Source: Telopea speciosissima
Lineage: Eukaryota; Streptophyta; Magnoliopsida; Proteales; Proteaceae
Direction of reading: 5' to 3'
Assembly (NCBI RefSeq): GCF_018873765.1
Contig: NC_057916.1
Location: 27,007,501-27,071,500 of the forward strand
Length of the DNA stretch: 64,000 bases
A program made the position numbers and the translations under genes. Positions 1 to 64,000 of this stretch are shown in pieces. Each line of letters opens with the position of its first letter. The first letter of the stretch is position 1. The notes under the pieces were generated by a model, which saw only the letters and a list, made by a program, of their open reading frames with translations, was not told the DNA's origin and searched no databases.

Positions 1-480
1 TTTAAGTATATCAAGGTATTAAGAACTGATCAATGTAGGATTATAACTCTATAATTCTCAACATCTCAACACTCTTCGCGTATAACTTCAATACATTTGA
101 CTCTACACGTAGTTAAATAACTTGAGGATGATAACAAGGGACTTGAGCTCTTATATCACATTCGGAGTTCAATCCAAAAGAGTAAAACATTCGGTGGAGG
201 ACTTCTCCAGACATGAAGGCACATGACTTGAACAAACAGATGTGAAAGTGAAAAAATAACTCCCAACTCCCAACATCTCAATGGAGAGTACGGAGTGGAA
301 GAGACTTCACAATTTGGATTGTCTTTTGAAGGTCTAGTCAATCAAGGAACTTACAAACAAACAAGAAGTCAATTACTGATCATCACATACACAGGCAAGC
401 TTCATATAGATTTTGGTGGGTTCCAACACAATCAGCACTAACTGCAACTCACATCAAACTGAGGAGAACCAAAGACTGTC

Positions 481-521
<41 letters not shown>

Positions 522-1337
522 ATTAATTAATTAATCTTAATATTAAATATCGAAAATGCCCAGTACTACGGCAGCTCCATGGCCTCTACTGTCGGCAGCT
601 TCTGTCCTTTAGCCCAACAGCTATAGAGCCCATAATCACCTTCAACTCTCACCACATGCGTCGCAACCCACGTGATTGGCCCAGCCCAGTTATGACTTCT
701 TGTGCTGTCTCAGATTAGGCTTGGGTCCTGGGCTTTGATTGAACCAGCTAGACCTAACCCACACGCTCTTAACTCCCAAGCCCTAACTGAGAAAATATTA
801 TCCTACTCTTTACTTCTTGCCCTCTAATTACATCTCAACCATGTAGGATCCGCATTGGTACTCTCTCTCTCTCTCTCTCTTTTCTTGTTAACCATGTGGG
901 CTCTTGTTGATGAAGCCATTTCCCACGCTATGAAATGACCAGCCGGTGTGGGCAATGGCAGATTTATATGAGTTGGTTCTTTAGGTTAATATGTGTAGAT
1001 ATAACATAGAATATTTTCTTGTGAAACACTTGATTACCCTATGTAGATGGATAATGGTTAAATGAGAAGGGTAAGAGCAAACGTTTAAGTTTTGGGATTG
1101 GATTGCTGAATTTCAATTTTGAGGTACCAATTCAATCCCCGATTCCAAGTCTCAAGTCTCAACCGCTCATTCGCTTTTGAAGTAATAATGCTACAATTCT
1201 TGAGATAAAGAGATTCTCTCTTCATCGACGGTTATTTGACGCTAATGAGTCTCATCATTAACTTCTGCCCCTATCAATGAATGTCTAAAACACCCTTCTT
1301 AGATTCAATCAAATGATCGTATCTGTTGAAAGAACAG

Positions 1338-1383
1338 ATTCTTCTTGAATTTTTTTTTTTTTTGGTAAATTCTTCCTGAATTT
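1338..1383 (-). mobile_element. Micro-retroinsertion: tail only, 15-bp duplication
   Basis: The insert 1353-1368 is eleven T followed by GGTAA. It is flanked by a 15-bp direct repeat (1338-1352 and 1369-1383, 14 of 15 identical). On the minus strand it reads TTACC plus poly(A), which is what target-primed reverse transcription leaves when the copy is truncated almost to its tail. The parent element is not identified. Confidence 0.7.
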
Positions 1384-1414
1384 GATTCATACTTTGGGAG
1401 TATAATGTTTAAAC

Positions 1415-1462
1415 TTCCTGAATCTTCAATTTTTTTTGGTAAGAAACATTTCCTGAATTCAA
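1415..1462 (-). mobile_element. Micro-retroinsertion, second copy
   Basis: The insert 1430-1449 is eight T, GGTAAG and a few more bases. It lies between TTCCTGAATCTTCAA (1415-1429) and TTCCTGAATTCAA (1450-1462), which match with a small gap. It has the same TTACC-poly(A) end as its neighbour 80 bp upstream. The imperfect flanks make this one less certain. Confidence 0.45.
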
Positions 1463-1959
1463 GTGCTTGAGTGCACGTTCTAAAAGAAAATCAATTTATG
1501 GATTAAGGGTATGCTTGATATAAACTGATATTTTGATTTGGATTAATAGTTTATAGCTTAAAAATCCATATTAGAATGAAAAATAGAGACGTTTCAACTT
1601 CCACGAGGGAAATTCAAGTAAAACTAAAAGAATATTAGGAAGAAGAAAAAAAAAATGAATACGTTGAAAATAAGTAAAATATTACTTATATTAGGTATGT
1701 CAGTTTGATGATTTAACTCGTACAACAATTTTTAAATAGCTTGACGGTTGACACTATTTTTTTGGTTTGGAATTAGGAGCTTATACAAATAGTTTCAGAA
1801 TGGAGACACCTTCTGTCGCTATAGTTGACTGTTGACCTCCCAATGCTTCAACTAATACTTAAAAGAGTCAAATGGTATTAAACTATTAAGTATTAAGGCT
1901 CTATTTGATAACATTTTTTATTCTTGATTCTGCTGAATTTTTATTTTTATTTGATTTTT

Positions 1960-2098
1960 TTAGGGGATTAAGAGCTTATATAATGGGGGAGCGCGGGGAG
2001 GGGAATTAGGGGATGGGGATAGGCCCCAAGGTGGTTTGAACTCATGATCTCTTATTTGAGGAGTTGGTCTTTTGCCAACTGAGCTGACCTCTTGGGGT
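1960..2098 (-). mobile_element. tRNA-derived SINE with target duplication
   Basis: On the minus strand this starts with a tRNA-like head. An A-box-like AGCTCAGTTGGC is followed about 35 nt later by a B-box-like GAGTTCAAACC, as in an RNA polymerase III promoter. After about 60 bp of unrelated body it ends in an A-rich tail. The flanks 1943-1959 and 2099-2115 are a 17-bp direct repeat with one mismatch, as expected for LINE-driven retroposition. It is not a working tRNA gene, because the anticodon and T arms do not fold properly. Confidence 0.75.
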
Positions 2099-2194
2099 AT
2101 TTCTATTTGATTTTTATTTCAACCCAAATTGATTAACCCTTATCTTACTTAATTGTTCTCGATAAATTTTGGAGGGCAAGCCGAGGTTTCTTCT

Positions 2195-2530
2195 TGACAA
2201 AGAAAAAGAAGCTAAGGAGTGGATAAAGGCTAAAGTGCCAAACTATCTCAATACAGATAGACATGCCTCACCTTGCGAGGGAGTCGGCAAAGCCATTGGC
2301 ATCCCTTGGGATATGGGAGAATGAACATTCAATAGGATTAACACTAAGGTAATGGATATCCTCGATAATAGAAGCAATTTCAAGAGAAGCTCTTGTGGTT
2401 AGATCGAACAGGAAGCTGATCACTGTTTTGTTATCTAAATCCACTTGAAAACGAAAAAATCCTTCGGAGATGGCGCTTAAAAGTCCAGCTCGAATGGCAG
2501 CCCTGGATTCACTGCTCTAGCTCCTTTGAA
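2195..2530 (-). pseudogene. LINE RNase H domain remnant
   Basis: Translated on the minus strand, this gives the C-terminal half of the RNase H domain typical of plant L1-type LINE polyproteins. It includes AAIRAGLLSAISEGF, a DLDNK segment and the end motif HIPRDANGFADSLAR. It has no reverse transcriptase and is a short decayed piece. Confidence 0.65.
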
Positions 2531-2594
2531 AAGACTACAAGGCTGTCATTCTCATCCCCACATGGGTGTACTGGTGTAGGCCAAGACAAGGACT

Positions 2595-2755
2595 TGTTGG
2601 GTAGGGCTGGACTTAGCCTGAGGCCTCAATCTTGACCCAGTCTGACCCTAACTCAGGACTGAAAATTCTCAATCCTAACCCACCCTCAGAGCCAAGATAT
2701 CTCAACCCAAGCCCTGTTTGAGTTTGGGCCGTTAGGGCCAAACTTGCCCCCACTA
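2595..2755. repeat. Fragment related to the hAT element at 46878-47399
   Basis: This GC-rich stretch begins with TAGGGCTGG. It shares the repeated GACCC, TAACCCACCCTCAG and GGGCC...AACTTGC blocks with both ends of the hAT-type element near 47 kb. No target duplication is visible, so it is called a fragment. Confidence 0.45.
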
Positions 2756-3578
2756 CACGCTATAGTATTACCAAACGCCAATGCTACTCTCAAAATCATG
2801 AAATCAAGAAAATTAATTCCTAGTTTACCAAATAAAAAAATAAAAAAAATAAAAAAGGAAAATTAATTCCACTTGTTGCTATTTTCCGAATTCATCTCAA
2901 TTCTATCGAAAAATACCCAAAAAAAATAAATAAGGAAGCGTTTTAATAGCATTATGTCTCCTTGTCAAGTGAGAGATGAGAACATTGGGCGTAACAATTC
3001 AAAATATTATGAAGCTTTGGAGGAAGATCGAGAAGGTAGGTTTCATTTTGACGCGATCGATTGACCCCACAATCACAAAGTCTCCAGCCCCGGCCTAGAC
3101 GGACAAGCGTCAACGAACCGATGGAGACGATACAGAGGAATTCCTTCCAAAAATTAAAAATACCCAAAGAAAACGCGCCAAGGAAGGAAGAAAGAAGCGA
3201 GAACAGTTGGCGGGTAAATAGAGAGAATGGGAAAGGAGAGGATGAGATTGATGAGGTTATATCGCATTGGCATTTCTAATTCTGGGTTGTTCTGCGTCTC
3301 TCTGTGTGTGTGGAGGAGAACCCGAAGTACAGCTCAACCATCTGAGAAACCCACCTTAGGGGGTGGACCTGTTTACACTTTACCCGAGCAAACTCCATTA
3401 TTCCCATTCCTGCAAGGTTCCTCCAACCTCCTTTCCCTTTCCATCTTAACTCATCTCGTCAATCTTCTTCTTCTTCTTCGTCTATCGTCATTGAAATTAT
3501 TTGGGCAGACAACAATGCGGTCTACCTAATTCCATCCACTGTCGTCATAACAATTATAGTAAATTATAATCTTCATTT

Positions 3579-4448
3579 TTGGATAGAATTGTAAGAAGTT
3601 ATCATTGGAATCTTAGTAATTCTCCACCTCCCCCCCCCCCCCCTCTCTTGTCTCCCTCTCCTTCTCACAAACTCTTAATCCCATCCTCCTTTCTTCTCTC
3701 AAACTGCACTGGAGTTGTCCCAATGGCCACATGGCTCCCTGCAGGAATCCTCGTTGCTGTTCCTTTCATTCGTCTTCTCTTCTTCGTTTTGGTGTCCGCT
3801 TCCCTACATAACGGTATGATTACTTCCTCTTTTCATTTCTTCTTTTATTTATTCTCTTACCCTCTTTTATTTTTTATTTTTTATTATGCAATCATCTACC
3901 CCCAACCCCGCACCTTCTACGAGTTAAAATAATGAAAATTTTCAAACAACATCGGTTTTGGATATTTTCTTAACCGCGTCTACAACTTACCCCCCTAAAC
4001 TTTTACCTGTGATTATGACATTTCATATCAATTTGAGGTCTATTAATATGTATCATTAGCGATTCCTGAAGCTTTTGGGTTTGATTCCAGTTCTGTTCTT
4101 GAGTTTGTGAAGAGTTTTTAGAATGTTGTATGGGGCTTTTTTACTTCTCTGGCTGCACTGCGTGTAGTGTTTTTTTTTTTTTTTTTTTCTTGTTTGTGGA
4201 GTTAGGCCTAGACCTTACTGCTTTTGTATTTGATGGGGTATTTGGGATTTGGCCCCTTCCTCCTTTCCTTTCTAAAAAATTGCATCCTTAAAAAAGGAAA
4301 TCCTGAACATACACTTGCTAAAATAAATATTAAAGTAAATGCCAGTGGGCAATTCATATTTCATAGAGGACTACCATAATTCTGATTAAATTTGTTGATC
4401 AGGTTTGACAATTTAGTAGCATTATTTGTTCCTGCTGTGTCGATTAAT
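3579..4448 (+). promoter_or_regulatory. Probable 5' UTR and leader intron of the TRM32-like gene
   Basis: A pyrimidine-rich leader around 3600-3813 ends at a good donor (ACG then GTATGA at 3814), and a good acceptor (GATCAG) ends at 4402. This suggests a leader intron 3814-4402. Spliced this way, an upstream reading frame starts at ATG 3723 and runs into TAG 4414-4416. It would make a hydrophobic 34-residue peptide ending 32 bp before the main start at 4449. C-runs lie at about 3629 and 4750. The splice is inferred and no transcript evidence is available. Confidence 0.4.
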
Positions 4449-7400
4449 ATGGGAAAGCAATTGCATCGCAAATCCTCCAGCCTCTCATTCGAGGACCACA
4501 ATCGGGGCTGCATGTCAGGTGTTTTTAATATCCTTGACTTCCATCAATGGCATAATGTCAAAAGGATGCTACCATACAAGAGGCATGGATGTGGAAGACA
4601 TTCTGGGGGTAAGAAATCTATCTGGACTCACCTAGCTTCTTACACATTATGGTTCATTCATGTTCAATTTCGTAGGTTCATGTATAGTGTAGATTGCCTT
4701 CACCAGCTCCAACTTTTTATCGACTCACTCAGCATGTTTTTAAATTTACTCCCCCCCCCCCCCCTCCCCCCAACCTCTTTTCCAGTTCAGTTTCCTTATC
4801 TGTTAACAAACAAAAGAGAATGAAACATCAAACCCCACTGGAAGTTTTGTGGCTTGGAAAAGAAAGAACCATGATGCCAATTTCAATCTTAATACATAAG
4901 CAAATTCTGTTTCTGTCTCAGAGAATACAAAGGGATGTCTTATTTTCATTTTCTGTATTGCTACCCCACCACATCTCAAGTATATGATCTTCCCTTCCAC
5001 TGACAGCTCTCAATTTCTTATAGACTAGCTTTGCCAAGCAGCCCATTAGAGTGAAATGTATTCTTCTTCATTCTCAGTCAGGCATTTAATTATGAGGATC
5101 CATTCCTTTCCATTTTTTGGTCACTGACATACAGCACACATTTTCATTTTGAATAATTTTGGATAAACTTAAAAATCTTTGTCTATTTTTACCACTCACA
5201 AGTTCCTTTTCTGATTTGTCTTTTTCAATTTCTTATGAAACCAAAGCAGTCACTAGCTCTTGGATTTTGAGAAGACAATTTCACAGTTGTTGTACAATGC
5301 CATATATTTCCTGTGTCAAATAATCTTGTCATTCAGAGTAATTCTTCTACATCAAAACCAAATTATTCCAAAGATTTATAGGCCTCAAGAATATTATTAT
5401 TATTTCTTAGTGCCATCTAATTTTCTTTTTAGGTTCTGCTTCAGCATACTCAGACCTGACAGTTTGTTGTTTTCTAAAACTTCAATTTTTTTCCACTTCT
5501 CAAGTAAATGGTATCTGACAGTTGAAGGTAATAGCTGGATTAGCAATCCAGTATTTTCAATATTGTCCACATTTCTTTAGTAGGGTGTGGCCCTTCTAAC
5601 ACTAAATGATTTTTAAACTTCACCTTGTCTTTCTAACATTGCGTACATGTGAATATTCTTCTGTTTCTGCATTGCGAGCTTGTATAGTTGTATTAACGTT
5701 AAACCCTAGAACTTTGGAACTCTGAGGAGCCTGAATTGGTATAGCTGAAATTGAAAACAAAGATTCAGGGTCTCATACAAAAACATAGCTAACCAAAAGG
5801 TAGATGTTGTTAACAATGGGATCACCTGTGAATTGTTCTGTATTTTTGTACTGTGAAATGTCTCAGATACCTATAAACCGGCTTAAAAAATTGGTAAAAG
5901 GTTGTTGTCACCCGGTAGCTTGCTATCGGAGAAGGAATCATGGTGTATTTTAGATGTTACTATATGTAATGCAATTATCAGGAAAAAGAGGCAAGGTTGG
6001 GGATTTACTTGTATCACACCAGGATATTTGGGGTGTCTGAATATCACACATATCAGACACAGAATTTTAGTCCATTTAAAGTTGCCCATGCGACATTTCT
6101 GCTGAATTGTTTAGTTCACAATCCCCATGTTGAGAAGAACAAGTATACTTGTAGTGCAGACACGGGAAAGTCTAGCAATGTAACACCACATGATTCCTAT
6201 TGCATATGTGCCTTATAATTCTTGTAACTCTTTTGCCATTTTCCTTTTCTTTTCTCAGGCCCTAAATATTCAAAAATGGATCAGAATATCCCCAATACCA
6301 TTGACAAAGAAGAATCCATGGATGCTGAAGTGAACAAATTGCTTGTAAGTAACATACAATGATCTTTGTAAACATGCTTCGAGTCTTTATTTAAGGCGAA
6401 TATGGTATGTATGGCTCGACCTTTTAATGAAACAACTGACGATTCCTCCTTCCATTGTTTTTTGACCGTCTCACTCATTGGGATCTTTCCTTTCCATAAG
6501 ATGACAGGGAATCTGAATTTTACATTTTTCAGATAGAAGAAAAAATGACTGGGACGAGCCCAACCAACAAGAAATCCAGCAAAGCCCACATCAAAACACT
6601 AATTGCTGAAGAAATGTCAAAAGAAGATGACCACGAATGCCAGACTTCAGCATTCCCTGCACAACTACAGCTAATGCGTACTGATTCCATCCATCATTTG
6701 GAACCTTCAAATAATGGTTGCTTTGAAGATATGAGGGTAAATGGCAAGAGTCCAAGAATTGATCCTAACCAATATAATGCTAGTTCGGTTGCAAGCAAGC
6801 TGGTTCCAGACATGCTAAAGCCTCCTGAGACAGATTTCTGCAGTAAACATTGTGAGGTATCTGGAACAATGAATGCTGTAAACAACTTCGGGAATGTTCA
6901 AATTGCTGAATTGGAGATGCAGCTAATTGAGAATCATTCACATTTTCAGGATAAGTTGGACAGGGGCATTCCAAAGAAGTACATGGATGCTAAGGATCTC
7001 ATAAGAGAAGCTTTATTCCCCCTGTCAAAGGAATTTTCGGATGTTCAGGAGAAATTTCAGGCAAACAAGGAATTATTTTTAAAAATTCTGCAAGATCCAG
7101 ACTCTTCTCTGGCATATCAGTTCCAGAACGTCCAGATATCCAGTGCTAAGAGGGAATTGACCAAGTCAGATTCGTTCCCTGTAGCTTACTTGTCATGTAG
7201 AAATAATGTTAGGTCAAGCAAACTCAAACACAAGCTGAGGGAAATTAGATCTTTTACAAAACCAGAGGGGCAGTTGCAAGCTAGGAGTTCATCTGCAAAG
7301 TTGGCCACAACTGATTCTTCAGATGACACAGTCACACAGCCTTTCCCATTGATGACTGATGGTAATGAGAAAGAAAGGATAGGAACTGCTGAACCTGGTA

Positions 7401-9887
7401 ATGTCTCAGGTTATTCTCTGGGCTCATCCCATGAATTGAAGAACCAAGTGGCTACAAATCGTTTAAAAAGTATTAAGCGGAGGATAAAACATGCAATCAG
7501 AGGTAGTGGAAAGGAACGTCACCGGATATCCATGGATGCTATCTTTCATAGAATCCCTTATGGCCGTAAGCATTTCAAGAATGGGAAGAAGGGGATGTCT
7601 GATCACTGGAAGGAGCTCACAACCGATAGTGATTATAAGGACAGCCCTAGGAATTATGGGAATGACAGCCCTATTTGTGCTCTTGGCAAGGGTGGACTCC
7701 ATCCCCTGAGAAGAACAGCCTCTCTTAGTGAATCACTGGATAGATACTCTCAATTGTTCGAGTCTACTTTCAGCAAAGAAGCTAAGCAACATCTATCTTG
7801 CAGATTAAAGCTGACAAATGAAGATGCGGGATCCCCTGGTGGACCTGCCCCAAAAGCCTTGGGCAGGATTCTATCTCTACCCGAACTCAAGTCTTTTTGT
7901 TCTCTGCAAAGTGAGGTGTCTCATGATACTTCTTGTTTGGGGATGCCAAGTGGCACTCATATGGACAGCCCTGCTAATATGGAAAGGTCCAGTCAAAAGC
8001 TTGCTGTTCTTTCTGTAGGTACAGAAAATGACAACGAGTCAGAGGCTTCTGCATTGAGTATCAGTCTAATTCAGGAAAGGTCCAGTCCAAAGCTTGCTGT
8101 TCTTCCTGTAGGCACAGAAAATGACAGTGAGTCAGAGGCTTCTGCGTTGAGTATCAGTCTAATTCAGGAAAAGTCCAGTCAAAAGCTTGCTGTTCTTCCT
8201 GTAGGTACAGAAAATGAGAGCAAGTCAGAGGCTTCTGCAGAAAATGCAAGTCAAGAAATCTTGGTGGAAGTGAGTGAAAGTAGTCTAATTCAGGAGGATC
8301 AGGTGGAACTGATACTCAATGCAGATGAGGATAAATCAATTGATGATTTGGACAACCAAACAATGCTGGAGAATATATCTATTTCTCACTATCTACAGGA
8401 AGTTGAGCCTGCGCCAGATGCTTGTATCAAACAGGCACTACCAAGTCCAAACTCTGTTCTAGACTCTGACACTTCAGAATTTATCATCACAGAAGGTAAC
8501 TTCCTTATGCCAATTATTTTCTTCCCCAGACACTAAAGCATTACTTCACACAGTCTAATCACAATCCTAATTTTTTTTAAGTGTTTATTAACATAAGGCA
8601 AAAGTTTTTATGCACGGTCGGCATTAAATGGCCGCAACACCCCTTCCCCCTATTTGACGAATCGATGCACAGAATCTCCTGTGCACAAATCCTTTCCTCC
8701 TGGACATAGTATAGGCCCTTCTAAAAATATGGACTTTTTTTTAAAAATATATATCCTATCGTTATCCTTCATCTACAGGGGAGAATTACCTTCTCTGGTA
8801 ATGGCTCCTTTGAAATGGAAAACACAACCTTGTTATGTCGACTTAGTAAGATAGTGTACGGTGTACCTGACATGATATTTGTCAATTTGTCTATTAACTA
8901 TTTTGTTTTGTAAGGGAAAAACAAAGGTCAAACTACTTCTATTTGATAACTAAAACATGTGAATATCAGTACTGATCTCAATGGCCTTGCACAAGACTGA
9001 GCTGTTGGCTTTCAACAACTAATATCACTATCTGTGGAATAAATATTGACAGAACTGATTGGTAGAAATATAATGGTTTGATGAAATTTAAGTTCTTGAG
9101 ACTGCAAACTGTTTTTATAAAAAACTTTTGCATGCACAGATATTTTGAAAGAAAACATTTTGGTGGCACTATTGTTGATTTAATTAGATTATGTCTTCTG
9201 AAATGAATATTGATGCTAATTGTGGCTATTCCATTTAAAACAGAAGCAGATTACGGGTTGAAACCCAGGCCCGTTGATTTCAATGAGCTGGATTCTCCAT
9301 ATGCGAATAGGAGCACAATGGAGATTGAGAATGTGAAAAGTCTGAGCAAGCATTTTGATAGTGGCCTTCCCCATGTCCAGGTGGATAAAAAGGATGAATC
9401 CAACTTCAAATATGTGAGGGAAGTGCTCAAGCTATCAGGCTTCAGTGGGAATGGGAACCTCGGTACATGGCATTTACCAGACCAGCCAGTTGACCCTTCA
9501 TTGTTTGAAGAAGTAGACTGTTCCAGACAGGAAACTGGTAGCAGTTTTGATCACCGGCTTTTGTTCGACGTAATTGGTGATACCTTAATAGATATCTATG
9601 AGAGATCATTCATGTACTGGCCAAGACCCTTGTCCATCAACTTGAACATCCGTCCAATGCCCGTGGGGTGCCATGTTCTTGAGGAGGTATGGACCAGTAT
9701 TAGCTGGTTTCTAAGTTATCAACCTGAGATTGGTCAATCATTGGATTACATTGCGGCTCGTGATCTTGCTAAGGCTGATGGGTGGATGAACCTCCAGTTT
9801 GAAAGTGAGTGTGTTGGACTTGAACTTGAGGAGTGGATATGGGATGATCTTCTGGATGAACTTATGCTTGAGCTTGAGGTGACCTAA
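4449..9887 (+). CDS. TRM32-like protein (DUF4378 family), 950 aa
   Basis: Coding exons are 4449-4608, 6259-6344, 6533-8495 and 9244-9887. All introns are GT-AG, the total is 951 codons and phases match at each junction. Exon 1 gives the family N-terminus (MGKQLHRKSSS, then CMSGVFNILDFHQWHNVKRM and LPYKRHG). Exon 3 starts with IEEKMTG and carries the conserved KTLIAEEM segment near residue 105. The C-terminal 160 residues or so are a DUF4378 domain (FKYVREVLKLSGF; LFDVIGDTL; the acidic end WIWDDLLDELMLELE). TRM (TON1-recruiting motif) and LONGIFOLIA-type proteins of this family act at the cortical microtubule array and affect cell shape and division. That role is from family knowledge. The middle is low-complexity and probably disordered, with a 31-residue triple repeat. 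The length is close to that of relatives. I chose the ATG at 4449 because homology begins there. Confidence 0.85.
7982..8260 (+). repeat. Three 93-bp coding repeats in the TRM32-like gene
   Basis: Units start at 7982, 8075 and 8168, exactly 93 bp apart, so each adds 31 residues (about 566-658) without a frame change. Each unit begins with E(R/K)SSxKLAVLxVGTEN and ends with SLIQ. Units 1 and 2 are nearly identical, and unit 3 diverges after SEASA. They lie in the disordered middle of the protein, well before DUF4378. Confidence 0.9.
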
Positions 9888-10290
9888 AGTACTCTATCTG
9901 AGAGTGCTTTCTTCTTTGTTTTCACTCATACATGAAGTTTTGTCTTCTTATTTATTGTCTAACTAATAGGGTTTCTTCAGTTAAAACCTTGTATAGATAT
10001 AGCTGAAGATAGAAAAAAAAAAAAAAAAATTCTTGTCAGAATTCAAATTCTTTGTACAGTTAATAAACTGTTCTAATTTTTGGATTATTCACTTGAATGC
10101 CGCAGACACCCAACCAGTTTTTTCCTATTATTTTCAAAAAAGAAAAAGAAAAATATTGCCCAAACTTAATTCCAACATGATCAAATCATATTCACTCATA
10201 TCATCTCTTTTAATGAGAGAGAGAGAGAGAGAGAGGGTGGGGATGGAGGTGGAGGAATCACCTTTAAGATTCAATCAAACCCAAACTTGA
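9888..10290. other. 3' flank of the TRM32-like gene
   Basis: This is probable 3' UTR followed by spacer. An A-run at about 10013-10030 is followed by TTAATAAACTG near 10060, a possible polyadenylation signal. A GA microsatellite lies at about 10217-10235. I see no other gene. Confidence 0.4.
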
Positions 10291-10293
10291 AGG

Positions 10294-10660
10294 TGATAGA
10301 ATAATTTATGCGGAACATTCATGGAGATCAATGAGCATACAAGCATAATTATGGAGGTGTGAACAACGTACCTGAATTCATGATTGTGGAAGCCAAAACC
10401 GAATACTTTCTTTACGATCCTTGTAACACACAAACGTTGGTCTGGTCTACCCTCTTCCACTTCACCTTAGGTTTTCTTACGTTAGTCACTTAATGGGCCA
10501 GTGACAACTATTTATAGTGGTGAGGGTAGGGACCAACCCTGCATCGAAACTAAGGTTTCCTTCCCATTAAGGAAACAATACCTTAGGTCCACACATAGTA
10601 ACTGGACTCATACCATTAAGGTAGCTCCCATCAACACAACTAAATCGATTTTATTAAAAT
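10294..10660 (-). mobile_element. Possible LTR remnant with a TATA box
   Basis: On the minus strand there is a good TATA box (CTATAAATAG, about 10507-10516) followed by a leader-like stretch with no open frame. This is the kind of sequence found in solo LTRs. I could not fix TG/CA ends or a target duplication, so the identity is uncertain. Confidence 0.3.
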
Positions 10661-10843
10661 AAAAGTGGGACTATGTCAGCGCATCTTATGAAAATCTTGC
10701 AAAAGGTGCAAGGATCCTTTTCATTGACTAGAGAGGCCCAATTATAGAAAACAAAGAGGAGATGAGGCAGTGTGGGTCCCATTGCGGGACTTAAGCTCCT
10801 CTCCTTGTTTCCTCTCTTGGACCTCTCCAGTACTAACATGTAA

Positions 10844-10956
10844 TTACAAAATGGTATGGTTGGAAACTGGAATTGGTGTACATTGGAGGGAGAGAGATTG
10901 ATGTTCCAAGACATGTTACATGGAGCGATCTTGCTCATTCAATCATAGACATAAAC
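10844..10956 (+). pseudogene. Mutator-type protein fragment, 5' part
   Basis: An open plus-strand frame reads through KLELVYIGGREIDVPR and HVTWSDLAHSIIDIN to the edge of the solo LTR. The same frame resumes directly after the LTR and its duplicated target at 14696. The GG..IDVP..TW.DL pattern resembles the N-terminal region of MuDR-type transposases. That assignment is tentative, but the continuity of the frame across the insertion is clear. Confidence 0.4.
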
Positions 10957-11661
10957 TGTCACACCCCCATCCCTGAACCACGGGGAATGCAACTGGAGCG
11001 TACCAATACGCTCTCTAACCACCAGAATCACTGATGCAGTACCCAAGACTAACTCATTCACAACGACAAATAATAGGTAAAAGGAAAGGACTAATATTAA
11101 TAACATCAGAGTTAGCAGAAGCTAGGTGATAGTATATAAAATATTGTCTATTCAAATTTACCCCTTCATATCAATGGGTTCTAATCAGGATCTATGTATT
11201 ATCACTGTATAATAAATACACTTATCAAGAAAGGAATAAAAGAATACACCTTTGAATCAGAAAATAGTTTATCAAAGTGTAACAAAAGATGGCCACCAAC
11301 CAAGAATCACTGTTCCCTCGTGGAACACATCTCACAGTAGCACTCCGGTCCAAGATCCTCATACTCCGAAGTCCACCACTCTTCATGACCTTCTTCAGGA
11401 GTCTTGAACTCCGTGCCGTTCTGCTCGAATGTACCTGCATCAACTAAAAAAATATGCTTCCTCGAGGAGTGAGCTCCAACTGAGCCCAATGAGTGGCTAA
11501 GCCACACAAGCATACACAATAATAATAATGAATGGGGTTGACTGCAAACCATACATGATGGACGGATACCAAGGTGTCCCATACCACCAAGGTAGACCGT
11601 ACATCACATACAATTTACAATCATGCTACATGAATGAATGATGATGTATAGTTTTATTGTT

Positions 11662-12305
11662 ATCCACCTAACACACAACTAAGTCAGGTATAGTACTATA
11701 GCAACACCTTAGGTAGCATCCCCGACATCGGTACCATAAACGGATGGTATACCGGCGATGACAAACCCGAGTTGCACTGGAAGCCTGCCGTACCGGTCTC
11801 CACCAAGAGATATACGCAAACCCCCAAGTCAAATCCCGTCCTGGCGTTCGGCCCAAAATACGGTTGGTGCCCGAACTTCCCGGGTGGGTATACCCGAATA
11901 ACGGTCGGAACCCACGGATTTGACCGACACCTAACCCCCTGTCGGTAAGGGTCATAGTACTGGGTAAACATTTATCTTAGCCAATCCACCTAACACACAA
12001 CTAAGTCAGGTATAGTACTATAGCAACACCTTAGGTAGCATCCCCGACATCGGTACCATAAACGGATGGTATACCGGCGATGACAAACATGAGTCGCGCT
12101 GGAAGCCTGCCGTACCGGTCTCCACCAAGAGATATACGCAAACCCCCAAGTCAAATCCCGTCCTGGCGTTCGGCCCAAAATACGATTGGTGCCCGAACTT
12201 CCCGGGTGGGTATACCCGAATAACGGTCGGAACCCACGGATTTGACCGACATCTAACCCCCTGTCGGTAAGGGTCATAGTACTGGGTAAACATTTATCCT
12301 AGCCA
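11662..12305. repeat. 322-bp tandem duplication inside the solo LTR
   Basis: Copies are 11662-11983 and 11984-12305 with a period of 322 bp. They differ at only a few positions (for example CCCGAGTTG against CATGAGTCG, and a late TCTTAG against TCCTAG). Short minus-strand open frames occur in both copies, but I take them as chance. Confidence 0.9.
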
Positions 12306-13074
12306 GCATTCACCTATTGTATGAGTGAGGTACGCATGTGCATAGGCCAGAGGCCGAGTCCATAGATAGCGAAATACGGTCGGCCGGCTATCCTCTCACC
12401 CCTCTAGCCCATACGTACGTATACAAGTACGAGATGTGAATACCGAAGGCAGTCGGTCGGTCACCATCCCGTTTCCACCTAATGCAATGGACAACGCTAA
12501 TGCAATTTCAAGTACGGCAATCTCAAGCCCAGCACCCACCGGCACTTGGATCCCGCTTTCGAAGCCCTAGATCTACATGCCATGAGTGAGTCCATATTAT
12601 GGAATCCCCAGGTCCAGCACCAACCGGCACCCGAGTCCCATAACTAAATCCAACACCATTCGCACCATAGTGCAGTAAAATAAATAATATCGCAAGACAA
12701 GAACGTAAAGTCCTATCAACATCTAAACATTTATTTCGTCCTATATTTTACCAATAATTATATATTATAGCACACATGCATGAATGGCATTCGCAAGACA
12801 CGACACACAAATATTCCATAAATTAAGACGTTTGCTTAACTCACTCACCTTGATTCTCAGTCAATCGTCAGTACGGAGCTCTTCAAATCGGCGTTCGATG
12901 CCAAGTACACTGTCCCACGTACTAATAAGCCCCCGAGCCGGGTCAGTCAACCTAAAGAGAGTGTACAACGTGGGGAGAGATTAGTGCCTTAAGGCTAGAA
13001 GAGTTGGGCCCCATAAGTTATCAAACAAGGCTAAGATAGGGGACCGGCACATACAGCAAGGCTATATCATGTGC

Positions 13075-13440
13075 CTGTCCATGTGCCTGTCCCTCTCGGA
13101 CTTTTCCACTGGCAGATCTAGGTTCTCAGGGACTGCACTTGCATGTGCTGTCCATGTACTGTCCCTCTCGGACCTCCCACCGGCAGATCTTTCTCGGGGC
13201 GGCACTTGCATGTGCTGTCCATGTGCTGTCCCTCTCGGACCTCCCACCGCGAGATCTTTCTCGGGACGGCACTTGCATGTGCTGTCCATGTGCCTGTCCC
13301 TCTCAGACCTCCCACCGGCAGATCTTTCTCAGGGACTGGCACTTGCATGTGCCTGTCCATGTGCCTGTCCTTCTATGACTTCCCACCGGCAGATCTAGTT
13401 TCTCAGGCACATGCACTTACATGTGCCTGTCCATATGCCA
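13075..13440. repeat. Minisatellite, about 68-bp unit, five copies
   Basis: A unit containing GACCTCCCACCGGCAGATCT, a CTCRGG run and repeats of CATGTGCCTGTC recurs about every 66-71 bp, at about 13099, 13169, 13239, 13306 and 13377. Copies differ by substitutions and 1-3 base indels, so frames are not kept. It is probably an LTR-internal minisatellite. Confidence 0.85.
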
Positions 13441-13977
13441 GTCTTGCTGTTCATGCCATTCTGCAGCCCCAAAGTCTTGGGCTAAAATGGGGTATTCTTA
13501 GGGGTTTTTAGGGGTCTCTTTGGCCATGAGAACAACTCCAACCAGGGTGCCATAGCATACACCCAACATGGGTTTTTAAACCCCATGATCGATTAGGTTT
13601 TCCTCCATTAAAATACATATAGAAGAAAACTCATGGGTTTGGGTATTGGGGTTTTGAAAGGGTCTTTAATCAATATTATTTAACAACCCACAAACCACAC
13701 CTCTATGGTCTTCCATGAGGGTTGGTGAAACCCATAAATGGAGGTAAATCCCCAACTTCGGGTTCATAAATGGAGAAGGGTGAATGGGTTTAAGGTAGGG
13801 TTAGGTGCTTCATAGTTAAACATCAAGGATTTGCCATTAATGGCTCTTCTAATTAAGTAGATGGAGCACTCAAGGTGTGCTCAACCGATTCAAACCCTAG
13901 GTAATAGAATTAGGGAAAGAGAGATGGAGAGAGAGAGAAAGAGACTCACTAAGGGTTGATGATGATAGCTTGTGCTC

Positions 13978-14092
13978 CACCATACTTCTCCCTTCTTCTT
14001 TCTTCTTCTTCTTTCTTCTTCTCCTCTTCTTCTTTCTTCTTCTTCTTTCTTCTTCTCCTCTTCTTCTTTCTTTTTCTCCTCTCCTCTCCACG
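13978..14092. repeat. TTC-rich microsatellite
   Basis: An imperfect CTTCTTCTTTCTTCTT tract about 110 bp long lies near the 3' side of the solo LTR. Open frames across it encode only Glu/Lys or Ser/Leu runs and are not genes. Confidence 0.9.
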
Positions 14093-14695
14093 ATTTAGGA
14101 TTGTAATGTGAGGTGAATAGTAGTTTTGGGTCTTTAATAACCCATTTAGGCATTAGGTCTTGTTTGATTAGTCTCAAGTCCTTAGGTCCATTTGCTTAGG
14201 AGCTTGTTTGGTTAGGTATAAGTCTAAGGTCTAGTTTAAGTCATTGGGCCATTGGATCCACTTGGGCCCATGGCCCATGGCCCATGTCCTAAGTTCTAGT
14301 TACAAATGGAAAGAGACTAAGCTCCTAAGCCCAAGCCCATTCTAGTTCTTATGCTTATTAATGGTCATGCATAGGCATGAATTATTCGGATAGTGACTTA
14401 CTCCCAGTCATCGCTAAGTGGATAAGGGCGATTCAGGTGCGGGCCCCGCAGATCCCTATCATAAGGGAATTCCAAGAATATGCTTTCGTGGATGATTTTC
14501 CCCCTGTCTCTGACGGTGGATCTTTCCTCGAGGACTTCCCCTGTTTCGCGGTCGATAATCTTATGTGATGGCTTGAATATTATGACCCACAGTTCACGAG
14601 CGTACTCCACTCCTGGTTCTACACAAAAGGTTCAAACCAAACCGGTGGTCAGATCGCGTTTCAAACCAGATTTTGGGCACGGATTTAACATAAAC

Positions 14696-14848
14696 TCAGC
14701 TTCAAGACACTTCACGGATGATGGAGGCATTCAATCACAAATGATGAATCAGGTTTCGCGATCCCATCATTATAGCTGCCAAGGAGGATTGGGCACGCCA
14801 CCAGCTTTTAGTAAGTTAATAGCATGGCTGGACACAAGAGAGCAATAA
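14696..14848 (+). pseudogene. Mutator-type protein fragment, 3' part
   Basis: This continues, in the same frame, the segment ending at 10956 (SASRHFTDDGG onward) and stops at TAA 14846-14848. The protein was interrupted by the solo LTR. It carries no catalytic domain that I can recognise. Confidence 0.4.
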
Positions 14849-15030
14849 AATCTTTTTCAAAGGAGAAAGAGAGAGAGGATGACATGGCTGGGCACCAGTC
14901 ATTTCACATGTGTACTTGAAAACTGTGCAATACAACCTCACTTGAGAATAACATAATGATAAATCAAGGGGGAAGTTTTCATACACGACCGTATCAGCAT
15001 GCACAGGGACAATCAAAATAAGGTAAGCCA

Positions 15031-15316
15031 ATAGCTTTATTGGTCTGGTTTCGATCTGGTTTAGTATATGCAAAAAAATCAAGGAAAAAAAAAACTGATT
15101 GAAACTAATAGACCAAATAGACCGTTTGACAACCCTAGTAAATAGTAACCAAAACCTAGGAGACCAATGCACCAATCAACCATACGCTGTTCCCTTTAGA
15201 TGAAGTTCAGTTTGATCAGTGCAAGGTGTTCGACCCACCATTTGAGTCCAATCCTGGCGCCATTGGTGTGGAATTTAGATTTGAGTCTCCTTTCAACTTG
15301 CCATCTCTTGATTTTA
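15031..15316. repeat. Segment A, first copy
   Basis: This about 290-bp segment starts ATAGCTTTATTGG and recurs as a split second copy at 16763-16829 plus 18543-18717. The shared stretch includes ACCAAAACCTAGGAG and TTGAGTCCAATCCTGGCGCC. In one frame it reads like protein (KVFDPPFESNPGAIG, then VEFRF). I do not recognise the protein. The first copy is cut at 15316 by an inverted-repeat element. Confidence 0.75.
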
Positions 15317-16762
15317 GGGAAATTTTCAGCGCCAGCACCTCAAATGGACCAATATTTTAATGTCAACTCACTAATATTTGGGCCCAAAAACTAACATAAA
15401 TAAACTGAAGGTAAGTAAAATGACTAAACTACCCTTTATGCTAAAATATAAAGTGGTTAACTGAGTTGAATGCAAATGACTAAACTACCCTTTACCTTTA
15501 TTATTTTTTTAATTTCTGCAACTTTTTCCCCCCCCCCCCTCTCTCTGTCTCTCTCCGTCTCTGAGGCTAGTCATCTAGGGTTAGGGTTTCCTTGATTCAT
15601 CTTCTTCTTTCTCTTCTACTCTGAAATAGGAACAGAAGAAGAACCATGGACCCCCAATTCTGAAAACTGCTAAAAAAGGAGGAATTTTTTGGGGGAAATT
15701 GAAGGAAGAGAAGAACACGCGCGACCACTATTCGCCGGTCCTACCATCTTTTGGCAGATCTGTTTTCTTTGTAAATCTCTTTTCTTTTCTATTGGCATCA
15801 GTGAGGAAAGAGCAGGAATAACTTATAAATGGAACTCCTCATTAATGTCCCTCATTTCTGCAATTCTGCATATAAGCATGGGGTTCAACAGTTGGTGGAT
15901 TATACGCTACTATTGACAATTAATGAATAATTTTGGTTTTTTAGGAGCAATTGATCAGATTGAATCACAAAACAGATACAGGTATTACTCCCCATTTACT
16001 CTCTCTCTCTCTCTCTCTCTCTTACATCGAACCCCTCTGATCATGTCACTTACAGCGAACCCCTCTGCCCTGCTGCTGCTGCTGCTGCTGCTCTTGCTCT
16101 CTCTCTCTCTCACACACATTTACATCGAACCTCTCTGCCCTCTGGTCATCTCAGTTGCAGCATACCCAGAAGTTCCTGATCTTCTGTTTTAGAACTAAAC
16201 CCAGTACCGACTATCTCGATCTCCCCCTTTCCATTGGAACCGAAACCCGACTCACACCATCCCAATTTGATTTTGAACTTTGAGAAGTGTGAGAAGGGTT
16301 AATAGATTCACACTTCCCAACGCCATCGACTCCCCCCCCCCCCCTCCTCCCTTCTCGACCTTTGACTACGATTTTGCAATTCCTCCATAATTTTTTTTTT
16401 AAACTAGGGTTTTTTCCTTTTTCATTTTTGTTTCCTCTTAATTATGAATCTGAATGATCTATTCATGGTCTTTGATGAAATTGGATTCAATTTGTGAAAT
16501 TTTCTATTAGATTGGTAAGAAGAAAATGCAAGTTTCAGAGACGGGAAGGCCTTCGTTCGACTGAGGAAGAAAAAGACAAGCTTCAGTTGTTTTAAGGGGA
16601 AGGGTAAAATAGTCTTTTAAAAACATCTAACCTGTTGACATCACTAATTAACGGTTAAAATGTTTTTTCCGTTAGTTTTTTGACCCAAAGTGATATATTG
16701 GCCCTTAGTGGGCTGACATTAAAATAGTGGTCCATTTGACGGGGTGGCGCTGAAAATTCCCC
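15317..16762. mobile_element. Inverted-repeat DNA element (1446 bp), type unclear
   Basis: The left end (GGGAAATTTTCAGCGCCA) and the right end read inverted (GGGGAATTTTCAGCGCCA) match over about 75-80 bp with several mismatches. The match includes CAAATGGACCA, TATTTTAATGTCA and AAAAACTAAC. The interior has C-runs, CT and CTG microsatellites and no transposase. No direct target duplication is visible. The left flank is the cut end of segment A and the right flank is the start of segment A', so the ends were rearranged after or during insertion. Confidence 0.7.
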
Positions 16763-16829
16763 ATAGCTTTATTGGTCTGGTTTCGATCTGGTTTAGTATA
16801 TGCAAAAAAATCAGGGAAAAAAAAAACTA
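16763..16829. repeat. Segment A', left part
   Basis: This is the start of the second copy of segment A (ATAGCTTTATTGG...AAAAAACTA). It is interrupted after 16829 by the Mutator-like element. Compared with the first copy it lacks about 41 bp around the insertion point. Confidence 0.8.
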
Positions 16830-18533
16830 GGGTTTTTTACAATTATCATCCCAAAATCTTTACTATCTACTATTATCCCCCCAAAAACTTTCAAACAACT
16901 GTTACCCCCCTCTGATGCATATTAACCACTAACTGACCCCCATCGTTACATTTCCGTAACGATGGGGGTTAGTCGTGACAGTGTGCCGTTGTCACGAATT
17001 TTTTAGGACCAAAATGCCCTTTTGGGGTGGTAATTATAAAAAAAAAAAAAAAACCCATCACCGTCTTCCTTCTTCTTCTTCCTCCTCTGCAACCCCGAAA
17101 TTGCATTCATCAAATCATTGTAAAAAACCCAAAAAAGAATTTGAAGTCTCTCATCGACGAGCAGAAAGCCTCCGGTCTTGGAGCCTTCGAACTATTTCGG
17201 CCTTCAGTTGATATTAACCATCCGATCTAGTTTTGACAGAGAACATATGTCAACGAATGGTTAAACCAATTTTTTTTTCTTTTTCTCTTTCATTTCATTG
17301 GAACCCTAAAATGTTTGCAGGTACAGCAGCCACTGCGACTTCGATGTTCTCTCACTTTTGTCTATCTTCTGCAATAAGAACTACGTGAATCTTGTAAAAA
17401 TTTCTCTTATTGGATATTACAGAGATGAGAGATATCGATCACACTTATGGCGATTGTTTTTTTCTCTCCCCTGTGAAGTTAAGTGTCTCAATTCTTTGTT
17501 TTTCAATTCTGTTAGGATGTTTTAATGGTGGATTTTCAGGTGTAGTTGGAAGCGATCATTCGGTATATCTCATAATTTATTCTCATTTGTCTATTTTCTC
17601 TATGTTTAGCAGCATAAGAAGAGTTACACAGTACTGAATCGTTGATACTTGTGCGGTTTTTGCTCCAATGATTTCATTTCTCTGAGCATGGGAGTATGTG
17701 TAGAATCGTTTGAATTTGAGAAAGAAACAGGAAAAGTCTGCTCTGCCCATTCTTAAAACACTTAAACAAACCCAAATCCACCTTTCTAAGTTCAAGTGAC
17801 TCCAAAAACAAATAGAGTAATTCTGTAACTAAAACCCTGTAGAACAGTCTCCAGCTGAAATCCCCAAATCTGATTTCAGAAACCCTAAAGAGATTTTCTA
17901 AACAAAAGCCAATAAATACCAATCCGGAAATGCAAAGATCGAAACTCTATGTTGTTGGGCTTGAGGATCCTTGTCGTTAAGGTTTGGGGACAAAGAACCA
18001 AAGTTTTACGCTTGCTCAAGAAGGAACTCGAACTACCTCTTCGCGATGGGTTGAAGAGAGAATCGAAGAGAGGAGTCCGAACTCGAGCGGGAGGAATCTT
18101 TGAATGGGTTTTGTTGTTTTGGGACAGAGAACAGAGTATCTTTGTATTTCAGGTTCATGGTAGGGGAGAGCATGGATAGACCCTGCGGATCTTGCATTCG
18201 ATCACCCAAACTTTCTTTGTTCAGCAAGGACGGTGATGGGTTGCAGAGGAGGAAGAAGAAGGAGAAGGAGGAGGAGGAGGAGGAGAAGGACGGTGATGGG
18301 TTTTTTTTTTTAATTTTAACAATTACCACCCAAAAGGGTATTTTGGTCCTAGAAAATTCGTGACAACGACACACTGTCACGATTAACCCCCACCGTTACG
18401 GAAATGTAACGGTGGGGGTCAGTTAGTGGTTAGTATGCATCAGAGGGGGGTAACAGTTGTTTGAAAGTTTTTTTTTTTGGGGGGGGGTAATAGTAGATAG
18501 TAAAGATTTGGGGGTGGTAATTGTAAAAAACCC
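16830..18533. mobile_element. Mutator-like element (1704 bp) with perfect 9-bp target duplication
   Basis: Terminal inverted repeats of about 205-220 bp (16830-17040 and about 18313-18533) begin GGGTTTTTTACAATTA. AAAAAACTA lies directly on both sides (16821-16829 and 18534-18542), the 9-bp duplication typical of Mutator-like elements. Each arm contains a smaller palindrome (GTTACATTTCCGTAAC). The 1.3 kb interior has no transposase, so it is non-autonomous. The minus strand near the right arm has an exon-like open stretch (MQDPQGLSMLSPTMNL...), perhaps a captured gene fragment that I cannot identify. Confidence 0.85.
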
Positions 18534-18542
18534 AAAAAACTA

Positions 18543-19150
18543 AGTAGTAACCAAAACCTAGGAGACTAATGCACCAATCAACCATACACTGTTCCCTCGA
18601 GATGAAGTCTAGTTTGATAAATGCAAGGTGTTCGACCCACAATTTGAGTCCAATCCTGGCGCCATTGGTGTGGAATTCAGATTTGGGACTCCTTTCAACT
18701 TGCCATCTATTGATTTTACTGATGTCATGCCTAGAGGAATGTTTGGTTGGAGCCATTGTCCTATATAAGCAGAAGAATTCAATTTGGTACATGTGAAGAT
18801 AGCTTTGAGCAGTTGTCTGTGAACAAAGCTCCAATTGGAAATTTCAAGTTCATCACGAGTCCCAGCCAACCTCGAGTTGGATCCCATGTTTAGCTACCCC
18901 ACCCATCGAATCGAGCAAACAAAGACAACAAGAACAACCATCCACATCGAAGACGTTGAGGAGGATTGACCCTCTAACGACTGCCAAATCTATATTAACC
19001 AATACTGTCTCCGTCGTCGATGATTGGATCGCTGACATCCAACGATAGGTGAAGCCCTCGCAAATCTCCATCTCTGTTGTATTGAAAGTGGTCTGCAATC
19101 CCATTCTTTTTTGCTGAAATTGGCCTGGAACCTTCTATTTTATGCAAATG
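18543..19150 (+). pseudogene. Segment A' right part and degenerate coding-like remnant
   Basis: The segment A homology continues to about 18717. The same frame then runs on with few stops (TDVMPRGMFGWSHCPI, then further decayed pieces to about 19090). Stops and shifts break it, and I do not recognise the protein family. It may be part of the mobile DNA of this block and not a host gene. Confidence 0.35.
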
Positions 19151-19229
19151 GATTCAAAGGTAACTTCATTCATCTTCATCTTCTTCTTCTCCCATGCTTC
19201 TCTATATTTTCGTTCTCAAAAAACCGTGT

Positions 19230-19860
19230 GAAAGTTGGGAAGAAGCCGTAATTCGTACTTGTTGCATCAGGAAACGATGTCGGAGTGCTCTGTGCTTGCA
19301 AGACAGAGTTAGCAGAGGGGACCGGGCTGTGCTGGCAATTCCACTCCGATGCTTAAGTCAGAATCCTTAGCAACAGATGAGAATAATGGAATTCAGATGA
19401 TCGGGGATGGATGTTACCTCCCTATTTATGGATGAATGTGGGCAGAATCGTGCCCCCATAGGAATGCAGAGTTCTCGGAGTGGAGTGAGTGGATTTTGGA
19501 GTGATTTTAGGGATAACGCTTTTCCCCTAGCTTCCCTCGCACCTGATTAGGCGCAACATGCGCGACAAACTCGGGCCATGCCAGTCCAGGGCAAGCTTTG
19601 GATTAGCTAGGCGAAGTATTGAGGTCACCCTTCCCTGGCACGAGCCAGGTCGCTATTATCTGGATGGCGACATAGCGATCTCCCGTAATGGCACGAGTTA
19701 TGCTCTCACACTGCGTCTCACAATGTAAGCCGCTCGTCTGACTTCGCTCTTGGTGAGCTCGGCCGGCTTGCGTCTGGTCTTTGTGGCCTCAACTCGTTCC
19801 TCGCGTACACATCAGCTCACCCTCGTGGAGAGAGATTTCCTGACCTATCAGTACTGTTTG
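19230..19860. repeat. GC-rich repeat-like stretch
   Basis: This stretch is clearly more GC-rich than its surroundings, with CTCGG/GCCGG motifs and no open frame. It resembles the GC-rich part of the 731-bp solo LTR near 39 kb in style, but I could not align ends or a target duplication. It is probably an LTR fragment. Confidence 0.3.
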
Positions 19861-21756
19861 TCCGAAATTGGTTTCACTCATTTGAAATAGGAGAAGGAGC
19901 CCTAATTTGGACAATATAGCCGAAATTGTTTTCACACATTTTATGATGTTGGTTTGATGAGTCAAAATTTCTCCTTTTCCTCCCTAATCTGCGAAACACT
20001 TATTGTTGAAAGATGTAAGTAAGTATCTTCCTGGCTTTTGTAATGTTTTGGTAATTTCAATGATACTGGAGCTCTGTACAAGGCAGCTTCTGGGCCATAG
20101 TTTGCTGCTGTTTCTGGGGCACTTGGAGGTTAGGTTGGAACCATATTTCCGCTTCTGCTTCTACTGCTACTTCTTTGAACTACTGGGCTTTACTTCATTG
20201 ATTCTTAAGATGTGTGACTGCCCAACCTTTTTCCTCAAAGACTTGACCAAACAAATTGGGTCCATTCCTTCCCCAATCAACCCCACCTCGTCTTTCTCCT
20301 TCCCTTCCATCCTCACCTCGTCCAGGTTTTTTTTTTTTTTAACGAAGTGAATATAAGTCTTCGGCTTCTTTTTTTTTATTTTTATCTTTATTGTTATTTG
20401 ATTCGTTTCAGATTGGATTATCATGGGGAAGTTGGGGTTTTCATGGGCTTAGGTTCAAAAGTTCATTCTTGGTGAATTTGATAGGATTGGTATAGTGTTT
20501 GCACAATTGTCTGTAAATCAATCCGTGGACTTGTCTTTTTTATTCTTCCTATTTGAAGGTAATTTTGAATCAGTGATATATAAAGATTCTCACCTTTGGG
20601 TATTTAATTCAATTTCTTCCTGTATTCAATTTGAAGATAACTTTGATGTCTGATTTGTTTATCTTTTATATCTTAGCATCGTTGTAAAAATTATTCAGTA
20701 TGGTTGTAGAGAATGGTGTACTTTTTCTTGGGTTTTATTGGGCTCTACTTATTCAATGAGTTGCATGATTGGTTAGTTTCTCTGATAATAATAACTGTGT
20801 ATTGTTCTAATTGACAAGCTCTTTTTGTTAGAATGGAGCTCTTATAGGTTACTGATGCATGAAGTGTCTTCTTTCCAATTTGTTCATACTGAGTTTGAAG
20901 ATCACTAGATCATAACCACTTCTAGTTACGAAAGTTGAGTGTGGCAATTATCTTTACCTGTTATGGGAAGTATGTTGACAATATAGATATGCTATCTAGA
21001 GCATTTAACTTTTTGTTTTGGTTGTTTCTGACTTTTGTACCTTTGTAGCTTTATATGTGTAAAGCATCAGTCTTAGGCATATTTTATACCTCATTTTATT
21101 ATTTACTGTCATTTTATTCCAAGAACAGTGCTACTCGGGTATTTTCTGTCATTTTTCAGGTTTAGGGATATTTTGGTCAAAGTGGAGAATACATGTCTAA
21201 TTGGACTGCCAAATGCCAAGTTACAAGGTTGAAGAATTCAGCCGAGTTAGCTTTCCAATGTGTAATGTCGAAAGTCACTTGATTAGAGCTGATTCGAGTT
21301 TAGAAGAAGAAGAAGAGAGAAAAAATCAAGCATAGGGGTATAAGGGTAATTTTAGTAAATTAAGAATCTTTCAAAAAATATTGGATATTGGGCTCTTATC
21401 ATTTGGAATTTAAAATGGTTCAACTTTAATTCTTGAGCTGGATTTATTCAGGTTCAGGATAGAAAGATATTGTCCAAAAACGATTTTTAATGAAGTTAGA
21501 ATTTAGGATAAAAAAATATAATAAAAAATAAAAAGAAAAACCTCTTTTCTCTCCGATCTCTCTCTCCTAAACCCTTTACACCGCGTTTGGTTGGGTAAAT
21601 CTTTGGGATTTAATTTTCCGGATACATGAATCTCATTTAAAAAAATCGTTTGGATGAAAAAAGCAAATGACCTTCCACAGATTTTAAAATTCTCGAGAAT
21701 CATCAATTTAGTGTAAAAAGTGAAATCTTGAGAGTTCACCGTTCACCTCAAGATCT
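19861..21756. other. Gene-free spacer
   Basis: I see no supported gene. A T-run lies at about 20326-20340 and AT-rich spacer follows. CCGCGTTTGGTTGGG near 21582 looks like a DNA-transposon end but could not be paired with certainty. Confidence 0.5.
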
Positions 21757-21922
21757 TTATCACCTCCAGTTTGCTGATCGGCCCAGTTCCCCAGTTCCTC
21801 TAACAAAGGGGGGCTGAAATGACCTCTCTACCCATGCCCAAACACCCTGTCCGGGTGGGGTCCACCATCCCCCTATTAGAGGAACTGGGGAACTGGGCCG
21901 GTCAGCAAACTGGAGGTGATAA
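21757..21922. mobile_element. Foldback MITE (about 165 bp) with near-perfect arms
   Basis: The 47-bp arms 21757-21803 and 21876-21922 are reverse complements at 46 of 47 positions, starting TTATCACCTCCAGTTTGCTG. A 72-bp GC-rich loop separates them. The termini are compatible with a TA target duplication. RNA from either strand would form a long hairpin. Confidence 0.85.
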
Positions 21923-23887
21923 TTTTCCTCTCCAGATATCGTCAGTTCTAAAAATATGAATATAAGAAATACAATTAACAATATCAAGTGGGAAATAAAG
22001 AAAAAATAATTCAACATTCCAATCAGAATTAACAATAAATTCCTTAACTAAACCAAAATTCAGGGTGGTAGAGGATGTAAGGTCGGTAAAGGAACCCGAG
22101 GAATAAAGAATCCATGGATCAAAACAACAGTAAGTATTAACAAAGTTGACTTGGTATTGGATGGGGTCAGCAGTTGGGTACTCGATTGATTGGAGTGGTA
22201 TTTTTTGGCCGACGGGACTTTAACTTTGTGGACCCTTGTTCCCAATTCACATGTGAAAGTTTCATTTTAATTGGAGTTGGCGAAATGACAAAATTAAGTA
22301 CGAAAAAAAATGAAAGACAAATCTAGGGCAGGGTATAAAAGGGCATAAATCTCAAGATTTACAAAATATCGGGAAAAAATTATGAGGGTTCTTAAGACCT
22401 GAAGAACTGTGTTCGAAGAACTTCTGCAAGCAAGACTTGAAGAGCTGCATTCGAAGATGTTCTGCAGGTACTTCCTCTCTCTCTCTGCTCTCTAGCTCTC
22501 TCTGTCCGTCTCTCTATCTCTCTGCGTTCTGTCTCTCTCTATTCCTCTAAGATTCGCAAACAAATCTTTTCATGTTTTGCAGGATCTTTGTCCTGTAAGT
22601 AGCGTTTCATCTCCATGAAAAACGGACTTCGCGACCTTCAAACTGAAGCTCAAGAACAGCCCTGCAAATCGAGTTCGTGGCCTTCAAATTGAGCTTGCGG
22701 CCTTCAAATCAAGCTTGTGAATTTCTTTTTGCCCTAAAGCATTAGATTTTGTTCTTGTGTACCCTAAATCTCAGGTAAAACCCCCCTCAAACTCAACTCA
22801 GCCAAAGCATCAGATTATATTGCCATTTCCATTTCATTCCCCTATAAATGAGTATGGAGGTGACCTTCTAGGGCAGTATTTTTAAGTTGTTATCTATGAT
22901 AAATTACTATTGTCTTGGATTGAGTCAATGCAGGTGAAATTACTTTATTTTAAAGGGAACTAACCAACTCTGTTGTGAGTACTCTGTTTTGTCTTGCTTC
23001 TTTAAATGGGAGATTTGTATGAAATCCTTGCTTCAGTGGGGACTGTTTTAACCCCCCCTCCCTTTGGATTGGCTTTTTAAGCCTTTGTTTTGGCCTGAAT
23101 GTTGTGAACATGGAAACTAGAGGGGAAAAATATTCTAACTTCTCCTTGTATCTTTAATTGGATGACTGAAATTTTGACTAAACAAAATGTGATGATTTTC
23201 TGCATTCCCATTCTGTAACAACCGCCCAACTTTCGTATACAAACTTGTTGATTGGTACACTTAAATAAATCCAAGCATCTTTAACAAGCTCGAGATCCAA
23301 ACCATGTTTCATTGGTTTCCAATGGGGAGATCTTCTCTACAAAATTGGAGTTGGTTAACTTGATCTTGGAGTTTTGGTTGACTAACCTTAACAGTTCAAA
23401 TAGTGTTTGCAATAGGCCTGTTTTGACAGCGCGCGTCATCGCTTAAATTTTAGTCTTTGATTCCAGATCAAGCCAACAGATCAATCCAAGTTTAAGCATG
23501 TTATTCCCCTCCCTTCTTGTTACCTTGATCCAGGTCTGGAATCCATCAGACTTCGGGATTGAAGGCTGCCATAGTTTGTTTTAGGGTTGATATTACTGTT
23601 GTCTTAAGTGTCTATTTTGGGAGTAACTTGTTAATTAAGTTTTTGATCTATCTGTTACTGCTGGCAGTGAGGTCTCACCTTGCTGTTTAACCTTTATGAA
23701 CAACATATTGATCTTGTTATTTGGGATACCCTAGTGGCGAGAGTCGTAACTATTATCCTTGCCGCTAGGTCAATTTACTATCTATTACTATTACAAAGAG
23801 CCTACCTTGCTGCTTGGTAATGACATTATTTTTTAATTATTGATTAAAGTACCTTGTACTTTTAAATTTGAGATTTGGCAACTGACT
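21923..23887. other. Gene-free spacer
   Basis: I see no supported gene. The stretch has a CT-rich tract at about 22468-22545 and stop-dense AT-rich sequence. Confidence 0.5.
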
Positions 23888-24053
23888 GAATCAGGGTAAC
23901 CAAACAGTTTTTCAGATAGATTCAGGATGAGTTCACCTGACAAACTCAGGGTAATCAAACAGTTTTTCAGGAAGAATAATGTCACAGAATCAAGGTAACC
24001 AAACAGTTTTTCAGAAAGATTCACGGCACAGAATCAGGGTAACCAAACAGTTT
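23888..24053. repeat. Four direct repeats of a 28-bp unit
   Basis: The unit (GAATCAGGGTAACCAAACAG plus TTTTTCAG) occurs at 23888, 23943, 23987 and 24031, spaced 55, 44 and 44 bp. The last copy lacks the final bases. GGTAACCAAACAG resembles the ends of plant DNA transposons, so this may be an amplified transposon end. Confidence 0.8.
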
Positions 24054-24599
24054 ATTTTGTCCGAAATACGAATCCACAAAAAGTCCATCTAGCTCTTCTC
24101 TCTCCCACTTCGTCTCTCATCTCTCCACGTTTTCCGATCCCCTCTCACAAATCCCTTTCACAGTCAATCTCTCTCTCTTTCCTATTTTCTCTCACTCCAC
24201 CTGACCATCCACACTGCCATCGATTGGTATTGCTTTTTTTTTATAAAAAGGGGAGGAATATGGAAGGCGAGGCAGAGAGGGAGGTAGAGAGGGTTTTTTG
24301 TGTTTTTTTTTTTTTTTTTGTTTTTTCGTTTTATTTTCCTTTGAGAGAAGACTGGTTCGTCATTGGGATTATAGAGGAATTCAGTTTATGAAGATGTTAA
24401 AGCTTTGTTATTTTCTTCCATTAAGCTTGTAAGTTTCTTCTTTCAATAAAATTATTTCTTTTCATCCATCTCTTGCAATTTATTTTACCATGTCTTTTGT
24501 TTATTTTTCATCATCTTCTTCCTCTTTTTATTTTTTCATGACCAACTAATTCTCCCACTTAGGGATAGGATGAAGCCATGAGAGAAGAAAGAATCAATG

Positions 24600-25160
24600 G
24601 TGTTTATAGCTCTACGTGATTATTGTATTAGCATTAGTAGATTTAATATGTGTCATGTCCACATTACTCATGCCATCCATTTATCGTATGCGTAATTGTC
24701 TACGTGTCTATATAAAATTCTGCTGATGATTGATTTTCCATGATTGTATGCGTAGTAATTGTTATTCATAGGAAACGACTGATTTAGTATCACTTGTCTC
24801 CTATGTCTTGAACCCGTCTTGAACCCACCATTCATGCCATCTAAGGATTGTGTTTTTGTTATATCTTATCATTGATTGGACCAATTTCTCTTAGTGGATT
24901 GCTTACCCCTAAGTGTTTTTCTCAACCCGTCTTCTTTACTTAGTCTATTCCGTTCTCTTTAATTAGTCTCTTTGTTAGTTTACTATTTTTAATTAAATTT
25001 TCTGTTTTTAGTCTTTTAATTATTAAATTGATGTGCTCTGCCTAAGTAGAAATTGGATTAATCACCTCCCTGTGTTTGACCCGTAACTACGATTGACCCG
25101 TACGTTTGCGGTATTACTTTTTAATTCAAACAATCAGCTATAGAATTTTCTCCAATTGTT
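24600..25160 (+). mobile_element. Possible Ty3/Gypsy LTR-end remnant
   Basis: The text CACCTCCCTGTGTTTGACCC near 25065, followed by TACGTTTGCGGTATTAC, is like the 3' part of LTRs of some plant Gypsy elements. No opposite LTR or target duplication was found. Low confidence. Confidence 0.3.
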
Positions 25161-26028
25161 TCTTTGATCAGGTTTGCTGGCTTTTAGCTCTCATTCATGT
25201 TTCTCTAGTTACTTACATTTTTTGTTTATCAATCCGTCTTATTTTTTATATGTCCATCTAATATGCAAAGTGACAGTGATAAAACTACTATGCTGCCATC
25301 CAGGATGATTTTTTACCAAGAACTGCTACGCCCTTAGAAGATTGTGTCTAACTGATTTGTCCAGATCGATTGGAGGTTCTCTCTGTTGCTTGATTTTTCT
25401 GCCTCTCCAACTTGAACCCTCCCTTTGCAATTTGAGATTTGTACAAGCTCATGTAATTTCTAATTAGTTGATTTTGGTTGTATTGACAATTTCCATAAGT
25501 ATTTTAGGCAAATGGGTATTGTAAGTTCATTTATGTAATTATTTTTTTCAAACAGTATGATGGTAATGGCACCTCTGTAGTTTAGGTAGTTAAAAAGATG
25601 TTTTCACTGCTATTCTAATCTTATTTGGCTTAATTTGGTGGTTAATGGCATTTATGTAAATATTAGCAATAGTTATATCTGACTGTTTTGGAACAAGATT
25701 ACCAAACGCCATTGATTTTCTTTTTCTGTTTTGGAACGCGTTATGGAACAGGTTTACCAAACACTCACTTGGAGGCAAAGAACCCATTTTCAGACAAAAC
25801 AAGAAAAGATGATCGTGCAAAAGAACAGCGTTCTCAGAACAAGAACGTTACCAAACGCAGCCTTAGATTCCTTATTCTTGAACTGATTCAAGCCGATTTG
25901 AATCGGAATCCTCTCTGACTGGTTTTGTTTCCGATTCCAAGTTTTAAAGCCTTGACCGGAGGGGAAAGCCTTCAAAGTTGAAACACACAGCCGTCGCTAC
26001 GGCCACTAGAGTAGTCTCTTCTTCAAAA
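25161..26028. other. Spacer and OBGM upstream region
   Basis: There is no gene up to the OBGM start. TTACCAAACGC occurs at about 25700 and 25850, like repeated DNA-transposon ends, within 350 bp of the OBGM start codon. Confidence 0.4.
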
Positions 26029-28494
26029 ATGTGGTTGCGGCGTATAACAGTGGTTCCCTACTTCGGAGCCTTGAGGAGATCGCCCAGGTCTCAGTGCCTT
26101 CTTACTTCCGTCTATTCATACTCGGACGCTCCTTGCAAAAAGCCGAAGCTTGCCCCTTTACAGGTATCTTTCAAGCCTGGTTTTTTTTTTTTTTTTTAAT
26201 AAAAAATATCTTCTCCACCACAATCTTCCACTTCTTCTTCTTTTTCTTTGTTACCATATTTTTTTCATACGAGCTTTTATGTTTTTGAAATGTAATTGAA
26301 TATGTTGTTTGGTTTGTTTTACTTAGCTTTCCATCCTGGGTTCTTTTGTGATTTTTCTGCAGGAGAGGAGAATGATTGATAAGTTCAGGCTGTGGGCTAA
26401 AGGGGGCCATGGCGGCAATGGGTGTTCCAGCTTCCACCGCAGCCGATGTGATCGCCGGGGCAAGCCCGATGGTGGCTTAGCTCTCTGTTTAATTTCCGTG
26501 TTCTCCTCCCCTCTCTCCCCCATTCTTTTTCTGGGTCAAGATTTATGTTGGAATTACTTAATTTTTTGTTTTTCTCTCCTTCGAATTACTTAATTTCTCC
26601 TTACCATAAAAAAAGAAGAAGAAAGCGTTATCTTCTGGAATTTGGGTTTTGTTTTATTGAGTTTTATAATTGTTTCGTCATTAGTAATGATTTTTTTTTT
26701 TTTCTTTTTCTTCAATTTGGGAATTAATGTAGGTGGGAATGGTGGAAGAGGTGGTAATGTGATTCTAGAATGTTCAGCCGCAGTCTGGGACTTCAGCAAT
26801 CTGCAACATCACTTGGTACCACACTCCCTTCCATTCAGTTCAGTCTTCTCCTTCATTCATGACTGACCATCATTAGTGATTGAAGCATGAATCCAATTCC
26901 TTGTCTTCTTACTAGCTCAATGTGTTAAACATTCACCATTATTAGTAACATATTGAATGTGTCACAGAATGCAAAGAAAGGGGGGCATGGAGCCTCGAAG
27001 AATAAGATAGGAAGCCGAGGGGCAGACAAGGTTCTGATTCTGATTTATAAGCGCTGTTCTGTTATCCTTGTGAGGTCCTTTTATGTTATTTTTTTCTTGT
27101 TAGCAATCATATGGTGGGAGAATACTGAAACTTGCTAATAACATGATTTCATATGGTAGGTTGTGCAAGTACCTGTTGGCACTACAATTCATCTTCTAGA
27201 GGGTGAATTTCCATCTTTAATTGAGAAGTCTTCCTCCACAGCTTTGGATCCTTGGGAGATCCCGGGTGAACTTGAAGGTAATGGTGGTAGTCTGTCTACA
27301 TCCAATCGACAGAACACAATTTTGGATCCTTGGGAGATCCCAGGTGAACTTGAGGGTAATGAGGGTAGTTTGTCTACATCCGATCGACAGAACACAATTA
27401 TCCCCAGTACAACAGAGGTATTGGAAAGAAAGGACTTTGATGTCTCATCTTCATGCATTGAAAGTTTCAACAAGAAATCACCTAGCACCCTGCACGGAGT
27501 CCAGGGGTCATCAGATGGAATTCATGCTCGGTCTTCTCCATTCAGCAAACAATTCAAAGCAGGTATTGATGAATCTGTCTCCCACTCTGAAGAAGGTGAG
27601 AGTGAGGATGAAGATGTAGAAATTGGTGACAGTATGTCAGGGGAAGAATGGGAAGAGGATGAGGAAGAAGAAGTGGAAATTGTACAATATAATGTTGCTG
27701 AATTAAAAGAACCAGGTCAGCAAGTTGTCATTGCTCAGGGAGGAGAGGGTGGTCTTGGTAATGTCTCTTCTGCAAAGGTCTCTATGGCCCATAAACACAT
27801 GAAGCATGGCAACCACAAGGATGGAGCCCCTGAACTTGAGTTATCAGAAGATGAAGATCAATCCTCGCCTAGTGTTGGTTCACCTGGTTCAGAAGCTGTC
27901 CTAATATTAGAACTAAAGAGTATAGCTGATGTGGGCCTAGTTGGGATGCCAAATGCTGGTAAAAGTACTCTTCTAGGGGCCATTTCAAGGGCTAAGCCTG
28001 CTGTGGGCCATTATGCCTTCACAACCCTGAGGCCAAATATAGGAAATCTGAACTATGATGACTTCTTCTCAATCACTGTGGCTGACATTCCAGGACTCAT
28101 AAAGGGGGCACATGAGAATCGTGGACTTGGGCATGCATTTCTGCGGCACATAGAACGAACAAAGGTTCTAGCTTTTGTGGTAGATTTGGCAGCAGCACTA
28201 GATGGAAGAAAGGGTATTCCGCCATGGGAACAGCTGAGAGATCTGGTATTGGAGCTTGAATACCATCAAGAAGGTTTGACAGATAGACCCTCCTTAGTGG
28301 TAGCAAATAAGATTGATGAGGAGGGTACTGAGGATGTATTTGAAGAATTAAAGAGAAGGGTTCAAGGTGTTCCAATTTTTCCTATCTGTGCAGTGCTGGA
28401 GGAGGGGATACCAGAGTTAAAAGCTGGCCTTCGAATGCTCATGGATGGGGTAGAGTCACAAAGGGTTGAATTAAATAGAATTATGCTTGACTAA
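26029..28494 (+). CDS. Obg-family GTPase, mitochondrial type, 574 aa
   Basis: Coding exons are 26029-26163, 26363-26471, 26733-26815, 26968-27030 and 27160-28494. All are GT-AG with matching phases, 575 codons with the stop. Exon 1 (MWLRRITVVPYFGALRRSPR) is Arg-rich and basic, like a mitochondrial presequence. Exons 2-4 give the glycine-rich Obg fold (WAKGGHGGNG, GGNGGRGG, GGHGASKNKIGSRGADK). It is interrupted in exon 5 by an acidic, repetitive insert of about 150 residues before it resumes (QVVIAQGGEGGLGN). The G domain follows: G1 GMPNAGKST at 392-400, switch region TTLRPNIG, G3 DIPG at 439-442, G4 NKID at 513-516. Obg GTPases bind ribosomes and assist large-subunit assembly. Here the site would be the mitochondrion, an inference from the presequence and OBGM likeness. 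An in-frame ATG at 25978 would add 17 residues; 26029 fits a presequence better. Confidence 0.9.
27244..27399 (+). repeat. Two 78-bp coding repeats in the OBGM insert
   Basis: Units 27244-27321 and 27322-27399 each encode 26 residues starting LDPWEIPGELEGN and ending RQNTI. They differ at about three residues. Being a multiple of three, the duplication keeps the frame. It lies in the plant-specific insert between the two parts of the Obg domain. Confidence 0.9.
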
Positions 28495-29883
28495 GTCCTA
28501 TGCTAATTAAGGCTGCAACATTTTTCATCACAAAGCTGCCTTGTTTTTGAATTCTTTGCATTAGTCTAAGACTGACTGACAGGAGGTAAGGGAGGATGGC
28601 TATAGAATGGATTGTGTATTATTTCCGACGATTAAAACAAGAGCCTGTTTTCCAGCAATTCAGAAGCCTTTTGATACTCATAAGTATGATGAACTCCAAA
28701 GATTTCACTTGTTTATTGAGCACTCAATAGTTGAGGACTTTTTTGCATGAGAGTATGAGACCATTGAGGTTAAAACCATGTTAAAGATATTCAAGGTTGA
28801 CAATAAGGGTTCCCTTGAATGTCAATTGCGAACATGCTTCGTGTACTTTAGGTGTGTCATATGTTTCTCCATTGCTCAGATTCTTCAGTAAGGGACTATC
28901 TCCATTTTTTTTTCTCTTTAATTATCAAAGTCAATGACCTTGCTGCAGAGATGGTTCTCAAAACAGGTTACACTACATGGTTGTATGAGTTTGGTGGTGT
29001 GGGTGTTACCATGTGGTTCAAATTTGCCCGGTGGGGAGACTTCTTGCCTATGTGTCTTTTCTTGCCTTGCTAAAAGGAAAGGGATCTTATTGGTAAATAG
29101 AAGAGTGGTTGTAAGCTTGGTTTATGATTGGAGAATTGAAAGAAATGTAGGAAAGAACTGGGAGTGGACTTACCCACCAAACTCGTTTAATCTTGGATCT
29201 GGAATTTGCTACCGTATGCTTATACATGAGCTTCCATGTTAGAAGACCACTTTCATTGGAAATGTGTTAAAGATACCCTTGTCCATAACGTTTGTTGGCT
29301 TCACCAGAGTTTCTCTTTGGAGCTTTGGGGCATTACTTCTATTGCATTTGCAGACCAGTGGTTGTTCTGCGAGGCTGAAATAGCACTGCATCACTATCTG
29401 CGGATAGGATAATCCCAAAGTACCTTAGCTCCCATTGAGAAAAGCCCCTGTAACTGCTTCTGATTCTGCATGTATTATATCTCGGTTTTGATTCACAAGG
29501 GTCTTTCAGACTAAAAGTTAGCCCTTTGATAGTTATTATAATGTGCCTTTTATGTTTGCTTTATTTACACATCAGTTTGAATCAGTAGAGAGGCCTTTAA
29601 TGTATACTTTATATGTATATCATTTTGAATCAGTAGAGACCAATAAATATTTTTTGTTGTTGTAGAGATCTATAATTTGAATCAAGCTGAATCTGTTTAG
29701 GCTCAGTTTGGATCTTGAGAGTCCAAACTGTGGGGTATTGGTGTACTTTTTATGTTTGATTAGTTAATATGAGTAAGCATCCTGGGAATTAGATGTTCAT
29801 TTCTACATTTAGGTCAAGTGATTGTAGTAATCAAAATCTCAACCAAACACATGGGGATTTCAACTCCCAGAAACATGAGACGT

Positions 29884-29925
29884 GGCTATCATTTTGTTTT
29901 TGGGTAACAAGACTTGCCTATCATT
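29884..29925 (-). mobile_element. Micro-retroinsertion, 22-nt insert
   Basis: The insert 29894-29915 (TTG, T5, GGGTAAC and seven more bases) lies between GGCTATCATT and GCCTATCATT (9 of 10 identical). Minus-strand reading ends GTTACCC plus an A-rich tail, like the copy at 62212. Confidence 0.5.
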
Positions 29926-30184
29926 GATGGAAACTAGACTGCAACCAAAATAAAATGTGGTACTAACTAGGATGCAGACATACACCCAAAAATCATAGAG
30001 GTTAAAACTCCTATTATCCAAACAAACACTATAGGAATTCCTAATGAACCTTCAATGTTCATTTTAATATATTTAAAATAGGTATCAGGAGCAACTAAGA
30101 GCATTTTGTTTAAAAGTAACTTCTTTCATGGACCTAGTAGGGCTCTGAGCCTCTGATCCTTTTTCCTTATTTATTTTCTTATTT

Positions 30185-30250
30185 TTTTATGCCCTGTGCG
30201 TATCCAGTGCACGAGGCTCCCATCACTGTCGGGTCTGGGGAGGGTCATAA
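30185..30250. repeat. Short SINE-like fragment
   Basis: GTATCCAGTGCACGAGGCTC, followed by GTCGGGTCTGGGGAGGGTCA, resembles part of a common plant tRNA-derived SINE body. It is a fragment without a head or tail. Confidence 0.4.
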
Positions 30251-30669
30251 ATGATCGAAGAAAAAGAGGCTTCAGTTTTTCATATTTCCTCCCATCTTTC
30301 AGGCAATGATTCCTGCATTAGCACATTCAAATCATTGAATTTCTTAAATCCTGATAACAAAATGAGATTTAGAACCATAAATATTTGTCTTGAGAATGGT
30401 TGAATGAAGCATGAACAATGGTTCGATCAATATTATAGAGATTCACACATCCATTTCACCAGCCAATTTTTGAAATGAGTAGTAGTAAACCTCACCTTCC
30501 TCAATATCAAGCCATGTGGCAAATAAAGGTTCAAAGAGAGATTTTTGTTCTTCTTTCTTTGTTATCCAAATAATAGTTGAAAATTTTGATAAATAAACAT
30601 TCAAAATGCTTTTCTTAATAATACTAAACTAATAGGCTATAAATATGTTGCTTTGTGTAAAGCGAAACC

Positions 30670-30850
30670 TTTTTGGTTTTTTTTTTTCTTGGTAATGTGA
30701 AAACTTACTGCTAGCTTGAAGATGCATATTCAAGTCTAAGGGCAGCCGCTTTATGTGAGAAATGCTTAAAGATTAGAATCAACCCCAAACTACCCTTCTT
30801 GGGACCCTATGAAAGCAGGACATGAACTGGATTTGACCATTTTTTAATAG
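30670..30850 (-). mobile_element. Possible SINE with TTACCAAG-poly(A) end
   Basis: On the minus strand this holds AAAGCGGCTGCCC, TAGACTTGAATATGC and ends CACATTACCAAG followed by eleven A. The end resembles that of the micro-retroinsertions, so it may be a longer relative. I see no clear target duplication. Confidence 0.3.
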
Positions 30851-31294
30851 GCTAAAAATGGGCTTCGCCATTCATTATAAAATTCATAGATTACTCCTAA
30901 GCTTATGTTATATTAAGATAAAGTTTGAATAATTGAATAAAAAAATGAAACATAAGATGGCCTTCAATGTAATTTCATATTGCACTAGTGTATTAGTAAA
31001 TTTATAAAATGCCTAAATTACCATTAGTTTTGTTGCTTATGACATTCCATCGGAGATGAGCATATGCTTAACACCTATTAATGACATAAATGAAATGATA
31101 TATATGTATATAATAAGTATGAAATTTCTTAATGAAATAATAAAATTTTCATCATGAAAGAACAAGATAATTAAGAATAAAATAGTAATTTCACAATGTA
31201 ATTCACTAATTTTTTGAACCATTTATAGAGCTTAACTTAAAAAATTCAATGAAGGAAATTGTTGCTTTGTCGCGTGGCCCGTGAATTGCCATGA

Positions 31295-31430
31295 GGCCAA
31301 TGAGAATGTGCACAGGAGTATTAACATGAATGAGATTTTTTATTTCCCAGGGGGTAGAACAATAATTTCACGTGCTTTTGTGTCTGGGCGCAAGAGCCTC
31401 ACGGCTAGGCAGCATTCTTTTTACCTTCAA
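31295..31430. repeat. Dispersed repeat family, copy 1
   Basis: The order CCAATGAGAATGTGCACAGG, GAGATTTTTTATTTC, GGTAGAACAATAATTTCA, GTGCTTTTGTGTCTGGGCG matches stretches at about 61325-61435 and 61905-62015. The element type is not known. Confidence 0.6.
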
Positions 31431-32411
31431 TGATTTTCCTCCACATGCCATGAAAATTCAATTTTTTCTTACACAAAATATTAACAAACTAGGATGGCAC
31501 CTGTGTCCATTGTTAGAAGCTACTAAACCTTGAAAACCTTCGTACAATCAAAATGTGAAGATACATTGATTCAGAGACTCACGGAAATTTAGTTCAGGCG
31601 CAGGTCTGATGGGACTGAAATTTGATAAAGATGAACCCAAAGGTCCCTTGTTCACATGTCAAATTTAAACTCAACTGGAGTTTATCAAGTGGCAAAGAAA
31701 GCTTTCAAAAATGTAAAACAACCAAGAGGCTGCATGACAATTTTTAGATCACCAAGAAAGTGCATGACAATACATTGGAAGGTATATGGTTGATTTTAAG
31801 TATTGAATTTGACAAGTGGCCATTCCAATCCATTCTCTAAATATCCAATGGTCAAAAAATATGGAACCCAAACCAGATGAGTTAGACATTTGATTGCACC
31901 TTAGTGAAGATTACCACTATGTACAAAGGTTACAACAATTAGATGCAAGAAAAGAGCAGAGAAAAAAATGAAACACAACAAAGTAGGAAAAATATTCATT
32001 ACAATCATCATACTGAACTAAGTGAATCCGCAAGAGAGTACTATCGTGTAAAAGAAATATTCATAGCTTTCTTGATCACATCGATGATGCACTTGTAATC
32101 AAATTACAGGAATAAAATAACGAGTTCTCTTATCAAAAATGTTGATGCTACATTAATCAGGAATGAACATTAGCAACAAGGCCTAACACAACCTAAAATC
32201 CATCCTTAAATCCTGATTGCTCGAGACAAATACCCTCTCATGAAGCAGGACATGGGGTCAGTAAGCTAGGTTTGTTGTTCAAGATGAATCCTTAACCAAA
32301 ATGCAGCAGGAAGTAACTATTTTCCTCTGCTTTCCTCACTTTTTACTGATTTTTCCTACTAAGAAAGTGAACCATCTCCTAACTTGCGATTTGCCACAAA
32401 ACTGGACCATA
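31431..32411. other. Spacer and probable ALG5 3' UTR
   Basis: No separate gene is seen. The last few hundred bases before 32412 are probably ALG5 3' UTR, read on the minus strand. Confidence 0.4.
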
Positions 32412-35400
32412 TTAGGTACTAATTTTCCACATGCCGGTCCTATATCCCACAGACATGAGGCCAAGCTCCCAAAGCATGTTGGGTATACTTAACGGATTCA
32501 CTTTGGAACCAGGAATTTCGGACCAGTTAACGGATATTTCAATGATAGGGATGCAAAAGTGTTTGCATAAGTAGACCAATTCAACATCAAAACACCACCT
32601 GCAAAATGTTCACATACTTTATATCAGTCCCAACCTAAAAATCATACTAAACATGGATGTTGAAGCTAAAACCCTAGCCTTCTCACATATTCATATATTA
32701 TGGAGGCAGAGACAGATACTTTACCAATTGTTTATGATGCAAATTATCAATATTATATTCTGCAAATTTTTTGTCTATTCAGAACAGGTAGTTTAGAGCA
32801 CATTCGTCATCACTTGTTCTGGAGTAATACAAAGCCAAATTTTTTATTCTAATCTTAAGAATGACTATTCCATTTCTGTGGGAATCGTTTATGGTAAACA
32901 TTCTTAAATGCTAAGAGAATCAGTGAGTTCTTCCCAGAACAATCATAAGTGATACGCACTACAGCCTTAAGCATACCACTTACAAGTTGCATGATTGATT
33001 ACCATATAATCATGGAGTATACTCCAGGTCTAAAAAAGTGGGTTCGGGAACAGGATTGGTTTCCATCAATTCCAATTCAAAACGGTCCGGAATCAGCCAG
33101 AATCACCCGGACTTGGCCTAACTTGGTCGGACTTAGTATCTGTAGAAACAGGGTTATTGGAAGCGGTCAGGGCTGATTGGTCAATTCCTCCGAACCCAAT
33201 CCAAGTTTGCAAAACCTGGGAATACTGCTACCTTACAATTTAAAATGTTCAAGAATAATTATTTATCTTATTGCAAAGCTCCATAACTAAGGTTCACCAA
33301 TAAAGCCATCCATACCTAGAACGTATACATTTCTCAGGAGAATCTCTCTGAATGTGGAAAGTTACAGGTGAAAAGTCAACATTGACTTTCAGACATATGG
33401 GTAATAACTTACAGATTACACCGCTTTCAAAATAGATCACATTAAAATAATGCATAATTCTTACGTTATTCCAGAAATCAGCTAATACTAACAAGCCACT
33501 ACGATTTTGGAAAATTAATCACAAGAAACATGTCAGGTAAAATTGCATGGCAAAGTGCATGTCATCATTAGTGGCAAATTTGGATGGATACCTTTTCAAA
33601 TGAATGTTTGTGAATAGTTTCCGAGCAGCAGCTCTAGTGAACATCTTAAAGCCACACTGACAATCAACAAAAGAAACAAGAAAAGGGGTGAAACATGTAC
33701 AAAAACTGTTAGTGATTAGCTTCAATTAAGGCTTAGGAAGATGCTGCAAGTGAGCTCTAGTATTTTAACAACTACTGTCGTTTTTGGGGCAAAAAAACAC
33801 CTGTGTATCTCGAATTCCTGGACCAGCAGTCAAGAGAACCACAATATGGAAACCCTTCATAAGGAAATTCCTGTACCACTTCCGCTGAAACATTAGGTAA
33901 TAAGCTATAAGCAAGAGAAGTGAGGATACAGAAAAAAATACAAGTATAAAAAGGTGAACAAAGTTAACAAGACTAAACTGTAGCCAGTGCCTTCTCCTCA
34001 AGATGAGCACGAGAACCAAATGCAGCAATTGGTATATCAGAAACTCTTGCACTCAAATCACTAGATGGTGCATCCCCCAACTGGAGTTCCTTTCTAGCCA
34101 CTGCACGTATCTGATAGGTGAAATGTCAATGTAATCTAAACCACATTCATTATCCCACCTATAAACCAGAAACCTAAATCCTGAATCTCAGGTATGAGTC
34201 GTACTTCTAAATTATGAAAGAACAGAGCAAGTGCATCGACAATGCAAATGGTTTCCAACCAAACCTGATTTTCAAGTTTTTCTAGGTCATTAACCTTAGT
34301 TGCCCCATCAGCATCAAGCATTAGGAGTAGTTCACCACGTGAATGCAGCATTCCCTGTTTTACAATGCTTTCACAATATCAAAGAGCTTCAATCAATTCT
34401 TGTGATTTATACAATATAAAAAATAGATATTGAGAATGAAGACTATTTCAGTTACAAGAAAAGGAACAGTTTAGATAGACTCACTTTTCTGATAGCTTCT
34501 CCCTTGCCATGGTTTCTTCCAAGAAGAATAACCCTAACATTATCTATTGTGTATCTCTTAACAAAGTCAAAAGCTACTCTGTTTGTCCCATCACCACTCC
34601 CATCATCAACTATTACCACCTGTTCAAGAACTCATCAATGGTTTGAGAAATTATTTGACATACAATAATTACTAAATGACTTGGAAAAGATAACCAATTT
34701 ATCATGTTCAATGTCATAAGATTTGGTTGGGAAAAGGCTGAGTAGTTGCTGTAATGTCATAAGATTTGAGAGACGAAAGGAGGAATTAGGAGGAAAGTTA
34801 ACATGACTGGGCAAAACAAACTTAGAAACTAGAAATTATAATCTCCAAAGGAAAAGCTCTCAAGCCCGCCTTCTACAACCCAAAACCACCTGACAAATAG
34901 GACTTCTTGTGGCCCCACTTGGTGGAGTAAACCCCAGGTGCAACACATGCACCTGAAGGCGCTAAGCTTAAAACTGACATAAAATGATCAATATGGCTGG
35001 ATAATCTATTTCAAATGATATGTTACAGTTAAAATTATACCTCATAAGAAAAAGACTTGTCTTTCGCCGCACGTTGTTGGAGATAACTACAATGCAAAAT
35101 TCCAATAATTATAATCCAAATCTCTCCCTACAATATCATTTCTATGACTACTTAACAATAAGGTTATGATAGCAAATGACTGGGTTACACAATAACTACA
35201 GAAGAAAAGTGAGAACATAAATATCAAATATTATGCTTGATTGAGATATATTGGATAAGAGACATCACATGGCAAGTAAGTTTATTTGCAACCAAATCAC
35301 TATATTTATCAGTACAAGAAACAAACTTGTAGCATTCAACATGGTCTACGGATAAGTCCTATAATTGAAAGAGTAAATCATGTATTTGGAAACTCCGCCA

Positions 35401-38400
35401 GTGTTTTATGCTTGCCAGTCCCAAGCTCAGATAAAGGAGGCTTTTTCTTTTATGACACCAAAACAGAACTAGAAATTAAAAGTTCAGAATCACGGCCAAA
35501 TATCGTATCAGCAATCTTGGTGGATCTAGCCTTAGCTAGAACATGTGCTAGCCAAATTACGTCTTGAATAACCTTGTTTACAGTAGCTGATTCAAAAAAC
35601 TCAAAAAAGAAATTATATTATAGAAAAGATGAAAGAGCTGCCAGGGCCATCAATGAAAGTTTTCTTTCTGCAGCCACCCAACCAGAAGTGCAGAATCAGT
35701 CCAAATAGCTAGGCGCTTGATGCCTTGGTCTTTTGCTGTCCGGATTCCTTGTTCAATTGCCTTCCCTTGATCCCTTCTGCTTCATCTGCCAAATCTACGG
35801 AACCATAATCAAAGGAGAAAACATACAGCTCTTCATTAAGACATAAGATAGATGCCCAACCACTTTCCTTAGTTGTAGGATGAAAACTCCCATCAGTATG
35901 TAACAATGTGTGACCATCAGGCTAACCGAACTTTTGCAGAGAAACAGTTATAGAGGTCAGGGGAGGAGGAGATTCAGTAGTCTCTGGGGAGAGGTGGCAC
36001 CAATTTGTGGGCTTGGGAAGTTATGATTTAAAATTGCACTCCATTGATGAATATGGAAGAGAACACGATGGGGTTTTGGTCAATCCTGCTCATGAAAAGC
36101 ATGGTTCCTTTCCATCCAAATAAAGTATAAAATGAATGAACCAATTTCCAAAACATGATTAATTTCTCTTTTGGAAAACAAAGAGTTGAGAAGAGAAGAA
36201 GACAGTGATGAAAAGGAAGAAACCAAAAGGGAAGAAATGTGTAAACCAAGAGGACTAGCAAACCGAATAATACGAGAAAAGGGGTATTCAAAGAATAGAT
36301 GCCACAAGTATTCCTCAGCTTCAAGATACATTAAACACGTGGTCTCTATGGGAAAAAATTTCTTAAGATAAGATCTAGTGAGTAGACCATTATGACAGCA
36401 TTTCCAAAGAAATAGCTTGAATTTGGGGTGTACCTTTAATTTCCAAATGTGATTCCAAATAGCAGGTTGAGAGGGGTGGGTGTCAAAGGAAATATTAGTA
36501 TTGATTTTCGCAAGGCATGAGGCTGCAATTTTTGTGGAAAAGTGTCTAGTCTGGGAAAAGGGAAAAATAGTTCATCCCTAGTGACTGATGGTGAAAGCTT
36601 CACCTAAAGAATAGAAGAAGCTATATTCGGGGGGTAGAGAGAGGAAATGAGGGGAAGATTCCATTCACCATTGGGGTCCCTTAATTCCGCCACTTGAAAG
36701 TATGGAGGAGAGGTGGGAGGAGAATATGGAATAATAAAGGAGGGTAGGGAAGGGATCCAAGGGTCTGACCAGATCTTCACCAAATTGCCAGATCCAATTC
36801 GCCAACAGAGGAGTTCTTTTAGAGTGGGTCGAAGTTTTCAAATATCCCTCCAAAATTTAGAGCAACTCTTAGGGGTAGAAGCTACTAACAGTGAAGAATT
36901 GTGAAAGTATTTCGCTTTTAGAACGTGGGCCCAAAGAGAGGATGGGTTATTTATGAGACGCCAGCAGAAATTGAGTAGTAAAGCAAAATTATGATTTGTA
37001 CTACTACGAAAACCCAGTCCCCCTATAGATTTGGGTTGGCACAATGCATTCCCTGAGATGGTATGGATTTTCTTCTTTAAAGATGAGTGACCCCATCAAA
37101 AATCTCTTTGGATTGAATCAATTTTATGACAAACGAAAAGTGGGAATCGGTAAAGGGCCATATTATAGGTTGGGTAAGCGGAAAGAACAGACTTGATGAG
37201 CATGGTGCGTCCAGCCTGTGAAAGTAAATTCATTTTCCGTCCAGCCAGCTTGCTCTCAAGTCTCAAGTTTGTCAAATATCCTGGAAGGAAGAAGATCCAG
37301 CCCGGGGCCAGAATAATTTGGTACGCAGATACAGGGAGTTGTTTGAAACCAAGAAGTCTAGACAAAGATTGGTGAGTCGAATCCGAACAGTTTGCACTAA
37401 AATGGATAAAACTCTTATCGAGGTTGACCTTTTGTCCCGACATGTCTTCGAAGAGATCAAGGACAGACTTTATAGCAAGGAAATCATCTTCAGTGGTACG
37501 ACCAAAAAAAAACAATCATCTGCAAAGAAGAGACGGGATATAATCGGGGCTGAATGAGCCAACCTAAAACCTCTGAATAAGCCATCTTCTTGGGCTGCCA
37601 TTATCATGCGGGACAATCCTTCCATTACAAGGAGAAAGAGGTAGGGTGAGAGAGGGTCACCCTGACGGAGTCCTCTGGATGGAGTGAAATGAGAGAAAGC
37701 TGATCTGTTGAGTTTAATAGAATAAGAACAGGAGGACATGCATAAAGATACAAGGTTGCACCATTGGTCTTTGAGACCTAACATTTTCATAATGGCGCGC
37801 ACACAAAACCCCATTCAATCATAAGCTTTAGACATGTCAATCTTCAAGGTTAAAAACCTGATTTTCCTTTTTTGTGACTCAAGAAATACAAAATTTCTTG
37901 GGCCAAGATAATATTGTCCGTGATCTGGCACTCCTTAACAAAAGCTATCTGGAGCGGAGAGATAAAATGATGCAAGAATGGGTGTAGCCTAGATGCCATA
38001 AGTTTAGGCCAAATTACAAAGGCTGATAGGCCGAAAAAGATCCCCACGATCAGCCCCTTTTTCCTTAGGAATGAGAGTGAGCAAAGTGTGGTTTAATTCG
38101 CCGGGGGAAGGGAGAGGGGAGAAGCAGTTGGAGAAGAAATTATAAACAAGTTGGTACAAATCAGGGGATACCAAATCTCAGCATTTCTGGTAGAAAAAGC
38201 CTGGAAGCCATCTGGTCCAGGTGCTTTGTAAGGGTCCATGCTGAAAACCACTTCTTCGATATCATCAAGTGAAGGAATGCAGGTTAAACCTTTATTGTCT
38301 TCAGCCAAGAAAGTGGGCTGAAATAAGTCTACCGGACAATTCGGGTCTAGAGGGTCGGAGTTTTTGAAAAGGTTAGAAAACAAATCAGTAAAAACAGAAG

Positions 38401-41400
38401 CAGTTTCCCCCGGGGGGGGGGGGGGGGGAGGAGAGGACAATACCTTCAGTACTTTGGATTGAAAGAATTCTATTAGAACGCTGCCTGTTACGGGTAAAGG
38501 CATAAAAATAGCGGGTATTGCGGTCACCCAAACAGACATAGGTATCTCGATATTTTTGTTTCCAAAAAATTTCCTCTTCAGATAAAGGAGGGTTGGTGAA
38601 TCAGGTCGGCAGCCAACACTATAAAAAACATTAGCCAAACCCTTTTTTATGGATCCTAGAACCTTATATTTTCAACCTTATGCAAGAGCATACCCTGGAA
38701 GCGACGTGCTACACTTTGACCCGGGTGTAGTGAATAGTGAGCAAGGGTGATGAGGCATAAAACACCCCACCTATCAGAGGCTGCCACATGTCCGACCTGA
38801 CCTTAGTCCGAGAACCAAATTGAGCCGAGCTGAAAATCGGGCCGACCCCATCCCCGATAAGTCACCTGACAGAGCCAGACTTGCGCAAGCTAGCCGGTGG
38901 CTGAGGCCGAGCTCACACAGGTCAGCCATGAACCCCTGGCCGAGCTGATTGCCGAGACCAACCTCTCGGGCCGACCTCTCAGGCCGAGGTGACTGCCAAG
39001 GCCGACCGACTAGGCCGACCTCCCAAGCCGAGCCCTCCTACACGGAAGCTACCATAGCGCCCCACCGGGGATCGCGGGGCCACGTCAGCGCATCTCGAGA
39101 ATCACGGGATAAGAATCGAGTCACGATCCCAGCGCGAAACGAAGTCACACTCTACATGGACTCTTACCTTAACAAGAGCCCGACCCCGAAAATAGCTCTC
39201 CACTCCGCTCTACGCGAGAGAGCCTTCCAGAAGAAGGACTCCTACCATACTAGGACTCTCCCAACCGCCTCATTTCATCCTCACTCTATAAATACCCAGG
39301 TATGCAGCACCACTCCTCATCTTGCTTTCACTACGCAGTTACGCTGTTGCATTGGAGACCTAACTTGAGCGTCGGAGAGTCCTTGGCCAGAGCCACACCG
39401 GCTCTCTTGTGCTCATCGCTTGGTTTTTGCAGGCTCCTCCGTGGGCGAACCGAGCATCGGAGGTTTTCACCCGCAACAAAGGGTTAGCTAGGGTGTCCCC
39501 TGTAAGCGACACACTGCTTCGGTGCCTGGTTGCGGTGACAAGTAGGTCAAGGGTTCTCACACCATGGACAAGTGCGAGTAAAGAAGCTAGTCCAAAAGCG
39601 TAGGATTAGATTAGCATCTTGGAACATACAAGTTTTAACGGGAAAGAGTAGAATTGATAGCTGTTATGAGGAGACAAAGAATTAACATAGCTTGTATTCA
39701 AGAGACTAGATGGAAGGGTTAAAAAGATAACGAATTAGATGACTATAATTTTGGTATACTGGGGATAAAAGTAACAGAAGTGGGGTGGGAATAGTAGCAG
39801 ATAAAGATTTAAAAAATAATGTTGTGGATGTTAAAAGATTTGGTGATAGTAAGTTACAACATTGGGAAAACATGGATGGATTAGTTCAAAGATTTAGTCA
39901 ACGAGAAAAGATTGTTATAGGGGGAGATCTAAATGGACATATTGGAAGAGATCATAGAGATTATGAAAGAGTTCATGGAGAATATGGATATGGAGAAAGA
40001 AATTTGTTGTGGCTTATGATTTATCCATAGTAAAATATATTTTGAAAAGAGAGGAACATTTAGTAACCTTCATAAGTGATTAACATAGTAGCCAAATGAA
40101 TTTCTTTCTAACTAGAAGGGCCGATAGGTTCTTATGCAAAGATTGTAAGGTTATACTAGGGTAAAACCTAACCACACAACATAAATTAGTGGTCATAGAT
40201 ATGTGTCTTAAAAAGCCGAATAGTAAGAAAGGAGAGATTATTTTCCTAGGATAAGATTGTGGAACTTAAAAGAAGAAAACTTGAAAACATTTACTGATAA
40301 ATTGGTCAAACAAGGAAGATGGGACTTTGATGGAGACGCTAATATGATGCGGAACAAGATGATTGTATTAAGAACAATACTAAAGAAGTCCTAGGCAAAT
40401 CTAAAGGAAAACGACATTCATCTAGGGAAACTTGGTAGTGGGATGATGAGGTTCAAGCAGCCATTAAGGATAAGAAATCTAGTTTTAAGACATGGCAAAG
40501 GGCTAAGGATGACGATGATTAAACAGGTAAAATTTGCTAGAATGAAACCAAGAAGATTGTCGAAAATGCAAGGACTAAGAAATATGCGGATCTTTATAAC
40601 AATTTGAGCACAAAGTAAGGGGAAAAAGATATCTATAAAATTGCTAAAATGAGAGGAAGGAAGAGTAGAGAATTCAACCACGTTAGATGCATTAAAAGTG
40701 AAGATGATAAAGTATTAATAAGTAATGAGGATATTAAAGAGAGATGGAAAAAATATTTCTACAACTTACTAAATAAAGACAATATGATTGCAATAACCAT
40801 CAACAAACTATATATATAAATATATATATATGAAAAATTAGGGTGCCTGAAATAAAAGAAGCTTTAAGGATGATGAAAATAGTTAAGGCAACAAATCCAG
40901 ATGGGGTTCCAATAGAGGTGTGGAAAAACCTAGGAATCTATGGATTATCTTGGCTAACTAAGTTGTTTAATAAGATTATGAACACAAGAAAAATGCCAGA
41001 TGAATGGAGGAGAAGCATTTTGGTTCTGTTTTATAAAAATAAAGCTAATAATGTAATATTCAAAGATGCAATAACTAATTAACTATAGAGGCATAAAACT
41101 AATGAGTCATACAATGAGATTATGGGAGAGAGTAACTGAAACTCGCCGGAGATAAGAAACTAATATTACGTAAAACCAATTTGTTTTATGCCAAACTACA
41201 AAAGCAATTTAAGTACTTAAAAGTGAACATAAGGCTGAACATGTGCAACGGAGGCCTTTAGATGCTTCAGTACGGAGGAGTGATTTGATTCATATCGAAG
41301 GAACTAAAAGAGCCAGTGGTAGGCCAAAAATGACTCTAAGAGAAGTGGTGAGGAAAGACATGCATAGCTTACGCCTTGTAACAAGTATAGTGTTGAATAG

Positions 41401-42133
41401 AGCTGATTGGAGGGAAAGAATCCATATAACCAACACCATTTAGTTGGGATAAGGCTGAGTTGAGTTGAGTTGAGTTGTAAATCATGGTATTTGGCACTCA
41501 CCACTAGGACAATGACCAAATCAAATAGGCTGTACAAATCCTTCAAGTTTTCAACCAAGAAATAAAGGACAAAAACCAATTTCTCCAAAGACTATATTAC
41601 ACAAGGTCACCCAGTCCCAATACTGGTCTAGATTCCCAATGGTTTCTTTAATTTCTTCGGACTGTTCAACCGATTTGTAGTTTATTTCAGTGTTTATCTA
41701 TAAGTTACATGACTTGTACAACATAATCCCCAATAACAGAGAAACATCTCTTCAGTTTTCAACTTGGAAAACATAGCACAAGATTATGGTGATGTAAAAT
41801 AGTGTTTCAACTAATATTTTATTTCATTATGTATTTACTTAAGATCTCCATTCACTATTTATTAATTGATGTTAGATTTTTATCAACTGCCACAAATAGT
41901 TGGCTAAGGCTTTTATAGTCAGATGAGCTGTGCTTGCTTTTGATGATACTGATGATAATAAAGACAGTAAAATGTCAGTAATGGATCTTGACAGCATCAT
42001 TTATAATCTAGTAATTTTCTATGATTTTATCATGTCGCTGACCCTTTTTCCCCCTCAGTTATTAGACAACTTTGCATAGCCCATACACAAACTGGATTTA
42101 GGGAGTACTTTTTTTTAACCCCCCCTCCCTTAC

Positions 42134-42166
<33 letters not shown>

Positions 42167-45142
42167 GCCTGTAGGGAGTTCAGACAATTTTGAAATGTTG
42201 CAAGATGGGCATACGTAATTGCAAATCACCAACGAAGTTTAACTGGCAGCATTTCCAAAAAAAAATGCAAAACAAGGAGAAAAAAAAGCAATGCTGGACC
42301 CTGGAGTCAACTATCTAGAGGACCCCACCAGGCCCCCAATGCACTTGCACCGCATGGTAACCCCCTAATTCATTGTCTTCTTTTCAGGGACTTTTGATTC
42401 CTTGAAGCCCAATCCTGTGTGGGGATCCACTAGATGGCTGACCCTGGTGTCCACAAGACATTTCCCAAATCAAAACCAAAAATACAACTTCACACTAAAT
42501 ACTAGTGACAGAAGATTCAATACATTCTCGGAAAAAAAAAAAATAGTGAAAAGGAAAAAGTACCTTGGACTTACTTTTTGGCATTTCATTTCCAACATGG
42601 CAGCAAAGGTATTTTCTTTCTTTTTTGTTTTTGGGTGGGAGGAGGAAGCACATAGATATTAATTATAATAATTTATCAAAATTAAAATTAGGACAATGGC
42701 AAGGACAAAGGTGGGAAGTGAATGAACAAAGAGTAGATGTGACCAACATAAACACTAATATGAATGCATCAGCTTACCTCATGGTCTCGTCGAGAGCTCC
42801 AGGAAGCCTGTGTTCTTCATTAAATGCAGGTATTATCAAAGATATGTACTTCTCTGCAGGATCAAAGATCCAGGGGCATGGAACCTGGCACACATTGATC
42901 CATCATTATCAGTATTTTCGACAATCAATTTTAATGGCCTCAATGAACTGTACTTACAGAGCTTCACTATTGTCACATTTACCCAGCAGAATAATGTCAA
43001 ATATCCATAATATAGTAGTGGCCATACCTCACAGACTTGGAAGTTCTCTTAGCTCAGAAGGCTCAAGAGTTAATTCAAGCCATGAGGTTGCAACACTTCA
43101 TTTCTTTTCAAAAATTTTAAAAAAGGAAAAGAAAATCTCTATAAAATAAATAAACAAATATTCAGATGCAGATGCTTTCTTTTTATTCTTTTTATATTTT
43201 CTGAACAGAAAATTGACATTAGGTGCGAATAATTTCAATTTTGTACAAAATTTGAAGTATTACTAACTGAAAATCAACGTAGAAGATTGATGCAGGGCAT
43301 TCAGCCAGCCCGCCAGGCCTAGCCTACCAGGCCCAGCCCAAGGCCAGATTTGTGCCAGCAGGACCAGCAAGAGGCCTAAAAGGCCCAGCCCATAGGTCAA
43401 CACCCATGCTGGCCTGACTGAATTACGCCCAGTGGTTCTGCCTTTTCATTTTCCTAGGCTAGTATTTACTCTTACTATGTGTCTTTTCAGTTTCCTAGGT
43501 CTCTTGGTACCCTTTATTGCTTTCTTTGGTACTGCTTGATTGCTTTAACAGAGAGAGAGATGGTTAACATTAAGTTGAGAGTTAGGAAGGGAAGATAGAA
43601 ACTAGAAAGTGAAGTTCTTTCCTAGGTGGAGTTATGAGGTTGTTCATGCTCCTAGGTATTAGTTATTAGTCATTAAGAGTCTTTTAATTTTTCTAAGTCA
43701 CTTTCTTGGTTGTAGTTCCCTATGTTTTTGGGATGTTATCTATGTCTTGGTTTTAGTTTCTAGGTGTTGAAAATCCAAAAAGTCTAGTTAATGTAAGTTG
43801 ATGTATCCCAAGGGCTTTTAATGCCTCCCCTCTATACAATGAAACCATGGGCTATTCTCTAGAACTCCAGATTTTGAAGACCAAGAACTCTCTTGTGAGA
43901 TTCAGCTTGTGGACTCAAGTGGCCTGTGGATTCAGCAATCATATCCAAGGTGGATCTCCTTGGTGAGGCTCTAGTGGACTCTAGCAGCCAAAACTATCTA
44001 CCTCCATCAATTATCATCATCATCAACCACCATCATCCATCTCCATCTTCATCATCAAAGTAAAAGGTCCTCATCTAGTGGCTTATAAGTTGCCGGTTCC
44101 CAACCAGTTCATCGATCCTTCTTTTTTTTTTTTTTTTTTTGCATCATTGTTTAATAACAAAGTCAAATTCTATCATGTACCTTAATTATCAGATTTACAA
44201 TGACAGCGCATTTGATGAAAACTGTCAAAAACACACAACCTCTTTCCACAGAGATGCTTCAGCTTCAACAATAACTTGTTACCTCCCAACATCCTTAGTA
44301 TCACAAACTCTAAATCCTAAAAGTAGTAAACACACTCTTGCAATACTTCTCCGGTGACTCTGTCTGGTAAACTGACCTCAATATAGCCTTGGATTGAGTG
44401 AGCTTACTCCTACACATTTGCATACCAATTCTTCCAGGGGGAATTCAAAAATGGGGTTTCATTTTTTGCGTTTTTTTTTTTTTTTTTTTTTTTTTTGGGA
44501 GTTGGGGGTGGGGGTTGGGTTTGGTTTGGAATTACCCAACTATAAAACTAGCTTCATAAAATTCAATAATAGAAACTTAAACTTATCTGAGAGAGGAGGA
44601 GGAAATCCGAAGAGGAAAAGAAAATCGTAGAGTATATGCTGAGACGAATTAAGTCTGATCTGTATGACTTTCAACCAAGTGACTTAATAGGAAGATGATT
44701 ATGGTATTGGATTTCTTTCTCAATTTAATTATTACCAGTTGAATATACCACCAAACAACCGAAAAACCTAAATGTACCAAAATTCTCATATCGTAATCGA
44801 TCAAAGTTTTGTACGTAGAACTGAAAGAATCACCAAAAAGAGAAAGCAGTTTACCCGTTTCAACGAATTTGGATCCTCGAAGACCGCTTGAGCATCGCCT
44901 TGACTGAAGAATAAATGGGAGAATTCAAGATTAGAGGAGGGGAGAAATCAAGCAATGAGATAAAAGATAATCGATATCAAATTGAAAAGAAAAAGACAAA
45001 TATGGTCAAGAAAAAAGCCCTACTCTTGATCGTGGTTGCATTTTCTCCTAAATGCCTCAAGGAAAATCGCTGATCCAACCCCTAAGATCAGAAGCAGAGC
45101 TAACAGAACAAAGAGTTCCGCGATTGTCCATACCCAACTCAT
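32412..45142 (-). CDS. Dolichyl-phosphate beta-glucosyltransferase, 337 aa
   Basis: Ten coding exons in transcript order: 45142-45024, 44903-44855, 42884-42778, 35086-35041, 34619-34485, 34354-34265, 34110-33979, 33884-33801, 33656-33592, 32598-32412. All junctions are GT-AG and in phase. The protein transfers glucose from UDP-Glc to dolichyl phosphate at the ER membrane, making the donor for the last glucoses of the N-glycan precursor. Residues 1-30 are a membrane anchor (MSWVWTIAELFVLLALLLIL). A family GT2 glycosyltransferase domain follows: IIPAFNEEHRLPGAL, VVIVDDGSGDGT (from 108), LLGRNHGKGEAIRKGM, the DxD-type LLLMLDADGAT (about 162-172), GIRDTQCGFKMFTR, and a conserved end GSKVNPLSIPN...GMWKIST. 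The length is within a residue or so of plant ALG5. Intron 3 is 7691 bp and full of retroelements; the other introns are ordinary except intron 2 (about 2 kb). Confidence 0.95.
35087..35639. other. ALG5 intron 3, part without recognised repeats
   Basis: This is AT-rich intron DNA between exon 4 and the 3' end of the LINE. Nothing further is recognised. Confidence 0.4.
35640..38640 (-). mobile_element. L1-type LINE, 5'-truncated and decayed, in ALG5 intron 3
   Basis: Minus-strand pieces in order give a LINE ORF2: the RT N-terminal motif PYKAPGPDGFQA (about 38220), SPLQIAFVKECQITDNI, GLRQGDPLSPYLFLL (about 37650), the catalytic FADD box, CQPKSIGGLGFR, a zinc-binding RT-associated region (YLWHLFFEYPFS, about 36290), and an RNase H start (HTDGSFHPTTKESGW, about 35900). 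Many stops and shifts make it inactive. The endonuclease is missing. It is in the same orientation as ALG5. Confidence 0.85.
38650..41478 (+). mobile_element. RTE-type LINE, internally deleted, interrupted by a solo LTR
   Basis: The 5' part (GTGCTACACTTTGACCCGGG) is cut at 38747 by the solo LTR and resumes at 39484. Broken plus-strand frames then give an endonuclease start (RIRLASWNIQVL, about 39604; IQETRW), GGDLNGHIG (about 39920), an RT piece (NPDGVPIEVWKNLG, about 40885) and the C-terminal tail RRPLDASVRRSDLIHIEGTK (41251). It ends with TTAGTTGGGATAAGGC and four or so TTGAG repeats (to about 41478), a typical RTE 3' end. Much of the RT is deleted, and the element is dead. It is antisense to ALG5. 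Confidence 0.8.
38748..39478 (+). mobile_element. Solo LTR (731 bp), target duplication AAGGG
   Basis: It starts TGATGAGGCATAAAAC and ends CACCCGCAACA. AAGGG flanks both sides (38743-38747 and 39479-39483). A TATA box (TATAAATA, 39287-39294) and a GC-rich upstream half with repeated GCCGA motifs suit an LTR promoter. No internal coding region is present. The nested position inside the RTE-type LINE shows it is the younger insertion. Confidence 0.85.
41479..42777. other. ALG5 intron 3, distal part
   Basis: Intron DNA with no recognised gene. It has an AAAAG-rich tract near 42135-42167 and a GGGTGGGAGG tract near 42635. Confidence 0.4.
43285..44110. repeat. Possible LTR or retroelement remnant in ALG5 intron 2
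   Basis: TGATGCAGGGCATTC opens a GC-rich stretch with repeated CAGGCC/CAGCCC, followed by a transcript-like region and CATCATC-rich sequence, with a T-run at about 44120-44140. This is LTR-like in style, but there are no defined ends. Confidence 0.3.
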
Positions 45143-45282
45143 GTTCGACACTGTACGCTAATTCCCTCTCAGGTCTCTCTTAACTCTGAATAAGTCGAGA
45201 AACTCAGCAATGCTTTGGTCGACTCTGCCTTTAATTTTTCTACAATAATGAATATTTAGTATTTAATTATGTTACCATCAAA
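45143..45282. promoter_or_regulatory. 140-bp shared upstream region of ALG5 and tRNA-Thr
   Basis: ALG5 starts leftward at 45142 and the tRNA gene starts rightward at 45283, so ALG5's 5' UTR and core promoter must fit in or overlap this space and the tRNA. A CAA motif lies just before the tRNA start, a common plant tRNA initiation context. Confidence 0.5.
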
Positions 45283-45354
45283 GCCCGTTTAGCTCAGTTG
45301 GTAGAGCGCAAGGCTCGTAATCTTGTGGTCGTGGGTTCGAGCCCAACGGTGGGC
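45283..45354 (+). tRNA. tRNA-Thr (anticodon CGT)
   Basis: This 72-nt gene has no intron. Acceptor arms GCCCGTT and GGTGGGC pair with two terminal-side G-T pairs. The D arm is GCTC...GAGC, the anticodon stem is CAAGG/TCTTG and the loop CTCGTAA gives anticodon CGT, reading ACG (Thr). The T arm is GTGGG-TTCGAGC-CCAAC, with one G-A mismatch in the stem where CCCAC would pair fully. A-box and B-box promoter elements are intact and a T-run follows near 45378. The mismatch may lower activity. Confidence 0.9.
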
Positions 45355-45805
45355 GTAATTGAACGGAGGCTCCTTCCTTTTTTTTCAAGGGAAATAACTG
45401 GCTCCCGTTTTGCTTTCGTTTTTTTTTAACATGTCAAATGACACTTTTATCTATAGTATTAAGACATGCTCATTAAAAGTGGAGCACATAATAATTAGAC
45501 TTGAAAATCAAGTTCAATATTGAAATAAGTATTCAGCTATTTCATGAAATTGATTTCAATTTCTCAAAAATAAGGTGAAAAATCATACCAAATACCATAA
45601 TTTCATTTTATTACTCATGAGATTGAAAGAGAAATCATACCTTATGAAAAAAGGCTTTTATTTTATTTTATTTATTTATTTAGGGTTTGAAATTCTACTA
45701 CTAGTCTTGCTAAAATATGTAAAATGGTTGAACATTGGGAGCATTAAGTGGTACCAAGTTGATTAAGATGCTTTGTCAAGATGATCATCAAAAGGTTTAT
45801 TAAAG
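45355..45805. other. Spacer downstream of tRNA-Thr
   Basis: AT-rich, no gene recognised. Confidence 0.5.
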
Positions 45806-46444
45806 GGAAATTATCAACGCCACCCCCTGGCGTTTGTCTATTTTTTAAAGCACATCTACTAACTACCATAATATCAATCACCTCTCCTGCTTTACTAAAC
45901 TAATTACACACAGACCCTCTGTCGTTAGTTAAGAACTGTGAAGTGGTGATATCAACAGTTTAATATTTTTTAAAAGATAATTTTGCCCTTCTTAGTGGGC
46001 GAACTACCTAATCTACCTTTTCAATTAAAACACCCACAAACCCTTCTTCTTCCTCACTCAGCCAACGAACTTGAAAAACATCCATTGCAACCTACCATCT
46101 TTTGAAGAAGAGATCTACTCCAGTGACCAAAACAGCCCGACATCAATCGACGAAGCCCGGCATAAATAGTAGTCTGTTTCCTGTGTTATATTTCCGTTGA
46201 TGATGTTGTTTTATAGTTAGAGGTTTCAGTTTTGTGTCGGCTTTGCATTGTTTGAGAGCAATATATCCCAGGTTTCCGGTTATAATTGTTTGCATTAGTC
46301 TACAATTATGATGGTTCTACTCCATTTTAATGGAGTAAATGATTGGTTCTCTTAAATAACGAGCGACAAAATGGAATCACACAGAGCAGTTTTTTATTTT
46401 GCAGATGTATGGTACGACAAGCTGAGAGATGGGAATTTCAGAAT

Positions 46445-46480
46445 TTTTTTTTTTTTTTTTTTTTTTGAAAAAGGAAGAAT

Positions 46481-46511
<31 letters not shown>

Positions 46512-46760
46512 AGAGAGAGAAAAAAAGGGGAGGATTTACATCCTTTGGTAAAATTGGCCCTTGGTATCTCTATGAATGAGATTCCTAAGGGGCTGGGGTA
46601 AAGTGTCAATACAGAAATCTATGTTCATGGGGGATTGAGCAAAATTTGCTACCCAATCTGCACAGTTTTGATAGTTCTTCCAATTGACTGATCTTGTGGT
46701 GATTCTAATTCACATAAAATCTAGCAAAGACAAAATTGGGGAACAAATCAAAAAGGAGAG
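46445..46760 (-). mobile_element. LINE 3' end with poly(A)
   Basis: Minus-strand translation gives the end of a LINE RNase H domain (NYQNCADWVANFAQSPMNID). An AT/GA microsatellite (about 46484-46520) and a 22-nt poly(A) (T-run at about 46443-46466) follow. Only the 3' end is present. Confidence 0.55.
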
Positions 46761-46877
46761 GAAGGAGAAGAGGGGGGAGGGGAGAACCCAATCCTGATCA
46801 ACCCCCCAACCAAGCGAGCGATGCATTGGCACCCACAAACTGTTATCATTTCCTATCTTTCTCTATTAAGTGAGAGA

Positions 46878-47399
46878 TAGGGCTGCGACAGGTTCGGGTT
46901 TGGTCGGGCTTTATAAAACTCTAGTCCAACCCTGAGTCCCCTTAGTTGGGCCCAAGTTCGACCCGACCCGACCCTGACTCAGGGCTTGAAAAATCCAACC
47001 CTAACCCACCCTCAGGGTCAGGCCGGGCTGACCCTGATCATGGGGAGGGGGTAAGGGAGATGCATGGGTTGGACTGGGCCGGGGGAAAAATTATCAATTT
47101 TAGGTAAAATAATACTATAATAAACTGTTTATATTACTTATTATCTTCATATATAATATATTATATAGCAAAATGTGGGTGATATTTAAAGTTTATAATA
47201 TATATATTATATAAATATATATTTTATACTATAACTTCAAACAGGGTCAGGCCGGGCTGGGCTAGGCTCAACTCGAGGCCTGAACCCTGGCCCGACCCGA
47301 CCCTAACTTAGGGTTAGAAATTTCCAGCACTGACCCACCCTCAGGGCCTATTCGGGCTCAGGGCGGGTTCGGGCCAACAGAGGCAAAGTTGCACCCTTA
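46878..47399. mobile_element. hAT-type element (522 bp), target duplication GTGAGAGA
   Basis: Ends TAGGGCTGCGAC and, inverted, TAAGGGTGCAAC match 9 of 12 bases and fit the hAT terminal pattern. GTGAGAGA, 8 bp, lies on both sides (46870-46877 and 47400-47407). Both ends are GC-rich with repeated GACCCGACCC and CAGGGTCAGGCCGGGCTG, in inverted arrangement around an AT-rich centre. It encodes no protein. Confidence 0.85.
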
Positions 47400-47507
47400 G
47401 TGAGAGATAAGAAAGAGAGATTAGCAAAGCAGGGGAAAAAAAAAGAAAAGAAAAATAAAGGATAAGAATTGAAACCAATCCAGATAATGCAGAACTCCTT
47501 GGAAGCA

Positions 47508-47774
47508 TCAATCAAAGGCATAAAGCCGTTCTCCGGAAATTGTCACCGATGACATCAACGTCAATTCATCCAAAGGCAGGAGATTGAGATCGAAAGGCAA
47601 CGGTCTGCGGAAGGAGGAAGAAGCAATATCACCATCGTCAATAACCGATGAAGAGGAGTCACAGTCGTTGTGGCAGTCGTCAGGGAGAATAGGCGGTGAG
47701 GGAGGGTGCCGATGGTGGTGTTGCGACCTTACAACATCAACTGGAGTAGGCATGGACGACAACAACTTAGGCAC
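47508..47774 (-). pseudogene. ERF repressor C-terminal fragment (EAR motif)
   Basis: The 88-codon open frame resembles the C-terminus of class II ERF transcription factors (ERF3/ERF4 group). It has a Ser/Asp-rich stretch DCDSSSSVIDD and an EAR-like motif LPFDLNLLPLDE (usual form DLNLPP). The AP2 DNA-binding domain is absent. After LDE the frame continues into an unrelated-looking tail; shifting one base gives a tail ending ALCL, suggesting a single-base indel. It lies just inside the right end of the Mutator-like element and is probably a captured fragment. Confidence 0.6.
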
Positions 47775-47962
47775 GTTGAAGGAGTGACGATGAAGATTAT
47801 AATTGAAAATGGATTAAATTTAGTGAATCTATTGCCTTTTTATGTTTTAGTGTAAAGGGTATTTTTATCAAAGGAATTTCTGAAGTTAACACCATCCAAA
47901 AATGGGTAATTGTTATATAGGCAAATGTCTGGAGGTGGCGCTAACAATTAAAATTATTAAGT

Positions 47963-48779
47963 AGGTTTAGTGTCTTCATCATTGACGTGTACAATATACC
48001 ATCGTCCAAGCCTGTAATAATGATGGTTGGCAAAAGATCGCAATCTGATCGAGTAGTACCGCATACACTATTGCAAGGGCCAATAAGAGTGTGTGTAGGA
48101 GTCTTTAACTGGATAAGATCTTTTAGTTCATTGGGTTTTGGGGTTGGGGGGGGGGGGGGGCCGGGTGTGAGCGGTATACAAGAGCGGTATACAAGAACAA
48201 CTACAATACCTTTCATTTTTCTCTCAATAGAGAGAATATTATTACATTATTATGTACTATTCTATATGCACCATTCCATGTATACCAATATCTGTGCAAT
48301 TGTGTGTACTTGTGTGCCATTCTATGGACCATAGAGTGCTTCCAATACTCATCTCTCATAAATCACCCTTTGTGTGGTTCAATCATTCTCTCTTTCTATT
48401 CCACCACGTCGCCACAACAAGACGAGAACTCTCGATAAACAAGACTACAAGAGAGAAAGATCACATCTTGCTTCCCGTCTTCTAAAAAAGATATCTCGAC
48501 CGATACCGAAACCATAGTCTATGAAAACAGATTGGTCATATTGAGTCAAATCAAATGGTTTATAATAGATTTGCCTTTAATTTGAACAATTCTTTTCATT
48601 TCTACCGAAAAAATGGACAATTCTTTCCATACAAATCAGACAAGACACCACCGATGCCGATATAGAAAAACCTAAACCTAATCAGATATCGTCTTTTAAT
48701 CATTATCATCCTCATCGCCACGGTCATATAGGTCTCTCTTCCTAACTTTAATGATGAGGAAACCCAACAGGAGGGACCT
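47963..48779. other. Spacer
   Basis: No gene supported. A 13-base G-run lies near 48147-48160, and a short repeat GAGCGGTATACAA occurs twice near 48169-48195. Confidence 0.5.
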
Positions 48780-48935
48780 GGCTCTCCTCCAGCCATGGCG
48801 TGAGTCCGAAGATTCACCCTAGCAAAATTAGGGGGTTTTTTATTATTTTAAGGGGGATCGTTTGTAAAATAACCCAAACACTCATGTTTTTGCTGAGCTG
48901 GATCCTCCTACTCCCACCACGGTTTGAGGAGAGCC
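48780..48935. mobile_element. MITE (156 bp), same family as 61002-61199
   Basis: The left arm GGCTCTCCTCCAGCCATGG and the right arm inverted GGCTCTCCTCAAACCGTGG match 15 of 19 bases and continue with GCGTGAG against TGGGAG. The left arm shares GGCTCTCCTCCAGCC with the MITE near 61 kb. No clear target duplication. Confidence 0.6.
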
Positions 48936-49855
48936 GAATACCAATAGGAGCACCCATAAATAAATAAAAAAACCCCAACAGGAGCGTCAATATATCAAAT
49001 ATATTATGGTTTGGGTCATGTCATGTATCTCTGTGTTACCCCTATGTCAAGCAATGCACCACACGTGTCTAGGTAACATTCTCTAAACTGGGCTCAAGCT
49101 CACAACCGTTCAGATGGAAGCTACTCCATATGGATCCCACAGAGTGAATTCCATCTAAGGAATCTAAAATCTAAACGACTGTGAGCCGTTGTCGTACATT
49201 CACTTACATGAACGTGATCCTGGTTCGTATTCTCTTCCCAATAAGGGGTTTTTTTTTATTTTTTTGGAGTAAGATTCCCTATAGATTTATAGGATTCTGA
49301 ACCTTACAGGTTTAATCAAAACCCTTTATTATAAAGTTGAGAGTTCTATGGTTTTAAGTTTTACTTTCATTGCATCAACTTAGAGATCTTGCCCAATAAA
49401 AAGTGTTCGGAGTTTAGAGTTACTCCCCCTGAGCTCTCTCTCCTCCTAAAGCCAGAAAAAAAAAAAAAAAATACATGACTCCCACGATGACTGAAAATCA
49501 TCCAAATCCACACCATGAGACAAGAAAACCCATTTCACAGGCTCAAGGAATTAGAAATTAAAAATGAAGAAAGGGGTTAAGATTCTAACATTTTCATTAA
49601 CAACCACTTTCATTGAAAGCAAATACACTAACAAAAGCAGCCATGAAACAACTGCAACACCCAACTAGTAGAACTTGCAATATCCACCCAAAAAAAAAGA
49701 AGAAAAAACTACTTTATTTAGAAGCTTCTCCAACAAAAGACTCCTAAGAAAAGCTTCACACCAGAGAGACGACACAACACAGTGAGAACATACATTTATA
49801 CATTATTTGGTTATAAAAACATCTTCTACTAAGTCATCCCTCTGCGATCCGACCC
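48936..49855. other. Spacer and metallothionein 3' UTR
   Basis: No further gene. The last 150-300 bases are probably metallothionein 3' UTR on the minus strand. Confidence 0.4.
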
Positions 49856-50332
49856 TCACTTGCAGGTGCAAGGATCGCAGGTGCAGTTGGCTCCGCACTT
49901 GCAGCCACCGTTCTCGGCCCCTACGCCCATCTCGGAAGTCTCGAAATACCTGTTCACAAGGATAGCAAGAACAATTAATTAACACATAATAATAGTAAAA
50001 ATAATTTCTTGATAGAAAATTGAAGGGAATTTTTCAATTTGGCGTGGGAAGTAGGGACTGGAACGATACATACGCTTTCTCAGGAGCGACCCCAACAATG
50101 ATGGTCTCTGTGCTTGTCCTCTCTCCAGAGATAGACAAATCTGGGTACATCTTGCACCTGCAGATCGATCACCGCAACAAACACACAAACAAACAAACTT
50201 AAATATCAATTTTTAAAAACCCCAAAATAGATTTCTGGGAAGATGAAAAGAGGAATTGATTTCATACCCTCCGCAGCCACTGCCGCACTTGCAGCCAGAA
50301 CCGCATCCACAGTTTCCTCCGCAGCAAGACAT
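49856..50332 (-). CDS. Type 2 metallothionein, 80 aa
   Basis: Exons in transcript order: 50332-50268, 50157-50074, 49949-49856. All are GT-AG and in phase. The Cys-rich N-terminal domain ([20 protein letters not shown]) has the CC, CxC and CxxC pattern of plant type 2 metallothioneins. The Cys-free spacer ([40 protein letters not shown]) is conserved in the class, and the C-terminal domain is [15 protein letters not shown]. These cytosolic proteins bind Cu and Zn through thiolates and are linked to metal balance and oxidative stress. The length is normal (77-81 aa in the class). The gene is isolated, with mobile DNA on both sides. Confidence 0.95.
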
Positions 50333-50470
50333 TTTCTTTTACAGAAGTAGAAGGAGAAAGACAGATTAAGAAGAAAGAGATTGAGATGGAGGAAATGGAT
50401 AACAATAAATAAAACTTTAGAAAACGCTTGAACCGACTCTGCTATGAATGGTTTGGGGAACTTGGACTCT

Positions 50471-50478
50471 TATTTAAA
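50471..50478 (-). promoter_or_regulatory. TATA-like box of the metallothionein gene
   Basis: TTTAAATA on the minus strand lies about 140 bp upstream of the start codon, a plausible TATA position for a leader of about 100 nt. Sequence match only. Confidence 0.4.
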
Positions 50479-50635
50479 GGGAGTTGGGGAGAGAGAAACC
50501 GATATTATCCACCATACACTTGTCAACATCTGAGGCGAACCATAAATTCATACGCATCCGTCCCAAAAAAGGTCCAAATGGCGACGTATTGTATTCGGAG
50601 AATGTGGCACAAACACCCTTGCCCGGCCAAGCAAG

Positions 50636-51353
50636 AAAGGGTGTCAAAGTGTAACCGAAATCGATTGTCAGAATCGAAATTCGATCGTTTACGATCGAAC
50701 CGAACTGCATTGTATAAAAACAACGTGATTTTGATTTTATAAGTTCTATTATCGGTTCGATTTGATTCAAAATCGATAAATCGTCGATTAATCGAATAGC
50801 AATCGGGTAGAAAAACGTTTCTTATTTGTTTAAGGATGAGGTTAAACATTCTAAAATATTAGGACTCGTTACTAGGATTTTTTTGAATTTCAATTTGAGT
50901 GTCAAATTTATAAAGGGATGAAAGGTTTTAGTACAAGCATGTCTGAGTGGGCTTTGTTAATGACTTGAGTGGGGTATGGATTAGTGATGTTCTTAGGTTG
51001 GTTTTCCTGGCGGTACTTTGCAGTTTTGAGTAATCATTTAAAATTATCATTGCAACTAGCATGTCTAAGTGAACTTTGCCTAAAATTAGATATGTATGAA
51101 ACAATATAATTTCTCTCACATAACAAGGTTATGAAAAATAAAATGAAATGATACAAAGGTGAAATCAGTATTACAAACCGCATGCAAACTGGAAAACGAA
51201 AACTGAATAGAAACCGCTAAAACCACATCGTACATAAAACGATTATGATTTTGGGTGATTCTTATCCGGTGCGATTTTGATTTCTACCTTGCAAAATGTG
51301 CACCGAACCAGAATCACAACGTATAATCAAAACCGCACCGTTTGACACCCATA
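50636..51353. mobile_element. hAT-type element (718 bp), upstream of the metallothionein gene
   Basis: The left end AAAGGGTGTCAAA and the right end inverted TATGGGTGTCAAA match 11 of 13 bases. The flanks CAAGCAAG (50628-50635) and CAAGCAAC (51354-51361) agree at 7 of 8. Both ends carry AACCG/CGATT motifs. No transposase is present. It ends about 300 bp upstream of the metallothionein start codon. Confidence 0.7.
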
Positions 51354-51361
51354 CAAGCAAC

Positions 51362-52869
51362 GATGTAAACGGATAGTCGAAACCGAATTCAATTCGTATC
51401 CATGGGTATCCGCATCCGAAGTCAGATAATTCAGAAAAAATCTCATTCGAATAGATGTCAATAAATATTGAAAAAATAAATAATTAATGATCATGAGAGT
51501 TCTTAAAGATTTGACAGGTTTTGAAAAAAATAAGAAAAAGAGTTAAAGACAATTGAGAGACATGGATTAAGAACGAATCATATTTACAAGGAGAAAGAAA
51601 ATCTAAATTACACAAATTAAAGATGTAAATGGATAGTTGAAAATCTGAATTCAATTCGCATTTGTATCCATTTACGGATATCCATATTTGGTTAAGAAAT
51701 ATTCAGATCCGATCACATCTGATCAGTATCCTATTTGTATTCAATCCATTTAGATCTCTAACCAACATCTAGGTTTTTAAAAACCCATAATTGGACACAG
51801 AACCTAAAAGTCGGTTAACCTTTTGGGATTGGTGTGTGGTTTGTGTGATTACACTTTCATCAAAAAATAATTGGACACAGAACTTCATCAATTCCAACTC
51901 TAATTGGATCGAAATCGATCTATACGAATACTAAGTAAATATTTCATATATCTTTAATTTTTTAGAGTTTTTATTTATTAAAAAACCTGGTACATTTTAC
52001 TATTCTACTTAAGTTTCTTTGATTTTCTATGTAAAACAATTTTCTCATTTAACACCTATTTTTTAGAGATTTTGATTAAAAAACCCTTGTGACTTTTACT
52101 GTTTTGGTTAAGTTTCGTTGATTTTTTTATTTAACAATACCCCTTAAGGTGTCAAATAATTGGAATTTTACTTTTTGTCTCTTTAGTATAACACACTTTA
52201 TTTGTTCAATTAAGACAAATCCCATCATTTCACTTGTGTATTAAAAAAATATACAGAGACAATGGCAGTTTTTGCTAATGATATAATAATAAATTAATTT
52301 TAAATTAATTTAAAAATTCATTTTTAACCTTGGTTTAAAGCACTCTTAAGAATAAGTCAAAGACAATCAAAAGAAAGTTACAAGTTCTAAACATGTGAGC
52401 TGTCCTTCACATAATCTTCTATTTAAATGACAGAAGAAAAGAAATAGTCAAAAACTAATGATCCAAGTGCATTTATGGTCAATCTAAACCCAAAGGAAGC
52501 AATTCTTATGCGAAAACTAAGGTTATAAACCTACCATTTCCGTCGATTAACCAAATAACAAAATAAAGTTTTTGCCTAGGGGATATGTCATTAATTTTGA
52601 CTCTAAAATTTAACATGTGACAAATCCAAAAACCTACATTATTGGTTCATATATGACAAGTTTAGAAGCTTCTGGAATTTGATTTTCTTTATTTTGTTTA
52701 CTTAATTAAATTTCTGACTTGAAAATGTATATATTTTATATTTGTATTTTTCTGATATATTATCTTTTTTGTGAGGAAAATCGAGATAATGAGAGTGACA
52801 CTGAAAGCATCCCTTAATTGAATAAAATAAAAAGATTCCATCCATTATTACTATTATTATTTTTTTATG
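51362..52869. other. AT-rich spacer with two related repeat stretches
   Basis: GATGTAAACGGATAGTCGAA (51363) and GATGTAAATGGATAGTTGAA (51624) head two similar stretches with GAATTCAATTCG, probably related repeat fragments. No gene is recognised. Confidence 0.5.
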
Positions 52870-54204
52870 AGAAAAAGAAAGTATATTAAGCAAAAGTGAA
52901 AGATACATTGTTCCTTGACTGGCCATATTTGGCCAGATTTAGCGCTATTGTTAAGCAAAAGTGATCCACTATAGATTTATAAGTAATGTTAGGACCAGAG
53001 TAGTTGATATGTAGCAAGTCTTTAATTAGGTGCCACGGCCAAGGGGAATGAGTTGGAGAGGGAAGAACATCAGTGACCATTTGATTAGAACACCATATTT
53101 CTTTAATCTCCAACCCAGATTCAAAAGCTTTAGTAAGTCCTGCCTTGATACTGTAAAGGTCAATCTCCATAGGTAAAGAAACATTAGTGAAACCTGTAGT
53201 TAAAGCTATAATTCTGCCATTTAACAAAAAGATATTCAACCAGCCCGCACGACTTAATCCTGGGTCCTGGAAACCTGCACAGAACAAAATAGGATGCTTG
53301 AGAATAGGTATAAAAGGGTAACAGACAATAGCTTATTGTGCAATGGTAGCCTGGGTTACACAGTGGGAAGAAATAGGGGAGGGGGAGGACAAAGAAGGGA
53401 GAGGTGAAAGCTGGAGTTCCCTAATCCAGTGTTCCACCTGTTTAAGAACCCATAAAGCATTTGGATGTGAACCCTTCATAAAAACATTGTTTCTTGCAGT
53501 CCAAATATAATAACAAGTAATTATAAACACCGAAAAAAATCAAGATCTGGACTTTTTATTTAAAACAGTAGAGAATAGACTAGAGCACAAATCAATGAAA
53601 GAAGCGAAAGAGAGGAATTCAGTCCTTAGTCCCAACGGGCCAGCCGCCTAAATATGTTTGACTCAATCACAAGATAGGAAAAGGTGCCAAACGGATTCAG
53701 CACAATTTCCACAAAAACCATAGGTAGGGTCGATCTGGATCGAGTTGGAAATAGTTGCCTTGACGGGGAGACCTGCATTTAGCAAACGCCAGAAAAAGGA
53801 TTTAAATTTGGAAAGAATTTTTAGCTTCCAAAAAAAATTCCACCAATCGGGCAATAAATTCAAAGAAAAAAGTGACTTAGTTGACACAGATCTGGCTGCG
53901 ATTTTGGTTTTAAACCTCCCATTTTTGGATGGGGTGAAAACCCAAAAATCATCAGAACTATTAAAAGTAACAATAATTAATTGGGATGAGATTGAGGTGG
54001 GGAATTTAGATAAAACATGAGTATGAAACTCCGAATTTGTAGAAATGACCTCAGCAATAGATCTCCCTTTTTCATGGGTGATTGGGGAAGCAAAAGAAGA
54101 ATAAAGTAAACTTAAAGGCTGAGATGTTAGCCATCGATCAGTCCAGAAAAAAGTGGATGAACCATTTCCCACTCTCTTCAAAACCAGTGTTTCCAGGGGA
54201 GGAA
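52870..54204 (-). mobile_element. L1-type LINE, 3' part, split by Copia
   Basis: Minus-strand pieces read in LINE order. KRVGNGSSTFFWTDRWLT is followed by a zinc-binding RT-associated domain (FFWRLLNAGLPVK...CGNCAESVWHLFLSCD), then IITCYYIWTARNNVFMKG, then an RNase H-like region (about 53290-52890) and an A-rich end near 52870. The 5' continuation lies beyond the Copia element at 60059-60255. Confidence 0.8.
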
Positions 54205-54209
54205 TAATT

Positions 54210-54427
54210 TGTAAGGGTATTTATGTAATATCACTTCATATGTTCTAATATAATCCTACTTGTGTTTTTGCCCAGGCTGTGAGGGCCAATCTAGTAATTA
54301 GCCCATCTGACCTAAACCCTAGTTTTCCTATATATACTAGCTGGAGGCAGCAGTCTGGGTATTCCAAACTAGATACTCAGGGTGTAATGCTTTAAGCAAC
54401 CTTGTGCTTAAAACCCTAACCCTAACA
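54210..54427 (+). repeat. Copia 5' LTR
   Basis: It starts TGTAAGGG and ends CCCTAACCCTAACA. A TATA box (CTATATATAC) lies at 54328-54337. It differs from the 3' LTR by four substitutions. Confidence 0.95.
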
Positions 54428-55119
54428 ATCTTAAAGCATTATTATTTTTCGTTTCTCTGCAATCAAGATCGGCTTTGAATTTTTGAATTCACGTTCGACT
54501 TCGGTGATTTTTCTCCAATCGATTTTGGTGTGATTGATTGTTTTTGAGATCAAGGCTTCGGTGATTTTTTTTTTCTCTCCAATCAACTGCGACTTTTGAA
54601 GCCATCTGCAGGTTTTTAATCAAGTTTTCTTGATTATTTTAAACCAAAAGAAGTTGTCACGATCGTGCGACAGAAGTCTACAGAAATTGTGCTGGCCGAG
54701 AGCTTTTTGTATTTTGTCCGTAAGCTTCAACCAAAGCTTCCTTTGAATCTCAATACTTTGATTTGATTGTTTATTGAAAAAAATAAGAGAGGAAGAACTC
54801 AAAGCAATCAATGTTTTGATTTGATTGCCATTATAAAATATAAAAGGCAACCATAGTACGTTGGCAGAAAGGTTTGGTGTTTGAAAAAAAAAAAAAAAAG
54901 ATACTTTTGATTTGATTTATCAAATCTTATTGGGTTCGGCCAATATCTACCAGCAGCCAGTACTAACGTGTACGTTACGAGTGTTGACGCCGCTGCACTG
55001 CCATCATCTTTTCCTCCGCCGCTTAAATCCAGGGTCCTTCATATTAGGTGTGATTGTTCCTTAAAGCATTTATTTTTATTTGAATTTTTTACTTGGGCAT
55101 GTAAACAAATCACATAACA

Positions 55120-56034
55120 ATGGACAAACATGCTGTTCCAATTGAGATGATCAAATTGGAAAGTTTTAGTGGCTCTGAGTTCAGTTCTTGGAAAAGGAAG
55201 ACTCAGTTTGGATTGAAGTACCTCAATATTTTTTACACTGTAGTAAATACTTTTTCTGATTGTACGGACCTAACTGAAGCCCAATGGATAAGTGATGAGG
55301 ATTTTTGCAAAGACTACCTATTGAACTGCCTGTCAGAGAGGCTGGCAAAGACCTATAGTAAATATGAGTCTGCAAAAGAGATTTGGGAAAACCTAGAAAC
55401 CCAATTCAAAAAGGAGGAGGACCTATCAAAAACTCACTTGGTTGACAAATTTATGGACTTCAAGTTTCAAGAAGATAAGGAGATACTTCCACAAGTAACA
55501 GACTTTGAGAACTTGAGAACAAAATTGAACCAAGAAAACATCCCCGTTGTTGATGCATTCTTAGTGGGTGCAATTATCTTTAAGTTACCCTCTACCTGGC
55601 ATTCCTTTAAAACTGAGATGCACAGAAAGAAAACACAAGTGGGGCTGGATGATCTCAAATGGTTCATTAGAATCGAAGATGAGAACAGAGCCAGGAATAA
55701 CTTGGAGATGGTGAAACAACAACAGGCATCTGCCAATTTGGTTTCACAACACAAGAAATATCCTAGGCAGTCCAAGCCACCTAAGAAAGAACCCCAACAG
55801 TTGGAGGCTTAAAAGACTAATTTTAAAAAGAGGGGCAAGTGCCGCAACTGTGGAAAGTGGGGTCACTATGCATCTGAGTGTAGGGGTCCTAAGAAAGGGA
55901 ACACTGACACACCACAGAAGGAAGTTCACATGCTGGTGGACAAGACTGAGCCTACTAACTTTGTTGCCATGATTGGCAAGGGTAAGGGGTTTGCCAGTAC
56001 ATCTTCAGATTGGTAGTTAGACTCTGGAGCGACT
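55120..56034 (+). pseudogene. Copia gag and protease start, with two stops
   Basis: The gag frame starts MDKHAVPIEMIKLESFSG and is open to TAA at 55810-55812. The same frame continues through a CCHC zinc knuckle (CRNCGKWGHYASEC, 55840-55881). TAG at 56014-56016 comes two codons before the protease active site DSGAT (56020-56034). Both stops look like simple substitutions in one long frame. Confidence 0.9.
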
Positions 56035-56115
56035 TGTTATGTTTGCAATAGCAAGGACCTGCTCACTGATGTTGTTCAAGTAGCAGAGACTGTCACTGTT
56101 GCAAATGGAGACGTC

Positions 56116-57747
56116 GTGGAAGTGGCTCAACAAGGGACAACGAACCTGATTCTATCATCAGGTAAAATATTAACTTTGAAAAATGTTAAAATCTTTCCTG
56201 ATTTTGAAAAAAATTTAATTTCCATTGAAATTTTGCTTGATGCTGGCATGTCTATTATTTTTAGTAGTGGTAGAGTAACATTGTCTGTTAACTCCTTTTA
56301 TTTTGGATGTGCTTATAATTTGAATGGTATGTTTAGGTTGAGTTTAGCTAATGAAACAATAAATCAGGTTAACCATAATTCACTTGATCCCAAAATACTA
56401 CATTGTAGGTTAGGACATGTGAACTATAGGAAAATGCTCAAACTAGCTAAAACTCATAATTTACCATTAGACACTTCAATTAGATTTAACAGATGTGAAG
56501 TGTGTGCTCAAACCAAAATAACTAGAAAACCGTTCAGACCGATTTCTAGGAGCACTCAACTTCTTGAACTTATACATTCTGACATTTGTGACTTTAAAAG
56601 CTACACAACTAGAGGAGGTCGAAAGTATTTGATAACATTTATAGATGATTTTTCTAGATATTGTCATTTATACCTGTTAAAATCTAAAGATGAAGCTTTT
56701 GAAAAATTTAAAATTTTCAAGAATAGGGTAGAAAATCAGTTGAACTTGAAAATTAAAAGATTTAGAAGTGATAGGGGAAGAGAATACAAATTGACAGAGT
56801 TCAAGGAATTCTGTGCCTCTGCAGGCATAATCCTTGAAACTACTGCTTACTCACCTCAATCAAATGGCATAGCTGAAAGAAAGAATAGGACGTTAACAGA
56901 GATGTTAAACTCCATGTTATTGATAGCTGGCATGCCCTCTTGCTATTGGGAAGAAGCAGTGTTGACTGCAAATCACATTCTAAATAGACTACCACATTCA
57001 AAACTGACTTCTACACCTTATGAACTATGGCATAATCATCCCTGTAGATATGACACTCTTAAGGTTTGGGGCTGTGTAGTTTATGTTAGGATACAAGACC
57101 CTAGGAGACCTAAGGTGGGAACTAGAACAAACACTTGTGTATATCTAGGTTGTGTAGAAGACAGTGCTGCAGACCGATTTTTGGATCTATCAACCAATGT
57201 GGTGATAGAATCTAGGGATGCTATATTCTTTGAGGATAAATTCCTTAGAGATAAATGCCCGACCTTGCCTGGTTTGACTGAAGTGGTTACAGAATCACCT
57301 TTGGAATCTGAACCAATTGTTTCTGACACTACTCCCACAATGCTCCTTGAATCAGAATCTAGAAGAGTATCTACTAGAGATCGAGTACCCAAGAATTTTG
57401 ATGAGGATTTTGTGACCTACCATTTAGAGGCTGATTCATCCACCTATAAGGAAGCGATGAGATCTAGGGACTCACTGTTATGGAAAGAAGCCATTGATGA
57501 GGAAATGAGCTCTTTAATGCAGAATGAGACCTGGCACCTTGTTGATCTGCCTAGAGGGGCCAAGACAATAGGGTGTAAGTGGGTACTGAAGAAGAAACTT
57601 AATCCGGATGGGTCTATAGCCAGGTATAAAGCACGATTAATAGCTAAGGGCTATAAACAGGTGAGAGGGATAGATTATTTTGACATCTACTCCCCCGGTC
57701 TGCCATTTGGCAACAATAAAGATTCTTCTTGCCATAGCATCTATTGA
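56116..57747 (+). pseudogene. Copia integrase and RT start
   Basis: This is in the same frame as gag. It has the integrase HHCC zinc region (LHCRLGHVNYRKM...CEVCAQTK), catalytic-core segments (HSDICDF; RSDRGREY; YSPQSNGIAERKNRT), then the start of RT (KWVLKKKLNPDG; RYKARLIAKGY). It is broken by a frameshift near 57690, just after the DYFDIYSP stretch. Confidence 0.9.
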
Positions 57748-58930
57748 GCACTATGTTGTGCAGCAAATGGATGTAAAAATGGCTTTCCTTAATGGAGACC
57801 TAACAGAAGAAATCTACATGAACCAACCTGAAGGGTTTGTCATGGAAGGTTCTGAAAAAAGAGTTTGTAAATTAAACAAATCTCTCTATGGTCTTAAACA
57901 AACACCTAAATTGTGGCATGAGAAGTTTGACAAGACAGTAAAGAGCCTTGGTTTTCAAACCAGCAACTCAGATAAGTGCTTTTATTTTTTGTCTGAGTTA
58001 AACAAGGTCGCGATTATTTGCTTGTATGTAGACGACATGTTGATTCTAGGTTCTGATCTCTCTGTAGTGAGTGACATTAAAGAAACCTTGTCTAAAGAAT
58101 TCGACATGAAAGATCTTGGTGTGGTAGACACCATTCTTGGAATGAGAGTAAGCTTCAGTGAGCAAGGGATCACCCTTAATTAGACTCATTAAATTGAGAA
58201 GCTACTTTCTAGTTGGGGATACAGTGATTGTAAATCAATTGAGACACCCTATGACTATAACAAACGGTTGAAACCTAACACATGTGACACCGTGAATCAG
58301 TTAGATTATTCTAAACTGATTGGTAGTCTCATGTATGCAATGAGTTGCACTAGGCCAGACATAGCCTTTACGGTAGGCATGCTGAGTCGTTTCACTAGTA
58401 ATCCTGGAAAAGAGCATTAGGATGCCCTATCGAGGCTGATGAGATACCTTAAGGGTACTCAAAGTTATGCTTTATATTATACTGGACATCCTCCAACTTT
58501 GGAAGGATATTTTGATGCATCTTGGTGCTCAGATTTGGGAGATAACAGATCCACCAGTGGTTATGTATTTACACTAGGAGGAGCAGCTGTAGCATGAAAA
58601 TCCAAAAGACAGACTAGTATTGCTCTATCATCTATGGAATCGAAACTTTATGCTCTAGCTTTTGCGGGAGATGAAGCAGAGTGGATAAAGGATCTGATCA
58701 TGGATATTCCATTGAGGAGTTTTAAGTTAAAATTTATATCTATATTCTGTGATAATCAAGCAACAAAGACCATTGTGAATAACTCACTCTTTAATGGTAA
58801 GAGGAGACACATCAGGCTGAAACAGGCCATGCTGAATTATAGAACAGAACAAGGGATTATCACTTTGATTGATGTGAGATCGAAGGATAATACGGCAGAT
58901 GCCCTTACAAAGGGATTGAACAAAAATTGA
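57680..58930 (+). pseudogene. Copia RT and RNase H, broken
   Basis: RT resumes in a new frame with MDVKMAFLNGDL and the catalytic box YVDDMLI. Stops at 58181, 58190, 58418 and 58595 follow (the last, TGA, where Copia proteins have Trp), with GYVFTLGG and the RNase H end DNTADALTKGL. The final stop is TGA 58928-58930. Confidence 0.9.
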
Positions 58931-59835
58931 ACATTCAAAACTACAGGGGAGATGGGGTTAAAGACCATTTAGTCAGGTCTTAACCTAACCCAATATTAGT
59001 TTGAATTATTCGAATCTCATCTAGCCTTGGTAAGCATTCGGGATAGTTTACATGTTTCAGATAACTTAGTTAGGTTACTAAGTATGGGGGTTTGTGAAAC
59101 CATTCCAAACTTGATGGTGTAGCAAATTTTCATGTGAAGTCTCCTTACTTTGTTATTCCACAAAGGAATATGAAAAATGTCTGATATGTTTCAATGATAT
59201 TGTGCTAGTCTTTATGTCATTCCAAATTTGATGACATGTCTTTCATAGTATGGTGTACCATTCCAAATTTGATGATACAACATAAATCTATGACTGATAT
59301 GACGAACACAGTATTCCAAATGAAAACATGGTATGGTCCTTATGATAGAGACTATATAGGATCGAGTTCTTGTAAAGAAACTTGATGATGATGCTTATTG
59401 TTTTTTGATTTACCTTCAGTTATATATGAAATGTACTAAGTTCTTATTGTTGAACTAGATACTATTGTGCAAATGATTGAATTCATAATATCTTATGAAA
59501 TTCATATTTGACAAATTACAGAGAATGGCGAAGATGGAGGAGAATGGTTGAATCTGGATCTCGATGAGGATGACTTACTTGATGAGTAAAGTCACATGGA
59601 TTGCAAGGACTTTTCCTTTTGATTATTTCTTTTGGTTTAGCCACTTGCATGTGGAACTTCGGATTTATTGTTGGGTTTAATTTTGATCTAAAACCCTAGT
59701 TTTATTTCTTGAAGTTTACTTATTTCTTATTTGATTTATTGGATTATTGATATTCAATTTATATTGATTCAATTACTGATTGAACAATGGTTCCTATACA
59801 TGTGTAATAGATATATGTAGAACATATGAGGAGAT

Positions 59836-60053
59836 TGTAAGGGTATTTATGTAATATCACTTCATATGTTCTAATATAATCCTATTTGTATTTTTGCCCA
59901 GGCTGTGAGGGGCAATCTAGTAACTAGCCCATCTGACCTAAACCCTAGTTTTCCTATATATACTAGCTGGAGGCAGCAGTCTGGGTATTCCAAACTAGAT
60001 ACTCAGGGTGTAATGCTTTAAGCAACCTTGTGCTTAAAACCCTAACCCTAACA
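59836..60053 (+). repeat. Copia 3' LTR
   Basis: It is the direct repeat of 54210-54427, with four differences. It is followed by target copy TAATT at 60054-60058. Confidence 0.95.
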
Positions 60054-60058
60054 TAATT

Positions 60059-60255
60059 CTAGTAATGCTATTCTAAATCCTAGAACCCCTTTTTAAACTG
60101 GTACAAGAATCAAAGAAAGAAAGTTTAGGGAAATATTTAGCACGCAGAACTCGCGCCCATAGGGAATTGGGTTCGAAAATCACATGCCACCCAAGCTTCA
60201 TTAGAAGGGCCTTATTATGATTCCATCCATTATTAACTTTCAATGAAAAACGACT
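60059..60255 (-). mobile_element. L1-type LINE, 5' part of the split copy
   Basis: Minus-strand frames give NKALLMKLGWHVIFEPNSL and WARVLRAKYFPKLSFF, the segment that normally precedes the piece at 54204 in plant LINEs. The two halves are separated only by the Copia element and its duplicated target. Confidence 0.7.
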
Positions 60256-61001
60256 ATATATGCATGTAGTGACTTCTTGTCATTGCCTGAGATGGCGAAC
60301 GAGACAATGACGGTTATTACATATTGGCCGGGAAAAGGAAATGTAGTGATAGAGTCAGACGGTTAGAGATTTATTTTATAGGGAGAGGGTTTTCCATGCT
60401 GCCAATGTAAGAAGGAATCTTTACTATACATTAATGAGAGTAAAAAATGGGTATCATCTACATGGGATTGTGATGGGTCCACATAGTTAGAATAGGAGAG
60501 AGTGTGTCAGTGTGAACCACATCGTTCATTATATGAGAGGATGTATGCTAGAATTTGCACTCTGGCTGGATATGCTTCTTTTTCCCTATTTTATATTTGC
60601 AAGTAAGAAAAAAAGAAAAAAAAGCACTATTTTTATTGCCCCAAAAATATATGGATAAAAAACATGTATAAATATATATTATTTAGTAATTTTTGGGAGA
60701 GGGAGGGTTCCTCAAAAGGTTAGTTTGGGAAGGGATTTGCACGCCACACCAATGATGGTGCAGAGAATAGTATCATTTACATGGAGTCCACATCATTAGA
60801 ATTGGAGAAATAAAATAATAAAGAACCAGCGCCCTTTTGAGAGAGAAATATACTGTGGAAAGATTCATTTCCTTCACTAAAGGAGGTGAAAATAATGGGC
60901 ATTACCCTCTTTCCTTGTTAGTAAGGGCAAGACAATAACCAAAAATGAAGACAGCTCAAATCCTTAAAAGGAACCACTTGGCTATAAATCTAGGAAAATC
61001 T
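60256..61001. other. Spacer with degenerate repeats
   Basis: No gene. Two related stretches (GTATCATCTACATGG near 60448 and GTATCATTTACATGG near 60769, each followed by a GTCCACATxxTTAGAAT pattern) point to an unclassified repeat. Confidence 0.4.
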
Positions 61002-61440
61002 TGGATCTGGCTCTCCTCCAGCCGTGGCGGGAGCTGGAGAGTCTAGCGGTCGAAAAACACCCCAAATACAGGGGGGTTGGTCATTTCAAAGGTGGGATCC
61101 AAGTGGGACCCACCTGTGAAATGACCAGTCCTCCCCTATTTTTGCTGTCGTTTTGCGGGACTGGACCCTCTAGCTCCCGCCATGGCAGGAGGAAGTCCAT
61201 TTCTGAAAAACTTTCCCACATTGTCAAAATGATGTTTTCTTCTCACATGATTTCTTTTTTTTTTTGTGGGGGGGGGGGGGGGCAACTACCTGATCACTTA
61301 GTGTCCTTGCACCAACACAAGGACCAATGAAAGTGTTCACAGAGACATCAACATAGATGGAATTTTTTATTTCGTGGGTGTGGTGCGGTAATTTCATGTG
61401 CTTTTATGTCTGGGGGTATTGTCCTTTTTTCCTCCCTAGC
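60925..61440. repeat. Dispersed repeat family, copy 2 (MITE inserted)
   Basis: Both flanks of the MITE match the uninterrupted copy at 61690-62015: AATAACCAAAAATGAA and ATAAATCTAGGAAAA before it, TTCCCACATTGTCAAAATGA and the ATGTCTGGG end after it. A G-run lies at about 61269-61281. Confidence 0.65.
61002..61199. mobile_element. MITE (about 198 bp) with nested palindrome
   Basis: The outer arms are TGGATCTGGCTCTCCTCC followed by AGCCGTGGCGGGAGC, and an inverted right arm with GGACTTCCTCCTGCCATGG. Inside is a second palindrome (GGTCATTTCAAAGGTGGGAT and its inverse, about 61079-61125). Comparison with the uninterrupted repeat copy at 61768-61800 brackets the insertion. Exact target duplication is unclear. 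Confidence 0.75.
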
Positions 61441-61689
61441 CTCTATTCCATAACTAATGAAAAGGGCGTTGCATTGATAGGAATAGACGTTCGATAGGCT
61501 CAAAGTGCGAACGAGAGCTTTTCATGCCAGTCACGCCTAGCAAGAAAATGCGCTCCCGTATCAAAGCATGTTAACATGTCTTAGTAATAGATTTGTGAGT
61601 TGATCATGGAGCACCCTTTCTTCTTTCATCGTAGATCAGCTAGCACGAACCTTTACTCCACCCAACCCAAGTGCTAGGTTACATGGAGC

Positions 61690-62015
61690 GCGTATTAATA
61701 ATGGCAAAACAATAGCCAAAGATGAAAACAACCCAAATCCCTATAAAGAATCATTGAGCCATAAATCTAGGAAAAAACTTCACCACAATGTCAAAGTGAA
61801 GTTTTCTTCAAACATGATTTATTTTTTTTGGGGGGGGGGGGGGGGGAGTGGGGTAAGAGATCGCTGCCAGATTGCATGGTCCTCACATCAACACGTGGTC
61901 AATGAGAGTGCACAAAGGGGCATCAATATATATGAGATATTTTATTTTATAGGGATAGAACGGTATTTTGTGTTCATATGTTTGGGCGTAGGAACCACAT
62001 GACCAAACAGAATTT
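61690..62015. repeat. Dispersed repeat family, copy 3 (no MITE)
   Basis: This is the empty-site version of copy 2. ATAAATCTAGGAAAAAACTT reads straight through into CACAATGTCAAAGTGAAG. A G-run lies at about 61830-61845. The type of element is not known. Confidence 0.65.
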
Positions 62016-62195
62016 TTTTTTCTCATCTGAATATATGAATCCTATATAAATAATATTTTTTAAAACAATCATTAATGTAGCGTGTAGATTCCTCCCCAAT
62101 TGGCAGCGTAGGTAATCCTTTCTCTCATATGTAATTTTCATGTGGACACACGGGAATTGGGTAATTTGCTATGATAGTACAATAATTGTGAAACT
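62016..62195. other. Spacer
   Basis: Nothing recognised. Confidence 0.5.
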
Positions 62196-62242
62196 GATAG
62201 TTCCAATTTATAGTTACCCAAAAAAAGATAGTACCAATTTAT
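62196..62242 (+). mobile_element. Micro-retroinsertion, 15-nt insert, 16-bp duplication
   Basis: The insert 62212-62226 is AGTTACCC plus seven A. It is flanked by GATAGTTCCAATTTAT (62196-62211) and GATAGTACCAATTTAT (62227-62242), 15 of 16 identical. It is the plus-strand orientation of the same 3' end seen elsewhere in the window. Confidence 0.7.
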
Positions 62243-62644
62243 GTACAATTTGCTTCGCTGTAATAATAGTACTAGCTGCAAGCACAATAAAAGAAAAAGT
62301 ATAATCAATAATTTAAGAAAAAGAATACTACCTAGACGATATGATTTCCGCACCCGACATAAAAGCAGAGTGTGCATTTTCATTGGCCGTGCGCTGGTGT
62401 AAGGACCACACGATTCATTATCGTTTGCCCAAATCATTTGGAGAAAGTTTATAGTATTGTTGCATTCTAGAACCCAAACTTTCCCTCTCTCAAGTGTCAA
62501 CCAACTAAAATCAGATTATCCTGTTAATTTTTTTTCTAAATTAAATATCAGATTATTGTATAGTACAAGGATAGTGACAAATATCACATCGAAAAATGGG
62601 GTTTTTTTTTTTTTATTCCAATAAGTTAACCCAAAACCAAAATC

Positions 62645-62780
62645 TATATCGTATGTTAGCACCATATGTGTCTATCTCTCTCTTCATCTCTTTGAGGGGT
62701 AAAAGGATCATTTCAAAGGGTGGAAGAGAGAGAGAGAGAGAGGGAGAGATAGACATATAAGATGCTAACATATGGTATAC
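62645..62780. mobile_element. MITE-like inverted repeat (about 136 bp)
   Basis: The left arm (TATGTTAGCACCATATGTGT, then CTATCTCTCTC) and the right arm (GAGAGATAGACATATAAGAT, then GCTAACATA) are inverted copies with a few differences over about 35 bp. A GA microsatellite lies in the right arm. Confidence 0.65.
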
Positions 62781-63448
62781 CATTCACATCCCTATCCCTC
62801 TCCCATATATAAATATAGGAAAAAGACTGTTACTCGATCATGTATAGTGAATGATTCCTACACTTAAACATAGGGCCACATGAAATGATCGCCGGTACCC
62901 CCATAAAAAGGCGAAAATCTCTCATGGTGTTGCAGGGAACCGTCTCCCATATTTATAATTGCTCTCTTCTTTTTTCAATGTGATGGTTACCCTCTCAGTG
63001 TACCAGAGATGATTACATTGAGACTATTCCCAAAGAGAAAAAGGATGGATTTTGTCATCTCTCCTTTCCTCGTCACATAGATATTTTCTTTTCCTACTCA
63101 CCAGTCAATCTATTCAATGAAAAGAAAGAAAGAAAAGTTGATTTGCTTCAAAGCCTAAATAGTGCTTTCAACAGAGAGAGAGAGAGAGAGAGAGAGCCCC
63201 ACAAAACATGATTCTCTTTGCAACTCTCAATGGCTCCAAACAAAGGAACAAACATTTAGAAGACATTGAGAGGTAAAGAGCAGTGGAATATTTAATAGTT
63301 TGTATTTTAGATTGACGGACGGGAAGGAAGCCACCGGTGCCACCACCCACATGGCTAAAGTAATAGTACTCATTTTGGCTTTGGGTGATGGTGGTCCCAG
63401 GTTTTGAGTGGCTTTCGTCCTTCGTTGGGGTCCTTTTGGTGGAGGAGT

Positions 63449-63490
63449 CACTTTTGATGATTTTTTTTTTGGTAAACACTTTTGATGATT
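63449..63490 (-). mobile_element. Micro-retroinsertion, 14-nt insert, perfect 14-bp duplication
   Basis: The insert 63463-63476 is eight T plus GGTAAA. The flanks are the identical 14-mer CACTTTTGATGATT at 63449-63462 and 63477-63490. This is the clearest member of the set: insert and target copy are the same length. Confidence 0.8.
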
Positions 63491-63758
63491 GGACCTTAGA
63501 AAGACACACGATCCTTCCATGTGGGTTTTTAACTTCTCTTTCATCTTCCTCGCTTGTTGTCTGCTTCTATTTTCTAAAGTTATTTCTTCATAATAAAACC
63601 ATATTTGACTAATTGAGAGAGAATTTTGTGAGCAAGCGGTATAGAAGAGTACAGTAATGAAGTGTAATAAAACGATATTGATAATAGTAAGATCATTTAT
63701 TATAAAAAAAAATGATAGTAAAATCATTTCATACGAGGAACAAAGAGATAGACACAAA

Positions 63759-63818
63759 ATGAGTTTTTTGTTTTTTTGGTAAAAAGTAGTTCTATTCAAA
63801 TAAACGACATGAGTTTTT
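63759..63818 (-). mobile_element. Micro-retroinsertion, 40-nt insert
   Basis: The insert 63769-63808 (TG, T7, GGTAAAAAG and 22 more bases) lies between two copies of ATGAGTTTTT. It may show more of the parent's 3' end (minus strand ...GAACTACTTTTTACC plus A-run). The T-rich target makes the ends ambiguous. Confidence 0.45.
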
Positions 63819-64000
63819 ATGTGAAACTAAATGTTTTACCAAAAAAAATGATAAGCCCAATATCTTGTTTTAATAGGAAACTAAATGTAGAAGTTATGAG
63901 GAGTTTTATTGTAGAAGTTATGAGGAGTTTTATTTCCTTCAATCCTTTGGCCAGTATAATTCCGTGGGTTTCGCTAAGAGAGAGCTAAAGGTTTAGATCA

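Follow-up and report, generated by a model that had tools for sequence, protein, structure and literature searches.

The 28 extra base pairs at 63449-63490 are very probably the product of an L1-type LINE insertion that was target-primed and stopped six bases past its poly(A) tail. This reading is the most likely because of the target-site duplication (TSD), the excess of such tails and a copy with an L1 RNase H that shares the 3' end. The locus lies in a window of 64,000 nt from Telopea speciosissima (C1:27007501-27071500 of an 822,943,500-base assembly); with a GC content of about 38% and L1, RTE and copia remnants recognised by eye, it has the character of flowering-plant nuclear DNA. At the locus, we distinguish:

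63449..63462, no strand: left target-site copy CACTTTTGATGATT, 14 bp, read from the sequence; the target is single in both C11 paralogs.
63463..63476, minus strand: micro-insert, TTTACC as a 6-nt body plus an A8 tail; missing from both C11 paralogs.
63477..63490, no strand: right target-site copy CACTTTTGATGATT, 14/14 identical, read from the sequence.

The original prediction that eight T plus GGTAAA sit between two identical 14-mers was borne out: CACTTTTGATGATT stands at both 63449-63462 and 63477-63490 (14/14, a TSD in the 10-20 bp class), and the spacer is TTTTTTTTGGTAAA (T8GGTAAA, or TTTACC-A8 on the other strand). The poly(A) tail adjoins one target copy, with two further A of the A-run falling in that copy, outside the A8; at some other micro-insert loci, a few extra bases separate the tail and the target copy. 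No function is seen for the insertion.

When window positions 63300-63640 were searched against the genome, two more copies appeared on C11. One matches in two pieces, at 96% and 89%, and the other at 74% over the whole query. Both paralogs (C11:37364804-37365390 and C11:18954668-18955006), aligned to the window locus, show the empty site, with GTCACTTTTTGATGAT single and the insert and second target copy missing. Thus, the feature is an insertion with a TSD. Since both are empty, the micro-insert postdates the duplication that gave the 96% copy; the alternative, precise loss from both paralogs, is unlikely. The T-run at the target has five T in both paralogs and four in both window copies, so this difference probably predates the insertion. 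In the closest paralog (C11:37364760-37365430), an unrelated insert of about 280 bp lies some bases beyond the empty site; it is flanked by ACACACGAT-like copies and is perhaps a different mobile element.

A second empty site was found at locus L021, where about 7 kb separates two similar repeat copies. The filled copy reads GATATGATGATGTTGT-ATTTACC-A11-GATATGATGATGTTGT and the other has the 16-mer once. They align with 242 of 311 positions identical and 50 gapped; the gap at the insert is 34 bp, equal to the insert plus the 16-bp TSD, and the one other gap (16 bp) is about 30 bp off. As for the contrary case, an insert without a duplicated target, the empty copies at both compared loci carry the target once.

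Other short poly(A) inserts occur in the window:

1338..1383, minus strand: micro-insert TTACC-A(11-14), TSD of 15 bp with 1 mismatch.
1415..1458, minus strand: probable micro-insert ATGTTTCTTACC-A8; exact TSD of 9 bp (score 9), longer only if a 2-bp indel is allowed.
2808..2870, plus strand: micro-insert TAGTTTACC followed by an impure A-rich tail; perfect TSD of 13 bp.
26548..26596, minus strand: short poly(A) insert that ends differently, in GGAGAG-A5CA3; TSD of 17 with 1 mismatch.
29878..29925, minus strand: possible micro-insert TGTTACCC-A5CAA between 16-bp copies (14/16), found by eye with the letters checked; it is absent from the output of the automatic scans.
48583..48630, plus strand: micro-insert TTCTACCG-A6 (TACCG end), TSD of 17 bp with 2 mismatches.
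62196..62242, plus strand: micro-insert AGTTACCC-A7, TSD of 16 bp with 1 mismatch.
63681..63729, plus strand: short poly(A) insert that ends differently, in ATTAT-A8; TSD of 18 with 2 mismatches.
63754..63818, minus strand: longer relative, 26-nt body TTATTTGAATAGAACTACTTTTTACC plus A7C, TSD 13/15; AATAGA lies 13 nt before the tail.
63823..63888, plus strand: TTTTACC-A8 tail inside a 12-bp direct repeat, with 28 bp between the tail and the second repeat copy; perhaps two events that overlap.

That several inserts in the window share the TTACC end, as had been claimed, holds for those at 1338-1383, 62196-62242, 48583-48630 (as TACCG), 2808-2870 (with its impure tail) and 63754-63818, with two weaker additional cases at 1415-1458 and 29878-29925. 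Elsewhere, L016 8460-8554 holds two adjoining micro-inserts in opposite orientation with overlapping target (TSDs of 16 and 13 bp, both perfect). Besides, window 51787-51883 and L002 8180-8268 have a common 3' part (GATTGGTGTGTGGTTTGTGTGATTA..ACTTTCAT plus an A-rich stretch), bodies of about 63 and 51 nt and TSDs of 17/17 and 17/18; they represent another short retroposon family, one truncated elsewhere than at 7 nt.

The window holds 190 T-runs of at least six on both strands, and a TSD-like pair (score of at least 9) accompanies six of them, against a mean of 0.23 when right flanks were exchanged between T-runs (40 swaps). An unbiased scan for short-gap direct repeats retrieved 61 pairs, against a mean of 12.05 in 20 local order-2 Markov shuffles. 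Pairs enclosing a TACC-A(n) tail numbered seven, vs. none in the 20 shuffles, and those enclosing other A-runs six, vs. 1.1. The remaining 48 of the 61 pairs lack an A-run, and poly(A) insertion leaves them unexplained; one of these many short-gap duplications, at 16021-16067, consists of 19-bp direct copies, identical at 18 positions, on either side of a 9-bp spacer without a tail.

Short tandem duplications by break repair are known in plants, and the 48 pairs without an A-run speak for staggered-break repair as a source of small tandem duplications, here with a pre-existing T-run within the unit. Such duplications resemble our loci in having two short direct copies around a small spacer. 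However, the T(n)GGTAA spacer recurs at unrelated targets, and the T-run and GGTAA are wholly missing from the empty copies at the two loci compared, which makes this origin very improbable.

Genome-wide, the 823-Mb assembly contains 6647 matches to T9GGTAA (3276 + 3371) vs. 769 to the reversed pattern (410 + 359), and 219 (117 + 102) to T9AGTGA, in which the last five letters are permuted. We sampled 80 loci with 82 TTACC-A9+ tails, all of one exact tail pattern and all before C1:5987965 (the first 6 Mb): the first 20 sites on C1 (L022-L041) and 60 regions covering most of the next listed places (L042-L101). A TSD score of at least 10 was reached at 43 of the 82 tails vs. 1.36 expected from swapped flanks. 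Micro-inserts (TSD score of at least 9, body of at most 14 nt) were found at 42; for 32 tails, no TSD within 130 nt scored 8 or higher, and the other 8 had weak or longer pairs. At permuted-tail controls, we retrieved no micro-insert in 20 (Fisher p 5.8e-6 vs. 42/82), and a TSD-like pair at 26-115 nt in 4 of the 20. As the first 100 T9GGTAA sites on C1 fall inside 7.8 Mb of the contig start, they are denser there than the genome mean (6647 in 823 Mb).

A tail-independent sample of 264 kb, made of 20 regions of 10 kb (15 on C1 and one each on C2-C6) plus the window, had 348 A-runs of at least seven and gave 22 micro-insert calls. A-runs after TACC or TACCC numbered 18, of which 12 were micro-inserts, and the other 10 calls had different ends. 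Doubtful rows among the 22 are window 18468, the window row with body TAATTTAG, L014 and L017 on the plus strand; in the 200 kb without the window, 14 of 16 calls were judged convincing. A crude extrapolation from this small sample, mostly of one chromosome, gives roughly 58,000 micro-inserts genome-wide. The micro-insert shares are likely minimum values because TSD detection fails for old copies.

The refuting case named with the original prediction, no excess over shuffled sequence, was tested in part and did not occur: T9GGTAA greatly exceeded reversed and permuted patterns, alongside the excesses over swapped flanks and shuffles. Chance repeats around poly(T) would have the window's 190 T-runs to arise from, but with 43 real cases vs. 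1.36 expected, 7 real vs. 0 in 20 shuffles and empty sites at two loci, we regard them as a negligible explanation.

The unusual feature, overlooked in the original prediction, is a sharp peak of body length near 7 nt. We measured 59 micro-inserts, 42 from the T9GGTAA set and 17 that have ACC- or ATC-like ends and come from the sample and window, included on a body of at most 14 nt before boundary refinement (L035 equals L002:8577, and one was removed). The body was 5 nt in 7 cases, 6 in 8, 7 in 17 and 8 in 9 (median 7), so 34 of the 59 had 6-8 nt; lengths of 0, 3, 4, 9-14 and 19 nt had one to four micro-inserts each. Three are counted but doubtful: body 0 in L047 (a nested pair), body 3 at window 18468 (poly-C) and body 19 in L032. 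The median TSD was 16 bp and the median tail 11 A; TSD pairs were mismatch-free in 40 of the 59 and differed at 2.5% of positions.

The peak is not produced by the 14-nt cut-off, because only four of the 43 cases with a score of at least 10 have bodies of 15-130 nt (L029, L073, L068 and L100). None of these is a clean TSD of ordinary length; in L029 the pair measures 35 bp, and L073 resembles one micro-insert nested in another. Body and TSD lengths were negatively correlated (rho -0.46, p 0.0003), which fits misplaced boundaries, so single body lengths are uncertain by at least one base. TSD starts are A-rich (A at +1 in 36/59 and at +2 in 44/59), a weak signature of an endonuclease nick at a T-rich/A-rich junction, as the alignment could run into the tail and be biased to A.

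Body and tail length were not correlated (rho 0.05, p 0.69, n 57). A stop at a fixed distance from the poly(A), irrespective of tail length, also suits a tiny template: LINE RNA that a host nuclease, or an exonuclease halted by a tail-bound protein, has cut or trimmed until about 7 nt plus poly(A) remain, and that the enzyme then copies to the template end. In the part of PMC10830420 that treats truncation, host cleavage of L1 RNA or intermediates is held likelier than poor processivity. Against it, few ends dominate (12 of the 22 calls end in TACC or TACCC), whereas general mRNA trimming would vary the ends; trimming of LINE RNA alone is compatible with dominant ends, and 10 of the 22 ends differ. 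We consider a tiny template possible but rather doubtful.

Longer copies with the TTACC end point to L1. Of the first 20 sites, L041 combines an 811-nt body with an 18/18 TSD and the TTACC end, and its body contains a 264-codon open frame that matches Pfam RVT_3 (E 7.7e-26), clearly an RNase H fragment of an L1-LINE ORF2. L030 has a 383-nt body with 15 exact TSD bases; at seven of the first 20 sites, no TSD out to 1.45 kb was convincing. L030, L027 and L036 resemble L1 C-termini by eye, and of the three longer-copy fragments scanned L041 was positive, while those of L030 and L036 had no Pfam match at 0.1. Two L1-like remnants in the window, at 35709-38671 and 52886-54220 (minus strand, by eye), showed no TTACC-A(n) end in the stretches inspected.

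Taken with the two empty-site comparisons, the longer L1 copy with the same end further supports target-primed reverse transcription halting within a few bases of the poly(A), a claim already backed by the TSD, the tail and the genome-wide excess. Six bases of body at 63449-63490 cannot name the source LINE, and we infer its derivation from L1. A SINE cut to its tail would look identical, even if a 14-nt insert has no room for the SINE pol III internal promoter. Alternatively, the bases next to the poly(T) could be untemplated, as the L1 enzyme is able to add such bases according to a passage of PMC10830420, and bodies vary beyond TTACC, whereas only 2.5% of positions differ in TSD pairs. Nevertheless, the TTACC end is found on longer copies, one with the L1 RNase H, and similar ends are seen in L1-like copies (read at the first A-run past the frame, with no TSD check). 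Thus, SINE tails or untemplated bases instead of LINE sequence are an unlikely source. A tRNA-CCA end (ACC-A), suggested by bodies that finish in ACC, was set aside as a source, since the longer copy with the same end is L1 and the bodies are T-rich.

Upstream of the tail, a hexamer (AATAAA, AATAGA, AATATA or AATAAT) was present in the last 40 nt of 11 of 40 non-micro tails. It ended 9-14 nt before the tail in nine of the 40 non-micro copies vs. 1.26 in shuffles, none of 500 shuffles reaching nine, and the other 31 lack a hexamer at this spacing; in micro-insert flanks, it was found there in one of 42. This is the spacing expected for a polyadenylation signal.

As for the parents, we traced downstream five of at least 150 zf-RVT matches and read the 3' end at the first A-run that follows the open frame. 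These copies end in CTCCACC, CTTTAGCC, CTTTAGC, ATTAGC and CTTACCGAT, ends that stand without TSD support; because they differ, several L1 3' ends seem to coexist in the genome. T9GCTAA (the TTAGC end) has 396 + 448 matches genome-wide vs. 85 + 67 for the reversed pattern; among the 100 matches listed on C1, the stretch at 38-44 Mb has 28 and the first 16.8 Mb has 20. Of 20 TTAGC sites (C1:0.85-16.8 Mb, 140 bases each), four were micro-inserts, with bodies of 6, 7, 7 and 7 nt, vs. 42 of the 82 TTACC tails on the same 60-nt span (Fisher p 0.013, the 20 sites having no swapped-flank control). The 7-nt stop is therefore probably not tied to one end sequence.

In six of the 20 TTAGC sites, the sequence preceding the tail resembles TTGCTGACCTTTAGC, with a single change in some of them (L131, L132, L134, L137, L144 and L145; also L125 and L127), whereas TTACC ends are mixed; the six had no close match to micro-insert bodies. 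Micro-inserts also occur with TTAGC, CCACC, GTTTATC and TGACC ends, and L1-like copies with TTAGC and CCACC ends. The suggestion of one active parent family was not supported, given these other ends and the longer or unresolved TTACC-A(n) copies that differ upstream.

For 63449-63490, we propose that a LINE endonuclease would nick the target and reverse transcription would begin on the poly(A) of a LINE RNA whose 3' end is ...TTTACC-A(n). The tail and six more bases would be copied before reverse transcription halts, and joining of the stub to the target would duplicate 14 bp. We infer the enzyme, the supplying LINE and the cause of the stop. The cause we prefer would be a checkpoint that the RNA imposes about 7 nt 5' of the poly(A), in long and short tails alike, so that the stop would sit just 3' of the hexamer resembling a poly(A) signal. 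There, the reverse transcriptase would fail to leave an RNA end held by itself or by a partner protein. We prefer this failure of release only slightly over its chief competitor, an RNA cut just 3' of the poly(A) signal. A hairpin block was not supported: near the end of the 32 copies without a near TSD, which need not all be L1, mean pairing was about that of shuffled sequence (folded with a 12-A tail).

These inserts are in line with 5'-truncated insertions of L1-clade LINEs in plants and mammals, which share the poly(A), a TSD of about 15 bp, a 3' end in common with a longer L1 ORF2 fragment, and empty sites. The median TSD of 16 here agrees with the L1-clade peak of 13-15 bp given in the relevant part of PMC4245944. 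They also recall plant L1s with conserved (stringent) 3' ends as outlined by Ohshima in a section of PMC3747384: the terminal sequence by the poly(A) recurs and the upstream sequence differs. The monocot L1 3' end is described there as conserved over 45 nt with a stem-loop; unlike it, our copies have little in common beyond TTACC and no stem is evident. Compared with ordinary truncated L1 insertions, the body here is only about 7 nt long, with a sharp peak. The frequent 5' truncation of LINE insertions is not well understood, as stated in a portion of PMC10830420.

We know of no account in which ordinary 5' truncation gives a sharp 7-nt class. A search of open-licence papers, using tail-string and plant or short-LINE wordings, found no 7-nt class described. 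Relative to the descriptions located, what appears new is the sharp, very short length class; the rest would fit an L1-type truncated insertion.

Overall, we favour, with moderate confidence, a discrete early checkpoint in plant L1 reverse transcription, about 7 nt past the poly(A), that ends a large share of insertions and leaves stubs as an overlooked class. The sharp class makes the cause of LINE truncation testable. If the 42/82 share from the first 6 Mb of C1 held for all 6647 T9GGTAA sites, one tail would account for some thousands of stubs. Each stub brings in about 30 bp together with an A-run and would escape annotation by body homology; those with empty copies could serve as markers of descent. 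If this is true, the stubs would be an overlooked class of insertions, tens of thousands by rough extrapolation, that record the sites of failed jumps.
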